Positions 1 through 64,000 of a stretch of 64,000 bases of DNA are shown piece by piece; positions within the stretch are counted from its first letter, which is position 1, and each line of letters starts with the position of its first letter. The position numbers and the translations under genes are program-made. The notes under the pieces are model-generated. The model saw nothing but the letters and a program-made list of their open reading frames with translations. It searched no databases and was not told the origin of the DNA. The stretch comes from Acidobacteriota bacterium (GTDB lineage: Bacteria > Acidobacteriota > Thermoanaerobaculia > Multivoradales > JBCCEF01): contig JBCCHV010000017.1 of assembly GCA_039028635.1 (NCBI GenBank), positions 1 through 64,000 of the forward strand, in the 5' to 3' direction.

Positions 1-75
1 ACGACCGCTCTCGTACGCCAGACGAACCGCCTCGCGCTTGAACTCCTCACTGAAACGACGACGCTTCTCAACCAT
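1..75 (-). CDS. IS3-family transposase OrfA, N-terminal fragment (runs off window)
   Basis: Only the first 25 codons lie in the window, read leftwards from an ATG at 75. The translation begins MVEKRRRFSEEFKREAVRLA, the classic start of the helix-turn-helix OrfA of IS3-family transposases, which binds the element's terminal repeats and is normally joined to the DDE catalytic OrfB by -1 frameshifting. A GGAGG ribosome binding site sits about 10 nt before the start. The rest of the gene is outside the window, so it cannot be said whether the element is intact. Confidence 0.85.
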   Translation of the reverse strand, partial: MVEKRRRFSEEFKREAVRLAYESGR

Positions 76-141
76 TTTGTGAACTCCTCCAGGCCTATTC
101 TCATAGGCACGGTTTCTGTCCACAAAATCGGGGCAACTCCA
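1..141 (-). mobile_element. End of an IS3-like insertion sequence
   Basis: The transposase start is preceded, on the minus strand, by a candidate left terminal repeat at about 117-141 beginning TGGAGTTGCCCCGATTTTGT. Many IS3-family ends have this look (TGGA...CCCC...TTTT...GGACA). The boundary at 141 is inferred from that resemblance. The opposite end and any target-site duplication are outside the window. Confidence 0.6.
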
Positions 142-218
142 CCTTCGCCCTCGACATCGCCCCCCTGGACTAGTCGTTCGGGTCGTACTGCCCTCCGCTC
201 AGGAGGGCAGAGTCATCT

Positions 219-623
219 TCAGGAGCTTTCACCGCCCCCGTGGCGCTCGACTGAACCTTCACCGCGCCGGTCCGGAGATGGCGAGTCCGGAAGAAAGCCC
301 AAGACCACGGCGCCCAGGACGAGGCTCGCGAACGGAAGCTCAAGGAGGCCACCGTAGGGCCAGCGAAGGATCGGCTCCCAAGGGGTTAGACGAAGGACGA
401 AGCACCCAATGATGGAGAGGGCGATTCCGCAGCCCCAGGCGGACATCAAGCGACTGAAGCGGTCGCCTACGATGGCCTCCCGATGGGATCGGATGAACAT
501 GAGGGCGACCACAGCGATAGCAACGTCCCAACTGTCATAGTGCCCAGAGGCATAGACCACAGCCAGGAGAACGGCGAGGAGAGTGGCCGCGGATGAGGAC
601 CTGCTCAGAGAGTCGGCGGGCAT
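219..623 (-). CDS. Small integral membrane protein of unknown function
   Basis: 134 residues with about four hydrophobic stretches (near residues 12-28, 34-45, 64-79 and 98-112) separated by short charged loops, ending in a hydrophilic Arg/Glu-rich tail. No family is recognised. The ATG at 623 has only a close-set GAGG before it, so the start is uncertain. The gene ends about 80 nt from the inferred insertion-sequence boundary but looks intact. It stands alone, divergent from the exported PKD-like protein at 992. The function is unknown; the hydrophobic pattern is the only support that it is coding. Confidence 0.5.
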   Translation of the reverse strand: MPADSLSRSSSAATLLAVLLAVVYASGHYDSWDVAIAVVALMFIRSHREAIVGDRFSRLMSAWGCGIALSIIGCFVLRLTPWEPILRWPYGGLLELPFASLVLGAVVLGFLPDSPSPDRRGEGSVERHGGGESS

Positions 624-911
624 GCCTCAGACGGCAGCAGAGCCATAGGGGTCGACCGTGGGCCCGCCGGGAACCGGGGCTCCATTCGGGTCAATATGCC
701 CGCCCGTCAAGTGCATTGAGGTGTTCATGGGCGGAGTATACCGCCGGCCGGCGATTGCGAGATTTCGCTATCGCTCCTACCGCAGCACCACCGTCAGCGC
801 CAGACCAGCCCAGCCCAGGGCACCCAGCCCGGCACCTCGCTCGAGGGCTTCCCTACCTCACCAATGAGGGCCTAGCCTCGAAATCGGGCCGAAACTCGCC
901 TGGACAATTAA

Positions 912-941
912 ACATCCGCAGCCATACACTCATGCGGATGT
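912..941. promoter_or_regulatory. Perfect 9-bp inverted repeat upstream of the PKD-like gene
   Basis: Arms ACATCCGCA (912-920) and TGCGGATGT (933-941) are exact complements around a 12-nt spacer, ending 50 nt before the ATG at 992. The position suits an operator or a 5'-leader hairpin. No U-tract follows. The rest of the 624-991 gap shows no gene or clear promoter. Confidence 0.4.
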
Positions 942-991
942 CTTGATTTTCGCTAGATCTATTGCTGACACGTCATCGCAAGGAGCCACGC

Positions 992-2053
992 ATGATTCTC
1001 CGCCGCCCGCACTCCGTGCTCTTCCTGCTCGCCTCGGTTCTCCTCAGCGTTCTCGCATCACCTCGAACCGTTTTGGCGGTGGAGGTGGACATCATCCGCT
1101 TCAACGGCACGAGCAGCGAGATCTGCAACTTTGCCGCCCGCCCGATTTTTCACAATTACTCTCTTCTTGTCCGCAGTACCTTTCTCGGTGAGCGGACGTG
1201 CACCGACGTGGAATGGCGGTTCATCGAGAACGGCAATGTGACGGAGTTCCAGTCGAACTCTTCCGATGAGATCGTCTCGCGAGCCTGGAACGAGCACGGG
1301 ATGGCGCGCATCGAAGTCCATGTCGATGACTGCGGCAATTTCACCGGCTCGGGCAGTACCTCGATGGACATCACCGTCGGTCCGGTGCCTCCGCTGACCA
1401 TCTCCGGGCCATCGGACATCTGCCCCAGTGAGACGCGAACTTTCTTGATCGCGCCGCTCGCCAATGCGACCTCCTACACCTGGGGCGCCGGGGCCGCCAT
1501 GAGCATCAACGGTGGCGGCACGGTCCTGGCGAACACTGCGGCGACCCAGGTCTCGGTGACCGGTCCCCCGCCCAACGTCATCGCTCCGGTCTTCGTCGAA
1601 GCGAGCGCCAACTATCCCAGCGGAGGTAACTACCCGAACTGTGGATCGAGCCCCAGTCGGCGCAGGACTCTCACTCTGTTGCGAAGCCAGCTCGCGACGC
1701 CCGGAGGCATTTTGGGACCTGGCCGTGATCTGTGCCCGAACGACCGCAATTACACGGCCAGCTTCTCGACGCAGGCCATCGCGGGCGCCGGCAGCTATGA
1801 ATGGGAAGTGGTCGGCACCTCCGTGCGCGGCACAACCGGCGGTCCTTTCTACAGCTTCTCGGCGAGCCGGGTCGGCTTTCCGGGCAACTTCACCATCCGC
1901 GTTCGAGCGACCAACCGCTGCGGCGCGGCGAGCGGCTGGGTGAGCTCTTCCTTCCGCACTCTGTCAGAGTTCTCACCCCAGTGCCGTCGAGGCGGCGGAG
2001 GAGGAGGTGGAGGGCCGCTCCTTCAAACCGGCCCGGAAGTCGGCGAGCACTAG
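992..2053 (+). CDS. Secreted protein with PKD-like domains
   Basis: 353 residues from the ATG at 992, chosen because AGGAG lies 6 nt before it and the signal peptide (hydrophobic core about 9-24, cleavage near VLA) then starts directly. An in-frame start 30 nt upstream lacks a site. The mature part is beta-rich with two similar modules near residues 130-225 and 235-330. Each begins with a GP..(L/I)CP motif and has a YTW or YEW core, as in the PKD-like domains of secreted surface proteins. Several cysteines suggest disulfides. The tail is unusual: a run of eight glycines near the C-terminus. It stands alone. A role outside the cytoplasm is likely, but no enzymatic motif is seen. Confidence 0.75.
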   Translation: MILRRPHSVLFLLASVLLSVLASPRTVLAVEVDIIRFNGTSSEICNFAARPIFHNYSLLVRSTFLGERTCTDVEWRFIENGNVTEFQSNSSDEIVSRAWNEHGMARIEVHVDDCGNFTGSGSTSMDITVGPVPPLTISGPSDICPSETRTFLIAPLANATSYTWGAGAAMSINGGGTVLANTAATQVSVTGPPPNVIAPVFVEASANYPSGGNYPNCGSSPSRRRTLTLLRSQLATPGGILGPGRDLCPNDRNYTASFSTQAIAGAGSYEWEVVGTSVRGTTGGPFYSFSASRVGFPGNFTIRVRATNRCGAASGWVSSSFRTLSEFSPQCRRGGGGGGGGPLLQTGPEVGEH

Positions 2054-2095
2054 CGCCGAAGGCGCTTCCGCCCGCACGCAGTCCGTCGGGATTCA

Positions 2096-2128
2096 CCTCG
2101 AGAGATGAGGCCTCCCCATCTCTCGAGG
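2096..2128 (+). terminator. Perfect 12-bp hairpin 3' of the PKD-like gene, no U-tract
   Basis: CCTCGAGAGATG (2096-2107) pairs exactly with CATCTCTCGAGG (2117-2128) over a 9-nt loop, 43 nt after the stop at 2053. No T-run follows, so classical intrinsic termination is not assured; transcript-end stabilisation or a factor-assisted terminator is possible. Nothing else is visible in 2129-2403 apart from the next gene's ribosome binding site. Confidence 0.45.
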
Positions 2129-2403
2129 ATCCTGGCGCTCGACAACAGCCGCAGGTCAGCCCGTCGAGGAGATCCAAACAACAAGCTCTCAGGACTCCTT
2201 GAGCGGCATGGCTCTCATCGGCGTTGCCGTGGGCCCGGCCAGGGCTTTCCCGAGGGCGTAGCCCCGCGGGATGGACCTCCCGGCCGCGGTGATCTCGTCG
2301 GGTGGACGGCTGGCTCCCGGACCCGGTATCGTCGTACTTTCTTACGGTCGTTCTTTCGCCAGAGTCGATTCGAATTGGTGATTCTGGGAATAGGGAGGGT
2401 TCA

Positions 2404-3423
2404 GTGAGCGGTTCCGATGAGCGTGACTCCGAACTGGAGGAGTCGCTTCGATCGCAGATCGAATCGTACTTCGAAGATTCCGACGGTGCCCCGCAACGGG
2501 CGCTGGGAACCCTGAACGCGGATCTCGCCGAGGTCCAACAGCAGGTGGCGGCGCTGGATGATGCTCTGGCGCGAGTTCAGCCAGCGGCAGAACGGCTCGA
2601 TTGGCTGCTTTCTGGCGACCCTTCGGAGCCGCCCTCGGCGCCACCCCGGGGAAAAGCCCGGTGGCAACCGACGGTGGTTGCCTGGACCTCCATCCTGACC
2701 GTCGCCCTTCTTACCTGGCAGGTCTCTTTTCTCAGAAAGGAAATTAGTATCCAGACCGAGGCGTACCGTCTTCAAAGTGAGAACGCCTACCTGACGCAGA
2801 GGGCGAAAATGCTCGAGATCATCTACGGGGAGTGTGGCCCGACCGACGCCGCCGGCGCTCCGGCCGGCGAGGCCATCAGTCATGGCGCCGGAGACCTCGA
2901 GACGCCGTGCCAGGTGACCGCCCCGACGGAGGCTCGCCGGGCGGCGGTGATCACCTTTCTGCACCTCGAACGGAAAAGCGACGACGAGGACCGTCTCACC
3001 ATGTCGGAGGGTCTTGCACGCTTGGTCCATGCCCCTCTCGAAGGAATCCCGCTCGACGAGGTCGACCTGTCGCGCGTCAACCTGACCGGAGCCGACCTCT
3101 ACAACGCCGACCTCTCGCTGTCGCCGATCGACGGGTCGAACTTCTTCGGGGCCGACCTGCGCTTCGCCAAGTTTCCCAAAGGACCGGTCGCCAACGTCAA
3201 CCTGGGCAGCGCCAATCTCGCCGACGCCATTCTGAAAGGGGTCACCTTCGTGGGCACCGACATGACCGACACCGTCCTGCGAAGGGCGGATCTCTCCGGG
3301 GCCGACCTGCGCGATGTGCGAGGTTTGAAGCCGGATCAGGTTTGCAGCGCCAAGGCCTATCCCAATCCGCCACCGCAACTTCCTGCGGATCTAGTTCTAC
3401 CGGCGGAATGTACCGTAGGGTAA
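2404..3423 (+). CDS. Membrane-anchored pentapeptide-repeat protein
   Basis: 339 residues from GTG 2404, chosen over an in-frame upstream ATG at 2302 because GGAGGG lies 4 nt before the GTG and the codons ahead of it lack the local GC3 bias. An acidic N-terminus and a heptad-like stretch (about 30-65) precede one membrane span near residues 87-108 and a second helical linker. Residues about 216-305 form pentapeptide repeats of the A(D/N)Lxx type (for example LTGADLYNADLS), which fold as a right-handed quadrilateral beta-helix. Pentapeptide proteins range from gyrase mimics to scaffolds; the span argues against a gyrase mimic. It is followed after 7 nt by the first of four small beta-rich proteins and probably shares their transcript. 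Confidence 0.8.
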   Translation: MSGSDERDSELEESLRSQIESYFEDSDGAPQRALGTLNADLAEVQQQVAALDDALARVQPAAERLDWLLSGDPSEPPSAPPRGKARWQPTVVAWTSILTVALLTWQVSFLRKEISIQTEAYRLQSENAYLTQRAKMLEIIYGECGPTDAAGAPAGEAISHGAGDLETPCQVTAPTEARRAAVITFLHLERKSDDEDRLTMSEGLARLVHAPLEGIPLDEVDLSRVNLTGADLYNADLSLSPIDGSNFFGADLRFAKFPKGPVANVNLGSANLADAILKGVTFVGTDMTDTVLRRADLSGADLRDVRGLKPDQVCSAKAYPNPPPQLPADLVLPAECTVG

Positions 3424-3430
3424 CCAGGAC

Positions 3431-3976
3431 ATGACAAACTCCTACCCTATGAGCCCAGGACGATCCACCCCGACGCTCGACGCACCGAAGGCGCAGCTCC
3501 ACGTCGTTCGGACGGTGGCCATCGTTGTGCTGGCGGTCGCTCTCGTCTGGGGCGCCTGGTCGATCATGTCTCGACTCCCGACCTCCAACGGTCCCGGCGA
3601 CAGCGGCGCCTGGGGCACGCCGGCGGGACAGAACGTTGCGGCCGGCATCGACGTCGAGCTGTCGAGCCCTTCCCTGGGTTGGACCGTCGACATGTCCCTC
3701 CAAGCCGGCACCCTGTCGTTCCTCGAAGGCGAAGACGGCGAGAGCATCGGTCTACGCCCGCAGCTGGTTCAGAAGATGGTCGCCGGCCGCAGCCTCGAGC
3801 TGGTCGAGATCCAGGTCTTTCGCGCCCAGGCGATCGGCACCGAGAACCAGCAGATGATCCCGCTGTCGAGCCTGTTCATCGAAGACGGCGACAGTGGCTA
3901 TGTCGACCTCAACGATGGCGACGGCCCGATCGAGATCAAGATCGTCGACGTCGATCGCAGCACCGCCAGCGGGTGA
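3431..3976 (+). CDS. Single-span membrane protein, small beta-rich domain (family A)
   Basis: 181 residues. A 26-residue polar N-terminus is followed by one membrane span (about 27-48) and a mainly beta-strand extracytoplasmic domain. No known family is recognised. Near its C-terminus lies the motif SGYVDLNDGDG, matched by SAYVDLGDGD in the next gene, so the two are paralogues. AGGA sits close to the ATG. It begins 7 nt after the pentapeptide-repeat gene, which suggests co-transcription. The role is unknown; the repeated arrangement suggests a set of related periplasmic domains. Confidence 0.7.
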   Translation: MTNSYPMSPGRSTPTLDAPKAQLHVVRTVAIVVLAVALVWGAWSIMSRLPTSNGPGDSGAWGTPAGQNVAAGIDVELSSPSLGWTVDMSLQAGTLSFLEGEDGESIGLRPQLVQKMVAGRSLELVEIQVFRAQAIGTENQQMIPLSSLFIEDGDSGYVDLNDGDGPIEIKIVDVDRSTASG

Positions 3977-4073
3977 CGGCGGCGCCGGTGACGACGGCGC
4001 CCTTCTTCGTCACGATCCTCACCCTCTCCGCCGCCCTTCCAGCCCTCGCAACCTAGGGAAATCCCGGGGTTTA

Positions 4074-4102
4074 TTGAATTCCAGGACCCGTTCCTCTACA
4101 AT
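4074..4102 (+). promoter_or_regulatory. Sigma-70-like promoter
   Basis: TTGAAT (4074-4079) and TACAAT (4097-4102) are separated by exactly 17 nt, close to the sigma-70 consensus and unusually clear for this GC-rich sequence. It lies in the 3977-4340 gap and faces the small beta-rich genes at 4341, 4902 and 5424. If the start at 4341 is right the leader is about 230 nt; a start at 4206 would give about 100 nt. Confidence 0.55.
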
Positions 4103-4340
4103 CCATAAGTCCCTGCAAGCTTTAATTTCGCTTCGCATTATCGAGGGATTTCTCCATCGCCGCGTCGGGCTTGGTCCGTGAGGCGTGGAATCCGCTGGGA
4201 GGGAGATGGTCGGTACTCAGTCGATGCCGCACAGGCAATCTCTGGTCGTGCGCGGGCGCACGGTCGGGGCTTCAACGGACGTGCCCACGGGAAGGCCGGA
4301 ATCCGGTGCCGAGGCTACCGAACCTCTCAAGGGTTCTTTC

Positions 4341-4823
4341 ATGAGCTGGACGGATGCTGGGCCCCGCCTCGCCGTGCTCATCGCGGCGGTCGGCGCCGTC
4401 CTCTTGATCGGCTACTTCCTCACCATCGACCGTAGCGTCGCCCCCTCCACTCCACGCGGCGGCGACTCGGCCACGGTCGCGGCGGTCTCCGCCATCGACC
4501 CCGGGACGCAGATTCTCGCGGTCCTCTCGGCCGAGGGATTTCGCGTCGACCTCCAGCTCACCCCCGGCCAACCGACCCACATCGAAGACGAGCGCGGATG
4601 GGTGCTCGAGGTGGTCCCTGAGCTGCATCCACCGGCGAGCGGAGCCCTGCCCGAAGTCAGCCTGACTTTTTCCCGCCTCGAAACGACCGAGCCGCAGACT
4701 CCCCCGATTCACTTGTCGACGGTCCGGGTCGCCAGCGGCGATTCCGCCTACGTCGACCTCGGGGACGGCGACCCCTGGGTCCGGGTCGAGATTCCGGCCA
4801 CCGGCCAGACGTGGAAACCCTAG
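4341..4823 (+). CDS. Single-span membrane protein, small beta-rich domain (family A)
   Basis: 160 residues from ATG 4341, preceded by AAGGG 7 nt away. In-frame starts at 4185 (GTG) and 4206 (ATG, with GGGAGG very close) remain possible, but the codons between 4206 and 4341 have weaker GC3 bias than the rest. One membrane span (about 10-28) is followed by a beta-rich domain ending in SAYVDLGDGD, the motif shared with the gene at 3431. No known family is recognised. It probably starts a transcript from the promoter at 4074 that continues into the exported proteins at 4902 and 5424. Confidence 0.65.
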   Translation: MSWTDAGPRLAVLIAAVGAVLLIGYFLTIDRSVAPSTPRGGDSATVAAVSAIDPGTQILAVLSAEGFRVDLQLTPGQPTHIEDERGWVLEVVPELHPPASGALPEVSLTFSRLETTEPQTPPIHLSTVRVASGDSAYVDLGDGDPWVRVEIPATGQTWKP

Positions 4824-4901
4824 GCAATGCGCAATGTCTTGTCCCAGATTCCGCAACTCATAGCACCTCCCCAATATATTCCCTGACGAGGAAGTTTCGA
4901 C

Positions 4902-5399
4902 ATGGATCAGCCCATGAAAGCACTAGCCGTTCTCGCCCTTGGACTCATCGCACTGGCGAGCCCGGTAGCAGCCATGAGCTCGAACTCCCTCACGTCGCTG
5001 GTCACCCTTCGAGTCGAGGTCGCTGGCGAGATCTCAGAGATCGAGGTCCCCCTGGGCGAGCAGGCGACCGTCGGCTTGATCGCCGACGAGTCCCGCTACT
5101 TGGTGCTGACCCCGACCGTCGCTCCCGGCTCCAAGGGAATCCATCTCGCCGTCGAGGCAGTGCAGGAAGTCGCCGGCATCCCTCATCGCCACCCGGTGAC
5201 CACCGGAACCCTCGGCAAGAACCGCTCGCTCGCCATGGTCGGAGCCGGTCTCCGCCTGGAAGTCGAGTATGCTAAGCTCACCAAGTTGTCTCTCGAGGCA
5301 ACTCTTCGTCCCATTCGATGCTGCGTGACCTGTGACGGCGTAACTAGCTGTGGTCACTGCGTTAGCACGTCCTGCGGATCGTGCTGCATCCGCAACTAG
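4902..5399 (+). CDS. Secreted beta-rich protein with eight-cysteine C-terminal tail
   Basis: 165 residues with a clear signal peptide (hydrophobic core 6-20, cleavage near VAA). GAGGAA lies 8 nt before the ATG. The middle resembles its neighbours in being short, beta-rich and of unknown family. The last 30 residues are striking: after LRPIR come eight cysteines arranged as CC, C, C, C, C, CC, spaced by Thr, Ser, Gly and Val. This could be a disulfide knot, a metal site, or superficially a cysteine-rich modified-peptide core, though no modification enzyme lies nearby. It is followed 24 nt later by another exported protein. Confidence 0.7.
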   Translation: MDQPMKALAVLALGLIALASPVAAMSSNSLTSLVTLRVEVAGEISEIEVPLGEQATVGLIADESRYLVLTPTVAPGSKGIHLAVEAVQEVAGIPHRHPVTTGTLGKNRSLAMVGAGLRLEVEYAKLTKLSLEATLRPIRCCVTCDGVTSCGHCVSTSCGSCCIRN

Positions 5400-5423
5400 G
5401 ACCACCGACGAGGCCAATTCAAG

Positions 5424-5867
5424 ATGAAAATTTTCTCTCCTCTGGTAATCGGAATCCTCGCGGTGGTCACCCTCGGCCCGGCCTTCGCGAATGAGCAGGC
5501 ACGCCTGTGGTACCTCGACAAGGACACCGGGGAGATCGACGCCATCGTGATCGCGGTCACCGGCCCGGACCTTCCGCACACCGAGATCCTGGTCCGAGAG
5601 GGGGAATACGGCACCATTCGGTTCACCCGCGGCGGTCCGATCTTGGGCCTGAAGGCGTCGCATATCGGGCTGCGCGGCGAGTCCGCGAGCGTCGATGTCT
5701 TTTGGATGGACCACCTGATGAGCGAGAAGGCCCGCGCCAGCCAGTTCGTCGAGCGACTCGAGCTCGGCAAGGACGGCGCGGTCAAGCTTCCCGCGGACGC
5801 CGCCCGTCGGGCTGGTCGCGGCCTCATCGACATCCAGTTGGTGGGCGCGAAGCTGGCGAATCGCTGA
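5424..5867 (+). CDS. Secreted beta-rich protein of unknown function
   Basis: 147 residues with a signal peptide (core about 5-20, cleavage near AFA). The mature part is beta-strand rich with no recognised family. It shares with the three preceding genes the small size, export signal and a GE.x.T/V pattern, and is probably their distant paralogue. It starts 24 nt after the cysteine-tailed gene and closes the cluster, being followed by a strong hairpin. No catalytic motif is seen. Confidence 0.7.
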   Translation: MKIFSPLVIGILAVVTLGPAFANEQARLWYLDKDTGEIDAIVIAVTGPDLPHTEILVREGEYGTIRFTRGGPILGLKASHIGLRGESASVDVFWMDHLMSEKARASQFVERLELGKDGAVKLPADAARRAGRGLIDIQLVGAKLANR

Positions 5868-5878
5868 AGCGCACCTCG

Positions 5879-5900
5879 GCGAATCGCGGCAGCGATTCGC
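5879..5900 (+). terminator. Perfect 9-bp hairpin with GGCA loop, no U-tract
   Basis: GCGAATCGC (5879-5887) pairs exactly with GCGATTCGC (5892-5900) over a 4-nt loop, 12 nt after the stop at 5867. No T-run follows. A transcript end is likely by position. The rest of 5901-6182 holds only the ribosome binding site of the next gene. Confidence 0.45.
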
Positions 5901-6182
5901 TCGCGAGTCTGGGCGCCTCTTCCCTCCCCAAGTCGCCCGCTCACCCTCGGTAGATCGCCTCGGGCGTGAACCGATCCCCCTTTAGAGGCTTCCCTCGAGC
6001 CGAGCCAAAACGCGGCTCTGCCCTCTCCGCCCTAGAAAAACCTGCCAGCGTCACCGTCCGCTGACGCCGAACCCAGCGACTCGAGCCAGCGATTCGCGAC
6101 CTGCTCCGCGCACTTCGCCCGTCTTGCTGCAGCAGCATTAGACAGAATGACGGCCGAGGAGTACTATTGATCAAGGATGTAC

Positions 6183-6593
6183 ATGGGCAAAATGGGGTCT
6201 ACACTTGCCAGGCTTCGTTCCGAAGCGAATCTGACACAGCAGGAGCTCGCAGAGCGCACCAGCTGCAGTCTGCGGTCGATCGAGGACTGTGAGGGCGGTG
6301 AATCGCCTTCGCTGGAGACTCTCGAGGAGATTCTCGAGGTGCTGGATGTCGACCTCGTCGACCTTGGATTGATGATGGGAATGACCGGACGGCGCCCCGC
6401 GACGCGGGAAGCGTTGAAGAGGGCTGTGGAGATGAGCGATTCAGGACTGGGAAATTTCGAGGTCAAGCCGGACGACGACCCAGAGGTCGACGCCATCGTC
6501 GCCAAGGTGATGCGACGGCTCGAGACGATGCACGAGGAAGGGCCATCGCTTTCGACCGAGGCCCCGGCCGAGGGCAGAAAGGACGGCACCTGA
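6183..6593 (+). CDS. XRE-family (Cro/CI type) transcriptional regulator
   Basis: 136 residues from ATG 6183, chosen because AAGGA lies 5 nt before it; ATGs at 6177 and 6192 are in frame. Residues about 8-55 form a Cro/CI helix-turn-helix (LRSEANLTQQELAERTSCSL, then SIEDCEGG, SLETLEEIL), followed by an acidic linker and a short helical C-terminus. Its stop overlaps the start of the TPR gene by 1 nt, so the two are translationally coupled. Such pairs probably sense a signal through the TPR protein, but no target is known. Confidence 0.85.
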   Translation: MGKMGSTLARLRSEANLTQQELAERTSCSLRSIEDCEGGESPSLETLEEILEVLDVDLVDLGLMMGMTGRRPATREALKRAVEMSDSGLGNFEVKPDDDPEVDAIVAKVMRRLETMHEEGPSLSTEAPAEGRKDGT

Positions 6594-7666
6594 TGGAGAG
6601 CATGCTGCCCGACTTCGATTCCGAGGAGCTCGAGGCCCGGCAAGCCGAGGTCGAGCTTTCCGGCCTTTCCGGAGAAGCGCGGGTCGAGGCCGCACGGCGC
6701 GATCCCCGCTGCCGGACCCGCGCCTTCATTCAGCTCGCCATGAGCCGGACCGGCCCCGGCGCGGTGGACCCCATCGGTTGGGGGCAGGCCGCCGTCGCCG
6801 CCGCCAGCAGCGAGGACCGCCTGTGCTGCCGCGAGCTGCTACCGCTGGCCTGGGCCCGTCTGGGCAACGCCCTGCGCTTCAAGGGCCAGCTCCGGGCCGC
6901 CCTCTCGGCCTTCCACTACGCGGCGGAGCTCGAGGATGAGATCGCCGACCCCCTCGACCTGGCCCAGGTGTGGTCCCTGCGAGCGTCGCTGCATTTCGAA
7001 ATGGAAGAGCACCGCGAGGCGGCGGACCTGCTGCGGGATGGTCTGAAGGAGGTCCGCGGGCTGGCTTCCGATTCGTTCCAGTCGGTGCTCGAGGTCAAGC
7101 TCGGCCTCGCCCTGGTCCATCTCGAGGAGTTTCGCAGTGCCGCCGATACCCTGGGTCGGGCGAGCACTCGCCTTCACCCGGTCGAAGATCTGCGGCTCTT
7201 CCTGGTCGCTCACCACAACCTGGCCTACTGCGAGGTAGAGCGCGGGCACTTCGGTCAGGCAGCGCGCATCCTGGCGGCCCTCGAGCACTGGTACTACGAG
7301 CTCGACGACCCCAAGCTCCTGGTGCTGCGAGACTGGCTGTTCGGCCGCATCCTCGCCGGCCGAGGACACCTCGAGCAGGCGGCCGACGTCTTCGGGTTCC
7401 TACGTTCCCGGAGTCTCGAGCTCGGGCTGGTGCACTTTGCCGGGCGCATGGAGCTCGACCGCGGCGAGCTGCTTTATCTGCTGGGAAGCTCCGACGAAGC
7501 GGAGCAGTCGGTCGCCACGGCCCACGCGACCCTCGAAGCGGCGGGTTGCCAGCAAGAGGCACTGGCAGCCATCCTCCTGCTGCGCCAGGGCCTGGAGCGC
7601 CACAAGGCGGCGAGCGAGCTGCTCGCGCTGTTCGCGACCGCGCGGCGCCGGGCGCAGAGCCTCTAG
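6593..7666 (+). CDS. TPR-repeat protein coupled to the XRE regulator
   Basis: 357 residues, almost entirely helical, soluble, with no signal peptide. Several TPR-like helix pairs run from about residue 80 to 340 (for example LGNALRFKGQLRAALSAFHY and VHLEEFRSAADTLGRAS), with the conserved small/aromatic spacing. Its ATG overlaps the regulator's TGA by 1 nt. TPR solenoids bind peptides or partners, so a partner or effector role for the XRE protein is inferred from coupling alone. The first 50 residues resemble no domain I recognise. Confidence 0.8.
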   Translation: MESMLPDFDSEELEARQAEVELSGLSGEARVEAARRDPRCRTRAFIQLAMSRTGPGAVDPIGWGQAAVAAASSEDRLCCRELLPLAWARLGNALRFKGQLRAALSAFHYAAELEDEIADPLDLAQVWSLRASLHFEMEEHREAADLLRDGLKEVRGLASDSFQSVLEVKLGLALVHLEEFRSAADTLGRASTRLHPVEDLRLFLVAHHNLAYCEVERGHFGQAARILAALEHWYYELDDPKLLVLRDWLFGRILAGRGHLEQAADVFGFLRSRSLELGLVHFAGRMELDRGELLYLLGSSDEAEQSVATAHATLEAAGCQQEALAAILLLRQGLERHKAASELLALFATARRRAQSL

Positions 7667-7701
7667 CACGCGCAGGGCCTTTTCAATACTTCGGAGGGAG
7701 T

Positions 7702-7728
7702 TTCTTCGCGGCGGCAGCCTGCGAAGAA
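7702..7728 (+). terminator. 8-bp hairpin downstream of the TPR gene, no U-tract
   Basis: TTCTTCGC (7702-7709) pairs with GCGAAGAA (7721-7728) over an 11-nt loop, 36 nt after the stop. No T-run follows. The remaining stretch to 8135 (about 400 nt) shows no convincing gene; a 60-codon minus-strand frame at 7961-8143 was rejected on codon use. Confidence 0.35.
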
Positions 7729-8135
7729 GGACTGGGTCGGTTCGGCGGCGACCTCAGATCGCCGACAGCGGCACTTCGGGAGCCGCGTATCCCGACAGGC
7801 GGACATCGACGGCCGCGGCCGGCCGTCTCACGTCACAGCGATCTCTATGAGCCTTCTAGAGGAGCAAACGGCCCTTAGCCGTCCGGGTCCGCTCCGGGAT
7901 TGACATCGCCTTCGTCGTCTCTATCCGAAGTCCGATCTCCCAACCCTAGAAGCTCGAGAATTAGATCCCACATGGGTTCTCCGTTCTGCGCCGAAGCCGT
8001 GCCGGCAACTCATCATCCGGCAAGCCAAAATCGATTCCGATGACCGCATTCCCCCCGGCCTCACGACCGGGCAATGCATACATACTCCCATGTCGAGAGC
8101 TGCGAAGGAAGCCTATGGCTTCCAATCGATCTCTT

Positions 8136-8765
8136 CTAGTCATCGCCTTCCTCCTCGGAAGACGGCTCCGACAAGGCCCCTTCCGGCAAAGCTGCGCCGG
8201 CGCTCGGCTCCGCCGCGAGGAGATAGTTCAGATCTTCGGCGAAGGTCTCTTCCTTCTGCGCCCCCAGGTAGGAGGAGTAGATCAGGCCCTCGCGATCGAG
8301 AATGAAGGTGCTGGGATAGCCGGTCAGACCGCCAAACACGGCGGTGCTGACCTCGCCAGGATCGAGCAACGTCGGGAAGGTCAGGCCGAGCTCCTCGGCA
8401 TAGGGCTGCACCTTCGAGCGCCCCTCCTTATCGGTCGCGATTCCGACGATGGCGACGCCTTCGGAGGCGAGGTCACGATGCAGTTGCTCGAGCACCGGCA
8501 GCTCCTCGCGGCAGGAGGCGCACCAAGTGGCCCAGAAGTTGATCAGCAGAACCTGTCCCCGGAAGGCCGACAGGCGGTGACGCTCACCGTCGAGCCCGAG
8601 GAGCTCGAAGTCGGGCCCCGGCATGGTGCGGGCGACATCGATCGCCAGCGGACCGGAATCGACCGGCGCCGACGGCCCGCAGGCCGCCAGCACCAGGCAA
8701 AGCACAAGCGGTAAGCCGCGCCGGCCCCAATCGAGCCGCCGTCGAAACGGTCGCTCAGTCGCCAT
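8136..8765 (-). CDS. TlpA-like thioredoxin-fold lipoprotein
   Basis: 209 residues from ATG 8765. A lipobox (LVLAAC, Cys29) follows a short Arg-rich N-terminus, so the protein is likely lipid-anchored outside the inner membrane. Residues about 48-185 are a TlpA/ResA thioredoxin fold with active-site WCASC (Cys82, Cys85) and a cis-Pro motif (GYPSTF). The family reduces or exchanges disulfides in the periplasm. The C-terminus is acidic. The start overlaps the end of the DUF3179 gene by 11 nt, so they are coupled; the thioredoxin could recycle the redox-active Sec/Cys of that protein, which is an inference. A start 87 nt upstream would bury the lipobox and is less likely. Confidence 0.88.
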   Translation of the reverse strand: MATERPFRRRLDWGRRGLPLVLCLVLAACGPSAPVDSGPLAIDVARTMPGPDFELLGLDGERHRLSAFRGQVLLINFWATWCASCREELPVLEQLHRDLASEGVAIVGIATDKEGRSKVQPYAEELGLTFPTLLDPGEVSTAVFGGLTGYPSTFILDREGLIYSSYLGAQKEETFAEDLNYLLAAEPSAGAALPEGALSEPSSEEEGDD

Positions 8766-9477
8766 CGGCTCCGGCATTCTCGCGTTCTTCCTTCTCGCGG
8801 TGCAGCTCGTCGATGGTGCCGGTGGCTTCACCGCGGCCTTCGCAGTGGGCACAGGTCAGCACCAGCGTTTCAGGGTGATCCTCGAGCCAGTCGCTCCAGC
8901 GGTGGATCGCCCAGGCATCATCCGGCAGCTCGGCGAGCTGCTCGCCGGTGAAAGCCCCTTCTCTCGACTCACCGGAGGCCTGATGCCACAGGGAATCGGT
9001 GTCGGTGTCGTACATCATGAGGTTGCCGTCGATCAGCTTGCCGGAAACCCCCAAGGTCAGCTCTTTGTCTCCTACACGGCGGTCGTGGACCACGACCGAT
9101 TGCTCGGATGGTCACCAAGAAGCCGCGATGGGCTGTCCTCCGACACGATCATTGACGATCTGATGGTTCTTCAGGATGTAGAGCGGATAGGCCCGGGACT
9201 CGCCCTGGGCACTCACTCCGACGACGCTGACGCCGCCGGCGAGGGGGGCTTCGTCAGCGGCGACCAAAATCGGTCGGACGAGCGCCAGCTTGGCGTCCTT
9301 GGCGCGGTATTCGAGCAAGCCATGGAAGGGCTTGCCGCCGGTGACGGTCTTGGCGGCGGAGCCGTGGGGCTCGCTGGCCTGGACCGCGGGCTCGGGCTCG
9401 CCCGACGAGCAGGCCAGCGCCGAGAGGGCGACCAGGGTCACTCCGAGGATGGATCCACGCGAGGTTGCATATCTCAA
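8755..9477 (-). CDS. DUF3179 lipoprotein, putative selenoprotein (in-frame TGA = Sec122)
   Basis: Read as one gene, this gives 240 residues with TGA as codon 122 (9114-9112). It starts at TTG 9477, with GGAG 8 nt upstream, and has a lipobox (SALAC, Cys23). The part before TGA (ESRAYPLYILKNHQIVNDRV) and the part after (VVHDRRVGDKELTLGVSG, then LMMYDTDTDSLWHQ) are the two halves of one DUF3179 domain in the same frame. TGA falls where the family usually has the first Cys of a CPLC motif (here SW-U-PSEQ). A bSECIS-like hairpin follows the TGA. Sec is therefore the simplest reading. A nonsense mutation or sequencing error (TGC/TGT to TGA) is the alternative. It lies 3 nt after the CRTAC1 gene and overlaps the TlpA gene. 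Sec members of DUF3179 may already be recognised in databases; I cannot check here. Confidence 0.8.
9080..9114 (-). promoter_or_regulatory. UGA codon plus bSECIS-like hairpin
   Basis: On the minus strand, 13 nt after the UGA (9114-9112), an 8-bp perfect stem CGGUCGUG/CACGACCG (9098-9091 and 9087-9080) closes a GUC loop. If the top G-C pair is open the loop reads GGUCC. The loop begins about 20 nt after the UGA, inside the 16-37 nt window known for bacterial SECIS elements, and starts with the required G. It resembles the GGUCU apical loop of E. coli fdhF. Confidence 0.75.
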
Positions 9478-9480
9478 CGG

Positions 9481-11352
9481 TCAATCTCCGGTTTGGTTGA
9501 AGAAGCTCTCACCCCAGGGCTGCGGGGCGACGGGTTCGGCCGGCACTTCACGCCAGCTCTCAGAGGCCTGATCGAAAATCAAACTGCGGTCCAGGGGCAC
9601 CGATTCGAAGCGGGCGACGGAGCCGTCCGGCCAGATGATCTCGACATCCGCCGCGGCGACCTCGCCGAGGCCGAAGTGGAGGGTCGTCGAATGGGTGCCG
9701 AGATAGCTCTCGCCGACCATCCGCCAAGCCGTGTGAACCTGCTCCTGGCCGTCCGCCGTTGTCGCCCGCACCACCACTTTGGCCCCTACCGCCCAGCGGT
9801 TCGAGCCGGTGCCGACGAGCTGCACCGCCAGCCAGTTGCCGAGTCGCTCCGAACGGTTGTGCAACAGCAGCGGCTCACCGTTGTGGACCAGCACAGCGAG
9901 GTCCACCAGACCATCGCGGTCGATATCGGCGAAGGACATGCCGCGGCCGACGAAGAGCTCTTCGAAGATCTCGCCGGCGCTCTCCGACACCTCCCGGAAT
10001 CCCTCCGCCTCGCGGGCGTAGACCATCTGTCGCTGGGGGATCATCTTGGGCTCGGTCAGGACCTCGAGAGTCCATTCGTCCTCCACCGTCGAGCCGTTGA
10101 CCAGGAAGAGGTCGGCATCGCCGTCGAGATCGAAATCGCGGAAGCCGGTCCCCCAACCCACCAGGTCGCGGGTGATCGGTCCCAACCCCTCTTCGAAGGT
10201 CAGGTCCTCGAAGAGCAGCTCGCTGCCGTCGCTGGCATTGCGATAGAGGGCGTTCTCCTCGCCCACCCAGTGGGTCAAGAAGAGGTCCGGCCGGCCATCG
10301 CCGTCGTAGTCCGACAGGCCGATGCCCATGCCGGCGCGAGGATCGCGCGTGCCGGCGTTCTCGGTGACGTCCACGAAGGTGCCGCCCTGATTGCGAAACA
10401 GACGGTCGAAGCTCTGATCGTTAGCCACGTAGAGGTCCGGCCAGCCGTCGTCGTCGAGATCGGCGAAGGCGGCCTGCAGACCACGTCCCTGGGGATCGTC
10501 GACGCCGGCCTCGGCGGCGACCTGCTCGAAGCGACCGTCGCCTTCGTTGCGCAACAGCAGGTTGGGTTGCGGCGGATAGTTGGCCGGCGTCGTCATGGTG
10601 CCCGGACGACCGCCCACCAGCGGCCGGTTGCGGGCCCGCTCCCAGGGAAAGTCGACATAACAGGGAATGTAGATATCGAGGTCGCCGTCGCGATCGTAGT
10701 CGGCGGCGGCGGCGCCCATCGCCTCACACGGGATGACCCCGAGGCCGGCGGCGCGACTGCGGTCTTCGAAGGTGCCGTCGCCGCGGTTGCGCAACAGCAC
10801 GATCTTGTCGATGCCGGTGATCAGTAGATCGAGCCAACCATCGCCATCGAAGTCGAGCCAAAGCACACCGTTGTCCCAGCCGACGTGGCCGGTGCCGCTG
10901 GCCTCGGTGACGTCACGGAAGGTGCCGTCGCCCAGGTTGCGGAACAGGCGCCCGCCCTGGCGCTCCGCCTCGAGGGCAGAGCGCTCGGCGAGAGCCGGGC
11001 CCGCGAAGTTGACCAGGTAGAGGTCGTCGAAGCCATCGTTGTCGTAATCGCCGAAGGCCAAGCCGGAACCGTTGTCCTCGGGCAGCAGGGCGGCTCGTAC
11101 GGCGTCGAAATGGCGGAACTCGAGGCCCGCATCGGCCGCGATTTCGGCGAATCGGATAGTGCCGGCGGGCGCCGCTTCGGGCTCCGGTTCGGGAGCTGGC
11201 GCCGGAGCACAGGCGGTCAGGGCGCACAGCGCCGCCGACGCCCAACCGAGGCGCAGCCAGGTCACCGCCGACGGCTTCGCGAGCACACGTCCAGCGGCGG
11301 CGGCGGGGTCCGCCGAGGCGCACCTCGGACGGGAGATAGCAGTATGGGTCAT
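9481..11352 (-). CDS. CRTAC1-type lipoprotein: FG-GAP/VCBS propeller with ASPIC/UnbV domain
   Basis: 623 residues from ATG 11352 (a TTG four codons upstream is possible). A lipobox near residue 48 (ALTAC) follows an Arg-containing N-terminus and is followed by a Pro/Glu/Ala linker. At least seven calcium-binding-like FG-GAP motifs follow, such as GDYDNDGFDDLYLVN, DFDGDGWLDLLIT and DIDRDGLVDLAVL, forming a beta-propeller. The C-terminal 110 residues are an ASPIC/UnbV domain (GAKVVVR, ending IIWPDG). These proteins are exported; their biochemical role is poorly known. The next gene begins 3 nt after the stop, so this heads the CRTAC1-DUF3179-TlpA operon. A terminator-like hairpin lies in its leader. 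Confidence 0.88.
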   Translation of the reverse strand: MTHTAISRPRCASADPAAAAGRVLAKPSAVTWLRLGWASAALCALTACAPAPAPEPEPEAAPAGTIRFAEIAADAGLEFRHFDAVRAALLPEDNGSGLAFGDYDNDGFDDLYLVNFAGPALAERSALEAERQGGRLFRNLGDGTFRDVTEASGTGHVGWDNGVLWLDFDGDGWLDLLITGIDKIVLLRNRGDGTFEDRSRAAGLGVIPCEAMGAAAADYDRDGDLDIYIPCYVDFPWERARNRPLVGGRPGTMTTPANYPPQPNLLLRNEGDGRFEQVAAEAGVDDPQGRGLQAAFADLDDDGWPDLYVANDQSFDRLFRNQGGTFVDVTENAGTRDPRAGMGIGLSDYDGDGRPDLFLTHWVGEENALYRNASDGSELLFEDLTFEEGLGPITRDLVGWGTGFRDFDLDGDADLFLVNGSTVEDEWTLEVLTEPKMIPQRQMVYAREAEGFREVSESAGEIFEELFVGRGMSFADIDRDGLVDLAVLVHNGEPLLLHNRSERLGNWLAVQLVGTGSNRWAVGAKVVVRATTADGQEQVHTAWRMVGESYLGTHSTTLHFGLGEVAAADVEIIWPDGSVARFESVPLDRSLIFDQASESWREVPAEPVAPQPWGESFFNQTGD

Positions 11353-11395
11353 ATTGGTCTTCAAAGGGATCCGATCGAGTCGATGAACGGTCTTG

Positions 11396-11429
11396 AAAAA
11401 ACTGGCGGCCGAAAGCTTCTTCGGCCGCC
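11396..11429 (-). terminator. Intrinsic terminator or attenuator in leader of the CRTAC1 operon
   Basis: On the minus strand GGCGGCCGAA and TTCGGCCGCC (11429-11420, 11413-11404) form a perfect 10-bp stem with a 6-nt loop, followed after two bases by six T (11401-11396). This is a good Rho-independent terminator. It ends 43 nt before the ATG of the CRTAC1 gene and 160 nt after the stop of the gene upstream, so it either terminates that gene or attenuates the operon. Confidence 0.65.
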
Positions 11430-11588
11430 ATAGACATATCTACTTTAGCACCTGAAAGCAGTCTCGCCCGGGTCATCGGATGCGCTCCGCGCGGACTTTC
11501 CGGGAGGCCGAGGAAGAGGTGAATTCTTCCTCCCCGCAGCTTTCAGCTCAGCCATTTGTCGGGACGCGCCCGCGGTCACCACATCCGA

Positions 11589-12254
11589 TCAGTCGGCGTA
11601 GTAGCCGTGACCTCCGGCCTGGGAGTACCAGTGGGAAATGCCCGGCCACACCAGCCAATAGGTGACCCTGGCGCAGTCCCCACCCGGACCGTAGGCGACC
11701 CGTTCGGCATAGCGGGGATGGTTCCAGTCGAAGGCGTCGAGGTCGGCCGGGTACTCGCCGGTGAAGGCGCGCATGCTCTCGGCATGGTCGATGATGCGCA
11801 CGGCTTCTCGGTGCAGCAGGAACCAACGCGTGCCGAGCCAGAGCTGATGAGGCACGAGAAGCAGCACCAGCAAGACGGCAACTCGCAGAGCGCGGCGCCG
11901 GTTGGCGCTCGACGGACGGACAGCCCAAGCCGCTGCGAAGGGCAGAGCCGGCGCCAGCACCAGGAGGCTGAGGAGGCGATAGAGCATCTCTCCCAGGGTC
12001 CAGAAGCTCAGGCAGACGGCGGCACCGCCGGCGAGGAATCCGAGGGCGATCGCAGCGGCTGGCCAGGAGCGCCGATAGGCCGCAAAGGCGGCCAGCACGA
12101 GTCCGGGCCCGAGAGCGCCAAGGCCCAGAACCGGCACTCCCCAATCGCAGTAGAGGGTCAAGCGACCGAACAACGCCAGCCACGAGAAGACAGCCAACAA
12201 CCCGACGAAAGCTACGAGGTCGACATAGAACCTGGAGTTCTCTGAGAGCCGCAT
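11589..12254 (-). CDS. Integral membrane protein with hydrophilic C-terminal domain
   Basis: 221 residues. About five hydrophobic segments (near 10-30, 38-58, 66-84, 88-108 and 124-142) are followed by a 75-residue polar domain rich in aromatic residues (SMRAFTGEYPADLDAFDWNH, YGPGGDCARVTYWLVWPG) that looks folded outside the membrane. No family is recognised. No good ribosome binding site is seen at the ATG, so the start is uncertain. It reads towards the CRTAC1 operon, 236 nt away, with a terminator hairpin between. Confidence 0.65.
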   Translation of the reverse strand: MRLSENSRFYVDLVAFVGLLAVFSWLALFGRLTLYCDWGVPVLGLGALGPGLVLAAFAAYRRSWPAAAIALGFLAGGAAVCLSFWTLGEMLYRLLSLLVLAPALPFAAAWAVRPSSANRRRALRVAVLLVLLLVPHQLWLGTRWFLLHREAVRIIDHAESMRAFTGEYPADLDAFDWNHPRYAERVAYGPGGDCARVTYWLVWPGISHWYSQAGGHGYYAD

Positions 12255-12615
12255 GGCGCGAGCCTGGCTTTAGGCTGCGGCCTGAATCCGCTGAACTTGT
12301 GGCATCCCTGTGGCGATGGCCACGGCATTGAAGACGATGTCGTGAACAGCTCGGACGCGCGATCGTCGCCATTCGATGACCGAGTTTTCGAACACATGTC
12401 GCAGTAGCCAGCGGGAGTCTCCCCAGGAGCAGGTCGGAAGGGGCCCGCGATATCCGTCTGCTCCTCGGGGCTCCTTGACCGCCTGGTTACCGCCTCGATA
12501 TATTGAAGGAAGGTCTCATCCGAAATTTGCGCTGGAGGCTGATTCGATCACCGGGGGCCGGTGGTCCCGAGCCATGCTGCGAGCCTCGCAGCGCACGATT
12601 CTCCTGGGAGGAGCC
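12255..12615. other. Divergent intergenic region, no gene seen
   Basis: 361 nt between divergent membrane-protein genes. No coding frame with local codon bias and no strong hairpin was found. The end carries the GGGAGGAG ribosome binding site of the gene at 12616. Confidence 0.4.
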
Positions 12616-13023
12616 ATGAAGAAATTTCTGATCTCTTGCGTCGTCCTGTTCGTCCTCTGGATGCTGGGAAGCTGGCTGGTACACGGTGCTCTGCTGATGA
12701 GCGACTATGGCGAGCTCGGCTCGATGTTCCGCTCGCCGGAGGACTCGCAGCAGTACTCGATCTGGATGCTGATCGCCCACGTCATCATGGCGGCGGCCTT
12801 CACCTGGATCTACCAGCGTGGCGTGCAGCCCGGCGACTGGCCGGGTCAGGGCTTGCGCTACGGCGCCGCCATCGCCTGCATGACGGTGGTGCCGACCTAC
12901 ATGATCTATTACGCCGTCCAGCCGATGCCCGGCATGGTGGTGGTGAAGCAGATCGTGTTCGACGCCATCTTGATCCTGCTGCTCGGCTTGGTGGTGGCCT
13001 TCCTCAACCGCCGCGCCGCCTGA
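12616..13023 (+). CDS. Small four-span membrane protein of unknown function
   Basis: 135 residues from ATG 12616, which has GGGAGGAG 2-4 nt upstream; longer frames starting at 12376 lack a site and codon bias. Four membrane spans are predicted by eye (about 4-26, 53-72, 83-102 and 110-130), with a conserved-looking loop SDYGELGSMFRSPEDSQQYS after the first. It resembles short hypothetical inner-membrane proteins common in Proteobacteria and Acidobacteria; no function is assigned. It converges with ettA. Confidence 0.7.
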   Translation: MKKFLISCVVLFVLWMLGSWLVHGALLMSDYGELGSMFRSPEDSQQYSIWMLIAHVIMAAAFTWIYQRGVQPGDWPGQGLRYGAAIACMTVVPTYMIYYAVQPMPGMVVVKQIVFDAILILLLGLVVAFLNRRAA

Positions 13024-13064
13024 GCCGGCGGGGCAGCGGCCTGAAGGGGCGAGCTACCTGCCAC

Positions 13065-13094
13065 AAAACCCCGGGCCGCGAAAATCGGCCCGGG
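13065..13094 (-). terminator. Rho-independent terminator of ettA
   Basis: On the minus strand, CCCGGGCC (13094-13087) and GGCCCGGG (13077-13070) form an 8-bp stem with a 9-nt loop, followed by one G and TTTT. It lies 9 nt after the ettA stop, between the convergent ends of ettA and the membrane protein gene. Confidence 0.65.
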
Positions 13095-13102
13095 CCTTCG
13101 CC

Positions 13103-14788
<1,686 letters not shown>

Positions 14789-14906
14789 GGCGTTGCTCCT
14801 CGTCCTCGGCCGACCCCCATGGCCGCCGAGCGGGCGGCATTCTTTCACGCCCCGAGGCACCGTGGGCGCGACGAGGGTTCAGGGCCGAGAGGGCACGTCC
14901 GACGGC

Positions 14907-14970
14907 GAGATGTCACATCTCCATTGAATTTGCTGTGATAAATGTGTGAATGTTCGAATTAACATTCACA
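14907..14970. promoter_or_regulatory. Two palindromes in the ettA / serine protease divergent region
   Basis: GAGATGT-C-ACATCTC (14907-14921) is a 7-bp inverted repeat. 23 nt further, TGTGAATGTT (14945-14954) and AACATTCACA (14961-14970) form a perfect 10-bp inverted repeat with a 6-nt spacer, ending 17 nt before the protease ATG. Both are AT-richer than the surroundings. They look like operator sites; no regulator can be named. Confidence 0.5.
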
Positions 14971-14987
14971 TTCACGGAGACTCTCCC

Positions 14988-16121
14988 ATGTACCGACCGC
15001 GAATCTCACTGCTCTTCGGACTCACCGCCCTCCTGCTCGTCAGCTTTGTGGGAAGCGCCCTGGCGCAAGACTCGAAGCCCCTCTCCCCGGAGGAAGCTCT
15101 GCTACAGGACGCCGAGGCCTACGCCCTGCACTTCGACGTTCCGCTCGAGGACGCGATTCGTCGCCTCGAGCGTCAACCGGCGATCGGCGACCTCGCCGCC
15201 GAGCTCTACCAAGACTCCACCTTCGCCGGTCTCTGGATCGACCACAGCCCCCGCTTCCAGGTGACCGCCCGCTTCACCTCGCCGGAAGCCGGCTTGCGCC
15301 GCATCGAGAGCCTCAAGGACCGGCTGCGCGGCGTGCCGGTGCGGATCCTCGGCGCACCGCGCTCGCTAAGGGACCTCGAGGCGGAGCAAACCCAGGCGGC
15401 CTTCGTGCTCGAACGGGCGCGCGTCGCATCGCTGGTCGACCTCGACATCGACGTACGCAACAACCGCGTCGTGGCCTCGGTGGTCGACGCCCTCGAGCTG
15501 GCATTCGCCGTCGAGCGCAGCAGCTTCCGCCTACCGGCGGCCCTCCATGTCGAAGAAGTGGCGGCCGTCGCCGGAGACTTCGCGCAGGTCTATGCCGGCC
15601 TCAACCTCACCACGTGCACGATGGGCTTTTCGGTACGCGACGCCGGCGGCGCCACCGGCGTCCTGACCGCCGGCCACTGCGGCAACACCCAGTCTCACGG
15701 CGGCCGCAACCTGCCCTTCCAGGGCGAGTGCTTCAGCGGCTCCGAGGATGTGCAGTGGCACGACGACACGGTGCACCACTTCCCGCTGCCCTGGATGAAG
15801 GCCGGCAGCGGCAGTCGCACCGTCAACAGCACCCGCACCCGCACCGCCCAGGCGATCGGCACCTGGGTGTGCAAACACGGGAAGACCACCGGCTTCACCT
15901 GCGCCTCGATCACCTCGATCTCGTTCCGTCCCAACACTTCGATCCAACCCGGAGCCAATGCCACCTTCGTGCGGGTCAGCGGCTCCGGCACCCTCGCGTC
16001 GGGCGGCGACAGCGGTGCGCCGTACTACGCCGGCAATGAAGCCTACGGCGTCCTCAAAGGCGGTATCAGCGGCGACTCTACATGCCGATCAACTTTGTCA
16101 ACTGCCTGGGCGTCAACCTGA
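14988..16121 (+). CDS. Secreted S1 (streptogrisin-like) serine protease, frameshifted near its end
   Basis: From ATG 14988 (GGAG 8 nt upstream) to the first stop, 377 residues. There is a signal peptide (cleavage near ALA) and an alpha-lytic-type propeptide (to about residue 200), which in this family chaperones folding. The chymotrypsin-fold domain has the His motif TAGHC (near 231) and the Ser motif GGDSGAP (near 341). After GGISGD, at 16076-16079, the expected ending (YMPINFVNCLG) lies in another frame. The present frame runs into an unrelated ending and stops at 16121. One missing base explains this, through either mutation or sequence error. As written, the last strand and C-terminal helix are lost, so activity is doubtful. 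Confidence 0.8.
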   Translation: MYRPRISLLFGLTALLLVSFVGSALAQDSKPLSPEEALLQDAEAYALHFDVPLEDAIRRLERQPAIGDLAAELYQDSTFAGLWIDHSPRFQVTARFTSPEAGLRRIESLKDRLRGVPVRILGAPRSLRDLEAEQTQAAFVLERARVASLVDLDIDVRNNRVVASVVDALELAFAVERSSFRLPAALHVEEVAAVAGDFAQVYAGLNLTTCTMGFSVRDAGGATGVLTAGHCGNTQSHGGRNLPFQGECFSGSEDVQWHDDTVHHFPLPWMKAGSGSRTVNSTRTRTAQAIGTWVCKHGKTTGFTCASITSISFRPNTSIQPGANATFVRVSGSGTLASGGDSGAPYYAGNEAYGVLKGGISGDSTCRSTLSTAWAST

Positions 16122-16276
16122 TGCTTTACACCCCTCCCCCACCGCCGACCTGTGAGGACGATTGCGCCCGCGACTACGCGGACTGCCAGGTCGATTTCTG
16201 CTACTGGGACTACGACGCCTACATGTGCAACACGGGCTGCGATCTCGAGTTCGACGACTGCCTCGACGACTGCTGA
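16076..16276 (+). pseudogene. Out-of-frame C-terminal part of the S1 protease with Cys-rich tail
   Basis: This frame encodes YMPINFVNCLGVNLM, the natural final strand and helix of the S1 domain, then a proline linker and a 42-residue acidic tail with eight cysteines, such as CEDDCARDYADCQ and CNTGCDLEFDDCLDDC. It is read only if one base is restored, or by -1 slippage, near 16076. No ribosome binding site supports independent translation from the ATG at 16082. Confidence 0.75.
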
Positions 16277-16307
16277 TCAAACTCTCCTCTGCCGCCGGAC
16301 AACAGAA

Positions 16308-16342
16308 CCGTAGAGGCAAGCATCGAGGGCTTGTCTCTACGG
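16308..16342. terminator. 14-bp hairpin between convergent genes
   Basis: CCGTAGAGGCAAGC (16308-16321) pairs with GCTTGTCTCTACGG (16329-16342) over 7 nt, with a single G-U pair. It sits between the protease locus and the DUF4236 gene, which converge, so it may end both transcripts. No U-tract is seen on either side. Confidence 0.5.
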
Positions 16343-16360
16343 CCTATAGAGCGACCTAAA

Positions 16361-17425
16361 TCAAGCCGGTATCTTCTCCGCCAACCTTCGGAGCTCGCGC
16401 TCGAATCCCTGTCCTGCGCCCTGGCTGGAAACTTGGACCAATTCATTGAGACCTGACCTGCTGGAGAAGTGCAGCTGCTCGTAGAGGGCGATCGGGATCT
16501 CTCGATTGTCTCGAAATCGGCGATCAGGACCACCTCGTTTGTTGACGAATTTCCAGGTGTGATCGACGACCTGGGCGTCCGAAGGGACCGCGCCGTCCTC
16601 GATGAAGGGCGTGGCGCGCCGTTCAAGCCTGAGATCGCCGTAGCCGACCGCCCCGACCCCGGCAAAGTCAAAAATCAAGATGCGGTCCGGGAAGAAGAAG
16701 AGCTTCTGCCGACCGACAGGAATCACCGGCACCGACAGATTGGTCTTCAAAAATGATGGTGTCGAAAGCCTCAGCGTGATTCCGCTGCGACGCAGGAGCC
16801 TCGCAGCGCCCGCATTCCGCTTCCAGTCTTCGACATCGCCCTGAGCCTCGACATGCCAGACACGACGACAGCTCTTGAGGCGGTCGAAGGCGTCGCAGAA
16901 GCGCGAGAACATCGCTTCCATTTCGGAATCGAGCTCATAGAAAAGAACAACACTTTTCTCGAGCTCGTCCCGTTGGTGGGCCCCCCAAGTCGCAAGCGCC
17001 AGCAAAGGGCAATAGACGATGAGAGCGAAATCTGGCGCCCCAGCCAGGACCAGCCAAAGCAAGAAGAGAAAGCCAGCGCCACCCACCCATGGAGCCCACC
17101 GCCACACTTTCTTCTTGCGCTCGATCTCACGAAGCAGCTCCTCCGATGAAGAATCCCGCAGTTGCGACACCGCAGCGCTATCGATGTCTTGCATCGCAAC
17201 CTCTTCCACCACCGACGCAGGAGTCGCCGGCGTTGGTTCAGGTCGGCTAGGCGATGGAACCGAGACGCGATAGGAGAGGCCGCCGCGGCCCACTCGAACG
17301 TAGTTGCCTCGAGGCCCCATGCCGACCCGGAAGCCTGGGACACCGGCCGAAACTCCAATCCCTGCTGTCGAAAAATTGAACCTCATGGGACCCACCTTGA
17401 GGCTCTTGCGAAATCGCAATCCCAT
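16361..17425 (-). CDS. DUF4236 domain membrane protein
   Basis: 354 residues with an excellent ribosome binding site (GGGAGGGA). Residues 1-53 match DUF4236: MGLRFRKSLKVGPMRFNFST, then GIGVSAGVPGFRVGMGPRG and a YRVS ending. A Pro-rich linker, a helical segment and two hydrophobic spans (about 108-148) follow, then a roughly 200-residue soluble domain ending in a helix. DUF4236 is a short Gly-rich beta domain, usually N-terminal, of unknown function. The gene stands alone. The C-terminal region may be cytoplasmic; no catalytic motif is seen. Confidence 0.8.
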   Translation of the reverse strand: MGLRFRKSLKVGPMRFNFSTAGIGVSAGVPGFRVGMGPRGNYVRVGRGGLSYRVSVPSPSRPEPTPATPASVVEEVAMQDIDSAAVSQLRDSSSEELLREIERKKKVWRWAPWVGGAGFLFLLWLVLAGAPDFALIVYCPLLALATWGAHQRDELEKSVVLFYELDSEMEAMFSRFCDAFDRLKSCRRVWHVEAQGDVEDWKRNAGAARLLRRSGITLRLSTPSFLKTNLSVPVIPVGRQKLFFFPDRILIFDFAGVGAVGYGDLRLERRATPFIEDGAVPSDAQVVDHTWKFVNKRGGPDRRFRDNREIPIALYEQLHFSSRSGLNELVQVSSQGAGQGFERELRRLAEKIPA

Positions 17426-17590
17426 GGACTTCCCTCCCGATCAAATCGTTCCGTTCCTCAGGCGCCGCAGCGAGCGGCGACGGACTTACGAGCTTTGAAA
17501 CGAAAACTCGGGAATCGTGCAAAACCACCGCAAGGACGCCGCGGGAGTCTCGCGATCGAGAGGAAAAAGAGCGATCACGGCGCGACTGCG

Positions 17591-20392
17591 TCAGCGGCCT
17601 GTCAGCGCCCGATCGAGCTCGCCGACGCTCGGATGGTCGGCGCCGAGGGCGGCGATCAATCGCTGGCGGAGATCGCGCGCTTCCTGGCGCAGAGTCGGCG
17701 AGGGCGCCTGCGCGAGCCGCAGGATGAGGCGGTTGGCGGCGATGCGGAGGGTGGTGGGGTTGTCCGCTCCGAGGCGACTTTCGGCGATGGTGAGGGCCTC
17801 GCCGTAGAGCTCGCCGGCGCGCTGGATTTCGCCGAGGCGACGCTCGACGGCGGCGAGATTGCTGAGCAAGGTCGCCAGGGTGGGATGGTCGTCGCCGAGG
17901 TGACGGCGCAGGACGTCCACCGCTGCGGTGAGCTCATGGCGCGCCTCGGCGTCGCGACGCTGACCCTTGAGGCTCTCGGCGAGGTTGTTGCGCACCACCG
18001 CGACTCGCACGTGGTCGTCACCGTAGAGGCCGCGATAGGTCGCGAGGGCCTGGCGATGCAGGGCTTCGGCGGCGCCGTGCCTCTGACGGCCGTCGAGCAC
18101 CAGGCCGAGATTGCTGCGCGTCGCCGCCAGGTCGCGATGATTCGCCGGCAAGGCGCGCTGTTGCAGGGCCAGAGCCCGGCGGTAGAGGTCTTCTGCCTGC
18201 TCCAGCCTGCCGCGATCAGCGGCCAGATTGCCGCGATTGTTGAGCGCATTGGCCACCAGCGGGTGGTCCGGGCCGAGTAGCCGCAGGCGCAGGGTGATGG
18301 CCTCTTCGAGCAGCTCGTCGGCCTCGTCGAAACGTCCCTGGCGGGTGGCCGTCGAGGCCAGATGGCTGAGGGTGACGGCGAGGTCCGGGTGCCCCTGGGG
18401 AAACAGGCGCTGCTGCTCGGCGAGGGCTTCTCGATAGAGCACTTCGGCCCCGGCGTCGTCACCGGCGCGGCGACGAATAGTCCCGAGGGCGACGGTGAGG
18501 GTCGCCGCGAGGGGATCCGGTGCCTCGCCCCGAAGGCCGCGCAGCTGCTCGAGAGCACGACGCTCGAGCCGTTCCGCCTGATCGTAGCGCCCGCGCTCGC
18601 GCTCGAGACCGGCGTGGCGGTGGAGGACCCGCGCCAAGATCTCGGACTCGATCCCGGCGAGGATCTCGGCCGCCTCTCGGTAGGCGGCTTCGGCTTCCCC
18701 GAGGCGTCCCTGGCGCTGCCGCAAAGCCCCGAGGTCAGCGAGACTCTCGGCGGTCTCCGGGTGAGACCCTCCGAGGCGCCGGCGACGCTGCTCGAAGGCC
18801 GCCTGCAGAGCTCCCTCGGCGGCCTCCAGCTCGCCTTCCCCGATGCGCACTCGGCCGAGCGAAGCCAGCGCCTCGGCAACCTCCCCGTGGGGCTCGCGGT
18901 AGAGCGTCCGGCGCCGCGCGACGGCGCCATCGAGAAGCTCGCCAGCGGATGCGTACAGCCCAAGGCCGGCGTAGGCGTCTCCCATGGTGAGCATCAGGTC
19001 GGCAACCGTCTCCTGCGACAGACCGGGCCGCTCGATCTCGCGCCGCGCCTGATCGAGGAGCTCGCCGGCGGTGATCTCGGCGCCCCGGGAGTGGCTGGGA
19101 TCGGCGGACTCGAAGAGCCGCACCAAAAAACTCGAAACGGATTCGGCGCGGTCGCGCTGGCGCAAGATCTCGGAACGCTGCACCAGCAGCAGCGTCGTGA
19201 GCGCCAGAAGGGTGGTCACGGCGACGGTCACCAGGGCCACCGGCCAGCGGTGGCGACGCACGAACTTGGCGCTGCGGTAAGCGAAGGTGTCCGGCTGAGC
19301 GCTGACCGGCAAGCCCTGGCGATAGCTCTCGAGGTCGCGACCGAGAGCCTCGGCCGAGGCATAGCGACGCTCCGGCTCCGCCTGCAGAGCCTTCAGCACG
19401 ATGCGGTCGAGATCGCCCCGCAAGGCTCTTTCGAGATAGCGATCCGGAGGCTTCGGCGCAGTGGCGGGAGCTTCCGCGACGACCGTCGAGGGCCGGCGCG
19501 GCGGCCGCTCGAGAATCGATCGCGCGAGCTCATGGGGCGGCGCTTCGGCGCCGCCGTGGGGATGGACGCCGGTGATCAGCTCGAAAGCCAGGACGCCGAG
19601 GGCGTAAACGTCGGTGGCGGTGGTGACGGCGTCGCCGCGGAGCTGCTCCGGGCTGGCATAGGGCGGTGTCATCAGACGGTCCCCGGCTACCGTCAAGGCC
19701 TCGCCGGCTCCTGCGCCGAGGAGCTTGGCGATGCCGAAATCGAGCAGGCGTGGCGCCCCGGCGGCGGTGACCAAGACGTTGGCGGGCTTGAGGTCGCGGT
19801 GTACGACCAGCCGCTGATGGGCGGCGTGGACCGCTGCACAGAGCTCGATCAGCAGCACCAGGCGCTGATCGAGGGAGAGCCCCTCCTCCCGAACGTAGCG
19901 ATCGATGGAGCGCCCCGCCACGTGCTCGACCACCAGGTAGGGCAGACCGTCGTCGGTGGTGCCGCCATCGAGTAGGCGCGCGATGCCGGGGTGCTCGAGG
20001 TCGGCGAGGATTTGCCGCTCGGCGCGAAAGCGGGTGGCGAGGTCGGGGGTCGCGAGATGGCGGCTGAGGACCTTGAGGGCGACGGTCTTCTCGAAGGTCT
20101 GATCGTCCCGCAGCGCCAGGTAGACCACCCCCATGCCGCCCTCGCCGAGCAGGTCGAGAATGCGATACGGGCCGATCTGGTCCGGCCACGTCGGTGGAGC
20201 GTCACCGAGGAGCTCGAAGGCGGGGCGATCGACGAAGCCGGTGGCCTGTCGGTGAGCGGCGAGCAGGCTCGCCACCTCCTCCGCCAAGGCGTCGTCACCG
20301 AGGGTCGCGAGATAGTCCCGCCCCTCCTCCGGCGAGAGGCCGCGGGCGGCGTGAAAGACCTCCTTGACCCGCTGCCAACGCTGAGAGTCCAC
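17591..20392 (-). CDS. Membrane Ser/Thr protein kinase with C-terminal TPR array
   Basis: 933 residues from GTG 20392, 7 nt after the sigma factor gene. The Hanks-type kinase domain (about 75-345) has G-loop LGEGGMGVV (82-90), Lys107, HRD (198-200, VVHRDLKPANVL), DFG (218-220) and SPEQL, so it should be active. A membrane span (about 385-410) separates it from an outside region of about ten tetratricopeptide repeats, kinesin-light-chain-like (ALNNRGNLAADRGRLEQAED). The N-terminal 70 residues carry the short helical segment usual before such kinases. The pairing suggests the TPR side senses a ligand and signals to the sigma factor; this is inferred from recurrent neighbourhood, not shown. Confidence 0.93.
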   Translation of the reverse strand: MDSQRWQRVKEVFHAARGLSPEEGRDYLATLGDDALAEEVASLLAAHRQATGFVDRPAFELLGDAPPTWPDQIGPYRILDLLGEGGMGVVYLALRDDQTFEKTVALKVLSRHLATPDLATRFRAERQILADLEHPGIARLLDGGTTDDGLPYLVVEHVAGRSIDRYVREEGLSLDQRLVLLIELCAAVHAAHQRLVVHRDLKPANVLVTAAGAPRLLDFGIAKLLGAGAGEALTVAGDRLMTPPYASPEQLRGDAVTTATDVYALGVLAFELITGVHPHGGAEAPPHELARSILERPPRRPSTVVAEAPATAPKPPDRYLERALRGDLDRIVLKALQAEPERRYASAEALGRDLESYRQGLPVSAQPDTFAYRSAKFVRRHRWPVALVTVAVTTLLALTTLLLVQRSEILRQRDRAESVSSFLVRLFESADPSHSRGAEITAGELLDQARREIERPGLSQETVADLMLTMGDAYAGLGLYASAGELLDGAVARRRTLYREPHGEVAEALASLGRVRIGEGELEAAEGALQAAFEQRRRRLGGSHPETAESLADLGALRQRQGRLGEAEAAYREAAEILAGIESEILARVLHRHAGLERERGRYDQAERLERRALEQLRGLRGEAPDPLAATLTVALGTIRRRAGDDAGAEVLYREALAEQQRLFPQGHPDLAVTLSHLASTATRQGRFDEADELLEEAITLRLRLLGPDHPLVANALNNRGNLAADRGRLEQAEDLYRRALALQQRALPANHRDLAATRSNLGLVLDGRQRHGAAEALHRQALATYRGLYGDDHVRVAVVRNNLAESLKGQRRDAEARHELTAAVDVLRRHLGDDHPTLATLLSNLAAVERRLGEIQRAGELYGEALTIAESRLGADNPTTLRIAANRLILRLAQAPSPTLRQEARDLRQRLIAALGADHPSVGELDRALTGR

Positions 20393-20399
20393 GGTCCGG

Positions 20400-20993
20400 C
20401 TAACCCTCCGCCGAGTGGAGCCGACGGTAGAGCCAGGCTCGCGCCAAGGTCCATTCGCGGCTCACCAAGGAGGCGCTGACGGACAAAACTTCGGCCGTCT
20501 CGTCGAGGGTCAGGCCGGCGAAGTAGCGCAGCTCGACGATGCGACCCTGGCGCGGATCAAGGCCCGCCAGCTCGGTCAACGCGCGATCGAGGGCCAGCAG
20601 GTCGAGGTCTCGGGGACGATCCGCCGGCTCCCCCACCTGATCGAGGGAAATCACCACCGCATCACCACCGCGCTTGACGCGCTGTCGGCGACGGGCATGC
20701 TCGACCAAAATGCGACGCATCACCTGCGCTGCGAAGCCGAAGAACTGGGCACGGTTGCGCCAGCTCACCTGGCGTTGACCGACGAGTCGCAGATAGACCT
20801 CGTTGACCAGCGCCGTCGGCTCGAGAGTGTGGCCGGCTCGCTCGCCAGCGAGAGCCCGCCGAGCTCGCCGCCGCAGGTCGGCCTCGACGAAGGGCATCAG
20901 GCGGTGCAAAGCGTCGCCGTCACCGTCGCTCCATTGCCGCAGAATCTCGGTGATCGCACCGCTTTCGAGGGGCCCTTCGGAAGACTGATCCAC
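20400..20993 (-). CDS. ECF-type RNA polymerase sigma factor (kinase-linked group)
   Basis: 197 residues from GTG 20993 (weak ribosome binding site). Region 2 (about 30-105) includes ALVNEVYLRLVG and the core-binding FFGFAAQVMRRILVEHARRR, typical of the ECF-like group found beside Ser/Thr kinases in Planctomycetes and Acidobacteria. Region 4 (about 140-190) has LRYFAGLTLDETAEVLSVS, the -35-binding helix-turn-helix. No anti-sigma factor is adjacent; the downstream kinase is the likely regulator. Confidence 0.92.
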   Translation of the reverse strand: MDQSSEGPLESGAITEILRQWSDGDGDALHRLMPFVEADLRRRARRALAGERAGHTLEPTALVNEVYLRLVGQRQVSWRNRAQFFGFAAQVMRRILVEHARRRQRVKRGGDAVVISLDQVGEPADRPRDLDLLALDRALTELAGLDPRQGRIVELRYFAGLTLDETAEVLSVSASLVSREWTLARAWLYRRLHSAEG

Positions 20994-21163
20994 CGCTCGA
21001 TTCTATGACTTCCGCGGCGATCGCCCCGCTTCGGAGACTGGACAGACACCCTCGCAAAGGCAATATCATCGCCGAGTCGTACATAGGAGTAGGTACACAA
21101 GGATCCACGATGGGTCGGCATCGGTGGAGCGCCTGCAAACGAACCCATGGGAGCTCATCCAAG

Positions 21164-22777
21164 ATGAAGACTGCATGCGTGGTTCTCTGCTGCTGTTTCC
21201 TCCTCGCCCTACCAGCCAGCGGCACCAACCTCCTCGAGCTGCACGTCAAGCCGTGGCAACACGAAATCACGATCCCCTGGACCGGCGACCCGGTGGTAGA
21301 GGTCGTCGGACCGACCTACGGTCGGCTCACCGAATTCTCGGCCCAGGGTGAGCTGGTCTACAGCCTCTATCCGAACAGCCATTTCTGGAGCGTCGGCCGC
21401 GACCGCGCGGTGGTGACGACGGAGGACGCGAGCGGCAATCGCCACGAGCATCACCTCGAGCTCTCCGCCGCCGTCATCCCGAACCAGCATGCAGCTCACG
21501 ACTTCGAGGTCGGAAGCACGCCGCCGGCGGAGGTCGATCCGGGCGATCAGCTCTCGATCGGCCCGGGCGGAGCGCTCTACGGCAACGGTGGCGCGCTGGT
21601 CGTCCTCGACGGCTCCGGCGAGCCGGCCTACTTCGAGATCCCCTTGCCGGATGCCGTCGAATCGCCCCCCGACACTCCCGAATCACCGGACCCGGCCGAT
21701 TCCGGCTGCGCTGACCTGCGCATCGGTCTCGGCGGCGGCGGCCGAGACGGCTGGGCGGACTGCGTCCCCGCGATCGGTGGGGAGAGCGCCTGCGTCGTGA
21801 CCATCTTGAGCGGTCACGATGCGTTCGGTAGCCCGGTTTTCCGGCTCGAGAGTCGCTTCGATGACTCGTCCTCCTGGACTCGGGCCGTGCTGCTCGCAAG
21901 CGACGGCAAGAAAGCCGAGACGCCCTGGATCGAGGTCGGCAACGAAGACCGCTCCCTGCGCCTCGACTGGTGGTCCGAGGGCCTGCGCCTGTGGGTCGAC
22001 GGCCTGGCGGTCTCGGACCTCGAGGTCGCGGCGTCGGTCCCGGCCGTCAGCGCCTTGCGGCTGGGCGCCAGCGAGGCACCAGCAGGACCGGTCGCGGCCT
22101 ATGCCCTCGACGGCTTGAGGGTCTACTCACGCGGCGCCGCCGCGGGTTTGGGCGTGCTCTCCCGAGATTCCTTCGAGGACGACCTGTCCGGCTGGAGCAA
22201 CAGCTCCACCGGCAGCGGAGGGGCCCTCACCGTCGACCCTGCCGCCGCCCTCGCCGGCGACTCCGGCCTCGCGATCGACCTCGGAACCGGTTGGGGCGAC
22301 TGGCTCTTCCAGGCTTCCCCCGCCAACGAAGACGGCGCCGGCTTCGGTTTCTTGATCGACAGCGACCATCTTCGGCTGCCCCCCGGCGAGGTCATGGCCA
22401 TCGCCCACGGGCGCCGAGCCGACACGGAGCTGCCGGGGAACCGCTTCAGCCTGCGACTCTGGCACAGCCAGTCCGGCATCCGGATTCAGGCCACCGGCCT
22501 CGACGACGACGGCACACCCCATCGCACCCCCTACTCCGCGCCACTCCTGCCGGGCAGCCGAGTCGACGTGCGCTGGCAGCGCGCCATCGAAACCGGCAGC
22601 CGAGATGGCTGGCTGCGCCTGTGGCTCGACGGTGAGCTGGTCGGCGAGATCCGCGCCCTCGACAACCACGCCTTCGGTCTCGAAGCCCTGCGCCTGGGCG
22701 CCCTCGCCCTGCGCCAGGGAATCGCCGGCACCCTCGTCCTCGATGAATTCGATCTCTGGAGCCCGGTGCTCCCCTAG
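21164..22777 (+). CDS. Secreted beta-sandwich protein of unknown function
   Basis: 537 residues from ATG 21164, where a signal peptide (CVVLCCCFLLALPASG) begins; the upstream in-frame part has poor codon bias. The mature protein is beta-rich, with an Ig-like opening (about 20-125), then two similar modules (about 225-370 and 375-537) sharing the ending L(R/A)LGA...LDGL or LVLDEFDLWS. The second opens with DSFEDDLSGWSN, like jelly-roll carbohydrate-binding or LamG-like modules. No enzyme motif is visible. It is divergent from the sigma/kinase pair, so it could be a target of that sigma factor, but no shared promoter was identified. Confidence 0.72.
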   Translation: MKTACVVLCCCFLLALPASGTNLLELHVKPWQHEITIPWTGDPVVEVVGPTYGRLTEFSAQGELVYSLYPNSHFWSVGRDRAVVTTEDASGNRHEHHLELSAAVIPNQHAAHDFEVGSTPPAEVDPGDQLSIGPGGALYGNGGALVVLDGSGEPAYFEIPLPDAVESPPDTPESPDPADSGCADLRIGLGGGGRDGWADCVPAIGGESACVVTILSGHDAFGSPVFRLESRFDDSSSWTRAVLLASDGKKAETPWIEVGNEDRSLRLDWWSEGLRLWVDGLAVSDLEVAASVPAVSALRLGASEAPAGPVAAYALDGLRVYSRGAAAGLGVLSRDSFEDDLSGWSNSSTGSGGALTVDPAAALAGDSGLAIDLGTGWGDWLFQASPANEDGAGFGFLIDSDHLRLPPGEVMAIAHGRRADTELPGNRFSLRLWHSQSGIRIQATGLDDDGTPHRTPYSAPLLPGSRVDVRWQRAIETGSRDGWLRLWLDGELVGEIRALDNHAFGLEALRLGALALRQGIAGTLVLDEFDLWSPVLP

Positions 22778-22996
22778 ACCGCCCCCCTCTCCCGCTCCGC
22801 CCCTCCGCCTGAAACCTGGGTCGAAGCATTTCTCTCGAGTCCCCTGCCGCATTTCGGTTGGGGACTTTTCTCTTTTTCGGCGCGTTCCCTGGCGCGGGTG
22901 GTCGAAGGCCGGCCTCGTTTGCCGCCGACCCGGCAGGCGCGACCTCTTCGGCCACTCGCTCTCACAGCTCCCCGCGGCCCTCCCACCACCGGAGAA

Positions 22997-23947
22997 TCAA
23001 CCTTCGGGATCGACTCCGTCGGCGATTCGCCCAACGCTTTCTGGCTCGCCCGAAACGGCCACTCCTTCGCCAGCGGTCGGCGCCAGGATCATCTCGGAAT
23101 GGGGGAAGGGCCGTGCTGGCAAATCCCGTTCTTCATTGTCCCCTGGGCGCGGGCAAGGCTCGAGGCGGATCTCGCCGTTGAGGGTCGAGGCTCGCAAGAA
23201 GCGAGCACTCTCGCCAATCTGGCCGCGGATTTCGACCTCGGTGCTCTGGCGGCCTTCGCCCGGAGCCAGCGTGCGCACCACCGGCTCGACAGCGATGGGA
23301 AACCCGAGATGGATGGGATCGCCCGCCGTCTGCAGCTGCACCCGCGCCGAAAAGGTCGCCGGCAGGCAAAGCTCGACGCTGCCGTTGAGGGAGGTGAAGA
23401 TCATGTCGCGGGCGGGATCGACGGCCGCGAACTCGGCGACGATGGAGCCGTTCGAGGCGTTGACCGCGGCCGCCGAGCTCAAGCCGGTCAAGCGTACTGA
23501 GCCGTTGAGATTGGTGACCTCCACGGGACCCTCGAGATCGGCCACGGAGACGTCGCCGCCGCGCTCGATGCGCACCACCGCCGCGCCGCGACGAGGCATG
23601 CGAAGACGCAGATTGGCGCTGCGCATGGCCCCCGAGGGCAGTGCCGCAGGCCGCAGATGAATGCGCTCTCCACCCTCGAGAGCGAACCGCTCCACTTCGA
23701 CGGGCAGCGCGGCGAGGTCGCCGTTCCCTTCCGGCAGGCTTTCGACGACCACCACCGAGGCATCCTCCTGACCGAGGACTTGAACCTGCCCCCAAGCAAC
23801 GTCGACCTCGAGGGTCAGAGGAGCCGTGGGGTCGGCCAGCTCGAGGCGCAGGATCTCACCGCTCGCGGGCATCGTCAGCCCGAGGCCGATCATCCCCAGG
23901 AGGACCGCCGCCAGACGGTCACGCAGAGTCACGGCGCGCCGGCTCAC
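22997..23947 (-). CDS. Exported DUF4097-like (putative adhesin) protein
   Basis: 316 residues from GTG 23947, whose GTGA overlaps the stop of the gene before it. A hydrophobic N-terminal segment (about 13-30, ending ASG) is a signal peptide. The body shows repeating short strands with VTNLNGSVRL, VNASNGSIVAEF, FTSLNGSVELCL and STLNGEIRLEP. This NGS/NGE repeat is the mark of DUF4097, a right-handed beta-solenoid often encoded next to ECF sigma/anti-sigma genes. It is last in the four-gene operon. The role is unknown; cell-envelope sensing or adhesion is inferred. Confidence 0.85.
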   Translation of the reverse strand: MSRRAVTLRDRLAAVLLGMIGLGLTMPASGEILRLELADPTAPLTLEVDVAWGQVQVLGQEDASVVVVESLPEGNGDLAALPVEVERFALEGGERIHLRPAALPSGAMRSANLRLRMPRRGAAVVRIERGGDVSVADLEGPVEVTNLNGSVRLTGLSSAAAVNASNGSIVAEFAAVDPARDMIFTSLNGSVELCLPATFSARVQLQTAGDPIHLGFPIAVEPVVRTLAPGEGRQSTEVEIRGQIGESARFLRASTLNGEIRLEPCPRPGDNEERDLPARPFPHSEMILAPTAGEGVAVSGEPESVGRIADGVDPEG

Positions 23948-24516
23948 GACCTTCCCCCCAGGACCCGTCGAACCTCGCCGTGAACTCCCGGCCCGGCGAG
24001 CCAGCGCTCGAGCTCGGCCTCGGAGACCAACCCACGCTGCCGTAGGCGCAAACCCAGATGGGCCTGGACGATCGCCGCCTGCTGGTTGGCCAGATGATCC
24101 ACCCAGCGCATTTCGGCGAGGCGCTCGTCCGAGAGCTCGAAGAGCGCCCCGAGGGCCGCCAGACGAACGTTGAGGCTGGGATCTTCGTCGAGGCGGCGCA
24201 GCAGCGCCGCCCGCAGCTCGGGCCGCTCTTCCGCCAGCGGCGAAGCACCATGGACCCCCGCGAGCCGCTCGAAGGTGGTGGGCGCCTCGATGCGAGCCAC
24301 CAGCGGGCTACCGGTGGGTCGCGGGGCGCTCGGCCACCAGATCACCAGTCCGGCGGCCAGCAGGATGCCCGCCGCCAATGGCCCTATCCAGCGCTGCCGC
24401 GGCGACCGCCGACGGCTGCTCCGCAATCTCTCTTCGAAATTCGCCTGCAAACGCTCCATCGGAGCGTCCGCCGCCAGGGCGTCGAGCAGGTTCTCTTCGC
24501 GATCGCGCTTCGTCAT
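23944..24516 (-). CDS. Single-span membrane protein with HEAT-like repeats, probable anti-sigma factor
   Basis: 190 residues, with 4-nt overlaps at both ends (ATGA and GTGA). The cytoplasmic N-terminus (about 1-40) is charged, then comes one span (about 43-61), then a helical outside region resembling HEAT repeats (LRAALLRRLDEDPSLNVRLA, LGALFELSDERL). Its place just after an ECF sigma gene makes it the likely anti-sigma factor. It lacks the usual zinc-binding HxxxCxxC motif, so the mechanism would differ from zinc-type anti-sigma factors. This is inference from position and topology. Confidence 0.78.
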   Translation of the reverse strand: MTKRDREENLLDALAADAPMERLQANFEERLRSSRRRSPRQRWIGPLAAGILLAAGLVIWWPSAPRPTGSPLVARIEAPTTFERLAGVHGASPLAEERPELRAALLRRLDEDPSLNVRLAALGALFELSDERLAEMRWVDHLANQQAAIVQAHLGLRLRQRGLVSEAELERWLAGPGVHGEVRRVLGGRS

Positions 24517-25073
24517 CGGTCGTCCTCCTGGGTCAACATTCCTCTCAGCTTGCCCCGCGCCCGGTGAATCCGGGCCTTGACGGCACCCGGCGAGATGTCG
24601 AGCAAAGCGGCGATATCGCGATGTTCGAGACCTTCGAAGTAGGACAGAAGCAGCACTTCGCGCTCGCCGCCGCCGAGCTCCTGGAGGGCGCGGGTCAGGG
24701 CTTCGGCCCGCTGCCGCGCCGCCAGCTCGGCCTCGGGCCCGTCCGAGGTGTCCTCGTGCCCAGGGCTGCCGGCCGTCGGCAGCTCTTCCTCGCCGCGGCG
24801 CCGCCCCTTCTCCAGACGATTCCACGCCAGGTTTCGGGCGGTCACCAGCATCCACGGCACGAAGGCCGCCCCGCGGCGGTAGCGCCGCCGCGCCCGGAGG
24901 AGGCGCAGGAACGTCTCCTGCACCAGGTCCTCGGCCTCCGACGGGCTTCCCAGGAGGCCGCGCAGGTACCCGAAGAGACGCCTGCCGTGGCGCTCGAAAA
25001 GCACCGCCAGGAGATCGAGCTCACCGGCACGCACGGCGCCCATCAAGGCCTCGTCGCTGGCTTCTGGGTTCAT
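24513..25073 (-). CDS. ECF-type RNA polymerase sigma factor
   Basis: 186 residues from ATG 25073, whose ATGA overlaps the serine hydrolase stop. Region 2 has LVQETFLRLLRARRRYRRGA with the WMLVTARNLAWNRL helix. Region 4 has VLLLSYFEGLEHRDIAALLD and ISPGAVKARIHRARGKLR. It is a RpoE-like ECF factor that redirects RNA polymerase in response to envelope signals. The downstream HEAT-like membrane protein is the presumed anti-sigma factor. Being third-party coupled to a serine hydrolase upstream is unusual. Confidence 0.92.
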   Translation of the reverse strand: MNPEASDEALMGAVRAGELDLLAVLFERHGRRLFGYLRGLLGSPSEAEDLVQETFLRLLRARRRYRRGAAFVPWMLVTARNLAWNRLEKGRRRGEEELPTAGSPGHEDTSDGPEAELAARQRAEALTRALQELGGGEREVLLLSYFEGLEHRDIAALLDISPGAVKARIHRARGKLRGMLTQEDDR

Positions 25074-26401
25074 GGCTGCAATGGCGGGCGTCGCGGAATC
25101 TCGAACTCTTGGCCGTGCACGCTGCGCCACTGCAGTGCGGTGACTTCTCCGTGGGCATTGCGCAGCGGCCGTACTCGGGCGAACAGCGCAGGGTACCAAT
25201 AGGCATCCTCGCCGACCTCCAGGAGGGGCGTGAAGTAGCCTCCGGTGCCCTTCAGCTCGAGGCCCCGGGAATGACGGACGATGTCGATCTCGAGCCCGTC
25301 ATGGACCGGATACTTCCCCGTCAGGGAATCATCCCGTCCCCAGCTCAGACCGCGCCGAGGGTGATCCAGCTCGGGCAGCTCGCCGCCGAGCACCAATCGC
25401 GGCAGTGCATCTTCGAGGAACTCGAACCCCGACGTCCGGATGTTGCCGGCATAGGCCACCAGAAGCTCGTCCTGCGGATACCACTCGAGGAAGGCGGTGT
25501 AGCCGGTGGTCACGCCGTCATGGCCGATCACCGAGCGTCCAGCGCGGCGATAAAAGGCGACCCCGAAGCCGCGACCGTTGCCAGCATCGCCGAGCATCTC
25601 GGCGGTCGAGCGCTCGGACAAGACCTCACCGGCCACCAGGGCCTCGGTCCAGCGGGCCAGATCCGCCACCGTCGAGACCACGCCGTCGGCCCCCGGATGC
25701 CGCAACCGGCGCCGCGGCGCCGGCCGGAGCTCGCCTCGCGGCCCCCCGGGATCGTACCCCACGGCCTGCTGGGCGAGCCCTTCGAGGCCATCCCAGACGT
25801 CCGTGCCGGAGAGCCCGAGGGGACGGAAGAGAGTGCGTCGCAGGTGTTCTTCGAAGGACTCCTCGGTCACCGCCTCGACGACGCAGGCCAGCACCACAAA
25901 GCCGCCGTTGCTGTAGGACGTCCGCGATCCCGGATCGAACTCCGGCTCGGCGTCGAGGAGCCGCCGGCAGGTCTCCAGGCGAGACTTCTCCGGCCAGTCC
26001 TCGGGCAGATCCCGCCGGATCCCCGAACGATGGTTGAGGAGGTCGATCACCCGCACTGCCCGGGCCGTCGCCGTCTCGACGGACAGGTACCGGGCGACGG
26101 GATCGTCGAGGCGCAACCGGCCGCCATCCCGCAGGCGCAAGATCGCCGCAGCGGTGAACTGCTTGCTGATCGAACCGACGGCGAACCGGCTGGTGACGCG
26201 GTTGGCCAGTCGCCGCTCGCGGTCGGCCTCGCCATAGGCGCGATGCAGCAGCACCTCGCCGCGATGCTTCACCAGCACCGCGCCGGCCAGGTGCCGATCC
26301 TCGACCAGGGGCGCGACCCAGGAATCGAATCGCGAGCCGACGTCGGCGAGGCAGGCCGAAGGCAGGAGAATTAGCAAAACAATCATCAGGAGTTTCTTCA
26401 T
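25070..26401 (-). CDS. Exported class C beta-lactamase-like serine hydrolase
   Basis: 443 residues from ATG 26401 (GAGGA upstream); an upstream in-frame start would disrupt the signal peptide MKKLLMIVLLILLPSACLA. The serine beta-lactamase fold (about 25-345) has the SxxK motif (Ser77, Lys80 in VGSISKQF), Tyr-Ser-Asn (TSYSNGG) and the HDG triad. The C-terminal 100 residues form an extra beta domain. The family includes penicillin-binding-protein-like carboxypeptidases, esterases and peptidases; the substrate cannot be told. It is first gene of the operon with the ECF sigma, HEAT-like protein and DUF4097 protein. Confidence 0.88.
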   Translation of the reverse strand: MKKLLMIVLLILLPSACLADVGSRFDSWVAPLVEDRHLAGAVLVKHRGEVLLHRAYGEADRERRLANRVTSRFAVGSISKQFTAAAILRLRDGGRLRLDDPVARYLSVETATARAVRVIDLLNHRSGIRRDLPEDWPEKSRLETCRRLLDAEPEFDPGSRTSYSNGGFVVLACVVEAVTEESFEEHLRRTLFRPLGLSGTDVWDGLEGLAQQAVGYDPGGPRGELRPAPRRRLRHPGADGVVSTVADLARWTEALVAGEVLSERSTAEMLGDAGNGRGFGVAFYRRAGRSVIGHDGVTTGYTAFLEWYPQDELLVAYAGNIRTSGFEFLEDALPRLVLGGELPELDHPRRGLSWGRDDSLTGKYPVHDGLEIDIVRHSRGLELKGTGGYFTPLLEVGEDAYWYPALFARVRPLRNAHGEVTALQWRSVHGQEFEIPRRPPLQP

Positions 26402-26585
26402 GGACGGCTTCCTCCAGAGGGTTCGAGGCCAGAAGGTTCGAACCAAGTACCGCCCAGTCGGCGACAGGTGACGACAGCGCCCGGATCGGCCGCCCGGAAT
26501 GGGTCATCCGAAGCCGCCGGATCGGCGAAGCCAGTTTCAGCGTTGAAAGCTATGATCCGTAGCCGTCACCAAAGGAGCCGTGCCG

Positions 26586-27413
26586 ATGCCCGAAGGACCC
26601 GAGATTCGCCTGGCCGCCGACCGCGTAGCGACCGCCGTCGCTGGTCGGGTGGCGCGGGAGGTGTTCTTCGCCTTCACCGACCTCAAGCCCTTCGAAGGCG
26701 AGCTGCGCGGACGCCGCGTCGTCGAGGTGACCACCCGCGGCAAGGCGATGTTGACCCGCTTCGAGGGCGACCTCGCGGTCTACAGCCACAACCAGCTCTA
26801 CGGCCGCTGGTACACCATGCCGGCGGGGCGCCTGCCGAAGACCAATCGCCAGCTGCGTTTCGCGGTCCACGGCGAGCGCCGCAGCGCCCTCCTCTACTCG
26901 GCCTCGGAGATCGAGGTTCTCGACCCCGAGGGCGAGCGCCACCATCCCTTCCTGCAGCGGCTGGGGCCGGACATCCTGTCCCAAGCCCCGACCGTCGAAG
27001 GCCTGACGGATCGCCTTCTCGAGAAACGCTTTCGCGGCCGCCAGCTCGGCGCCCTCCTCCTCGATCAGGGCTTCGTCGCCGGCCTCGGCAACTACTTGCG
27101 CGCCGAGATCTTGTTCGAAGCCGGGCTCCATCCCCGCCGTCGCGCCGTCGATTGCGACTTCGACCAGCTACGCTTGCTCGCCGATCGCATGATCACGATC
27201 ACTCGCCGGGCCTACGACACCCGCGGCATCACCCTGCCGGCGGAGATCTCGGCCGAGCTCGAGGCCGCCGGCCTGACCCGCTCGCGCCGCCGCCACTGGG
27301 TCTTCGGCCGCGGCGAGGAAGGCTGCCGCGAATGCCAGGCCGTGATCGCCACCGCCGCCGTCGGCGGTCGCAACTGTTTCTGGTGTCCGGCCTGCCAGGG
27401 AGAGATGTCGTGA
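26586..27413 (+). CDS. nei: Endonuclease VIII (Nei-type DNA glycosylase/AP lyase)
   Basis: 275 residues from ATG 26586, which puts the catalytic Pro2 and Glu3 (MPEGPEIRLA) at the N-terminus as required; a GTG two codons earlier would not. AAAGGAG lies 8 nt before. The H2TH region (LLLDQGFVAGLGNYLRAEIL) and a C-terminal zinc finger (CREC...CFWCPACQ) are intact, and the protein matches E. coli Nei closely along its length (YSHNQLYG, LLYSAS.IE, HPFLQR.GPD). It removes oxidised pyrimidines from DNA and nicks the strand. It overlaps the FAD oxidoreductase gene by 4 nt. Confidence 0.94.
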   Translation: MPEGPEIRLAADRVATAVAGRVAREVFFAFTDLKPFEGELRGRRVVEVTTRGKAMLTRFEGDLAVYSHNQLYGRWYTMPAGRLPKTNRQLRFAVHGERRSALLYSASEIEVLDPEGERHHPFLQRLGPDILSQAPTVEGLTDRLLEKRFRGRQLGALLLDQGFVAGLGNYLRAEILFEAGLHPRRRAVDCDFDQLRLLADRMITITRRAYDTRGITLPAEISAELEAAGLTRSRRRHWVFGRGEEGCRECQAVIATAAVGGRNCFWCPACQGEMS

Positions 27414-28486
27414 GCACTGAGGACCGCAAGCGCCCTCGGCGCAAGGTGACGCCGCTGGAGAATGGACAGTGCCTCGAGGTCCTGGTGGTGGGAGCCGGGA
27501 TCGCCGGCCTGGCGGCGGCCCGCACCCTTCACGACCACGGCCACCGGGTGACGGTGCTCGACAAGGGCCGCGGACCCGGCGGCCGCATGTCGACCCGCCG
27601 CCGCGGCGAGCTGCGTTTCGATCACGGGGCCCAATACTTCACCGCCCGGGACCGCCGCTTTCGCCGTTGGGTCGAAACCTGGTTCGAGGACGACCTGGTG
27701 GCTCCCTGGAGCGGGCGTCTGGTCACCCTGGAAGCCGATGCCGATGCCGAGCCCCAGCCGAAAACCGCCGCCCGACGTTGGATCGCGGTGCCCGGCATGA
27801 ACGCCCTGTGCCGCCACCTGGCGGAAGATCTCGAAGTTCACTTCGAGCGTCGCGTCGCGACCCTCGAGCGCCGCGGCGACCGCTGGCTTCCCCGCGATGC
27901 CAGCGGTGGCGAGATGGGGGAGTTCGATGCCGCCATCGTAACCGCGCCGGCCCCTCAGACGGCGGAGCTGCTGGCAGTTGTGGCCCCGACCCTCGCCGCG
28001 GCCGTCGAGGGCGCCGAGATGGCCCCCTGCTGGGCTGCCATGGCGACCTTCGAGTCGCCCCTCGAGCTGCCCTTCGACGCCGCCTTCGTGCAAGGGTCGC
28101 CGCTGGCCTGGCTCGCCGACAACGGCTCCAAGGCCAAGCGGCCGGCGGGCCAGTCCTGGGTCCTCCACGGTTCGCCGGAATGGAGCCAGCGCCACCTCGA
28201 AGGAGACCCCGAGGCGGTGGCCGAGGCGCTGGTCGACGCCTTCTGGCAGGCCGTCGGTGGCAGCGCGGTCGCCAGCACCCACCTGGTCGCTCACCGCTGG
28301 CGCTATGCCCGCACCGTCACCCCCGTCGGCCAGGCCTGTCTCTTCGACCCCGACCTACGCCTCGCGGCGGCCGGCGACTGGTGCCTTGGCGAACGCGTCG
28401 AGCAGGCCTTTCTCTCCGGCTGCGCCGCCGCCGGCCGCCTCCTCGGCCGGCCCGCGATCCCGAGCCAAGGCCTCCTCTTCGAGTGA
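27410..28486 (+). CDS. Renalase-like NAD(P)/FAD-dependent oxidoreductase
   Basis: 358 residues from GTG 27410, whose GTGA overlaps the nei stop, with GGGAGAG before it. Residues about 19-60 form the Rossmann FAD site (VLVVGAGIAGLAAARTL, VTVLDKGRGPGGRMSTRR), with FDHGAQYFTAR following as in renalases and related amine-oxidase-fold enzymes. The C-terminal FAD motif is LAAAGDWCLGERVEQAFLSG. The substrate is unknown; bacterial renalase-like proteins oxidise aberrant dihydronicotinamides or are uncharacterised. It is the middle gene of a tightly coupled trio with DNA-repair nei. Confidence 0.9.
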   Translation: MSTEDRKRPRRKVTPLENGQCLEVLVVGAGIAGLAAARTLHDHGHRVTVLDKGRGPGGRMSTRRRGELRFDHGAQYFTARDRRFRRWVETWFEDDLVAPWSGRLVTLEADADAEPQPKTAARRWIAVPGMNALCRHLAEDLEVHFERRVATLERRGDRWLPRDASGGEMGEFDAAIVTAPAPQTAELLAVVAPTLAAAVEGAEMAPCWAAMATFESPLELPFDAAFVQGSPLAWLADNGSKAKRPAGQSWVLHGSPEWSQRHLEGDPEAVAEALVDAFWQAVGGSAVASTHLVAHRWRYARTVTPVGQACLFDPDLRLAAAGDWCLGERVEQAFLSGCAAAGRLLGRPAIPSQGLLFE

Positions 28487-28869
28487 CGTCGGGAGACCAC
28501 CCGACCTGCGCTTCCTGCGGCCGCCGGATGGAGCCGCGGCGCCGCTGGGCGCGCCAACCTCAGCCGACGCGCTACTGCTCCCCGGCCTGTCGCCGCCGCA
28601 GGGTCAACAGAATCGATCACGCCCTCGAAGGAGCGATCCTCGAGCTCCTCGAAGGACGCGCCCGGCATGCCACCATCTGCCCCTCCGAAGCGGCCCGTGC
28701 CGTGGCTCCCGAAACCTGGCGCGAGCTGATGGAGCCAGCCCGGCGCGCCGCCCGGCGGCTGGTCGCCGTGGGTCGACTGGAAATTCTCCAAGGGGGCCGC
28801 GTCGTCGATCCTTCGACTGCCCGTGGGCCGATCCGCCTACGACGAGCCTTGCGCTCCGAAGGCACTTGA
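28483..28869 (+). CDS. DUF2256-DUF3253 fusion protein
   Basis: 128 residues from GTG 28483, overlapping the oxidoreductase stop by 4 nt (GTGA). The N-terminal 40 residues are a DUF2256 zinc-ribbon-like module (Cys9, Cys12, Cys32, Cys36, ending RYCSPACRRRR). Residues about 48-125 match DUF3253, a winged-helix-like domain (ICPSEAARAV, LMEPARRAARRL, RGPIRLR). Both domains are uncharacterised and recur near photolyase/cryptochrome and FAD oxidoreductase genes, which fits its place beside a DNA-repair enzyme. DNA or RNA binding is possible but not shown. Confidence 0.85.
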   Translation: MTSGDHPTCASCGRRMEPRRRWARQPQPTRYCSPACRRRRVNRIDHALEGAILELLEGRARHATICPSEAARAVAPETWRELMEPARRAARRLVAVGRLEILQGGRVVDPSTARGPIRLRRALRSEGT

Positions 28870-28929
28870 AATTCAGATTTCAAGAAAATATAGTCTCTCT
28901 GCTTGAATGTAGTTTCTGAATGATAAATA
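28865..28929 (+). promoter_or_regulatory. AT-rich leader with hairpin and promoter-like hexamers
   Basis: CTTGAAAT/ATTTCAAG (28865-28872 and 28877-28884) form an 8-bp hairpin overlapping the stop of the DUF2256 gene. Further on, TTGAAT (28903-28908) and TAAATA (28924-28929) are spaced 15 nt, a weak promoter candidate for the giant gene at 29016. This 70-nt patch is far more AT-rich than its surroundings. Confidence 0.35.
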
Positions 28930-29015
28930 AATTGCGATCGCGCTCCGTCGAGAAGGCTCGACACGCCTTGGCTCGAGGCCCACCTCCCCCGGAAGTTGCG
29001 ATCGAGGAGAGATGA

Positions 29016-32000
29016 ATGCCTGCCACCGCCACCCCTCGTCGTCTTCCGAAATCCCCGCCCTTCGCTGGCTGGCTCCTCGCCGCCACCCTCGGGTGCCTTC
29101 TCTTCGCCCCGAGCCTCGCGTTCGCAGACATCACCGGCAACGCCTTTCGCGACTTCGACGCCAGCGGCAGCCGCGGCGCCCTCGAGCCTGGCATCGGCGG
29201 AGTCGTCGTCAATGCCTTCGGCGGCGCCGGCACCGCGGTGGGCAATTCACCTCAGACCACCGCCAGCGACGGCACCTTCACACTCACCGGTCTGCCGACG
29301 GGCCCCCTCCGTCTCGAGCTCACCCTGCCAACGGACGACAGCCTGGCCTTTCTCTTCCCCGGAGCCGCCGGCTCGACGACGGTGATCTTCACCGCCGACG
29401 GCACCAGCCCAGAGATCGGCTTCAGCAACCCGGCGCAGTACTGCCAAGCGGACCCCCTGGCGGCCTCGGCCTGCTTCGTCAGCGGTGATCCACTTCCCGT
29501 CGGCAGCGCCGCCGGCGCCCTCGACGCCCTGGTCTCCTGGCCGATCTCCCGCACCGGAAACACCATTCCGCCGGACGAGGTCGCCCTCGCCAGCGAGGTC
29601 GGCACCCTCTGGGGCCTCGCCTGGGCACGCAGTCGAGAAGTGCTCTACGCCTCGGCCACCCTGCGCCGCCACTCCGGCCTCGGGCCGCTCTCGACCGGTG
29701 GCGTCTACGCCATCGACATGAGCAATCCGGCGACGCCGGTGGTCTCGACTTTCCTGACCCTCAGCAACACCGGCCTCGATCCCCGCACCGAGGAGGGATC
29801 GACTCTGCCCACCGACCCCTCGGCCGACTCCCTCGATGTGCTGGCCTTCGCCGCCACCGCCAAGCGCGGTCTCGGCGACCTCGAGATCTCGGAAGATGAA
29901 TCCACCCTCTACGTCGTCAATCTCAACACCCGCAGCCTGGTCGAGATCGACATCGCCGGCGCCAGCGAGGGAACCGCCACCCCGATCGGCGATCCCGGCT
30001 GCGCCGCCGCCACCGATGCCCGGCCCTTCGGCCTCAAGGTGATCGACGGTGAAGTTTTCGTGGGTGTCGTGTGCTCCGCCGAGTCGACCGGCAACCGCAG
30101 CGACCTGACCGCCTATGTGCGCCGCCTGAGCGGCGGGGCCTTCACCAACTTCTTCGGCCCGATCGCCCTCGACTACCCGCGCACCAACGCCTTCAACGCC
30201 ACCGCCGGCGACATCGATTGGCAGGCCTGGACGGACACCTTCATGACCACCGATCCACCGCCCGGCTTCGATGGTGCCGACGTCAACTCGGTCTATCCTC
30301 AACCGATCCTCTCGGACATCGAGTTCGACAGCACCGACGGCTCGATGATTTTGTCCTTCCTGGATCGCCAGGGCCTGCAAACCGGCGCCCTGACCCTCAC
30401 TCCCGACGGCACCACCCGCGTTCAGACCATCTCGGCCGGCGACATTCTGCACGTCTGCCGCAACGGCGCCGGAGCGTTCGCTCTGGAAGACGCCGGCACC
30501 TGCGACGGTCAGGGTTCCGGCACCACCGCCGGCGACGGTCCCGGCGGCGGCGAGTACTACGACCAGGATCGGTTCAGCAATCACAAGGAGACCATCCTCG
30601 GCGGCCTGTCGCACTACGCCGGCGCGGCAAGCATCCTGGCGACCCTCTTCGATCCCTTCGCCTTCCGCTCCGCCGGCACCAGCTTTTTCGACAACAGCGA
30701 CGGCAGCCTGATCAGCAGCTTCGAGATCTTTGGCACCGATCAGGTCGGCACCTTCGGCAAAGCGGCCGGACTGGGCGATGTCGAGCTGCTCTGTGCGCCG
30801 GCGCCGATCGAGATCGGCAACCGCGTGTGGTGCGACGCCCCGATGGCCGGCGACATGCCCAACGGCATCCAGGATCCACCGGGCGCCAGCGGGGTGATCG
30901 ACACCCCCCTCTCCGGGGTCACCCTCAGTCTGTCCTGCAACGGTGGGACGGTGACCGGCACCACCATGACCGCGGCGGACGGCAGCTACCTGTTCAACGA
31001 CTCCAACGTCACCGGCGGCATTCCGCCAGGGGCCACCTGCACCGTCTCCCTAGACACCTCCCAGGGAGCCCTCGGCACCTGTACCGATCCCACCTTCGCC
31101 AACGCCGGCAGCGCCGCCGATCCGGGGCAGGACCTACGCGACTCGGACGGCACCGACCTCGACATGGACGGCACCCTCGAAGCGACCATCCAGGTCGGCG
31201 GCCCGGGCGCCAACGATCACCGTCTCGACTTCGGCCTGCGCATTCCGCCAATCCCCCTGCTCACCGCCACCAAGACCGATATCGTCCAGGTCGACGGCGA
31301 CTTCGACGGCCAGCTCGACGGCGGCGACACCCTGCGCTACACGGTGGTGATCACCAACAGCGGCGATGCCGATGCCACCGCCACCACTTTCACCAGCTCG
31401 GTCGACGCCGCCACCTCCCTGGTGGTCGCCTCGGTGACCACCAGCCAAGGCACCGTCACCACCGGCAACACCGCCGGCGACACCACCGTGGCGGTCGACA
31501 TCGGCACCCTGGCGATGGGCGGCGCCACGGTCACCATCACCTACGACGTGATCCTCGACAACCCTGCGCCCGTGGGCCTTGACGAGATCCTCTGTCAGGG
31601 CACGGTGGACGCCTCCAACCATCCGACGGTCAGCACGGACGACCCGGACGTCGCCAACTCGACCGATCCGACCGCCACGCCGGTCGATGCCGAACCGATG
31701 CTGGCAGCGACCAAGGTCGACACCTTGCTGGTCGACGATGGCGACGCCCGGGTCGACCCCGGCGATACGGTGCGCTACACGGTGGTGATCAGCAACGCTG
31801 GCGACCAAGACGCCGGCGGCGTTGAGTTCAGCTCGCTGGTCGACAACCTCACCAGCCTGGTGGTCGGCTCCGTCACCACCAGCCAAGGAACCGTCACCAC
31901 CGGCAACACCGGCGGCGACTCGAGCGTCGCCGTCGACGTCGGCACCCTCGCCGGTGCCGGCGGCTCGGTGACCATCACCTTCGACGTCACCGTCGACGCG

Positions 32001-34244
32001 CCCCTGCCGGCCAACGCCTCCGAGCTCACCTGCCAGGGCAGCGTCACGGCCGGCGGCGGGATCTCGCTGCCGACGGACGACCCGGACGACGCCACTGGCA
32101 GCGCCGATCCCACCCTCACGCCGCTCGACCCCGGGGAGGACTTCGGCGACGCGCCGGACTCCTACGGCACCACTCTGGCGGCCAACGGCCCGAACCATCG
32201 CATCGTCACCGGCTTCCGGCTCGGCAGCCTCGAAGACGCGGAGCCCGACGGCCAGGACAGCGCCGACGCCCTGGGTGACGACGGCGATTCCCAAGGGGAT
32301 GACGAAGACGGCGTCGACATCGTCGGCGGTATGCCCGGGGCCTGCACCAGCGGCAATCAGCTGATGGTCAACTTGACCAACGAAGCGGGCCTCGCCACCG
32401 CCTTCCTCGACGGCTGGATCGACTGGAACGGCAACGGCTCCTTCGACCATCCGGCGGAGCACCTCTTCGGCGGCACCAGCGCCGCCCTCGGGCCGGCCTC
32501 GGGCACCTTCCCGCTGACCTATTCGGCGCCCTGCGACGCCACGCCGCAGGCGGTCACCTTCGCGCGCTTCCGCCTGAGCTCGGCGGGCAGCCTGCTGCCG
32601 ACCGGCAGCGCCGCGGTGGCCGACGGGGAAGTCGAGGACTTCTCCCTGCAGATCAAGGGAGTCGACTTCGGCGATGCCCCCGACACCTACGCCACCACCG
32701 GCTCCGGCGGCGCCAGTCACACCATCGTGCCGGGCTTCTCCCTCGGCTCGGCCAACGACACGGAGCCGGACGGACAGCCGACCTCCGACGCCCTCGGCGA
32801 CGATAGCGACGCGGACGGCGACGACGAGGACGGCGTGGCCTTCGCCGGCGGCATGGCGATGGCGGCGGCCTGCAGCAATGGCAACGGCCTCACCGTCACC
32901 CTCGACAACGCCGCCGGCCTGGGCACCGCCTTCCTCGACGCCTGGATCGACTGGAACCGCAACGACGTCTTCGACGACCCGGCGGAGCACCTCTTCGGTG
33001 GCACCAGCGCAGCGCTGACGACGGGGGCCAACAGCCTGACCTACGACGTGCCCTGCACCGCCGTGGCGGGCACCAGCTACGCCCGCTTCCGGCTGAGCTC
33101 GGCGGGCGGCCTGGCACCGGGCGGCGGCCCGGCGGCGGACGGCGAAGTCGAGGACTACACCTTCCTGCTCAAGGGCCTCGACTACGGTGACGCCCCGGAC
33201 CCCACCTACCCGGTGCTGCTGGCATCGGACGGCGGGCGCCACGTGGTGCAACCGACCGGTAACCCGACCCTCGGCACCACCGTCGACACGGAGCCGGACG
33301 GTCAACCGAGCGCTACCCACGACGGCGACGACCTGGCCGGTAGCCCGGACGACGAAGACGGTGTCCAGCTCCCTGCCTCGCTGCTGCCCGGCAAGGCGGC
33401 GACCTTCGACCTCACCGGCGGCGCCACCGGCGGCCTGGTGGACGCCTGGATCGACTGGAACCGCGACGGCGACTGGCTCGATGCCGGCGAACAGATCGCG
33501 ACCGGTCTCGCCGTAGCGGCCGGAGCGACGATACCGCTGGTGGTCGGTGTGCCAGCCGATGCCGCCGCCGGCAGCACCTGCGCTCGCTTCCGCATCTCGA
33601 CCGCCGGCGGCCTCGCCCCGACGGGTCTCGCCGCCGATGGCGAGGTCGAGGACTACCAGGTGCTGCTCGGTGAAGCCCAGCCGGCGATCGGAGCTTCGAA
33701 GGAGGTGACCTCCGTCGAGCGTCTGAGCCCGACCAGCTTCCGGGTGGTCTACCAGGTCGGCATCGAGAACTTCGGCAACGTCACCCTGCAGGAGGTGCAG
33801 GCGACGGTCGACCTGGCGACCGCCTTCGCGGACGCCGTCGGCTTCACGGCGGAAGCGCCGCTGAGCGCCGATTTCACCGTCAATGGCGCCTTCGACGGCA
33901 GCGGCGACACCGCCCTGCTGGTGACCGGCAACACGCTGGCTCCGGGAAGCATCGGATTCATCGAGCTGGCGGTGATCGTCGAGCCGGGGCCGAACCCGGG
34001 TCCCTATCTGTGCTCGACGCTGGTGAGCGGTGAGTCGGTGGACGGCCAGGCCGTGGAGGACATGTCCCACAACGGGGACGACGCCGATCCGGACGGCAAC
34101 CAGGACCCCAGCGACAACCAGGATCCGACGCCGGTGGAGCTCACCATCGCGGTGCTCGAGATCCCGACCCTGTCGCAGTGGGGACTGCTGCTGATGGCCC
34201 TCGGTCTGGCCTGCCTGGCGGCACGCCGCCTGCGCCTCGGTTAG
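29016..34244 (+). CDS. Giant surface protein: SdrD-B, DUF11 and GEVED repeats, IPTL-CTERM anchor
   Basis: 1742 residues with GAGGAGAG just before the ATG. A signal peptide (about 18-37) leads to an SdrD-B-like beta-sandwich (about 38-130) and a beta-propeller-like region. A second SdrD-B module (from about 598, IGNRVWCDAPMAGDMPNGIQ) follows. DUF11 repeats start near 747 and 895, and three GEVED modules of about 172 residues near 1041, 1215 and 1388 (each DxGDAPD...EPDGQ...WIDWN...ADGEVEDY). A last DUF11-like domain starts near 1558. The C-terminus (about 1715-1742, EIPTLSQWGLLLMALGL then Arg-rich) is an IPTL-CTERM sorting signal, so it is probably processed and anchored at the surface. It is a likely stalk or adhesin; the ligand is unknown. 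Confidence 0.92.
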   Translation: MPATATPRRLPKSPPFAGWLLAATLGCLLFAPSLAFADITGNAFRDFDASGSRGALEPGIGGVVVNAFGGAGTAVGNSPQTTASDGTFTLTGLPTGPLRLELTLPTDDSLAFLFPGAAGSTTVIFTADGTSPEIGFSNPAQYCQADPLAASACFVSGDPLPVGSAAGALDALVSWPISRTGNTIPPDEVALASEVGTLWGLAWARSREVLYASATLRRHSGLGPLSTGGVYAIDMSNPATPVVSTFLTLSNTGLDPRTEEGSTLPTDPSADSLDVLAFAATAKRGLGDLEISEDESTLYVVNLNTRSLVEIDIAGASEGTATPIGDPGCAAATDARPFGLKVIDGEVFVGVVCSAESTGNRSDLTAYVRRLSGGAFTNFFGPIALDYPRTNAFNATAGDIDWQAWTDTFMTTDPPPGFDGADVNSVYPQPILSDIEFDSTDGSMILSFLDRQGLQTGALTLTPDGTTRVQTISAGDILHVCRNGAGAFALEDAGTCDGQGSGTTAGDGPGGGEYYDQDRFSNHKETILGGLSHYAGAASILATLFDPFAFRSAGTSFFDNSDGSLISSFEIFGTDQVGTFGKAAGLGDVELLCAPAPIEIGNRVWCDAPMAGDMPNGIQDPPGASGVIDTPLSGVTLSLSCNGGTVTGTTMTAADGSYLFNDSNVTGGIPPGATCTVSLDTSQGALGTCTDPTFANAGSAADPGQDLRDSDGTDLDMDGTLEATIQVGGPGANDHRLDFGLRIPPIPLLTATKTDIVQVDGDFDGQLDGGDTLRYTVVITNSGDADATATTFTSSVDAATSLVVASVTTSQGTVTTGNTAGDTTVAVDIGTLAMGGATVTITYDVILDNPAPVGLDEILCQGTVDASNHPTVSTDDPDVANSTDPTATPVDAEPMLAATKVDTLLVDDGDARVDPGDTVRYTVVISNAGDQDAGGVEFSSLVDNLTSLVVGSVTTSQGTVTTGNTGGDSSVAVDVGTLAGAGGSVTITFDVTVDAPLPANASELTCQGSVTAGGGISLPTDDPDDATGSADPTLTPLDPGEDFGDAPDSYGTTLAANGPNHRIVTGFRLGSLEDAEPDGQDSADALGDDGDSQGDDEDGVDIVGGMPGACTSGNQLMVNLTNEAGLATAFLDGWIDWNGNGSFDHPAEHLFGGTSAALGPASGTFPLTYSAPCDATPQAVTFARFRLSSAGSLLPTGSAAVADGEVEDFSLQIKGVDFGDAPDTYATTGSGGASHTIVPGFSLGSANDTEPDGQPTSDALGDDSDADGDDEDGVAFAGGMAMAAACSNGNGLTVTLDNAAGLGTAFLDAWIDWNRNDVFDDPAEHLFGGTSAALTTGANSLTYDVPCTAVAGTSYARFRLSSAGGLAPGGGPAADGEVEDYTFLLKGLDYGDAPDPTYPVLLASDGGRHVVQPTGNPTLGTTVDTEPDGQPSATHDGDDLAGSPDDEDGVQLPASLLPGKAATFDLTGGATGGLVDAWIDWNRDGDWLDAGEQIATGLAVAAGATIPLVVGVPADAAAGSTCARFRISTAGGLAPTGLAADGEVEDYQVLLGEAQPAIGASKEVTSVERLSPTSFRVVYQVGIENFGNVTLQEVQATVDLATAFADAVGFTAEAPLSADFTVNGAFDGSGDTALLVTGNTLAPGSIGFIELAVIVEPGPNPGPYLCSTLVSGESVDGQAVEDMSHNGDDADPDGNQDPSDNQDPTPVELTIAVLEIPTLSQWGLLLMALGLACLAARRLRLG
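31257..33670 (+). repeat. Tandem DUF11 and GEVED repeats inside the giant gene
   Basis: Two DUF11 units (about 31257-31695 and 31698-32130) share near-identical DNA, for example the segments starting at 31438 and 31876 that encode TTSQGTVTTGNT. Three GEVED units follow (about 32139-32655, 32656-33170 and 33171-33665), with the first two most alike (AEHLFGGTSAAL in both). This indicates internal duplication, the older units having diverged. Confidence 0.8.
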
Positions 34245-34255
34245 TCCGCGGGAGG

Positions 34256-34309
34256 CCGGGTGCTCTCAACGGTGGAAGGCCCCCCACCGGCGAGGCACCC
34301 GGTCTTTTT
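34256..34309 (+). terminator. Rho-independent terminator of the giant surface-protein gene
   Basis: CCGGGTGC (34256-34263) pairs with GCACCCGG (34295-34302); an inner stem CGGTGG/CCACCG (34270-34275, 34284-34289) stacks inside. TCTTTTT (34303-34309) follows. It lies 11 nt after the stop and just before the end of the convergent regulator gene. Confidence 0.8.
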
Positions 34310-34314
34310 CTGGG

Positions 34315-36408
34315 CTAGCTGGTCGGGGCCGCCTCGACGGCGCGCGCCGACCGCAGGCGCTGACGCTGCCCGGCGACGTCCCGCTCCATGCCTTCGAGGA
34401 GCGCCACGAAGCGGGGATCGGCGGCGATCTCGGCGAAGAAGGGATCGACGCGATCCCAGCGGCTCGAGCGGCGGCCGAGGGCAACGGCACGCTCGAGCCA
34501 TTGCAAGGCCGCCTCCGGATCCCCCCGCAGGGCCGCCGCCTGGGCCAGGAAGGCGCGATGTCCATGCCACTGGCTGCCGTCTTCGAGCTGGCGCCGAATT
34601 TCGCTTTCGGCCCGCCGGCGAGTGGTCTCGGAAGCGGCGGCATCGCCGACCCCGGCGAGGGCCAAGGCCAACCGTAGGTCCACTTCCGGCAGCGCCTCGT
34701 CGGCGAGCTCCGCCGCCTGGCGATAGTGGGCCAGAGATTCGGCGGGGCGGCCCGCCTTCCATTCCAGGTCCCCCAGGGTCATCCACAAACGGATCCAGGT
34801 CGGGTCCGAGCGCCGCAGGCGCTCGAGGCGCTGGCGAGCCGCCTCCAACTCGCCGTCGCGGATTTCGCGCAGCGCCAGGTAGCGATTGAGGTAGCCGGTC
34901 AAGGGCTCCTGCCGCAAGACTTCGTCGGCCAGCTGCCGCCCTTCGTCGTCAAGACCGATCTCGAGCAGATAGATGGCGAGGGCGCCTCGCCCCACCGGGC
35001 GCTCGACGGCGCGCCGTTGAATCTCCACCGCTTCGGCCCAGCGGCCGAGCTCGAAGGCGACGGTGGCGGCGTTGTAGATCGCCTCCTGATAGTTCGGCTG
35101 CAGCTCGATGGCGCGCCGGTAGGCCGCGAGCGCGGCATCGAGCTCGAAGGCGAGATCGTGCAGCAGCCCTTGCGCCTTGTAGGCCTCCGGCAGGGCCGGA
35201 TCGAGGGCCAGGGCGCGGGCCACGCTGGCGCCGGCAGCGGCGATGGCGTCCTCGCCGAAGCCGTAGCGCACGGCGCGCATGGCGTAGGCATTGGAGAGCC
35301 CCGCATGGGCCGCCGCAAAGTCCGGGTCCTGGGCCAGGGCGAGCTCGTACTGGCCGATCGCCTGCTCATTGCCGATGCGGGTCTGCTGCCGGTAGAGCTC
35401 GCGCCCCCGCAGGTAGTAGTCGAAGGCCGAGAAGCTGCGCGTCGGGATCGCCCGCAGACGGTGGACCTCGCTCTTGGTGAGGGTCAAACGGAGAGATTCG
35501 GCCACCCGCAGGGCGACATCGCTCTGGGTCGCGAAGAGATCGTCGACGGTGCGGTCGAACTCGCCGGACCACAAGATCTCTTCCCGCGGCGCGTCGATCA
35601 GCTGAACGCTGATGCGAAGACCATCCCCTTCCCGCTGGACGCTGCCTTCGAGGAGATGGCGCGCCCCGAGGTCGGCCCCCAGCTCACGGGCGCGGCGGTC
35701 GCCGCGGTGGAGCGCTGCGGCGGTCGATCGGGGAATCACCGTCAATCCATCGATGCGGGCGAGCAGCGAGGTGAGCTGCTCGGTCACGGCGCCGGCGAGG
35801 CGACCGTCGCTCGCCCCGAGATCGACCAGCGGCAGCACCGCCAGCCGCGCCTCCGTCGAGGGCACCGCCGGAGGCGCCGGATCTTCGAGGAGCCGGGCGC
35901 TGCGGAAAACCACCAGCGAGAGCAGGATCACGGCGCCGGCCGCCGCGATGGCGAGAAGGCGCCGCAGGCCGACTGCCTTGGCAGGCCGCTCATCGACCAC
36001 TGTCACCGGGGGCAGCAATCGGTAACCGTGGCCGTGAACCGTTTCGATGATCGCCGGCCGGCGGGGATCGTCCTCCAGGGTCTTGCGCAGCTGGGCGACA
36101 GCCCGGGCGATCGAGTTCTCGGAGACCAGGGTCCCGGGCCAGGCCGCCTCGAGAATTTCGTCCTTGGTGACCAGCCGCCCGGGTCGAGCGAGCAGAACAC
36201 AGAGCACGTCGAGGGCCTTCGGCTCGACGGCGATCACCGCGCCGTCGCGTCGCAGGATGCGCTCTTCGGGATCGACGCACCACGGCCCGAATTTCACGGG
36301 GCGGGACGAGGAGACATCGGAGAGCGCCATGGCGAGAAGGAACCGGGACGCCGTGATCTTAGCCCGACCTGGCTCCGGCGCTCCGCTGCCCGGCAGGAAC
36401 TCAGTCAT
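34315..36408 (-). CDS. CadC-like winged-helix transmembrane regulator with TPR domain
   Basis: 697 residues from ATG 36408 (GGAG 5 nt upstream; ATG 36330 is an alternative). Residues about 37-130 are an OmpR/CadC winged helix (VKFGPWCVDPEERILRRDGA, PKALDVLCVLLARPGRLVTK, HGHGYRLLPP). A membrane span (about 148-165) follows. The outside part starts with a TolB/FlgO-like alpha-beta domain (LAVLPLVDLG, IPRSTAAALH, GARHLLEGSVQREG) and ends in a long TPR array. It lacks a receiver domain, so it probably senses outside and binds DNA directly from the membrane. It is divergent from the beta-helix protein gene, a plausible target. Confidence 0.88.
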   Translation of the reverse strand: MTEFLPGSGAPEPGRAKITASRFLLAMALSDVSSSRPVKFGPWCVDPEERILRRDGAVIAVEPKALDVLCVLLARPGRLVTKDEILEAAWPGTLVSENSIARAVAQLRKTLEDDPRRPAIIETVHGHGYRLLPPVTVVDERPAKAVGLRRLLAIAAAGAVILLSLVVFRSARLLEDPAPPAVPSTEARLAVLPLVDLGASDGRLAGAVTEQLTSLLARIDGLTVIPRSTAAALHRGDRRARELGADLGARHLLEGSVQREGDGLRISVQLIDAPREEILWSGEFDRTVDDLFATQSDVALRVAESLRLTLTKSEVHRLRAIPTRSFSAFDYYLRGRELYRQQTRIGNEQAIGQYELALAQDPDFAAAHAGLSNAYAMRAVRYGFGEDAIAAAGASVARALALDPALPEAYKAQGLLHDLAFELDAALAAYRRAIELQPNYQEAIYNAATVAFELGRWAEAVEIQRRAVERPVGRGALAIYLLEIGLDDEGRQLADEVLRQEPLTGYLNRYLALREIRDGELEAARQRLERLRRSDPTWIRLWMTLGDLEWKAGRPAESLAHYRQAAELADEALPEVDLRLALALAGVGDAAASETTRRRAESEIRRQLEDGSQWHGHRAFLAQAAALRGDPEAALQWLERAVALGRRSSRWDRVDPFFAEIAADPRFVALLEGMERDVAGQRQRLRSARAVEAAPTS

Positions 36409-36442
36409 CACGACTCCGTGGGAAATCTTCAGACCGTCGTCA

Positions 36443-36538
36443 AGACTCCTTCCCCCCGGCGATGGCACCTTCGTCACCGCTGCGGCGGCGATCGCGCCGT
36501 CAAGGCCGGAAAAGGCGCAAGCCCTACGAAAGGAGTCT
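36443..36538 (+). promoter_or_regulatory. Leader with a 9-nt complement to the ribosome binding site
   Basis: AGACTCCTT (36443-36451) is the exact complement of AAGGAGTCT (36530-36538), which contains the Shine-Dalgarno sequence of the gene at 36546. In the transcript the two could pair across 78 nt and hide the ribosome binding site. It may be chance; no transcription start is known. Confidence 0.3.
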
Positions 36539-36545
36539 CTCGACC

Positions 36546-37868
36546 ATGAGCCAACAGCTTCTCCCATTCCGCCGGCTCCGCCGGTTGATCGTTCAGTCCC
36601 TCGCCTGCGGCTGCCTCTCGGCCCTGCTGCCCAGCGCCGCCGCCGCGCTCGAGGTCCGCGCCACCGACAAGCCGGTGATCGGCCCGGTGCGCTGCACCAG
36701 CAACAACGACCTGGTCATCCGGGGCAAGGCGATCATCACCGACGGCGACGCCGTCGAGCTGCTCGGCAACTGCGACGTCCAGATCATCGACAGCTACCTG
36801 GTCGCCCGGGGCGTCGCCGTGCGGGTGCGCTCGAACGCCGACGTCACCATCGTCGACAGCTTCGTCCAAGGCGACCGCGGAGCGGTTCGCATCGAGGGCA
36901 ACGGTGACGTCGCCTACTCCGGCAGCACCCTGCGCGGCGGCCTCCAGGTCCCCGGCATCGGCGACCTCCTCGACCGCGGTGGCAACACCGTGGAAACGAT
37001 CCCCGGAAGCAGCGCGGCACCGCGTGAGGACGAGCCGACGCGCTGTGCGGGCCGCCAGACCCTCGACCTGGTGGGTCAGGACTTGAGCCAACCGCTGCTC
37101 ATCGAGGACGAGTGTCAGGTGCTGCTCTCGGACAGCCAACTCGCCGCCTCGGCCGCCATCGAGGTGCGCGACGACGGCAGCCTGCGGATTCGTAACTCGG
37201 TGGTGCGCGGCCGCCTCGGCCTCGCCGACGGCGCCACCGTGCACGTCGCCGGCAGCGAGCTGCGCGGTGCCATCGAGGCCGACGGCCCGGCGCGCCTGCT
37301 CGACGGCGGCGGCAACTCCGGGGCGCGCTGGGCCGGCGGCGCCAAGAGCAGCGTCACGGGCAGCTCGGCGGACACTTCGGTGGCGGCCGGCGCGACACCA
37401 ACCTATGGCGGAGGATCCAGAGGCGATCTCGGAGGATCTCTCGGCGACCTCGAACGCGGCCTCGAAGCCCTCGCCGGCACCCTCGGCGAGGTCGCCGCGG
37501 CGAGTCGCGAGATCGCCGAAGAGGCGCTCGAGATTCCCGCCGCCGTCGCCGGCAATCCCTGGGTCGGCGGCTGGCAAGTGGAGTCGGCGCGCTTCGGCGA
37601 GCAGCCGTTGCGTGCCTCCGGCCGCGTCCTCCTCTACGCCGATGGCCGCGGCCTTTCGAGCTACTCGGTCGAGCTCGGCGGACAATCGCTGCCGCAGGTC
37701 GGTGCCTTCGACTGGCGGCGCAGCGGCCGCGGCGTCATGGTCGAGACCGCCGATGGCGAGATCCAGCACTGGCGGCTGGTGCACGGCTCCGACGAGCAGC
37801 GCACCGTGGCCCTCACCCTGGGCGACGGCATCGAGGCCGAGCTCCGCCTGCGGCGCCTGCCGCGCTGA
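36546..37868 (+). CDS. Exported beta-helix-like protein
   Basis: 440 residues from ATG 36546 (AAGGAG 10 nt upstream). A signal peptide (about 15-35, ending AAA) is followed by short repeated strands typical of a right-handed parallel beta-helix: NNDLVIRGKAIITDGDAVEL, CDVQIIDSYLVARGVAVRV, NADVTIVDSFVQGDRGAV. A second set follows near 200-265. A Gly/Ser linker, a helical stretch and a lipocalin-like beta domain (WVGGWQVESARFGEQPLRAS) form the C-terminus. No catalytic residues are recognised. It is divergent from the CadC-like regulator. Confidence 0.75.
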   Translation: MSQQLLPFRRLRRLIVQSLACGCLSALLPSAAAALEVRATDKPVIGPVRCTSNNDLVIRGKAIITDGDAVELLGNCDVQIIDSYLVARGVAVRVRSNADVTIVDSFVQGDRGAVRIEGNGDVAYSGSTLRGGLQVPGIGDLLDRGGNTVETIPGSSAAPREDEPTRCAGRQTLDLVGQDLSQPLLIEDECQVLLSDSQLAASAAIEVRDDGSLRIRNSVVRGRLGLADGATVHVAGSELRGAIEADGPARLLDGGGNSGARWAGGAKSSVTGSSADTSVAAGATPTYGGGSRGDLGGSLGDLERGLEALAGTLGEVAAASREIAEEALEIPAAVAGNPWVGGWQVESARFGEQPLRASGRVLLYADGRGLSSYSVELGGQSLPQVGAFDWRRSGRGVMVETADGEIQHWRLVHGSDEQRTVALTLGDGIEAELRLRRLPR

Positions 37869-37915
37869 GCCTCAGCCCCTCCCGGACACCTTGTCCTCGG
37901 GGTCCGTCGCCGCGC

Positions 37916-38371
37916 TCACAGCCAGCGGCGGACCCGGGCGCAGTAGTCGCGGTAGGCGTCTCCAAATTTGCGCTCGAGGTAGGCCTCCTCGTGGCGCACC
38001 GCCGTGCGGTAGACCAGGCCGAGGGATAGCGGCACCAGCACCACCAGCCAGCCATAGCCCTTGATCAATCCGCCGGCTGCCTGCAGCAGGGCCATCCCGA
38101 CGTACATCGGGTTGCGCGACCAGCGATAGATCCCCCGCGCCACCAGGCTCGGGCTCGGCTTCCAGGGCTCCGGGTCTTGGCCCGAGCGCAGCAGCGACGT
38201 CAGGCTCGCCGCCAGCAAGACGATTCCCCCGGCGAGACACAGCCAGCCGGCGAAGGGAAATCGCCCGGGCAGCGGCAGCACCCGCCCCAGCAGAACACCG
38301 AGGCCCGCCACCGCCACGAACACCAGCGGCGGCGGAATGCGAACGGCGGCGCGGTCCTCGGGAGCACCCAT
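37916..38371 (-). CDS. Isoprenylcysteine carboxyl methyltransferase-family membrane protein
   Basis: 151 residues with three to four membrane spans (about 15-30, 40-58, 93-125). The C-terminal signature of the ICMT/PEMT superfamily is clear: LVARGIYRWSRNPMYVGMAL, followed by VRHEEAYLERKFGDAYRDYC near the end. These enzymes methylate lipid or small-molecule substrates using SAM bound at the membrane. The bacterial substrate is unknown. It converges with the beta-helix gene (47 nt apart). The start lacks a strong ribosome binding site. Confidence 0.88.
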   Translation of the reverse strand: MGAPEDRAAVRIPPPLVFVAVAGLGVLLGRVLPLPGRFPFAGWLCLAGGIVLLAASLTSLLRSGQDPEPWKPSPSLVARGIYRWSRNPMYVGMALLQAAGGLIKGYGWLVVLVPLSLGLVYRTAVRHEEAYLERKFGDAYRDYCARVRRWL

Positions 38372-38516
38372 CGCCGGTGATCATAGCGATCCTCGGCGGC
38401 GGGAATTTTCGCCTTCCAGGAAATGTATAGAGCTTGACCGAAAGACCCCCCGAGGGGCTCGGCAATCGACCAAGACCGCATCACGCTGGCGCGCCAGCTA
38501 GAGGAGAAAATCTCTC

Positions 38517-39218
38517 ATGGAGCTATCCGGAGCCAAAGCCCTCATCACCGGCGGATCCGGCGGCATCGGCAAGGGCATCGCCGCCGCCCTGGTCGCCGCA
38601 GGATCGACCGTCACCATCACCGGCCGGCGACAGGAGAGCCTCGAAGCCACCGCCGCCGAGCTCGGAGTCGACTGGATCCAGGCGGACGTCGGCGTCGAGG
38701 CGGACGCGGTACGCACCGTCGCCGAGTTCGTCGAGCGCCACGGTCGTATCGACATCCTGGTCAACAACGCCGGATTCGGCCACTTCGCGCCGCTGGTCGA
38801 GATGGAGCTGGCCGACTTCGAGCGCGTTTACCGCACCAACGTCTTCGGCGCCTTCCTGATGGCTCGCGAAGCGGCGCGCCACTTCGTGCGCCAGGAGTCC
38901 GGCGAGCTGATCAACATCTCCTCGACCTCGGGCCTAAAGGGCGGCCGCGGCAGCACCGCCTACTCGTCGTCGAAGTTCGCCTTGCGCGGCATGACCGAGT
39001 GTTGGCGCGACGAGCTGCGACGGTCGAACGTGCGGGTGATGCTGGTCAATCCGAGCGAGGTGCTCACCGACTTCGCCGCCACCGCCGGCTTTGAGCAGCA
39101 GCCCTCGGAGAAGAAGCTGCGCGCCCAGGAGATCGCCGACGCCATCGTCGGCGCCCTGAAGATCGACCATCGCGGCTTCATTCCGGAGTTTTCGGTCTTC
39201 GCCACCAACCCGTTCTGA
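38517..39218 (+). CDS. Short-chain dehydrogenase/reductase
   Basis: 233 residues, the usual length of a classical SDR. The cofactor motif TGGSGGIGKGIA (about 11-22), NNAG (about 83-86), the catalytic Ser (INISSTSG, about 128-135) and YSSSK (Tyr about 145, Lys about 149) are all present. After GR in strand 2 (ITGRRQES) an arginine pair suggests NADPH preference. The substrate is unknown. It stands alone and is followed by a strong hairpin. GAGGAG lies 10 nt before the ATG. Confidence 0.93.
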   Translation: MELSGAKALITGGSGGIGKGIAAALVAAGSTVTITGRRQESLEATAAELGVDWIQADVGVEADAVRTVAEFVERHGRIDILVNNAGFGHFAPLVEMELADFERVYRTNVFGAFLMAREAARHFVRQESGELINISSTSGLKGGRGSTAYSSSKFALRGMTECWRDELRRSNVRVMLVNPSEVLTDFAATAGFEQQPSEKKLRAQEIADAIVGALKIDHRGFIPEFSVFATNPF

Positions 39219-39224
39219 CGGTTC

Positions 39225-39262
39225 GCGACCTCCGAGACTCGCGATCGAAGCTCGGAGGTCGC
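39225..39262 (+). terminator. Perfect 12-bp hairpin after the SDR gene, no U-tract
   Basis: GCGACCTCCGAG (39225-39236) pairs exactly with CTCGGAGGTCGC (39251-39262) over a 14-nt loop, 6 nt after the stop codon. No T-run follows. The stretch from here to 39446 shows no gene. Confidence 0.5.
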
Positions 39263-39446
39263 CAATCGGCTCCTTCACAGACCCAGCGACCGCTGATCTC
39301 GACACCTTGGAAATGGTGTCGGTCTCGCCACCCGGGAGCGCCCCGAGGCCCTGCGAGAGGGCGACCAGAGCCCCTGCCGGCGAAACCGACGGAGGGAAGA
39401 ATCGAATCCTCTTCTCCACCCCGCCGGATCGCTTCAGCGCTGCGCG

Positions 39447-39779
39447 TCAGCTGCAGTAAAGGCCGTCACGAAAGAAGATACAGCGGAACGGCAGACTGTT
39501 GCAGTCCGCCGGCGAGGCATTGATGTAACAGCCCGAGCTGCCGGTACCTGAGGTGCAGGGAGTGACGTTGCGGATCTTGTAGGCCGACTGCGTGCCGGTG
39601 GTGATCCGCTGACCGTCGCAACCCCGGAAGTAGGTACCAACCTCGTTACCGTTGGCATCCAGCCAGATGATGTCGGTTTCGACCGAAGGCAGCGCATCGG
39701 TTTCGCCAGGGCCGAAGACCGCAATCCCGGCGACCAGCGCGAAGAGTCCGACGGCGAGGAGGATGTTTCTGGTTTTCAT
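39447..39779 (-). CDS. Small secreted Cys-containing protein (DUF6289-like)
   Basis: 110 residues from ATG 39779 (AAGGAG 8 nt upstream). A signal peptide (hydrophobic core about 6-24) precedes a short mature part with IIWLDANGNEVGTYFRGCDG, then six further cysteines toward the C-terminus. The IxxxDANGNxVG...CDG pattern recalls the DUF6289 family of small secreted proteins; this is a tentative match. It lies 131 nt from the kinase gene, same strand, downstream of it. The role is unknown, possibly a disulfide-stabilised secreted peptide. Confidence 0.7.
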   Translation of the reverse strand: MKTRNILLAVGLFALVAGIAVFGPGETDALPSVETDIIWLDANGNEVGTYFRGCDGQRITTGTQSAYKIRNVTPCTSGTGSSGCYINASPADCNSLPFRCIFFRDGLYCS

Positions 39780-39910
39780 CTCGACTTCTCCTTGCTCAGA
39801 GCAGTGATTGATGAGCTCGCGGCAGCCGGTCCGAGAGGGCATTCCATCGACGAATCTCGGCGGCCCCGAGCGCCTCTACCCTGAGCGGCGACGTCGAGGA
39901 GAAAAGGGGA

Positions 39911-42532
39911 TCAAGAATTTTCGCGGAGGCGAGCTTCGAAGGGGGTGATCGCGGCGACGTCCCCACAGCGACCGAAGTGACCGCGCAACCGCGACAGAGC
40001 GTCCTGCCTGGTGCGCTCCTTCGCCACGGCCAACAGCGAGTCGAAGCTGTCGACGAGGATGGCTTCCGCCGCCGTGCATTTGCCTTGCACGCTCAGGCTC
40101 TCGCCCAGCACGCCGCGCCCCTCGGCGAAGCGCCAGTGGTCTCCGAGACGGGGCCGCCAGCGTTCCAGAAGCGAACGCAGGCGCAACTCGGCCGTTACCG
40201 CCTGTCCCTGGGGAATCAGGGCCATGGCGATGCGCACCTCGAAGTGAAACACCATCCAGTGCTGCGAGTCGATGTCGAGAATCACCTGCCGAGCCTGGCG
40301 GAAGAGCTCTTCCGCTCCTTCGAACTCGCCGCGTAGCAAGCGCACGCTGGCAAGGTTGTTGAGGACGTAGGGATTGAGGTTCTCGCGACCGAAATTCTCG
40401 ATGGTCAGATCGAGCGCCCGCTGGTAGGCCCGTTCGGCCTCTTCCAGATCGTCCAGGCGCCGCAGACTGAGGCCGAGGTTGTTGAGGGTCGGAATCTGCC
40501 CCGGATGGTCTTCGCCATCACGCCGCCGTCGGCGCTCGAGCGCGGCGCGATTGAGCTGGATCGCCTCGCGGTAGCTCCCTTCGGCACTGCGAATCCGCGC
40601 CAGGTGCTCGAGCGCCGCCAACTCCTGGAGGCTACCGCCCGGCAACGCGCGCGCCAACTGAAGAGCCTCGCGGGCCGGCTCGTCGGCGGCCTCGAATTCA
40701 TTGCGGAAACACAACACCGACACCAGATGATTGAGGGACTCGACCAGCGCCCCGGCAGCGCTCGCGGGATGGCCCTCGGCCTGCAGCCGGCGACTGATGT
40801 CGACCGCCTTTCGAGCCTGTTCCTCGGCGAGGTCGAAATCTCCCAGCTCTTTGTTGGCGGCAGCCAAGGCAGCGAGCGAAGCCGCCGACTCCGGATGATC
40901 CTCGCCATGGCGCTGGCGACGGATCTCGTAGGCCTCCTCGAGCTGCGCCCGCGCCACATCATGATGCCCCAGCACACCGAGAATCGAGCCGGTGGTGTGT
41001 AGCAGCTCGGCCCGCGCCTCGGCCTCTTCCCGCAGTCCCTCGTCGAGCCTGGGGAGACTGCGCTCGAGGGCCTGGCGCACGGTGAGGTCGCTCCCCGGCA
41101 CTTTGAATGGATTGCTGTACTCGAAGACCTCGAGAATCAAGGCCAGCACCTGGGCCTTTTTGTCCCTCTCACGCTGCACCTGATCCCGTTCCCGGGTCAC
41201 CCGAGCGGACTGCAAGGCGAGGGCCACGGCGAAGCTCACCAACACCAGTGCGGCCGCTGCCGCGGCGGTCACGGCTCGTCGGTGCCGGCGCACGAACTTA
41301 CCCAGCCGATAGCGCCAGGAGCCGGCCCGCGCCAGCACCGGGCGACCGTCTTGAAATCGCTCGATATCGGTGGCCATCTGCTCCACCGAGCCATATCGCC
41401 GATGGGGCGTGCTGCGCAGGGCCTTGAGCACGATGGCGTCGAGATCGCCACCGAGCTGCCGGCTGCGACGCAGCCTCTGCCGCTGCCGGCGCGGATCTTG
41501 GTCCACTGCTCCCTCGTCGGTACCGTCATCACCGGCCGGCCCGCTGGACAGCGTCCGGCGAGTGACCGCAACGCTCGGCGGCAGCGGCTCTTCCTGGTCG
41601 AGAACCTGCTCGATCTCGGCGGCCGTCAGCCCCGCGAGCTGATGCGGCAGATGGCCGGTGAGTAGCTTGTAGAGAAGGACACCGAGCGAGTAGACGTCGC
41701 TCGCCGTGGTGATCAGCTTGCCTCGCACCTGCTCTGGACTGGCGTAGTTGGGAGTCAAGGCCTGATGCCAGGTCGCGGTTGCCTCCACCGCCCCGCTCTG
41801 CAGCTCCGGATTGAGCAGCTTGGCGATCCCGAAGTCGAGCAGGCGGGGCTCACCGTCGGCCGTCACCAGGATGTTCGATGGCTTGAGGTCACGATGCACC
41901 ACCAGATTCTGATGGGCATAGTGCACCGCCGAGCAGACCTTGCGAAAGAGAACCAGCCGCTCGTCGACGGAAAGCCGGCTCTGATCGCAGTAGTCGTCCA
42001 GGGGCACGCCCTCGACGAACTCGAGCACGAAGTAGGGCAAGCCGTCCTCGGTGGTGCCACCGTCGTAGAGACGGGCGATATAGGGATGCTCGAGGCTGGC
42101 GAGAATCTGGCGCTCGGTCCGCAGACGCTGCTGAATGGACTGCGAGTCCATTCCCGGTCGCAGCAGCTTGAGCACGACGCGGCGCTCAAAGGTGTCGTCG
42201 GCGCGCACCGCGAGATAGGCGATACTCATGCCGCCCTCGCCGACCCGCCGCAGGATCCGGTACGGTCCCACCCGCGAGCCCTTTTCGAGGGAGCGCCGAA
42301 GCGGCTGCGAGCCCAAACGCTCGGTGAGACCATCCACCCCCACCGAGAGCCCGAGCGACTGATCGATGAAGGCGCCCTCTTCGCGATCGGCGGCGATCAG
42401 CTCCTCCACCGTGCGGCGGAGCCCCGGGTCACCAGCGCAGGCCTTGTCCAGAAAGGCCTCGATCTCACCGGCGGGCCGGCCAACCGCCTGTTCGAAGATT
42501 TCCCAGGCACGGCTCCAGGCATCGTGGCTCAC
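39911..42532 (-). CDS. Membrane Ser/Thr protein kinase with C-terminal TPR array
   Basis: 873 residues from GTG 42532, whose GTGA overlaps the sigma factor stop. The kinase domain (about 90-395) has a G-loop with one change (GEGGMS, Ser103 in place of the third Gly), Lys122, HRD (213-215), DFG (233-235) and SPEQ, so it is probably active. It carries an unusual Gln/Arg-rich insert near 325-350. One membrane span (about 430-450) leads to a TPR array (NNLGLSLRRLDDLEEAERAY). It is paralogous to the kinase at 17591, with the same gene order after an ECF sigma factor. Ligand and substrates are unknown. Confidence 0.93.
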   Translation of the reverse strand: MSHDAWSRAWEIFEQAVGRPAGEIEAFLDKACAGDPGLRRTVEELIAADREEGAFIDQSLGLSVGVDGLTERLGSQPLRRSLEKGSRVGPYRILRRVGEGGMSIAYLAVRADDTFERRVVLKLLRPGMDSQSIQQRLRTERQILASLEHPYIARLYDGGTTEDGLPYFVLEFVEGVPLDDYCDQSRLSVDERLVLFRKVCSAVHYAHQNLVVHRDLKPSNILVTADGEPRLLDFGIAKLLNPELQSGAVEATATWHQALTPNYASPEQVRGKLITTASDVYSLGVLLYKLLTGHLPHQLAGLTAAEIEQVLDQEEPLPPSVAVTRRTLSSGPAGDDGTDEGAVDQDPRRQRQRLRRSRQLGGDLDAIVLKALRSTPHRRYGSVEQMATDIERFQDGRPVLARAGSWRYRLGKFVRRHRRAVTAAAAAALVLVSFAVALALQSARVTRERDQVQRERDKKAQVLALILEVFEYSNPFKVPGSDLTVRQALERSLPRLDEGLREEAEARAELLHTTGSILGVLGHHDVARAQLEEAYEIRRQRHGEDHPESAASLAALAAANKELGDFDLAEEQARKAVDISRRLQAEGHPASAAGALVESLNHLVSVLCFRNEFEAADEPAREALQLARALPGGSLQELAALEHLARIRSAEGSYREAIQLNRAALERRRRRDGEDHPGQIPTLNNLGLSLRRLDDLEEAERAYQRALDLTIENFGRENLNPYVLNNLASVRLLRGEFEGAEELFRQARQVILDIDSQHWMVFHFEVRIAMALIPQGQAVTAELRLRSLLERWRPRLGDHWRFAEGRGVLGESLSVQGKCTAAEAILVDSFDSLLAVAKERTRQDALSRLRGHFGRCGDVAAITPFEARLRENS

Positions 42533-43104
42533 GACTGTTCGACCCTCGTGTAGCGAATCAGCCAAGCGCGGGCGGTACGCCAACGCCGAGTGACCGTGGC
42601 GCTCGACAGCTCCAAGACCTCAGCGATCTCTTCCCGGTTGAGCCCGCCGAAGAAACGCAGCTCGACGAGCCGCGCCATTTCACGATCCTTGGCCGCCAGC
42701 TCGGTGAGTGCCTCGTCGAGAGCGATCAGCTCCCGAGAGCGCTCGACCGGGACCCGCCGGATCACCCCGGTGGTGACCTGCTGCTGGTCACCACCGCGCT
42801 TCAGCCGCCGGCGGTGTCGAGCGTGATCCACCAAAATTCGCCGCATCAGACGAGCGCACATGGCGAAGAAGTGGGCCCGATCCTTCCAGTCGATGCGTTC
42901 GAGCTCGAGGACCCGCAGGTAGACCTCGTGAACCAGCTCCGTCGGCTGCAAGGCCCGGCCCCGCTCCTCGCCCCGCAGCAGTCTCCCGGCGAGCCCCTTG
43001 AGCTCGCGGTAGACGAGCGGCATGAGCTCGCTCAGGGCGTCGTCGTCGCCCTGGCGCCAGGCCAGCAGCAGGCCCGTGATGTTGTAGGCGTCCGTTCCCA
43101 GCAT
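42529..43104 (-). CDS. ECF-type RNA polymerase sigma factor (kinase-linked group)
   Basis: 191 residues from ATG 43104 (GAGGGG close upstream); the extra in-frame codons upstream lack bias. Region 2 (ELVHEVYLRVLELERIDWKD, HFFAMCARLMRRILVDHARH) and region 4 (LRFFGGLNREEIAEVLELS) match the kinase-associated ECF-like group, as in the gene at 20400. It overlaps the kinase gene by 4 nt. No anti-sigma factor is adjacent. Confidence 0.92.
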   Translation of the reverse strand: MLGTDAYNITGLLLAWRQGDDDALSELMPLVYRELKGLAGRLLRGEERGRALQPTELVHEVYLRVLELERIDWKDRAHFFAMCARLMRRILVDHARHRRRLKRGGDQQQVTTGVIRRVPVERSRELIALDEALTELAAKDREMARLVELRFFGGLNREEIAEVLELSSATVTRRWRTARAWLIRYTRVEQS

Positions 43105-43231
43105 GGCCCCTCTACGAATCGGACCCTCGAAACCACCGCGGCGGCAGCCTGGAGAGTCGCCCAGATCCGCCGCCGCCGAGCACTCCATCGGGCTCAGCCC
43201 AAGCCACCCGCCAGGGAGCGGGCCGAGCTCC

Positions 43232-43492
43232 TCATTTCGTACGGCAGTCGAAGATTCCGAGGCCCCTCACCGAACCGCTGTCGCTGATGATGCAAAGCTC
43301 CATGCACACGGTGAGAGCCGGACAGTCTTCGAGTCCCAGATCCGATCGCAATTGCGATTCGGGCGTCACCAGCCAATCCTGAACCGTGTCGTGCATCGGC
43401 ACCGACAGGGTCGTCGGCACCACCGCCAAGGCGACCAACACGAGACATCCGACGATGATGATCGGCCTTCCCCAGGTCTTTCTGATCTTCAT
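43232..43492 (-). CDS. Small secreted protein of unknown function
   Basis: 86 residues with a strong ribosome binding site (AAAGGAGAGG). A signal sequence or anchor (about 9-29) is followed by a 55-residue mature part with four cysteines (CPALTVCMELC and FDCRTK at the end), likely two disulfides. It is upstream of the sigma/kinase pair, same strand, 127 nt away. With the small secreted protein at 39447 it brackets the kinase locus. No family is recognised. Confidence 0.65.
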   Translation of the reverse strand: MKIRKTWGRPIIIVGCLVLVALAVVPTTLSVPMHDTVQDWLVTPESQLRSDLGLEDCPALTVCMELCIISDSGSVRGLGIFDCRTK

Positions 43493-43815
43493 GACCTCTC
43501 CTTTCGCAGGGCCCGCATTCCGTCCCCGGCGCGAACCCAGGATTCGTGACCGAGATCAGCCGTCAAGGAAGCTACGCAATCCAAGTGGAGAATGTTGACC
43601 TTGCACGCGGCTGACTCATTTCTGGAGGCGGCAACTTCCTGCAGAATGGATCAACCGAGCATCGGCGATCTCCGATGCCACTTCGCGACGAGAGCCGGAG
43701 TCAGACCGGGCTTCTCACCAGTTTCCTGGCAACCGTCGTCCATTACTGACGGCGCCAGTTAGCCGCCGCCACCAGGAAGACGCTCCGCACACCCGGGCTC
43801 GGCGAAGCCTCAGGA
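43493..43815. other. Intergenic region, no gene seen
   Basis: 323 nt between the small secreted gene and the end of the GDSL esterase gene, both minus strand. No coding frame, strong hairpin or clear promoter was found apart from the AAAGGAGAGG site at its left edge. Confidence 0.4.
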
Positions 43816-44619
43816 TCAATCGGCGATCGGAGGGGCGAGAGACTGCAGCTCGGGCCGCTTCGGTCCACGTCCGTCACCGCGCGAGCGGCCGCGGGCGCGG
43901 CGCCAGGCCCAGGGCAAAAGGTGATCGCGTGCCCAGCGCGCGTCGTCGGTCCAGCGCTCGACGGCACCCGTCGGCGGTGACGGCGGCAGGGGATCGGCCC
44001 AGGATCGATCGCTGCCGGGCAGGCCGAGGGCGTCGGCGAGGGCGGCCGCCATGCGCTCGTGGCCGAGGGCATTGGCGTGCATGCGATCGTCGCTCCAGAA
44101 GCGCCGATCACCAGTCGTGGGAAAGTGCGCGAAGTCCACCAGCAGAGCACCGGTCTCGCCGGCCACCTGCCGCAACGCCTGGTTGAGGACCTCGAGACGC
44201 GGCGCGAAGCGACGAGCCAGCGGCATCACCGCGGTCAGATCCGGCATCGTGAAGGTCAGCACCGTCGCTCCGCGGTCGATCAACGCCCGCTGCATGGCGC
44301 GCACCTCGCCGGCGACCGCCTCGACGTCGAACTCGCGGCCGATGGCGTCGTTGGTACCGGCGAAGACCGTCGCCAGATCCGGCTCCATGGCGAGGGCCGG
44401 GGCGAGCTGCTCGGCCCGAATCGGACCAGCCCGCCGACCCCGAATCGCCAGGTTGGCGTAGCGCAGAGGCTCCCCATGCTGCTGCCACAGATGGTCCGCC
44501 AGCCGATCCGCCAGCCGATCGGCCCAGCCGCGAAAACCACCTTGGCCATCGGGATCGTTGAGGCCCTCGGTCGAGCTATCGCCGAGGGCGACATAGCGAC
44601 GAAAGACGGGAAGGCTCAT
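43816..44619 (-). CDS. SGNH/GDSL-family hydrolase
   Basis: 267 residues, no signal peptide. The SGNH blocks are present: block I ALGDSSTEGL (Ser near 15), the Gly block (AIRGRRAG), block III GTNDA, and block V DDRMHANALGH with the Asp-xx-His pair. The fold is a cytoplasmic esterase/lipase-type hydrolase related to SGNH acyl hydrolases. Substrate unknown. The C-terminal 60 residues are Arg/Pro-rich and probably disordered. It is transcribed away from the peptidase gene at 44787, sharing a divergent promoter region. Confidence 0.9.
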   Translation of the reverse strand: MSLPVFRRYVALGDSSTEGLNDPDGQGGFRGWADRLADRLADHLWQQHGEPLRYANLAIRGRRAGPIRAEQLAPALAMEPDLATVFAGTNDAIGREFDVEAVAGEVRAMQRALIDRGATVLTFTMPDLTAVMPLARRFAPRLEVLNQALRQVAGETGALLVDFAHFPTTGDRRFWSDDRMHANALGHERMAAALADALGLPGSDRSWADPLPPSPPTGAVERWTDDARWARDHLLPWAWRRARGRSRGDGRGPKRPELQSLAPPIAD

Positions 44620-44786
44620 CCCGGCATGCTATCCAACCGCCAGCCGGGCCTCCAACTCCCTCCTCGACCAGCGATGAAAAGCAGCCGCAGAACAACTTTC
44701 TCGGCTGATTCGTAAACCCTTCAAGAACCAGCCGGCACTGCGCATCTGGAGTTTCGCGCATTCATCGCTTGCGAGGAGGCCTGTCC

Positions 44787-47168
44787 ATGGGTTCCGCTCG
44801 ACCCGTTCTTTCGACTCTCGCCTTGGCCACCCTGATCACCGCCTCCACCGGCGCTGGGCTGGCCACCACGGCGGCTGGCCCCGAGATCTACGAAGAGATC
44901 CACCGCTGGCAGTTTTCGGTCTGCCCGGTGCCCCTCCCCGCAGGCGGCGTGAACCTGACCCGGGACACCGCTCGCTGGCATTTCGAGTCGGGCACTTTCC
45001 GCTGGCAGAAGGCGACCCCCGAAGGGCATCCCACCGGCCTGGTGTTCGAGGGCGCCGGGCGGTTCGAGATGACCCTGCCGGACGTCGGCGAGCGGCGTCA
45101 GTGGCAGCGCATGTCCGGCGCCGAGGCGCCGGTGGACGTCACCTTTCGTCGCGCCGTGCTGCGCACCTCCGAAGATCTCACCACGGCCTTCGCCGGCGCG
45201 ACACCCGGGGAATGCCCGACGCACACCTCCTTTCCACTGGCCAAGAACCGCCACGAGCACTATCTCAAGAAGCGCGCCTTCGACGTCGATGCGGTGATCG
45301 CCGCCGCCCTCGCCACCCCCGCCGCCGACTACCTGTGGGTGGAGTTCGATACCGAGGCCTTCGGCTGGCTGGCCTATCAGTACGATCCCTTCGCGCGCGA
45401 GGAGATCACCCTCTCGACGGTGCCCCTGAACCGCTGGGCCGAGACCTGGGTCAGCCTCGACCGCCCGGAGACCCGCGACGCCGAGGGCAAACCGAGCGGC
45501 GGTCGCGAGGCGCTCATCGACATCGAGCACGTCGACCTCGAGATCGACCTCACCGGACCGCGTCAGGGCCGCAACGTCGGTTTCTCCCAGACGCCGGTTC
45601 GCTGGGTGCCGGTCACCGCCGAGGTGCGCTTCACGGCGCAAACCGGTGGCGCCGGGGCCCTACTCTTCGGGCTCACCTCGACGGCCCGCCTGAGCGCCGT
45701 TCGCGCCCCGGACGGTGGCGCCCCAGACGGTGACATCCTGGCCTTCGCCCGGGAAGAGATCAGCGCCTGGACCAACGACGTGCGCAACAACACCTGGGAC
45801 GGTCAGGTTCTGGTCGCCCTGTCCAGGCCGCTGGTGGCGGGCGAGACCCGCACCTTGGCCTTCGACTACGAGTTGCAGATCGCCAACTACGCCCCCGGCC
45901 GGGGCTGGTATCCGGGGGTCCAGGACCAGTTCGAGGACCTGCACACCGCCACCATGACCTTCACCCGCGGCAAGCGCCAGGAGGTGCGCGCTTGCGGCAC
46001 CCGCCGCGCCGCCGAGGATCTGCAGGAGACCTGGGCCGTCGACGATCCCACCAAGATGGTGAGCTTCTCCTACGGCGAGAAGTTCCGCGAAGCCACCCTC
46101 GAGGTCGAAGGGGTACCGAAGGTCCACTCCTTCGGACCGCGCCTGCGCGGCGGTGCCGGCGGCGAGATGATCCGCAACGTCGGAATCGACGTCGCCAACA
46201 GCCTGCGCTACTTCCAGTGGCTGCTCGATGCGCCGCTCCCGGTCGACGAGATCCAGCTCACCGGCATCGCCGCCTTCCATGGACAAGCCTTCGACGGCTT
46301 CATCCACATGAGCGAGTCGACCTACCGCAACGAATCATCGGGACCGACCGAGATGTTCCGCGCCCACGAAGCAGCGCACCAGTGGTGGGGCCATGAAGTC
46401 GGCTGGCAAAGCTACCGCGATCAGTGGCTCAGCGAGGCCCTGGCCGAGTACTCGGCGATGCTGTTCATCAAGAACACCCTGAAGAACGGCGACAAGCTCT
46501 ACGACGAGGTGCTCACCGCCTACACCAACCTGGTGAACGGCTCGCGCAAGGGCGCCTTCGGCCGCTTCGCCCGTCCCTGGCTGGTCGAGACCAACCTCGC
46601 CGACCGCCGCCGCATGGGCCCGATCTGCCTCGGCTACCGCGCTTCGACGGTCGAGATCCCGCGCGGCTACCAGATCCAGGTCTATCACCGCGGCCCCCTG
46701 GTGCTGCACAGCCTGCACTCGCTGCTGCGCTTGATCAGCCCCGACCAGGACCTCTTCATCGAGATCCTGCGCGACTTCGTGCGCACCCACCGCGGCTCCG
46801 CCCCCAGCACCGCCGACTTCATCGCCACCGTCAACCGCCACGCCCCGGGCGACTGGCAGTGGTTCTTCGACCAGTGGCTGTGCAGCAACGACATCCCCAC
46901 CTACCGCTGGCAGCACCGTATCGAAGCCGCCCCGGCGGGCTCCGCGACACCCTTCCAAATGATCGTCGAGATCCACCAGGAAGACGTCCCGGAGGACTTC
47001 TTCTCCCTCATCCCCATCCGCTTCGACTACGGCGGCAACCGCACCGGCTCCTACCTCGCCAAAGTCGACGCCCCACAGGTCACCCTCACCGTGCCGCTGG
47101 CGGAAAAGCCCAAAAAGGTCGAACTCAACCCGGACTTCTCAGTGCTGGCAAAGGTCAAGAAGATGTAG
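44787..47168 (+). CDS. Secreted M1-family-like metallopeptidase
   Basis: 793 residues from ATG 44787 (GAGGAGG 7 nt upstream; GTG/ATG starts 18 nt earlier lack one). A signal peptide (about 7-30) is followed by an N-terminal beta region (to about 470) and a gluzincin domain with zinc site HEAAHQWWGHE (about 527-537) and the third ligand Glu about 18 residues on (WLSEALAEY). The C-terminal part includes a beta domain (VPEDFFSLIPIRFDYGG). M1 enzymes are aminopeptidases; the GxMEN substrate loop is not evident, so the specificity is uncertain. It stands alone and converges with the NACHT gene. Confidence 0.88.
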   Translation: MGSARPVLSTLALATLITASTGAGLATTAAGPEIYEEIHRWQFSVCPVPLPAGGVNLTRDTARWHFESGTFRWQKATPEGHPTGLVFEGAGRFEMTLPDVGERRQWQRMSGAEAPVDVTFRRAVLRTSEDLTTAFAGATPGECPTHTSFPLAKNRHEHYLKKRAFDVDAVIAAALATPAADYLWVEFDTEAFGWLAYQYDPFAREEITLSTVPLNRWAETWVSLDRPETRDAEGKPSGGREALIDIEHVDLEIDLTGPRQGRNVGFSQTPVRWVPVTAEVRFTAQTGGAGALLFGLTSTARLSAVRAPDGGAPDGDILAFAREEISAWTNDVRNNTWDGQVLVALSRPLVAGETRTLAFDYELQIANYAPGRGWYPGVQDQFEDLHTATMTFTRGKRQEVRACGTRRAAEDLQETWAVDDPTKMVSFSYGEKFREATLEVEGVPKVHSFGPRLRGGAGGEMIRNVGIDVANSLRYFQWLLDAPLPVDEIQLTGIAAFHGQAFDGFIHMSESTYRNESSGPTEMFRAHEAAHQWWGHEVGWQSYRDQWLSEALAEYSAMLFIKNTLKNGDKLYDEVLTAYTNLVNGSRKGAFGRFARPWLVETNLADRRRMGPICLGYRASTVEIPRGYQIQVYHRGPLVLHSLHSLLRLISPDQDLFIEILRDFVRTHRGSAPSTADFIATVNRHAPGDWQWFFDQWLCSNDIPTYRWQHRIEAAPAGSATPFQMIVEIHQEDVPEDFFSLIPIRFDYGGNRTGSYLAKVDAPQVTLTVPLAEKPKKVELNPDFSVLAKVKKM

Positions 47169-47194
47169 AAACCGGCGCGGGAATTACTAGGGAG

Positions 47195-49537
47195 TCAGCG
47201 CAGAACCGAGTGATGTCTCAGGGTTGGAAAAGAGGCCGCCAGGTCGTAGCGAGGGAAGGCATCGACGAAGTCACGCAGGAGACGATCTCCACGGTCGTTG
47301 CCGGCGATGGACTTGACCAACCACTCAGCCATCTCCTCCGGGCTCTCGGAGAGTCCGATGTAGAAAGCAAGAACTTCTCGCCACCAGTCATCGCCCTTCA
47401 AGTACTCTCTCAGTGCCATCGATACCGACGAGTTTCCGGGCTTCGAATCCGACCTCCTCGAGAGCTCAAGGTAGGAGGGATCGACCGCCTGCGCCGGCAT
47501 CCCCATGAAGTAGGACGCGCAGAAGAATTCCTGAAAAGACAGGTGCGGAAAGTAGAGGACGTTCGCCGAATGGGCGAGCAGGCCATCCCGAACCAGCTCG
47601 ACACAGATCTGTTCGACTTCGTCGTCGGAGAACACGCCTGCGGACCTCTGGACGGCCTCTTTCACCAGGTCGACCTTGAAATGACGCACACGAGTCTCCT
47701 GGGCGGTCCGCGCGAGTCGACAAAGTACATTCTTCTTCTCTCGTCGACTGAACTGCGAATCGCGCGCCACTCTTTTTGCAAAGTCCCAGCCACCCGCAAG
47801 GAGATCGGCAAAGGTTCTATAGAGCCCAGAGCGATTCTCAGGTACCTCCCGGGTCTCTTTGTAAGTCAGCAAGATCAAACGGGCCAATAGCGGAACACCG
47901 AACAGATCCCTCAGCGCTGCGGTCGAATTCAATTGCTCGAAAAACCGCCCGCATTCGGCCTCGGAACCGAGAACGCGAAAGGCTAGATCTCTCTGCGACT
48001 CTCGATCCAAGAGACTCAGCTGGAGCTTTGGCAACCAGGCGAGCTCGGGCATGCGAACGTAGTCGCGTGCGGTCAAGATCACCTGCAGACCGTTTTCGTG
48101 TGCGTCACGAGCTGCGGCGCAGATCTGGCGACGAGTCTCCAGAGAAGAAACTTCGTCCAAACCATCGAGATAGAGGCGTACCGACATGCCCTTGCCCCCG
48201 TCAACGGTTGGTCCTTCCGGAAGCAGGGCCGAACGGCCGATGCCCTTGAGAAACGCATCTCGATAATTAGAAAACGCTCTGCGAGCAAGAACATTGAGCG
48301 GAATGAAGACCGGGAAGACCTCGGAGGCACGGGACCGGTATCTCTCCGTATCGATCAGCGCATTCCAACGACAGAAAGAGGTCTTGCCGTAACCGGCAGG
48401 CCCCAAGATCATCCATGATTGTCGAGACTCCCGGACCTGCGATTCCTGGGTCCCAAGGCCGGCGACTCCCACCCGATCGAGCATCGCGTAGGGAGCCGAA
48501 GACAAGCAATCGGTCAGACATTGAGCCATTTGTGCCGACTGGCTTCGGAAATCCTCGAGCGAGGCTGACTCGAGATCTCCGATCTCGGAGCTCGTGCGAG
48601 CAGCGGCCCTCATCGGACTGACCGCCAGGAAGATTCGAGGGCGCAGGCGATCAGCCTTACCGGCAAGCTGCTCCACCGAGCTTCGACGGCTTCGCAACGC
48701 TCGCTCAACCTCACCGACGAAGGAACCGATTTCACTCGCGAGAGCTTCGACGCCGTCGTCGCGATTCGCGCTCGAGAAATGGTCGGCGTCAATGAGACGC
48801 CAGCGATGGAGATGCGGCAAGTTGCGGCGTAGAGCCTTCAGAAACTGAAGAGCCGGTTCGAGATCTTCCTCATCTCCGTCGGTCTTAAACTCTGGCACCG
48901 GCGTTCGAAGAAACGAGACATCCCAGCGACCGACTTCGAGATGCAGACTACGGAGGACATAGATTGTTCGCTCGAAGTCGTCCGGAGGCTTCAGTCCGTA
49001 GTTGGCTGCGACTTCCCGAAGATCATCTTTCTGCCCCTCCTCTTCGAGAAGACGAAGGCTCTCTTCGAGCTGAGTGAACTCATCAACGAAAAAATCCATC
49101 CAATAGGTTCTCAGGAGATCGAACAGCTTCTCTCCCGGCACGAAGACCACCTGGCCGGCACGAGAAGCCAGCTTTCCCTGCAACGACGCGATCGCCGCCT
49201 GAGTGATGACTTCGGGTGAGATCACGTAGACATGGTGAATCCGCTGTTCCTGGCCATACTGATCCAGAAAAGGAGTATCCAAGGCCTGCTCGATCTGATC
49301 GAAGACGGCTCTGAGTCCACCGGCCTTGCCGACGGACCCGCTCACTCTCGAGTTCTTGACGACGCAGGCGCAGGCCACTGGCTCCCCAAGTGCCCCCTTG
49401 GTCCAGAAGACGATGTCCTTGCCGTACTCCATCTGTCCATGGAGGATCTGGACTTCGGAGATCTCCGGCATTCGCATGAACAGCTTCGCCAGGACCTGAC
49501 GAAGCAGCTCTTCGGACTCGAACTTAGGCAACGACAT
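47195..49537 (-). CDS. NACHT NTPase with N-terminal nuclease-like domain, candidate anti-phage protein
   Basis: 780 residues from ATG 49537 (GGGGAG 7 nt upstream; an ATG 39 nt earlier is in frame). Residues about 1-150 resemble an Mrr-like restriction endonuclease fold: MEYGKDIVF (Asp41) and ACACVVKNSR (Lys61). The residue two before Lys61 is Val, not the usual Glu/Gln. A helical linker leads to a NACHT domain with Walker A LGPAGYGKTSF (about 376-386) and Walker B RLYLDGLDEVSS (about 450-460). The winged-helix end (YFPHLSFQEFF, about 662) leaves only about 115 C-terminal residues, so there is no long repeat sensor. Such proteins are NLR-like defence ATPases that kill or arrest infected cells. 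Codon use is slightly less GC-biased than its neighbours, consistent with transfer. Confidence 0.85.
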   Translation of the reverse strand: MSLPKFESEELLRQVLAKLFMRMPEISEVQILHGQMEYGKDIVFWTKGALGEPVACACVVKNSRVSGSVGKAGGLRAVFDQIEQALDTPFLDQYGQEQRIHHVYVISPEVITQAAIASLQGKLASRAGQVVFVPGEKLFDLLRTYWMDFFVDEFTQLEESLRLLEEEGQKDDLREVAANYGLKPPDDFERTIYVLRSLHLEVGRWDVSFLRTPVPEFKTDGDEEDLEPALQFLKALRRNLPHLHRWRLIDADHFSSANRDDGVEALASEIGSFVGEVERALRSRRSSVEQLAGKADRLRPRIFLAVSPMRAAARTSSEIGDLESASLEDFRSQSAQMAQCLTDCLSSAPYAMLDRVGVAGLGTQESQVRESRQSWMILGPAGYGKTSFCRWNALIDTERYRSRASEVFPVFIPLNVLARRAFSNYRDAFLKGIGRSALLPEGPTVDGGKGMSVRLYLDGLDEVSSLETRRQICAAARDAHENGLQVILTARDYVRMPELAWLPKLQLSLLDRESQRDLAFRVLGSEAECGRFFEQLNSTAALRDLFGVPLLARLILLTYKETREVPENRSGLYRTFADLLAGGWDFAKRVARDSQFSRREKKNVLCRLARTAQETRVRHFKVDLVKEAVQRSAGVFSDDEVEQICVELVRDGLLAHSANVLYFPHLSFQEFFCASYFMGMPAQAVDPSYLELSRRSDSKPGNSSVSMALREYLKGDDWWREVLAFYIGLSESPEEMAEWLVKSIAGNDRGDRLLRDFVDAFPRYDLAASFPTLRHHSVLR

Positions 49538-49742
49538 AGCGAAACTCCCCACGTCTTCGGGATGCCCCGAAATCACCTTGGCCAGTTGCGATTTTGGGAA
49601 CTCTCTTAAGTGGCCGAGGGTTTGTCAAATAGCCATGACGACACTTCTCGGGAGCCGGTTTCGGCAGCCGAAGAAGGAGCGACCGGAGATCGATCCCGTG
49701 CTATCTTTGGGCCCTCCAAAATGACCTCCTGCGGGTCCCACC

Positions 49743-50618
49743 ATGCGCCCCATCCTTCAGCAGCCGGACCAAGACCAGATCCTCCGCCGGCGCGGCTGGA
49801 TTCGTACGCCATTGCTCGATGAATCGGGGGTCGCGGCGTTGCGATCTCGGGTGGAAGGGCTGCAGCCTTCCGATGGCTTCGCGCCGGAGGCGCAGGACCC
49901 GGCGCAGCCGACCTACCACTGCACTTACCTCGATCCCAAGGTGGAGTATCGCCGGGCTTCGGATGCCCTGGTGCGGGAGTTCTTCGCCGCGCCGCTGGCG
50001 CGGTTGCTCGCCGACTACCGGATTCTGACCAGCAACATCCACGTCAAGCCGCCGGGGCAGGGAGCGTTGATGATCCACCAGAACTGGCCGACGACGGCGA
50101 GCCTGGCGGACACCACCATCACCGCCTGGTGCCCGCTGATCGATGTCGACGAGGGCAACGGCGCGCTGCAGGTGATCGACGGCAGCCACAAGCTGCTGCC
50201 GGAGGTCGCCAACTTCGCCAGCCGCCCCTACTTCGCCGACTTCGAGGACACCCTCAAGGAGCGCTATTTCGAGCCCTTGACCATGGCCGCCGGCGAAGCG
50301 GTGCTGTTCGACGACAGCCTGCTCCACTACTCGGCCGACAATCGCAGCGCCGCGCCGCGGGTGGCGATCCAGATCGAGCTGGTGCCGCGCGAGGCGGAAA
50401 CGGTGATCCACTGGCTCGACCCGGCGGCGCCGGACCGTTTCGAGGTACTGGCGGCCGATTCCGATTTCTATGTCGAGGTCGGCCCGGGGCTCTTTGCCGG
50501 TCGTCCCAAGCTACCGAGCCGCGGCTTCGTCCCGAACCGCAATCGCCAGATCGACGAGGGTGAGTTCGCCGCCCTCCTCGCCCGCGGCGAAGAGATCCGC
50601 GACGCCCTGTACCGCTAA
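49743..50618 (+). CDS. Phytanoyl-CoA dioxygenase (PhyH)-family protein with HQN in place of HxD
   Basis: 291 residues. The double-stranded beta-helix of PhyH-type Fe(II)/2-oxoglutarate oxygenases is visible: MIHQNWPTT (His112, Asn114), WCPLIDVDEGNGALQVIDGSHK and the distal His195 (LLHYSADNRS), with Arg-containing strand after it. The usual iron-binding Asp is Asn114 here, so iron binding may be changed or lost; halogenases of the superfamily also lack the Asp (Ala/Gly). It converges tail to tail with the PhyH gene at 50625 (6 nt), which keeps HQD. Substrate unknown. Confidence 0.85.
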   Translation: MRPILQQPDQDQILRRRGWIRTPLLDESGVAALRSRVEGLQPSDGFAPEAQDPAQPTYHCTYLDPKVEYRRASDALVREFFAAPLARLLADYRILTSNIHVKPPGQGALMIHQNWPTTASLADTTITAWCPLIDVDEGNGALQVIDGSHKLLPEVANFASRPYFADFEDTLKERYFEPLTMAAGEAVLFDDSLLHYSADNRSAAPRVAIQIELVPREAETVIHWLDPAAPDRFEVLAADSDFYVEVGPGLFAGRPKLPSRGFVPNRNRQIDEGEFAALLARGEEIRDALYR

Positions 50619-50624
50619 CCCGGG

Positions 50625-51515
50625 CTAGCCGAACAACCGGCGCCACCAGGGCCTGCGAGGTGCCGCCTGGTCGGCGACCAGGTCCGCCGCCGCGAAGCTC
50701 GCCTCCGGGGAGCCGTGCCGCAGGATGGCGTCCTCGAGCCCCTCTACGGTGACCTCCGGCGGTTCCCAAGGCAGGTGCCCCAGGCTCTCCGCTTCGGGGC
50801 GCGACTGGTAGTCGTAGCGATAGAGAAAATCGCGCTCGATACGGAAGGCCTCGACCCGCTCGGCCTGCGGGTCGAGCCAGAAGAAGCGCATCTCGGCGCG
50901 GCGCGGCTTGATGCCGCAGAAGGCGGCGCTGCGCCGCCGATCGGAACGATTGGGGGTGGTGGCGTGGATCAGGGCGTGGTCGAAGATCACCGCCTGACCG
51001 CGGCGCACCTCAAGCACCTGGCGATGCTCGGCGATCAGCGCGTCGAGGTCGTCGCGGGCATAGATTGACGGAATGGTGGGGCTGCGGTAGGTCTCGTGAA
51101 AGCGATGGCTGCCAGAGAGGACGCAGAAGGTGCCGTTCTTGGCGTCGACGTCGAGCAGCGGGGCCCAGATCCCGAGGCTGCGGTGCTCGGCCTCGTCGAC
51201 CAGGGACCAGTCCTGATGATTCGAGAACTCGCCGGCTCCCGGGGCCTTGATGATGAAGACACCATCGATCCACTCGGCATCGACGAACAGCTCGTCGAGC
51301 TTCGACCGGTAGTGCTCACGGAAGAGCTCCTGGACGCGGGCCTTGTAGGCCTCGTCCGGGCTGCGGTTGGAAAAGAAAATGCCCTCGTCCACCGCATCCT
51401 GATGGAGGTTGTCGTGGATCGCCACCAAGCGGTCGAACTCGGCGTCGGTGAAGAACTCGATCACCACCCAGCCATCGCGCTCGAGCTGCTCGCGGGCCGC
51501 CGCATCCTTCAGCAT
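50625..51515 (-). CDS. Phytanoyl-CoA dioxygenase (PhyH)-family protein
   Basis: 296 residues with GGAGG upstream. The Fe(II)/2-oxoglutarate facial triad is intact: His100-x-Asp102 (SNHQDWSLVDE) and His184 (ALIHATTPNRSDRRR), with IWAPLLDVDAKNGTFCVLSG between. PhyH enzymes hydroxylate lipids, amino-acid derivatives or sugars. The N-terminus is helical (residues 1-70). It is followed 31 nt later, going upstream on the same strand, by the methyltransferase gene at 51547, so the two may be co-transcribed. Confidence 0.9.
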   Translation of the reverse strand: MLKDAAAREQLERDGWVVIEFFTDAEFDRLVAIHDNLHQDAVDEGIFFSNRSPDEAYKARVQELFREHYRSKLDELFVDAEWIDGVFIIKAPGAGEFSNHQDWSLVDEAEHRSLGIWAPLLDVDAKNGTFCVLSGSHRFHETYRSPTIPSIYARDDLDALIAEHRQVLEVRRGQAVIFDHALIHATTPNRSDRRRSAAFCGIKPRRAEMRFFWLDPQAERVEAFRIERDFLYRYDYQSRPEAESLGHLPWEPPEVTVEGLEDAILRHGSPEASFAAADLVADQAAPRRPWWRRLFG

Positions 51516-51546
51516 GTCGTCCTCCGAATAGCGCTCCGGCGCCGGT

Positions 51547-52368
51547 TCATCGCGGTTTCCTCGCTTTGAGCTCGAGCCAGTCGAGATAGGTCACCGGCTC
51601 GCCCTCGTAAATGTCGATGGCGTGCTCCTGGCAGAAGGCGTTGCCGAGATCGTGCTGGGTCGCGATCGGTAGCTCGCCGAAGGACTCGAGCTCGAGACCA
51701 GCCTGCCGCAGTCCTCGCTCGATGCGACCGGTCGACTGGACTTCGAGACGAAAGTGGCGGTTGGTGTTGCGCACCGCCCGCTCCACCCGCCGCTCTTCCT
51801 CGCCATGGAGCGGCTCGCGCCGACGGAACAGGTCTTTGACGTAGAGCACCCCGCCGGGACGCAGCATCCGCGCCGCCTCGCCGAGGGCAATCTCGGGGCG
51901 ATGGGAGTGGACCAGGGACTCGAGGAACAGCACGGCATCGTAGCCCTCGGCAGGGGCCAGCTCGCCGTTCAGGGCGGCGAGATCGTGAAAATCGCCGCTG
52001 AAAAACCTCGCCCGGTCGCCCAAGCCGGTCGCTTTCGCCTTGCGGCGGGCCTTCTCCGCCTGCAGCACCGAAATGGTGACGCCATCGACCGCGACGCCAT
52101 GGCGCCGCACCAGCCAGAGGGCAGGACCGCCGACACCGCAGCCCGCATCCAGCACCCGCTGCCCCGGGGCGAGCTCCGCCTGGCCGGCGATGTGCTCGAA
52201 GAGAACGTCGAGATCCGCCGTCCGGTTCGACTGGAAGGTGTCGCCGAAAGCGGCCTCATAGCGCTCCGTCCAGCGGTCGTAGTAGTCGCTGACGGCCTGC
52301 GGCGAGAGGGCGGAAGGCGGCACAGGCGGAGCCCCCTTCTGTCGCCACCGCCGCCACCAGCTCAACAC
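51547..52368 (-). CDS. Class I SAM-dependent methyltransferase
   Basis: 273 residues. The Rossmann fold has motif I VLDAGCGVGGPAL (about 72-84), post-I GVTIS and motif IV-like AVLFLESLVHS. The N-terminal helix (SDYYDRWTERYEAAFGD) and a C-terminal cap resemble small-molecule and sterol-type C-/N-methyltransferases. The substrate is unknown. It lies 31 nt upstream of the PhyH gene on the same strand and divergent from the Wzt-like ATPase. Confidence 0.88.
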   Translation of the reverse strand: MLSWWRRWRQKGAPPVPPSALSPQAVSDYYDRWTERYEAAFGDTFQSNRTADLDVLFEHIAGQAELAPGQRVLDAGCGVGGPALWLVRRHGVAVDGVTISVLQAEKARRKAKATGLGDRARFFSGDFHDLAALNGELAPAEGYDAVLFLESLVHSHRPEIALGEAARMLRPGGVLYVKDLFRRREPLHGEEERRVERAVRNTNRHFRLEVQSTGRIERGLRQAGLELESFGELPIATQHDLGNAFCQEHAIDIYEGEPVTYLDWLELKARKPR

Positions 52369-52436
52369 CGGGGCACCTCGGCGACGGGCAAGCGTCCAGA
52401 TCCGGAATCCGCCCTCGGCCTTGATAGATTTCCGCC

Positions 52437-53711
52437 GTGCCCGAAGCCTCCGAAACCGCTCTCCTCGAAGCCACCGGGGTGAGCAAGAAATTCTGCCGCC
52501 GCCTCGACCGCTCGCTGCGCTACGGCGTGCAGGATCTGTGGCGCAGCGCCTGGGGCCGGCCGAAGCGCCGCGACGCCCTGCGAGCGGGTGAATTCTGGGC
52601 CCTCGAGGAGGTCTCTTTCGCCCTCCAGCGGGGCGAATGTCTCGGCGTCATCGGCCCCAACGGCGCCGGCAAGAGCACCCTCCTCAAATTGCTCAACGGC
52701 CGCCTTCCCCTCGATGGCGGTCGCATCGTCGTCGAGGGCCGGCTGCGGGCCATCTCGGAGCTCGGGGTGGGCTTCGATCCGGTGCTCACCGGCCGCGAGA
52801 ACATCGAGCACGAGGCGGCCCTCCTCGGCCTGACCCGGGAGGAGACAGCGGAGCGACTCGAGGCGATTCTGGCCTTCGCCGGCATCGGCGACTTCGTCGA
52901 CGCCCCCCTGCTCACCTACTCCACCGGCATGCGGGCTCGCCTGGGCTTCGCCATCGCCGCCCACCTCGAGCCCGACATCCTGCTGCTCGACGAGCTGCTG
53001 GCGGTCGGCGACCTGCACTTCCGGCGCCAGTGCGTGCGTCACATGATGGGATTGATGCAGAAAGGCACCGGCCTTTTGCTGGTGTCCCACGACCTCTACA
53101 CGGTCCAGAACCTCTGCCAGCGAAGTCTCTACCTCGAAGCCGGCCAGGTGGTCGACTACGGCCCCAGCGACCGGGTGGTGAAGGCCTACCTCGCCACCCG
53201 CCGCGACGCTACCGAGGACGCGACGAGCGAGGAGTCCCCCTCCGGCCCCACCCAGCGCCCGCTGAGCCAGGAGGAGCCCCTGATCATCGACCAGGTGGAG
53301 ATCCGGGCCGAGGACGGCGGGCCGCTGCGCACCGGCGAGGCCGCCCGGGTGGACCTGCACTACCGCTCCTTGGAGAGCAGCGGCGAGGTCTTCTGGGGTT
53401 TCCGCGTCGCCACCGCCGACCTGATGGTGCAGATCACCTCGGGCCTGCTCCATGCCGGCGAAGGCCCGGCCTTCTGCCTCGCCGCCGGCGCCGGCACGTT
53501 CTCTTGCCGGGTGCCCCGCCTGCCGCTGCTCGGCGGCACCTACGCTCTGCGCGCCGCCATCGCCGACCCCGAGAGCGGAGCGCTGATGGCCCTCTTCGGA
53601 CACGATCAAGCGCCGACCCTGTTCCAGGTCGTGGGTCGCGAGCATCCGTCGGAGAACTTTCATCGCCTTTCCGGCGACCTGATCGCGGTCGACGTCGAGC
53701 GCTTCGACTGA
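52437..53711 (+). CDS. Wzt-like ABC transporter ATPase with C-terminal glycan-binding domain
   Basis: 424 residues from GTG 52437. The ATPase domain has Walker A GPNGAGKST, the Wzt-type signature YSTGMRARLGF, Walker B LLLDELLAVGD and switch SHD. After about residue 250 comes a beta-rich Wzt C-terminal domain (LIIDQVEIRAEDGG, SGEVFWGFRVATADLMVQI, PLLGGTYALRAAIAD). Wzt proteins power export of O-antigen or other polysaccharides and read the chain's terminal modification, often a methyl group. No Wzm permease is in the window. Two methyltransferase genes flank it. Confidence 0.9.
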   Translation: MPEASETALLEATGVSKKFCRRLDRSLRYGVQDLWRSAWGRPKRRDALRAGEFWALEEVSFALQRGECLGVIGPNGAGKSTLLKLLNGRLPLDGGRIVVEGRLRAISELGVGFDPVLTGRENIEHEAALLGLTREETAERLEAILAFAGIGDFVDAPLLTYSTGMRARLGFAIAAHLEPDILLLDELLAVGDLHFRRQCVRHMMGLMQKGTGLLLVSHDLYTVQNLCQRSLYLEAGQVVDYGPSDRVVKAYLATRRDATEDATSEESPSGPTQRPLSQEEPLIIDQVEIRAEDGGPLRTGEAARVDLHYRSLESSGEVFWGFRVATADLMVQITSGLLHAGEGPAFCLAAGAGTFSCRVPRLPLLGGTYALRAAIADPESGALMALFGHDQAPTLFQVVGREHPSENFHRLSGDLIAVDVERFD

Positions 53712-54439
53712 GGCCGGGCCAACGCGGTCAACCGGCCGCGCCGCCAAATCCCGCCGAGGCGGTCCTGGTCGCTCTCGATCAGCGCTGCGATCTCCCAGCC
53801 GGCCTCGGCGAGCAGGGCGACGAGCTCGGCGCGATCGAAGAACCTCACCACCGGCGGGCCAACGTTGAGCCACGAAGCCCCGAGCTCGCAACGGCGCCGC
53901 AGCCAGCGCGAGGTGAGTCGCTTGAGCTGGAAAGAACCGGCGCGCAGGAGGCGCGAGCGGTAGACCGGCTCGAGAACCACCAGCGAGCCGCCCGGCGCCA
54001 CCAACCGGCGCGCCGTCACCAAGGCGCGCCGAGCGAGAGAACGACGGGACTCGGCTCCGGGGCCGGTCAGGTGATGCAGCACGTCACCCAGCAGGACGAC
54101 GTCGAAACGCTCTTCGAGATCCGTCGCGAGCGACACGTCGAGTAGTGAGCCGGCGCGCACCGCCAACCCGCGAGCGCGAGCCGCCCGGAGCTGCACTGGA
54201 TCCTCCTCGATTCCGAGGGCGCGGCGCAGTCCGAGCTCGGCGATCAGATGGCAGGTGCCGTTGCCGGTGCCACAGCCCAGGTCGATCAGAGTGCGTGGCC
54301 GGGGACTTTGGCGGCGCAGCCAAGAGACGGCATGGCGATAGCGCCACAGGCTCCAGCTCTCCGCCGCCGGCGCCGATCGCCGGGCCGGCAGGGTCAGGGC
54401 TTCGGCGGTGGCGAGGGGTGGGGGGCCGGTCCTAGCCAC
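53660..54439 (-). CDS. Class I SAM-dependent methyltransferase
   Basis: 259 residues from GTG 54439, which overlaps the parvulin gene stop by 8 nt. Motif I LIDLGCGTGNGTCHLIAE (about 54-71), an acidic post-I loop (IEEDPVQL) and motif IV VLLGDVLHHL are clear. The Arg-rich C-terminal tail overlaps the 3' end of the Wzt-like gene by 52 nt on the opposite strand, an unusually long convergent overlap; the tail's last 18 residues may not be needed for the fold. The product is probably a small-molecule or glycan methyltransferase. Confidence 0.82.
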   Translation of the reverse strand: MARTGPPPLATAEALTLPARRSAPAAESWSLWRYRHAVSWLRRQSPRPRTLIDLGCGTGNGTCHLIAELGLRRALGIEEDPVQLRAARARGLAVRAGSLLDVSLATDLEERFDVVLLGDVLHHLTGPGAESRRSLARRALVTARRLVAPGGSLVVLEPVYRSRLLRAGSFQLKRLTSRWLRRRCELGASWLNVGPPVVRFFDRAELVALLAEAGWEIAALIESDQDRLGGIWRRGRLTALARPQSKRSTSTAIRSPERR

Positions 54440-55454
54440 CGGGGAGCGGCGGTGGGCCGGCGGACTTGTCCTCCGCAGCCACCTCCGGCAGCGCCTCGAG
54501 GCGCTCGTAGCCGGTCCACAGATCGACGCCCTCGCGCTGCTCGGCGGCGAAAGCGCGGCGACGCTCGTCCTGCCTCTCCTTGCGCAAGATCCCGGCAATA
54601 CCGTCCTGCACCCGCTCGAGGGGACGCGGCTCGGCCTGCTCACGCTCGAGAAGACGCCACAAGTAGTAGCCATCCTCACCTTCGATCAGCGTGCTCATGT
54701 CGCCGGGCTCCTCGAGGGCGAAGGCCGGGGCCAGCACCTCGGCGGCCCACTTGTAGCTTTCCACCCGGCGGGGATAGAGCCAGCCGACGACGCCCCCGAC
54801 GTACTTGGTGGCGGCATCGTCCGAGTACTTGCGCGCCAGCGGACCGAAGCCCTTGACATCGTCGCCGAGGGCAGCGGCTTGCTCGTAGACCTCCGCGGCG
54901 CGCGCCTTCAGGCGCGCCTTGCCTTCGTCGTCGAGCCGCGGCGAGCGCTCGATGAGGAGCATCGCCAAACGCGACCGGGCCGGTCTCATGAAGCGCTCCG
55001 GATGAGCCTCGTAGTAGGCGGCGATGTCCTCCGGGGTGACTTCGACGGCCGCCGACTCCTCGAGGTTCTCGCGCCGGTAGAGATTGACCAGAATCTTTTC
55101 GAAGGACCGCACGACATCTTCGCGGTGGTCGTAGCCCTCGTCGAGGGCCTTGACCAGCAAGATGCGGTTCTGGATCAGCTCATCGAGGAGAGCCTGGCGG
55201 CGTTCGCGGTCCGGGTAGCGCGCCGCCCCTCCGCGCAGCTCCATCGCCAGGCGAAAGTCTTCGAGGGTGATGGCAGTGCCTTCGACCACCGCCAAGACCT
55301 CCGGATTGGAGGCGATCTGCGCACTCGTCGGCTTTTCCTCGACCGTCGGCGCCGGAGCCGCTGCCGACGCCGTCACCGGCGTCTCCGGCGCCGGCGGGGC
55401 ACCGCTACTGCAGGCGGCCAGCACCAGCAGCAGGCCGCCCAGAAGGATCCTCAT
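54432..55454 (-). CDS. Parvulin-type peptidyl-prolyl isomerase lipoprotein
   Basis: 340 residues from ATG 55454 (GGAG 8 nt upstream), with lipobox LVLAAC (Cys15) then a Pro/Ala linker. A SurA-like N-terminal helical region (VEGTAITLEDFRLAM, LLDELIQNRILLVKALDEG) precedes a parvulin PPIase domain (about 190-300; FGPLARKYSDDAATKYVGGV). It is probably a periplasmic chaperone for exported or outer-membrane proteins. It follows the Calx-beta protein gene by 5 nt, so a role in maturing the two large proteins upstream is likely. Confidence 0.88.
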   Translation of the reverse strand: MRILLGGLLLVLAACSSGAPPAPETPVTASAAAPAPTVEEKPTSAQIASNPEVLAVVEGTAITLEDFRLAMELRGGAARYPDRERRQALLDELIQNRILLVKALDEGYDHREDVVRSFEKILVNLYRRENLEESAAVEVTPEDIAAYYEAHPERFMRPARSRLAMLLIERSPRLDDEGKARLKARAAEVYEQAAALGDDVKGFGPLARKYSDDAATKYVGGVVGWLYPRRVESYKWAAEVLAPAFALEEPGDMSTLIEGEDGYYLWRLLEREQAEPRPLERVQDGIAGILRKERQDERRRAFAAEQREGVDLWTGYERLEALPEVAAEDKSAGPPPLPGG

Positions 55455-55459
55455 GGTTC

Positions 55460-58400
55460 CTACTCCACCGCCGCCGACCAGGCCGAGACGTTGCCCGACT
55501 CGAAGCCGTCGGTGAAGATTTCGCCGTTCGGCCGCGCCGCCAACACCAGGTTGTCGAGGAAGGCTTCGTAGGTCGTCGCCCCGGTGCCGTCCACCAGGAA
55601 GAAGACGCGCGCCGACTGAGCGGTCGCCGGAATGGTCAGGGCCGGAAGCTCGAACGATTCCCATACCCCCAGCGTATCGCCCGCCAGCGCCGCCGAGGAC
55701 TCCTCATCGAGCTGGTCGATGGTGCAGTTCGGCGAGGCGAAGTAACGCACCAGGGCGGACACGATCGGCAGGCTGCCGCTGCCGCCGTCGATCCGCGCCC
55801 GGCCGCGCAGCTCGTGCGGAAGGGCGGCGTCGATGGCGACGCACTGGCTGACGTAAGCCACCGGATCGAGCCCCGAGAAGGTGACTTCCGCCGAGCCCGA
55901 GGAGGCCGCCTCGTCGGCGTCATCGGCCGCGAAGTCGACCACCGAAGAGGTGTCCGGGAAGCGCACCCAGGGCGAGAGATCGCCGTCGAGGTTGGGATTG
56001 GCGAGCAGATTGTCGATGCCGACGCTGAAGCCCAGGGCGGCGTCATCCCCACCGCTGCCATCGCCATCGCCATCGAGGGCGGTGCCGAAGAGATCGGTCA
56101 GGGCGGAGCACGAGTACAGGCCATAGGCACCGGCCGGCAGCGGGATTCCACCGTTGATCCCGGCGACGGCGCCGAAGGTGATGCTGTCGAAGGCGACGCT
56201 GTCGACCGGCACCTGCAGGTCGTCACCGGCCAGCGGACCGCATCCGAGGGTCTGGAGGACACCATCGGGGCCACCGTGGACCAGCAGATAGTTGTCCGGG
56301 TTGGTGACGTCGGCACCGCCGGTGCCACCGCCACCGTTTTCCATCTCCTCGCTGTAGGCCAGCAGGAGCTGGGTGATCGAGTAGGTGTCGACCATCTCGC
56401 CGTCGGAAAGCTCACCGTCGCCGGTACCGGCCACCGTGTCGACGTTCACCAAGCGCGGCGCCGAGGCTTCGACCACCAGCGGCCCGAGGGTCATCGGATC
56501 GCTCCAGTTGCCCGCCTCGTCGACGGCGCAGAGGTGGAAGTACCAGGTGCCGTCGGCGAGCACCGGGCTGGTCCAGGAAACCACCGGACCGAGATTCTCG
56601 GACTCGCCGCAGGTGTTGTCCGACAGGCGGTCGAAGACCGCCGAATAGCCGGCCACGCCGCTCAGATTGTCGCTCGCCGCCGTCCAGGTGACGTCGATGG
56701 TGTCGTCCGCCTCCGGAGCACCGCTGCCGTGGCTCGGCGACGCGAGGTCCGCCGGCGCCGCCGGCGCGGTGGCATCGATGCGATAGGGCCCGCGATGAAT
56801 CGCCGAGGTGCAGTTGGCGCTGAAATCACAGGTCCGGATGTGGAAGTAGAAGCCGTCGTCGTCCGGCAACGCCACGCTTTGGGTCGTATGGGCGTCGACG
56901 GTGTGGGTGAGATCGAGGATCAGGTCCGGCATGGTCACCGCTTCGAGATCGAACAGGAAGGAGTAGCCGAGCACGCCGGTGCCGCCGGCGTTGTCCACCG
57001 CCCCGGACCACTCCATGACGATCTGCGACAGGTTCGACCAGACGTTCTCCGTGTGGCTGGTGCTCTCCAGGGTGACCGGATCCGTCGGCTGGATCGAGTC
57101 GCGCAGGTAGACCGCCACCGCGTCGTCGTTGCTGCCCACCAGGTAGATGCTCGAGTCGTTGGCCGAGACCGCCAGATGGAGCGCTCGATCGAGGCCGTCC
57201 TCACCGCCGGAGCCATCGAAGTGGAACTCGATGGGCGACAGCGAGCCGGTCGACGGATCGCGCAGGAAGACTCCCAGGGCATCGTCTTCGAGGGCCGCCG
57301 TGAACACCACCCGGGTGTCGAAGGACACCACCACCTCGGTGGCGCCGTCGAGTCCGTCGGCGCCGTTGACGTCGTCGAGCAAGGTCTGCAGCCAAGTCAA
57401 GGCGCCGCTGGCGTCGTCGCGCCGGAAGACCACCAGGCCGTCTTCCGAAGCACCGGTGGCGTAGACGAACTCGCCATCGCCGGAGACCGCCACCGAGCTG
57501 GTGCCGCCGAGGCCGGTGATGGGGCCGCCGGCGAGGCTCTGGAACTCGATAGCCGTGAGCTCACCGGTGGAGCCATCGCGGCCGAATACCGCCACCGCCG
57601 AATCGACTCGCGAGGCGACGTAGACGTGGGCATCGTCGGCACTGACGGCGACCGCCGTGGCACCGTCGAGGCCGAGGCCGTCAACCGCATCGTCGCTGTC
57701 GAAGTGGGCTTCGACGAAGGTCAAGAGGCCGGTGGTCTCATCGCGCTCGAAGACCGCCACGGCGTCGTCCGTCTCACCGGCGACATAGAGGAAGTCACCG
57801 GTCGAGTCGAAGGCCAGCGACGAAGCACCGAGCAAGCCGTCGACGCCGCCGGCGCCGTCGACCTGGGCTTCCAGGAAGGAGAGCGCACCGCTGCCGCCAT
57901 CGAGGGCGAAGACCGACACCGCCGAGCTGATGAAGGAGGCCACATAGACGTGGGCGCCATCGGGGCTGACCACGATGTCCTCCGGGCCGTCGAGACCGAC
58001 GACGTTGCCGCCGTCATCGCCTTCGGAGATCTGATCGGCGAAGGTCAAGCTGCCATCGACGGCATCGCGGGCGAAGGTCAGCAGCGAGTCGTTGACCTTG
58101 CCGCTGACCACGATCCAGCCGCCGCCCGGCGTCACCGCCACCGCCGAGGCCTCGTCGAGGCCCGGCATGGTGCCGAGACCGACCGCCTCGACGAACTCGA
58201 GGAAGCCGTCGTCGTCCCAGATCACCACCTCGGCCTGGCCATCGCTGATCGTCGCCTCGGCGCTCACCGAGTCGAGATCGACGTAGAAGAGCTCGTCCGA
58301 CTCGTCCTCGACATCGCCGAAGACCTCCACCATCAGGGTGGTCGTGGTGGTCTCGGACGCGAAGGTGGCGGTGCCCGAAGCGGCGGCGAAGTCGACATCG

Positions 58401-59299
58401 GCGGTGGCGCCATCGACCGCCTCGGTGGTCGACCACTGCACCGTCACCACCGGCGTGATCGGCCGCGACAGCACCAGCGTGAGCTCGACCAGCGTCGAGC
58501 CGGCGTCGCCTTCGAGCACCGCGACATCGCCGATTGCGACATCCGGCGGCCGCTCGTTGTCGACGATGGTGCCGTCACCCTCGGCGTCCGACAGGATGGC
58601 GCCGCTCTCGTTGGAGAGCTGCACCACGAAGGTCTCGTCCGCTTCCTCCTCGAAATCGCCCAGGATCGGCACCGTGATGGTGCCTTCCGTATCGCCGGGA
58701 TCGATGGTGACGGTGCCGCTGGTCAGGGTGTAGTCGAGGCCCTGGGTGGCGGTGCCCTGCCCGGAAGGCGTCTCGTAATCGACCGACACCGCGCTGAGGG
58801 AGGTTTCCGACAGGGTGACCGTGAAGATCGCGTCGACACTTCCCGTATCGCCCTCGATCACGGTGACATCGTCGATCGACAAGCCGGGCAAAGCCGCCAG
58901 CTCGTCGAGATCGAGGATCTGGGCCTCGCCGAGAGCGCCGACCACCCCTTCGCCGGCGAACACGCCGTCGATGGTGAAGGTGACGGCATCCCCGGGTCGC
59001 GCCGTCCCCGCCAGTTGGGGATCGACCGAGTCGATGGGGACCCGCAGCACGTAGCGTTGGCCGACTTCACCCTCGGTGCCGAGGATGTAGCTGCTCAGGG
59101 GCGTGGCCTGGCCATCGAGGAAAACCTCGACCAGACCCTGCTCCACCGGCTCACCGCCGCGCAGCGCCCGGCCGTAGAAGATGTGGTCCGGCTCGGGCAG
59201 GCGAGCTGACGCCGGGGGCACCAGCAGCAGTCCCAGGGCGACGCCGGCGAGCCAGCGGATCGGTAGCCGTCGGGGATGAGTTCGAGTCGGCTTCACCAT
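55460..59299 (-). CDS. Large exported protein: two Calx-beta domains and a lactonase-like beta-propeller
   Basis: 1279 residues (AGGAGTGTGAGGA before the ATG). A signal peptide (about 14-33) leads to a beta domain, then two Calx-beta repeats (about 143-250 and 253-362; DDVTVIEGDTGSVDAIFTV, DNERPPDVAIGDVAVLEGD). A propeller of repeated LAVS/VVVS...YVAS/YAT blades follows (about 365-760), like YVTN/lactonase proteins. Fn3-like beta domains follow, then a jelly-roll-like end. The last residues (IFTDGFESGNVSAWS) match a C-terminal DGFESG...SAWS motif. It lies 3 nt after the giant gene and 5 nt before the parvulin gene. Confidence 0.88.
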   Translation of the reverse strand: MVKPTRTHPRRLPIRWLAGVALGLLLVPPASARLPEPDHIFYGRALRGGEPVEQGLVEVFLDGQATPLSSYILGTEGEVGQRYVLRVPIDSVDPQLAGTARPGDAVTFTIDGVFAGEGVVGALGEAQILDLDELAALPGLSIDDVTVIEGDTGSVDAIFTVTLSETSLSAVSVDYETPSGQGTATQGLDYTLTSGTVTIDPGDTEGTITVPILGDFEEEADETFVVQLSNESGAILSDAEGDGTIVDNERPPDVAIGDVAVLEGDAGSTLVELTLVLSRPITPVVTVQWSTTEAVDGATADVDFAAASGTATFASETTTTTLMVEVFGDVEDESDELFYVDLDSVSAEATISDGQAEVVIWDDDGFLEFVEAVGLGTMPGLDEASAVAVTPGGGWIVVSGKVNDSLLTFARDAVDGSLTFADQISEGDDGGNVVGLDGPEDIVVSPDGAHVYVASFISSAVSVFALDGGSGALSFLEAQVDGAGGVDGLLGASSLAFDSTGDFLYVAGETDDAVAVFERDETTGLLTFVEAHFDSDDAVDGLGLDGATAVAVSADDAHVYVASRVDSAVAVFGRDGSTGELTAIEFQSLAGGPITGLGGTSSVAVSGDGEFVYATGASEDGLVVFRRDDASGALTWLQTLLDDVNGADGLDGATEVVVSFDTRVVFTAALEDDALGVFLRDPSTGSLSPIEFHFDGSGGEDGLDRALHLAVSANDSSIYLVGSNDDAVAVYLRDSIQPTDPVTLESTSHTENVWSNLSQIVMEWSGAVDNAGGTGVLGYSFLFDLEAVTMPDLILDLTHTVDAHTTQSVALPDDDGFYFHIRTCDFSANCTSAIHRGPYRIDATAPAAPADLASPSHGSGAPEADDTIDVTWTAASDNLSGVAGYSAVFDRLSDNTCGESENLGPVVSWTSPVLADGTWYFHLCAVDEAGNWSDPMTLGPLVVEASAPRLVNVDTVAGTGDGELSDGEMVDTYSITQLLLAYSEEMENGGGGTGGADVTNPDNYLLVHGGPDGVLQTLGCGPLAGDDLQVPVDSVAFDSITFGAVAGINGGIPLPAGAYGLYSCSALTDLFGTALDGDGDGSGGDDAALGFSVGIDNLLANPNLDGDLSPWVRFPDTSSVVDFAADDADEAASSGSAEVTFSGLDPVAYVSQCVAIDAALPHELRGRARIDGGSGSLPIVSALVRYFASPNCTIDQLDEESSAALAGDTLGVWESFELPALTIPATAQSARVFFLVDGTGATTYEAFLDNLVLAARPNGEIFTDGFESGNVSAWSAAVE

Positions 59300-59302
59300 T
59301 CC

Positions 59303-62300
59303 TCACACTCCTGTGTAGGCATAGGTCTGGAAGAAGATCAAAATGTCGTCGATGCCGTCGCCATCGCGGGTACCGTCGCCGTCCGGATCATCGCCCTCGA
59401 TCAGGACGTCGATCCCTTCGTCGGCGTCGTTGAGCAGCGTGCCGCCGGGGATGATCAACAGCCAGCGGCGGTTCCACACGCTGCGCCCGATCAAGCGACT
59501 GTCGGCGGTGGTCTCGCCCTCGAAGAAGTCGCCGGAATCGTGGAAGGCCCGGAAGGTGCCGATGCGACGGACGTCGTTGAAGCTGCCGCTCAGGCTGTCG
59601 TTGACCGGAATCCAGTCGGGATCGTCGAGCTGCGACTCACCGATGCTGAAGGGCACCGGCAGCACCTGATCGACCACCGTCCACTCGCGAGTCTGGAAGA
59701 GATCACCGCTCGGCGGCCGCAGGACGTCGGCGCCCACCGGCAGCAGGTAGACCCGCGGCGTGTTCGACAGCGGCAGGCCTTCGTAGTCCTGGAACCAGGT
59801 GCCGACGGTCCGGATGCGAGTGGCGAAATGGGTGGCGTCGTAGGCGCTGTCACCGGCGGCCAACGGCCAACCGAAGAAGTTGAGGCCGAAGGTGACGGTG
59901 GTCTCGAAGGGAATCACGATCGCCGGCTGCGGCCCGGCGCTCTCCGGCGCCAACGGCCGGGCATAGCGTCGGTACTCGGGCAGCGAGTTGAGATCGGCGA
60001 CATAGTGGTCGCGCAGCACCGTCCGCCAGTCGACGTCGTCCTGGTCGCTATCGCTGGTCGGATCCGAATCGGTGATCCGGAAGAGCTCCTGGCGCAGCGA
60101 GAAACGATTCGTCTCGCTCTGCGGATTGATGAAGCCGAGCTGACCCTTCAAGACGTTGAAGTTCTCCTTCATGCGCCCGAGGGGGTCGGCCAAGCCGCGC
60201 GATCCGGGCACCGGCTCGCCGTCGAGGATCTGGCCGATGGCGCGCTCCTTGACGATGTCCGCCAGGAAGTCCTGACCGCCCTGAGCATCGGTGCCGAGGA
60301 GGTTGGTCTCGTAGTCGTAGGCGGTCGCCGCCAGGTAGGCGTAGCGCGCCGCCAGATCGAACTGCGCCCGGTACTTTTGCAGCGCGTCGTTGCGGAACAC
60401 CCGGAAGGTGAGGTCCTGATAGCGCGCCAGCTGGACGTCGGCGGCGGTGTACTTGCGGAAGCGCACCATCGCCTGCAGCGTGCGCTGCCCCTTGGCCAGG
60501 GCCGCCAGATAGTTGCCGCGGTTTTGATCGATGATCTCGCGCCGCTGATAGGCCTCGAGGCGCAGCAGAGGCTCGCGGCGCAACGTCGCTTCGAGCTCCT
60601 TGAGCTTGGTGAAGGCGGCGAACTCGGCGTCCAAGGCCTGGACTTCGATGTCCGCTTGAATGCCGACATCCTCCTTCGCCAGGCTGAGCAGGTTGGCAGC
60701 GGTGTCGGTGACGTCGGCGGCGGTTTCGACCCAGAACTTGGTGTGGGACTTGGTCTGCTCCACCGCACAGCGCACGCCGGCGAAGACGTCACCGCCGGAG
60801 GACAAGCCCACCACCAGGGACTTGGGCACACACTCGGAGGTGCTCTTGCCGAACTCTTCGATCCCCAAGGCGACCCGCTTCAAGGTCGTCGAAGTGGTCT
60901 GCAGGGTGCCGAGGAAGGCGTTCATGGTGGCGAGCTCTTCGCGCTGGCCGTTGCGAATTCTGATCTTCCTGCGGTCGAGGCGATGCTGCGCCTCGAGAAT
61001 TTCGAGCTGGTCGTTGATCGACAGCAGCAGGTTGTCGTACTGCTCGAGGGTCTGGTCGTAGTTGTTGATCGCCACCAGCAGGTCCGACAGGCGGTCCTGC
61101 AGCTCACCGGTGGCGCGGCGGCTGCCGGTCCACTCTTCCGGCTTGACCAAGAAGAAGGAGTCCGCTGTCACCGGCTCGCCGGCGGAATTGGTGCGCCGCG
61201 AACGCGACACGTGGTAGTCCACCGACAGGGTGTCGTTGCGCGGATCGGACAACGAGCAGCCGGTGTCGAAGGGATCGTCGTCACAGTCCGGATTGCCGGG
61301 GTTGAAGTTGAAGAACTCCATCACCGGCAGGGCCGAGAACTCTGCCGTGAAGACGTCCGTCGGCTCGTCCCGGGTGCCCGTCAGGTTGGTCTGATCGACG
61401 TACATGTAGTGGTAGAGGTCGGGACCGTTGTAGCCCGCCGGGTAGGTCCCTGGCGGCCCGATGTCGTCCGAGTAGGGATAGCCGAAGATCTCGATCAGGC
61501 GGCCGTTGAAGTCCTTTTCCTGCTCGAAGACGTTGGTGGTCAGGGCGTCGACCGTGTCCTGGTTGCGGCGCAGCAGCTGACTGAGCTGGTTGGCGTAGTC
61601 GAAGGTCGCCGAGGCGTTGTCGAGGGCCAAGCTGGCACGGTCGTAAATCTGTTCGAAGTGGGTCTTCGCCGCCGACGGCTCGGCCTCGTTGTCGACCAGA
61701 TCGGGATCGATATCGAAGGGAACCACGCCCTTGGCGAGGCCGAGCGGGTTGAGGCCGCTGTCGGCCTCGTCGAGCTGCACCTGAATGGTGTCGTACTCGG
61801 CGACGATCTCGTCCAGCCCTTCGATGTTCTGACGGTCGATGCGCTGGATGCCGACGTGGCTGGGATCGGGGTCTTCGAAGGGCAGGATGGCGTTCGCCAC
61901 CACCCAGTCGAAATAGGCCCCTTGGCCGGCTCGGCGGGCCCAGCCGGAGAGACCCCAGGCGCGATCCTCGTCCGAATCCTTGTAGCCCTGCCACTGGCCG
62001 GCCGGATCTTCGACGTAGTTCTCGCGGTAGGTCAGGTCGACGATCTCGGCGCCAGCCCGGGCCTTGGCCGCCGCCGCCTCGGCGAACTTCTGCTCGTCGA
62101 GGAAGTCCACCGTCACCGGCGAGTTCGCCACCAGCACCGCGCCGGTGCGCGGCAGCCAGGTGAAGAAGGGATGGCGCAACAGGTCGTAGTAGGTCTTGAT
62201 CGAGGTCAGGTAGTGACCCCAGGCATCGCCATGGCCCTGCGGGAAGAGGATCTGGGCGTCGGTCTCGTCGACTACGCCGCTGAAGTCCTGGTCGGCGATG

Positions 62301-64000
62301 TTGTAGTTCTGGGCGTAGGCGAGCTCGCCATCGCCGGTGGTGAAGTTCCACAGCAGACGGTTGTAGTGCGGCCGCGCCGTCACCGCGCCGAAGTCGTCGG
62401 GGCGCCCGCGCAGCAGGGTGAGCTCCTCTTCGAGCAGCGAGGCGAGCTGGTTCTGGAAGGAGAAGATCGCCGGCGCCAAGGTGCCGTACTCCTCGCTCGC
62501 CACGTCGAAGCCGATGGTGGGGTCGAGGGCATCGCCGTAGGCCTCGTTGCCGAGCAGCATGTAGAAGTCCGACAGGCGCGACGAGATGCGCAGGATCTCC
62601 TTGTTGACCGGCGCGTAGTCCACCGGCGGCGTGCCGTCGACGCTCAGCTCCAGGGCGCGCCGCAACACCGTCTCGTAGGCTTCGATCAAGCCGATGGAGT
62701 TCAGGTTGTCGGCCGTCGGGTTGTAGGAGATGTCGCCCTCGTAACGCTCGCCGAGCTGTACCAGCATGCTGGCGAAGGTGTTGGTGGGAGCGGCGTGGAA
62801 GTCCTGCACCCGAGCCTCGAAGGGATTGAGGCCATCGATCACCCGCGCCACCCAGCCGGGTGCGAGCTGCGCCCGTTGGTCGAGGGCCGTGCCGCCGGGC
62901 TGACCGGCATAGAAGCTCCAGCCACCGCCGCACAGGGGTGCCGTCTCGCCCTGCGGAACGATCGGGTCGAGGGGCCGGTAGCGGGCCACGAACCAGTTGT
63001 CCGACAGGGTCTGCAGGTTGGCGCCCTTGATCGTGATGCTGTTGGCCCCAATGTCACCGTCCTCGGGGAAGAACTGGAACCAGCCGTTGAGCTGCCCGCC
63101 ATCCGGGTCCGGCAGCGGCTCCGGTGGCGTGCCGTCCTCGTCCGGGTGGAAGTACCACTCGAAGCGATAGTCGCCGGAGCGCCCCATGAAGTCGCCGCTG
63201 TGACGCAGGGTGAGCTGCTCGTCGAAGACGTTGTCCGGGAAGATGACGTCGAGTTCGCCCTGGTAGGTGCTCTGGGTGGGCGGCGTGGTCGCCACTTCGA
63301 GGCAATCGACCCGAATCACCTGCAGATCCACCGGCAGCGGGCTGAGGGTCTCGTCCTCGTTGAAAGCCAAGGTCAAGTAGCCGGTGCCTTGGGCGTTGCC
63401 GGCCGACAGCGCGGCCTGCAGGCCGACCACCTCGATGGCCTCCGGGATACCGTCGGACCCCGGTTCCTCGACCACTCGGCCGTTGACGATCGAGATCGTC
63501 TTCTCGTCCTGCAGACCGATCAGGCTCTCGTCCGGAATGATCGGCGGAACCGGGTTGCAGCTCACCACCTGTTCCTCGATGGTGGTCAGAATCGTCGGGT
63601 TGTTGCAGAACGGATCGGCCGGGTTCTCGAGGAAGACGCAGGCTTCCTCGACCTCGGTCTGGAGCTGATCGACGGTGCACTCGTCGTCGGGCTCGATGAT
63701 CTCGAGCTGGTTGGGGTTCTGGCTCAGGTCGTAGAGCGCCTGAATCGCCTCGTCCCAGGTGCAGTCGTCGTCCAGGCTCTGGCAGGTCTTGGTCGAGTCC
63801 TCGGCCTCGGTGCCGTCACCGCCGTCGAGGGACTTGAGGAGCTGGCGCTCGCGCACCGTCAGCACGTTGAGCATCAGCAGGTCTTCGCCGGTGGTGGCCT
63901 TCTCGAAGATGCCCTTCCACTTGAGCTCATTGTTGAGCCCGTCGTAGATGATCCGGGAGCGCACGCTGAAGGGCAGCCGGATGGTGCCTTCGATGTTCGA
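59303..64000 (-). CDS. Giant protein of unknown function, N-terminus outside window
   Basis: At least 1565 residues; the frame is open to the right edge without a convincing start (the GTG at 63964 has SNIEGTIRLPFS-like coding sequence before it), so the gene continues beyond 64000. The visible part begins with an acidic region containing several cysteines, then mixed alpha-beta segments. About 300 residues of long helices with heptads follow (for example LLLSINDQLEILEAQHRLDR, LEATLRREPLLRLEAYQRRE), then a beta-rich end. No family is recognised; the helical core loosely recalls Tc-toxin-like shafts, without firm support. It heads, with the Calx-beta protein and parvulin, one operon, which suggests an exported or surface protein. 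Confidence 0.85.
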   Translation of the reverse strand, partial: SNIEGTIRLPFSVRSRIIYDGLNNELKWKGIFEKATTGEDLLMLNVLTVRERQLLKSLDGGDGTEAEDSTKTCQSLDDDCTWDEAIQALYDLSQNPNQLEIIEPDDECTVDQLQTEVEEACVFLENPADPFCNNPTILTTIEEQVVSCNPVPPIIPDESLIGLQDEKTISIVNGRVVEEPGSDGIPEAIEVVGLQAALSAGNAQGTGYLTLAFNEDETLSPLPVDLQVIRVDCLEVATTPPTQSTYQGELDVIFPDNVFDEQLTLRHSGDFMGRSGDYRFEWYFHPDEDGTPPEPLPDPDGGQLNGWFQFFPEDGDIGANSITIKGANLQTLSDNWFVARYRPLDPIVPQGETAPLCGGGWSFYAGQPGGTALDQRAQLAPGWVARVIDGLNPFEARVQDFHAAPTNTFASMLVQLGERYEGDISYNPTADNLNSIGLIEAYETVLRRALELSVDGTPPVDYAPVNKEILRISSRLSDFYMLLGNEAYGDALDPTIGFDVASEEYGTLAPAIFSFQNQLASLLEEELTLLRGRPDDFGAVTARPHYNRLLWNFTTGDGELAYAQNYNIADQDFSGVVDETDAQILFPQGHGDAWGHYLTSIKTYYDLLRHPFFTWLPRTGAVLVANSPVTVDFLDEQKFAEAAAAKARAGAEIVDLTYRENYVEDPAGQWQGYKDSDEDRAWGLSGWARRAGQGAYFDWVVANAILPFEDPDPSHVGIQRIDRQNIEGLDEIVAEYDTIQVQLDEADSGLNPLGLAKGVVPFDIDPDLVDNEAEPSAAKTHFEQIYDRASLALDNASATFDYANQLSQLLRRNQDTVDALTTNVFEQEKDFNGRLIEIFGYPYSDDIGPPGTYPAGYNGPDLYHYMYVDQTNLTGTRDEPTDVFTAEFSALPVMEFFNFNPGNPDCDDDPFDTGCSLSDPRNDTLSVDYHVSRSRRTNSAGEPVTADSFFLVKPEEWTGSRRATGELQDRLSDLLVAINNYDQTLEQYDNLLLSINDQLEILEAQHRLDRRKIRIRNGQREELATMNAFLGTLQTTSTTLKRVALGIEEFGKSTSECVPKSLVVGLSSGGDVFAGVRCAVEQTKSHTKFWVETAADVTDTAANLLSLAKEDVGIQADIEVQALDAEFAAFTKLKELEATLRREPLLRLEAYQRREIIDQNRGNYLAALAKGQRTLQAMVRFRKYTAADVQLARYQDLTFRVFRNDALQKYRAQFDLAARYAYLAATAYDYETNLLGTDAQGGQDFLADIVKERAIGQILDGEPVPGSRGLADPLGRMKENFNVLKGQLGFINPQSETNRFSLRQELFRITDSDPTSDSDQDDVDWRTVLRDHYVADLNSLPEYRRYARPLAPESAGPQPAIVIPFETTVTFGLNFFGWPLAAGDSAYDATHFATRIRTVGTWFQDYEGLPLSNTPRVYLLPVGADVLRPPSGDLFQTREWTVVDQVLPVPFSIGESQLDDPDWIPVNDSLSGSFNDVRRIGTFRAFHDSGDFFEGETTADSRLIGRSVWNRRWLLIIPGGTLLNDADEGIDVLIEGDDPDGDGTRDGDGIDDILIFFQTYAYTGV

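Follow-up and report, generated by a model that had tools for sequence, protein, structure and literature searches.

We have identified a DUF3179 gene in an Acidobacteriota bacterium whose internal UGA codon is, on sequence evidence, almost certainly translated as selenocysteine (Sec). The gene lies in the window, a stretch of 64,000 nt (positions 1-64,000) of contig JBCCHV010000017.1 in assembly GCA_039028635.1, a 6.28-Mb draft genome of 117 contigs from Acidobacteriota bacterium (Thermoanaerobaculia; Multivoradales; JBCCEF01). It occupies 8755..9477 on the minus strand, encodes 240 residues from a TTG start and is terminated by its own TGA (8755-8757). A Shine-Dalgarno-like GGAG was read from the sequence 8 nt 5' of the TTG (9486..9489, minus strand). 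The sole internal stop, UGA codon 122 (9112..9114, minus strand), falls on the column of the first Cys of the family's CPLC motif. An earlier note, made from the sequence alone and giving no strand, had described a single frame broken only by a TGA at codon 122; this frame was recovered at 9477-8755, and all of the features described with it were located on the minus strand. The translation matched PF11376 with 140 bits (curated cut-off, 27 bits; E = 1.4e-40) over profile positions 8-150 of 292, a match short of the full-length domain, and showed no thioredoxin-family match.

In an alignment of all DUF3179 loci taken for analysis, the N-terminal repeats that cover the active column have Sec in 82 distinct contexts, Cys in 24 and no other residue (a first pass had given 51 TGA and 24 Cys codons). 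That the UGA replaces the first Cys of CPLC, as had been claimed from the window alone, was therefore borne out exactly by the relatives, and the proposed search for Cys/Sec pairs among homologues returned only those two residues. Of 86 TGA codons in the aligned domain, 82 sit on this column; three of the other four lie in the zone of terminators towards the domain's 3' end, and one is in a fragmentary match. The placement of UGA in DUF3179 is far beyond chance. Together with its orthologues, the window gene makes a set of six genes from six genomes (window, the congener G001, L096/L103, L097/L104, L098/L105 and L059/L099), and every copy carries TGA at the same codon. The named orthologues come from metagenome-assembled Acidobacteriota genomes, one of them labelled Thermoanaerobaculia. 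The coding sequence after the UGA is kept in all six, against a threshold of at least two independent sequences. By Nei-Gojobori estimation, this part of the gene has dN 0.11, dS 0.72 and dN/dS 0.15 between the window and G001. Comparison with each of the four remaining orthologues gave dN/dS of 0.10-0.14, at dS values close to or beyond saturation. Across the five orthologues compared, purifying selection acts on the reading frame past the UGA.

The window genome encodes tRNA-Sec (73.3 bits, over cut-off; anticodon TCA by ARAGORN), SelB (367.5 bits), SelA (535 bits) and SelD (279 bits), each scoring above its cut-off, and selA and selB are neighbours on contig C21; the search for selA, selB, selC and selD suggested in the earlier note thus found SelA, SelB, SelD and tRNA-Sec(UCA) all present. 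The SelD match (~304 residues; G000 C42:28839-29762, L021) lies within a 767-codon open frame, which may be a fusion or simply a long stretch free of stops. In a phylum sample of 297 genomes, DUF3179 was found in 91 and its TGA form in 46 of these. SelA occurs in 43 of the 46, and SelB in two of the three remaining; in TGA-bearing G081, a 75% complete genome, neither SelA nor SelB was over cut-off. The association of SelA with the TGA form is weak (Fisher p = 0.035, kinship ignored) since the majority of genomes in the phylum encode SelA in any case.

A bacterial SECIS (bSECIS) hairpin, CGGUCGUG-GUC-CACGACCG, is predicted at 9080..9098 on the minus strand, with an 8-bp stem, the loop GUC and a UGA-to-loop distance of 21 nt. 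The published constraints are a loop of 3-9 nt, a stem of 4-16 bp, a G in the first two loop positions, a distance of 16-37 nt from the UGA and a minimum free energy (MFE) <= -7.5 kcal/mol (PMC13188914). The window hairpin lies within all of them (loop 3, stem 8, 21 nt), with an MFE of -11.6 kcal/mol and -17 kcal/mol for the 50-nt stretch; it is the 8-bp stem with a G-starting loop that had been reported about 20 nt past the UGA. On its own it is not beyond chance, as equally good folds arose in 16 of 200 dinucleotide shuffles and synonymous-codon shuffling gave p = 0.11. Since the single-gene test was not significant, the significance of the hairpin derives from covariation in the family, which was evaluated in a gapless alignment, starting at the UGA, of 31 relatives chosen by protein motif, with L077 (a weak case) dropped and UTLC-type genes left out. 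In this set 97.2% of cells were paired, six of the seven pairs had changes on both sides, and loop positions G25 and U26 were invariant. The covariation values were reached by none of 500 shuffles, and the signal was destroyed when the register was slid by 1-3 columns. Hairpins of the required geometry had a median of -11.0 kcal/mol in Sec genes versus -3.7 kcal/mol in Cys genes (Mann-Whitney p = 4e-9, relatedness ignored). An Rfam search for SECIS elements gave no relevant match. The UTLC-type DUF3179 genes (L080, L082-L088, L090-L095, L067) have a near-invariant hairpin, CCACACC-GGUCU-GGUGUGG, with its loop 15 nt past the UGA, just below the published range of 16-37 nt.

Machinery, the Sec/Cys column, hairpin covariation and the same-codon TGA of the orthologues all support the earlier inference of a selenoprotein, and two other explanations of the UGA were weighed against them. 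Were it a nonsense mutation or an assembly mistake, the two halves of the gene would be remnants, a reading to which the coverage of only half of the Pfam model and the draft state of the genome, in 117 contigs, lend some colour. However, the same TGA is present in six orthologous genes of different genomes, conservation extends to the half-length form and its C-terminal motif, and dN/dS stays at ~0.10-0.15 past the UGA. This conservation led us to reject both pseudogene and sequencing error as vanishingly improbable; decay with stops elsewhere in the homologues, which the earlier note had named as grounds for dropping its reading, was not what the orthologues showed. The UGA could also be read as some other amino acid, through a reassigned code or generic readthrough, and the frame would be open under such a code too. 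Against this, UGA terminates the DUF3179 gene itself and other genes of the window, the DUF3179 TGAs lie on one column that is otherwise Cys, and a full Sec machinery is present together with a covarying bSECIS. Reassignment was rejected on the single-column pattern and is regarded as extremely improbable.

Full-length DUF3179 is a tandem duplication, as its half profiles align with each other over 125 columns (hhalign 99.8%, E = 4e-28), and by this comparison the window protein is one complete repeat and not a truncation. PF11376 consists of two ~135-residue repeats (e.g. L026, L030), which Pfam models as one 292-position domain. Only the first repeat has Sec or Cys at the active column, where the second repeat shows D, A, G or other residues. 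The window subfamily forms a separate branch (SH-aLRT 99) with the motif UPSE, or UASE in L096/L103. Its C-terminus carries a CAHCEGRGEATGTIDEL motif (CxxCxGxG; 8803..8853, minus strand) with Cys 209 and Cys 212. Within the C-terminal CAHCxGxGxxTGT, the CAHC, both G and the TGT do not vary among the aligned orthologues, and the CAHC tail had no match in Pfam. The N-terminus has, as judged on sequence, a signal peptide that includes a SALAC resembling a lipobox (Cys 23; 9409..9477, minus strand). By eye, four of the six orthologues have a lipobox-like Cys (window, G001, L096, L097) and two a plain signal peptide (L098, L099). As all six have signal peptides, the protein is probably exported, with lipidation not universal. 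A divergent DUF3179 branch on a very long branch length (L133, L134, L138) has UENC instead of UPLx/UTLC, and a scan of viral contigs found no further DUF3179 relatives.

A DUF3179 selenoprotein is reportedly to be credited to Zhang & Gladyshev 2007, from an Olavius algarvensis symbiont. DUF3179, with the motif UxxC/T, appears in tables of prokaryotic selenoproteins published in 2022 and 2026 (PMC9312934, PMC13188914), and is thus a known selenoprotein family and not a new one, which weakens the novelty that the earlier note had seen in a selenoprotein that would assign a redox role to an uncharacterised domain. The published proteins (PMC9312934, PMC13188914) share with the window protein the Pfam family and the position of Sec at the first Cys of a CxxC-type motif; they have UxxC/T and two repeats, in contrast to the UxxE, single repeat and C-terminal CAHCxGxG of the window subfamily. 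The published motif accordingly does not describe the window gene and its orthologues, in which E is third after Sec. The literature searched contained no description of a single-repeat UPSE/CAHC subfamily with a TlpA operon, and this form appears to be a new subfamily. The window genome has a second DUF3179 selenoprotein gene with one TGA (G000 C39:26734-27579; L001, L003), and both DUF3179 orthologues in the congener G001 carry one TGA each. The C39 copy shares with the window gene the column of its Sec and the location of a bSECIS-like hairpin, but it has two repeats, a UPLA motif and no Cys after Sec, and inspection of L003 by eye revealed no thioredoxin-like neighbour. Cys-form DUF3179 proteins (CPLC/CTLC; L026, L030, L050) have the same domain and the same column; unlike the window gene, they have Cys for Sec, a second Cys in 24 of 24 and no enrichment of SECIS-like hairpins.

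The DUF3179 gene is the middle member of a presumed operon. The first gene, FG-GAP/ASPIC-UnbV (9481..11364, minus strand), ends 3 nt before the DUF3179 start, and a TlpA/ResA-like gene of the thioredoxin fold with a CASC motif (8136..8765, minus strand) has an 11-nt overlap with the DUF3179 gene end. Antisense to the operon, the plus strand has an open frame of 734 codons (window 8623-10827) that seems to be a side effect of high GC content. A TlpA-like gene adjoins DUF3179 in all five species examined (window, L057 of G001, L096, L097 and L099), and the trio of FG-GAP/ASPIC, DUF3179 and TlpA was found in the window, G001 (L057), L096 and L097. The TlpA gene was confirmed in L099, where the upstream neighbour agrees with FG-GAP/ASPIC by eye. 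In one orthologous locus, the gene after the DUF3179-TlpA pair encodes an E1-E2 (P-type) ATPase (L096:7428-9578). This shared operon makes the TlpA-like protein a likely redox partner of the DUF3179 protein. TlpA/ResA-type thioredoxins and the UGC-containing TlpA selenoproteins are exported thiol redox proteins, comparable in this respect to the operon partner in the window; they are members of the thioredoxin family, to which DUF3179 gave no match.

A column restricted to Sec and Cys and a TlpA neighbour strengthen the inference that the DUF3179 protein has a redox role, and it probably catalyses redox chemistry; Sec insertion and redox role, loosely taken together, are very likely. The second Cys of CxxC is kept in all 24 Cys forms versus 28 of 82 Sec forms, and the Sec forms without it have A (35), T (8), E (5) or a few others. 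The co-occurrence of Sec with a lost second Cys is clustered in the phylogeny, and the tree, with five Sec/Cys changes of which three are forced by starred branches, yields too few independent pairs for significance. As the Cys forms are always CxxC and most Sec forms are not, the in-motif resolving Cys may be dispensable when Sec is present. Most likely, the protein is exported, acts as a Sec-dependent thiol oxidoreductase and is recycled by its putative partner TlpA. SelB and tRNA-Sec would decode UGA codon 122 under the direction of the hairpin, whose loop lies 21 nt past the codon, and Sec would then serve as the catalytic residue of the single DUF3179 repeat in place of the first Cys of CPLC. 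The target of attack by its selenol would be an oxidised substrate in the envelope: a small oxidant, or a partner protein carrying a disulfide or sulfenate. Because UPSE lacks the second Cys, the Se-S or Se-O intermediate would be resolved outside the motif, by the C-terminal CAHC pair and/or the TlpA-like thioredoxin of the same operon, an assignment that we put at slightly below even chances. With Sec, a resolving Cys inside the motif would no longer be needed, and this step would shift to an external thiol, TlpA and, in the window subfamily, perhaps CAHC. Both the second motif Cys and CAHC are absent from other Sec forms (L001, for example), so CAHC is not a family-wide resolving pair. The AlphaFold model of the window protein was poor (mean pLDDT 48.6, five sequences) and PDB sequence searches gave no relative of solved structure; neither fold nor active-site geometry therefore backs the redox step.

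A different role for the same residues would be the binding of a metal or cofactor by Sec and CAHC, which would make the protein an envelope metal or selenium chaperone instead of a thiol oxidoreductase. By eye, CAHCxGxG resembles half of a DnaJ-type zinc motif, TlpA-type proteins can serve in the assembly of metal centres, and L096 has the E1-E2 (P-type) ATPase gene next to the operon. But the motif is without Pfam support, the ATPase is found in one locus only, and a change from CxxC to UxxX is typical of redox active sites; we consider metal binding rather unlikely. It is also conceivable, and more improbable still, that the UGA acts as a selenium sensor, with the 121-residue product that would be made when selenium is lacking functional too and the codon mainly regulating expression of the downstream tlpA via translational coupling. 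Because the first 11 nt of tlpA overlap the final codons of the DUF3179 gene, a stop at codon 122 would uncouple the two. The selected region past the UGA, however, holds the best-conserved domain motifs as well as CAHC, from which it follows that the full-length product matters.

Returning to the reading as a thiol oxidoreductase, we tentatively suggest that the UPSE/CAHC DUF3179 protein and its dedicated TlpA may form an unrecognised envelope redox couple, in which resolution has moved to the C-terminus or to the partner. Standard annotation would give a truncated protein of 121 residues and lose the conserved second half, and the same misannotation would affect many DUF3179 genes, given the TGA form in 46 of the 91 DUF3179-bearing genomes sampled in the phylum. 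The family statistics, with Cys forms always CxxC and most Sec forms not, amount to a testable mechanism, and the window subfamily brings a candidate partner in TlpA, through which the role of an uncharacterised domain is opened to test.

Follow-up and report, generated by a model that had tools for sequence, protein, structure and literature searches.

Among the described bacterial NACHT (bNACHT) proteins, bNACHT25 and bNACHT32 of clade 6 are reported as PD-(D/E)XK-NACHT-NCH1 proteins with which DNA is degraded upon phage infection, D48A mutants of bNACHT25/32 lose both defence and DNA degradation, and bNACHT25 needs the host protein DnaJ (PMC12169576). By this description, both share with the protein analysed here the organisation as a single protein with an N-terminal PD-(D/E)XK-type domain, a central NACHT module and a helical C-terminus. 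Our protein is encoded in a 64,000-nucleotide stretch of DNA from an Acidobacteriota bacterium (contig JBCCHV010000017.1), hereafter the window. Its kind, a bacterial NACHT protein with a nuclease-like front, is ordinary; a fixed active-site change and the placing of its variable part are unusual. The following features were annotated (basis in brackets):

47195..49537, minus strand: whole gene, 780 amino acids plus stop, comprising nuclease-like domain, variable middle and NACHT module (open reading frame translation, full-length relatives)
49088..49537, minus strand: predicted PD-(D/E)XK (Mrr-like) domain, residues 1-150, with E9, E37, D41, V59 (usually Q/E), K61 and Q81 (alignments, model, hhalign)
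49361..49363, minus strand: Val59 codon, two positions before the putative catalytic Lys61 (V/I in 10/10 members)
48458..49087, minus strand: hypervariable stretch, residues 151-360, candidate sensor or linker, with a YV motif at 193-194 (identity, lengths, pLDDT)
47498..48457, minus strand: NACHT NTPase core, HD1 and winged-helix region, residues 361-680 (motifs, relatives, model)
47198..47497, minus strand: HD2-like helical end, residues 681-780, with no LRR or other repeat (model alignment, weak NLRC4_HD2 match)
49538..49742, no strand: AT-rich spacer shared with a divergent PhyH gene and containing GGGGAG (GC 57.6%)
38189..49772, no strand: interval missing from the congener G001, where its flanks lie 335 bp apart (blastn)

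Translation of 47195-49537 on the minus strand gave 780 amino acids followed by a stop, starting from an ATG at 49537, in agreement with a preliminary description of the locus. A GTG 13 codons 5' of this ATG is likewise open; a ribosome-binding-like GGGGAG lies close 5' to the ATG. No sigma-70-type promoter was found in 47000-49800. The gene has a GC content of 57.8% and a GC3 of 66.6%, compared to 66.7-71.0% and 79.6-89.6% in nine neighbouring CDSs, so that the preliminary description, which called its codon bias slightly weaker, was right about the direction and understated the size. Because the window protein alone showed no Pfam match above cut-off, matched 0 PADLOC families and had no PDB match by sequence, its family assignment leans on relatives and on a predicted model.

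Searching 396 genomes of the phylum revealed three full-architecture relatives (G420, G390, G183), and a plasmid search revealed one more on a mobilizable Desulfosarcina plasmid. Our first alignment, compared to genome contigs of 84,980 species, identified 20 loci, six with the front domain (L034-L039, L034 and the G420 relative being the identical gene) and fourteen without it. In total, ten front domains including that of the window were collected from Acidobacteriota, one Delongbacteria and one Desulfosarcina. Strong front-domain matches occurred in 4/396 phylum genomes, including the own genome, and distant ones in two more; the family is small and patchily spread. Scans of genome and viral contigs with the single protein yielded no relative, nor did a search of viral contigs with the front-domain alignment or a search of phage records. 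The IMG/VR contig L054 (L054:1-4201) holds a further C-terminal fragment of the family; its neighbours there are genes for a large serine recombinase and a DnaB-type helicase, which connects the fragment with mobile elements. In a tree of eight members and the cousin G005, 4/6 inner branches were open, and we therefore make no claim on transfer history. No description of this exact family was found in the literature covered, which excludes most subscription papers, and no family in Pfam, NCBIfam or PADLOC corresponded to it.

Two of the ten members are interrupted: in the G183 copy, an in-frame stop separates the front domain from NACHT (L032:9442-9444), the gene being either broken or naturally split into two proteins, and a Terriglobia copy is split after the front domain into two overlapping frames (L038:8704-8816). 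Related front domains also occur in other settings. A plasmid of Deinococcus aetherius encodes an 827-amino-acid protein annotated as hypothetical (L079:3944-6427); its front domain is related and carries a QLK motif, its P-loop is modified, and an IS21 pair lies upstream of it. Two frames of 335-353 amino acids (L068:8303-9361 and L078:1423-2427) carry the related domain at their C-terminus together with an intact QxK site and no NACHT; their N-terminal parts look alike, indicating a second architecture. L077 matched the front-domain profile (E 0.004) and was removed from the outgroups as a helicase-like sequence. The own genome also encodes a second NACHT protein of 806 amino acids (L033:2033-4453, contig C58) with C-terminal leucine-rich repeats, for which Pfam NACHT and LRR_4 both scored above cut-off; this NACHT-LRR protein adjoins a KAP-NTPase frame.

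The front domain was examined in an alignment of ten rows and about 150 residues, the window protein included. Invariant in all rows were F6, E9, L12, E37, G39, K40, D41, F44, A57, C58, V60, K61, G67, Q81, G95, F132 and G135, and E37, G39, K40, D41, K61 and Q81 were invariant in 12/12 rows once two distant cousins joined the alignment. An AlphaFold2 model of the window protein built from 14 alignment rows (a single-sequence model with a mean pLDDT of 42 was discarded) predicted an alpha-beta-beta-beta-alpha-beta core with a pLDDT of ~90, formed by helix 9-22, strands 26-31, 42-47 and 53-60, helix 74-87 and strand 102-106. In this model, D41 opens strand 2 and K61 stands directly behind strand 3, as in PD-(D/E)XK enzymes, whose textbook layout of strands and catalytic residues matches this placement. 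When 13 Mrr_cat domains drawn from 29 matches listed were compared to the front domain by hhalign, the probability was 79.8% with the distant cousins included and 24.9% with the focal clade alone. The window protein itself had no Mrr_cat (PF04471) match in a Pfam scan; the best match among the relatives, L031, reached an E-value of 7.4e-4 and 20.1 bits, so that neither attained the cut-off of 21 bits.

Other searches said little about this domain. Its profile produced seven weak matches in the PDB (E 0.054-2), judged to be chance, and the PDB fold lists for the full model were filled by NLRs with no PD-(D/E)XK row seen, which is uninformative for the front domain. The same holds for a Foldseek search of viral models, since most of the named entries among its top 50 were ATPase, AAA and clamp-loader proteins, joined by a phage protein labelled NLR-like. 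Taken together, there is good but not conclusive support for an Mrr-like front domain. The combination of an Mrr-like N-terminal domain with NACHT, as originally proposed, is supported by the model, by the NLR fold alignment below and by the Mrr_cat profile match, and a PD-(D/E)XK-type core is indeed predicted. Because the family lacks the (Q/E)xK of motif III, for which it was tested, we do not file the protein as a proven PD-(D/E)XK nuclease and state with moderate confidence that it works like one.

The NACHT module is recognisable by its Walker A (GPAGYGKT, 379-386), Walker B (RLYLDGLDE, 454-462) and HLSFQE (665-670) motifs, all of which are kept with small variations in 8/8 full-length members. 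Walker A GxxGxGK[ST] and the DGLDE of Walker B are exact in seven of these, the eighth (L036) having APAGFGKS and an intact Walker B. A degenerate back-translation of Walker A occurred once in the window and in 0 of 100 shuffles. Six of the eight members matched Pfam NACHT at E up to 1, with two of the seven relatives (L034, L035) above cut-off; the window protein had no such match at E up to 1. Its model aligned with NLRP3 133-671 (8sxn_C; Z 22.4, rmsd 5.0, 392 residues) and NOD2 195-767 (5irn; Z 22.1, rmsd 4.5, 391 residues), in both cases from residue 328 to the last residue. By the domain borders of NLRP3 and NOD2, the aligned span presumably corresponds to NBD, HD1, WHD and HD2 and ends before the LRRs. 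The predicted structure thus shows the NBD-HD1-WHD-HD2 fold of a NACHT module, and the C-terminus of the protein probably falls near the point at which the LRRs start in animal NLRs.

Weak NLRC4_HD2 Pfam matches in 2/8 members, no LRR family among the eight in Pfam and a model ending after the HD2-like part are in line with a short C-terminus that is probably an HD2-like scaffold. The ~115 residues counted after the winged helix in the preliminary description are confirmed and are HD2-like in the model; the sensor it placed there is not evident, as this part matches the HD2 of the NLR scaffold and variation sits in the middle of the protein. Mean pairwise identities were calculated by region for the eight full-length members, amounting to 40.5% for residues 5-150, 16.9% for 151-350, 32.6% for 351-510, 39.3% for 511-680 and 30.5% for 681-763. 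The nuclease-like domain is hence the best conserved region and the middle is near background. The equivalent of residues 151-350 varies in length from 200 to 253 residues, and pLDDT in the middle stretch is mostly <60, a fold not to be trusted.

The distance from Y193 of the YV motif to the P-loop is 186-237 residues in 8/8 members, and a similar motif, where found in other NACHT proteins, lies 45-76 residues before it. Of 18 loci entered for these distances, some of which gave no row, fifteen comparison rows were kept, two minus-strand rows of another L045 frame being excluded: in nine, a [YFH][VI]x motif precedes the P-loop by 48-76 residues (doubtful in one, with HVYV), and six had none, counting L019 (HVVV at 5 residues) among the latter. 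The distance in the Deinococcus protein is 45 residues. In the G005 cousin, the YV motif is by eye likewise far from the P-loop, and the long stretch is therefore not unique to the focal family. If the protein has a separate sensor part, the variable middle would be the more natural place for it.

The neighbours of the gene are ordinary, as had been stated: an SDR, a kinase, an ECF sigma factor, a GDSL lipase, an M1 peptidase, two PhyH proteins, a methyltransferase, an ABC ATPase and a rotamase. No specific defence gene adjoins it in its own genome; the kinase, methyltransferase and ABC matches are generic, and a PADLOC match of the kinase to PD-T4-6 was rejected for this reason. Adjoining it at 49743-51515 are two convergent PhyH-family oxygenase genes whose order is conserved in G001. 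The flanks in G001 correspond to window positions 38188 and 49773, such that 11.6 kb with the NACHT gene at the right edge is missing there. G001, the sole congener compared, had no front-domain match, and no synteny with its compared stretch was seen left of 37.9 kb. Repeats around the gene were only short and imperfect, with no insertion scar. The gene had been described as a lone insertion; the whole interval is missing from G001, which does not fit, and only the NACHT gene with its upstream spacer is AT-rich within it, which does. Absence from G001 together with presence in 4/396 genomes differs from conservation in all relatives and supports that the gene is accessory rather than housekeeping.

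Neighbourhoods of the relatives were scanned for ten proteins and six loci (L029, L030, L031, L035, L036 and L037), with L032, L038 and L039 left out. A full-length match to the candidate defence family PDC-S71 lies 22 bp upstream on the same strand in L030, making a two-gene system possible in the lineage of the G420 relative. The PDC-S71 gene (L030:6432-8222) itself contains an Asp...His-Cys-Lys stretch that resembles a nuclease motif. L029 has a full-length match to the candidate defence family PDC-S28, L031 and L037 have partial Ppl matches, and L037 also has PDC-S73 with Mrr_cat and nSTAND3. Upstream of L031 lie an integrase of the phage type and a transposase of the IS91 type. Neighbours in L036 were helicases with PADLOC matches judged generic, and the scanned neighbours in L035 gave no PADLOC match. 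As no partner gene recurred in the scanned neighbourhoods of these six loci, the NACHT-nuclease probably acts alone.

With confidence a little better than even, we read the protein as a bacterial NACHT-type STAND protein that is self-contained, acts against phages and uses its nuclease front in a bNACHT25-like manner. At rest it would be a closed, ADP-bound monomer. An infection cue would be sensed via the hypervariable middle, the HD2-like end or both, with or without a host protein as intermediary (DnaJ in the case of bNACHT25), ADP/ATP exchange would lead to ring formation, and clustering of the front domains would switch on a metal-dependent DNase. DNA would then be degraded and phage spread stopped, probably by abortive infection. 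We infer this nucleotide-gated control of a DNase by oligomerisation by analogy with bNACHT25/32; the patchy spread, the mobile-element links and the candidate defence neighbours in some relatives suggest a role in defence.

The Gln or Glu of the PD-(D/E)XK site is usually regarded as essential. A Val at this position had been noticed in the window protein, and the change proved to be fixed throughout the family: K61 and the motif II Asp, D41, are kept in 10/10 front domains, and position 59 is Val in nine, Ile in one and Gln or Glu in none. The equivalent residue is Gln in 5/5 distant relatives (L067, L068, L076, L078 and the Deinococcus plasmid protein) and, counted from the alignment, Gln in nine and Glu in four of the 13 Mrr_cat domains, counts that share ancestry and may reflect a single event. 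E37 aligns with the first Asp of the Mrr DxGxD and is not a new compensating residue, since the distant cousins have it too. H33 (9/10) was the sole polar residue noticed near the site that is almost fixed in the focal family and missing from two cousins. With Val or Ile fixed, cutting could be slow or strictly dependent on oligomerisation, which seems somewhat more likely than complete catalytic loss.

Such a loss is the core of the best-surviving alternative, a possible though not favoured one, in which the defence role is the same and the front domain is a dead REase fold binding DNA or protein as a sensor or adaptor, with killing left to another mechanism or partner. NACHT-associated inactive REase domains have been proposed to serve in this way, and the curated Pfam family NA-iREase1, an abbreviation which we take to stand for such domains, offers a precedent, but 0/8 members match it. 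Replacement of Gln/Glu in every member is what a dead site predicts; dead relics, on the other hand, usually lose residues such as Asp41, Lys61 and Glu37, all kept in 10/10. It would also be odd for a dead relic to be more conserved than the NTPase core (40.5% vs 32.6%). While the candidate defence gene upstream in L030 could supply an effector, the window gene has no partner of this kind and none recurs among the scanned relatives. The invariant Asp, Lys and upstream Glu in the slowest-evolving domain make us lean towards an active nuclease.

It is rather doubtful that the family represents a distinct NLR-like lineage in which the hypervariable ~200-residue stretch between effector and NACHT, rather than the C-terminus, senses infection and a (Val/Ile)-x-Lys nuclease is active, working only when clustered in a ring or altered by this clustering. 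A function outside defence is unlikely. A STAND regulator, a stress-response protein or an anti-competitor factor that maintains a plasmid or mobile element would suit the ordinary neighbours in the window, and the plasmid location and nearby recombinases in relatives would equally suit element-borne exclusion; yet this sits poorly with the patchy distribution, with the defence-type neighbours of several relatives and with the eight members, in which no DNA-binding regulator domain was recognised. An NLR-like alarm whose nuclease-like domain targets RNA, or some nucleic acid other than DNA, is improbable: the altered motif III could mean a changed substrate and the fold prediction does not separate DNA from RNA, but Mrr_cat, the nearest named family, and the precedent bNACHT25 are both DNA-directed. 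Decay to a gene without present function in the window genome, as the two interrupted members might suggest, is very improbable for a copy that is fully open with every motif intact.

Should the favoured antiphage NACHT protein cut DNA, it would demonstrate that an immune effector can carry Val/Ile as a fixed replacement for the Gln/Glu of its PD-(D/E)XK site, and it might serve as a nuclease with naturally low leakage under the control of oligomerisation. Should it not cut, the family would cleanly exemplify a nuclease-dead domain that is conserved within a defence NLR. In both cases, the protein is a compact, LRR-free NLR that comes near a minimal NACHT alarm, its hypervariable stretch is a specific place to seek sensing, and ten natural variants make both questions testable.

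Comparison with known systems placed the family near several of them. Avs (AVAST) PADLOC profiles gave 0 families for the window protein, and one of eight members touched Avs1b (E 0.0023). EruA (NCBIfam NF058535) matched weakly and in the NACHT part only (E 9.1e-4), with 17.4 bits against a cut-off of 1000 for a model of 1318 positions. Clade 14 of the bNACHT proteins (SNaCT; bNACHT02, bNACHT12) likewise has a short C-terminus after NACHT and is reported to be without a readily discernible effector domain, whereas the window protein has one (PMC12169576); this comparison is by description, with 0 SNaCT matches in a Pfam scan of eight members. PF22723 had no match anywhere, controls included, and is hence uninformative. 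NA-iREase1 (PF22722) is similar in concept, being a NACHT-linked domain of the REase fold that has lost one or more catalytic residues; in contrast to it, the window family keeps Asp and Lys, and none of eight members matched at E up to 1. PF22722 had 0 matches in the own genome and matches in 46/247 phylum genomes, of which at least three places overlap Mrr_cat places, and these rows were therefore not used for comparison.

With NLRP3, NOD2 and NLRC4 the protein shares the NACHT-HD1-WHD-HD2 scaffold (Z ~22, rmsd 4.5-5.0 and ~390 residues to NLRP3/NOD2), and it differs from animal NLRs by the absence of LRRs, by a nuclease-type effector instead of PYD or CARD, and by an identity of 15-17%. Compared to bNACHT25/32, the family has Val/Ile for the motif III Gln/Glu and a long hypervariable stretch before the P-loop; we compared these proteins by their published architecture, any relatedness beyond NACHT being putative, and Pfam scans of the window protein and eight members had 0 matches to NCH1, for which Pfam may hold no model. 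Mrr_cat (PF04471) and the window family both have (D/E)-x-G-x-D and, after it, a strand that ends in K, and they part two residues before this Lys, where 13/13 compared Mrr_cat domains carry Gln or Glu and the window family carries Val or Ile.
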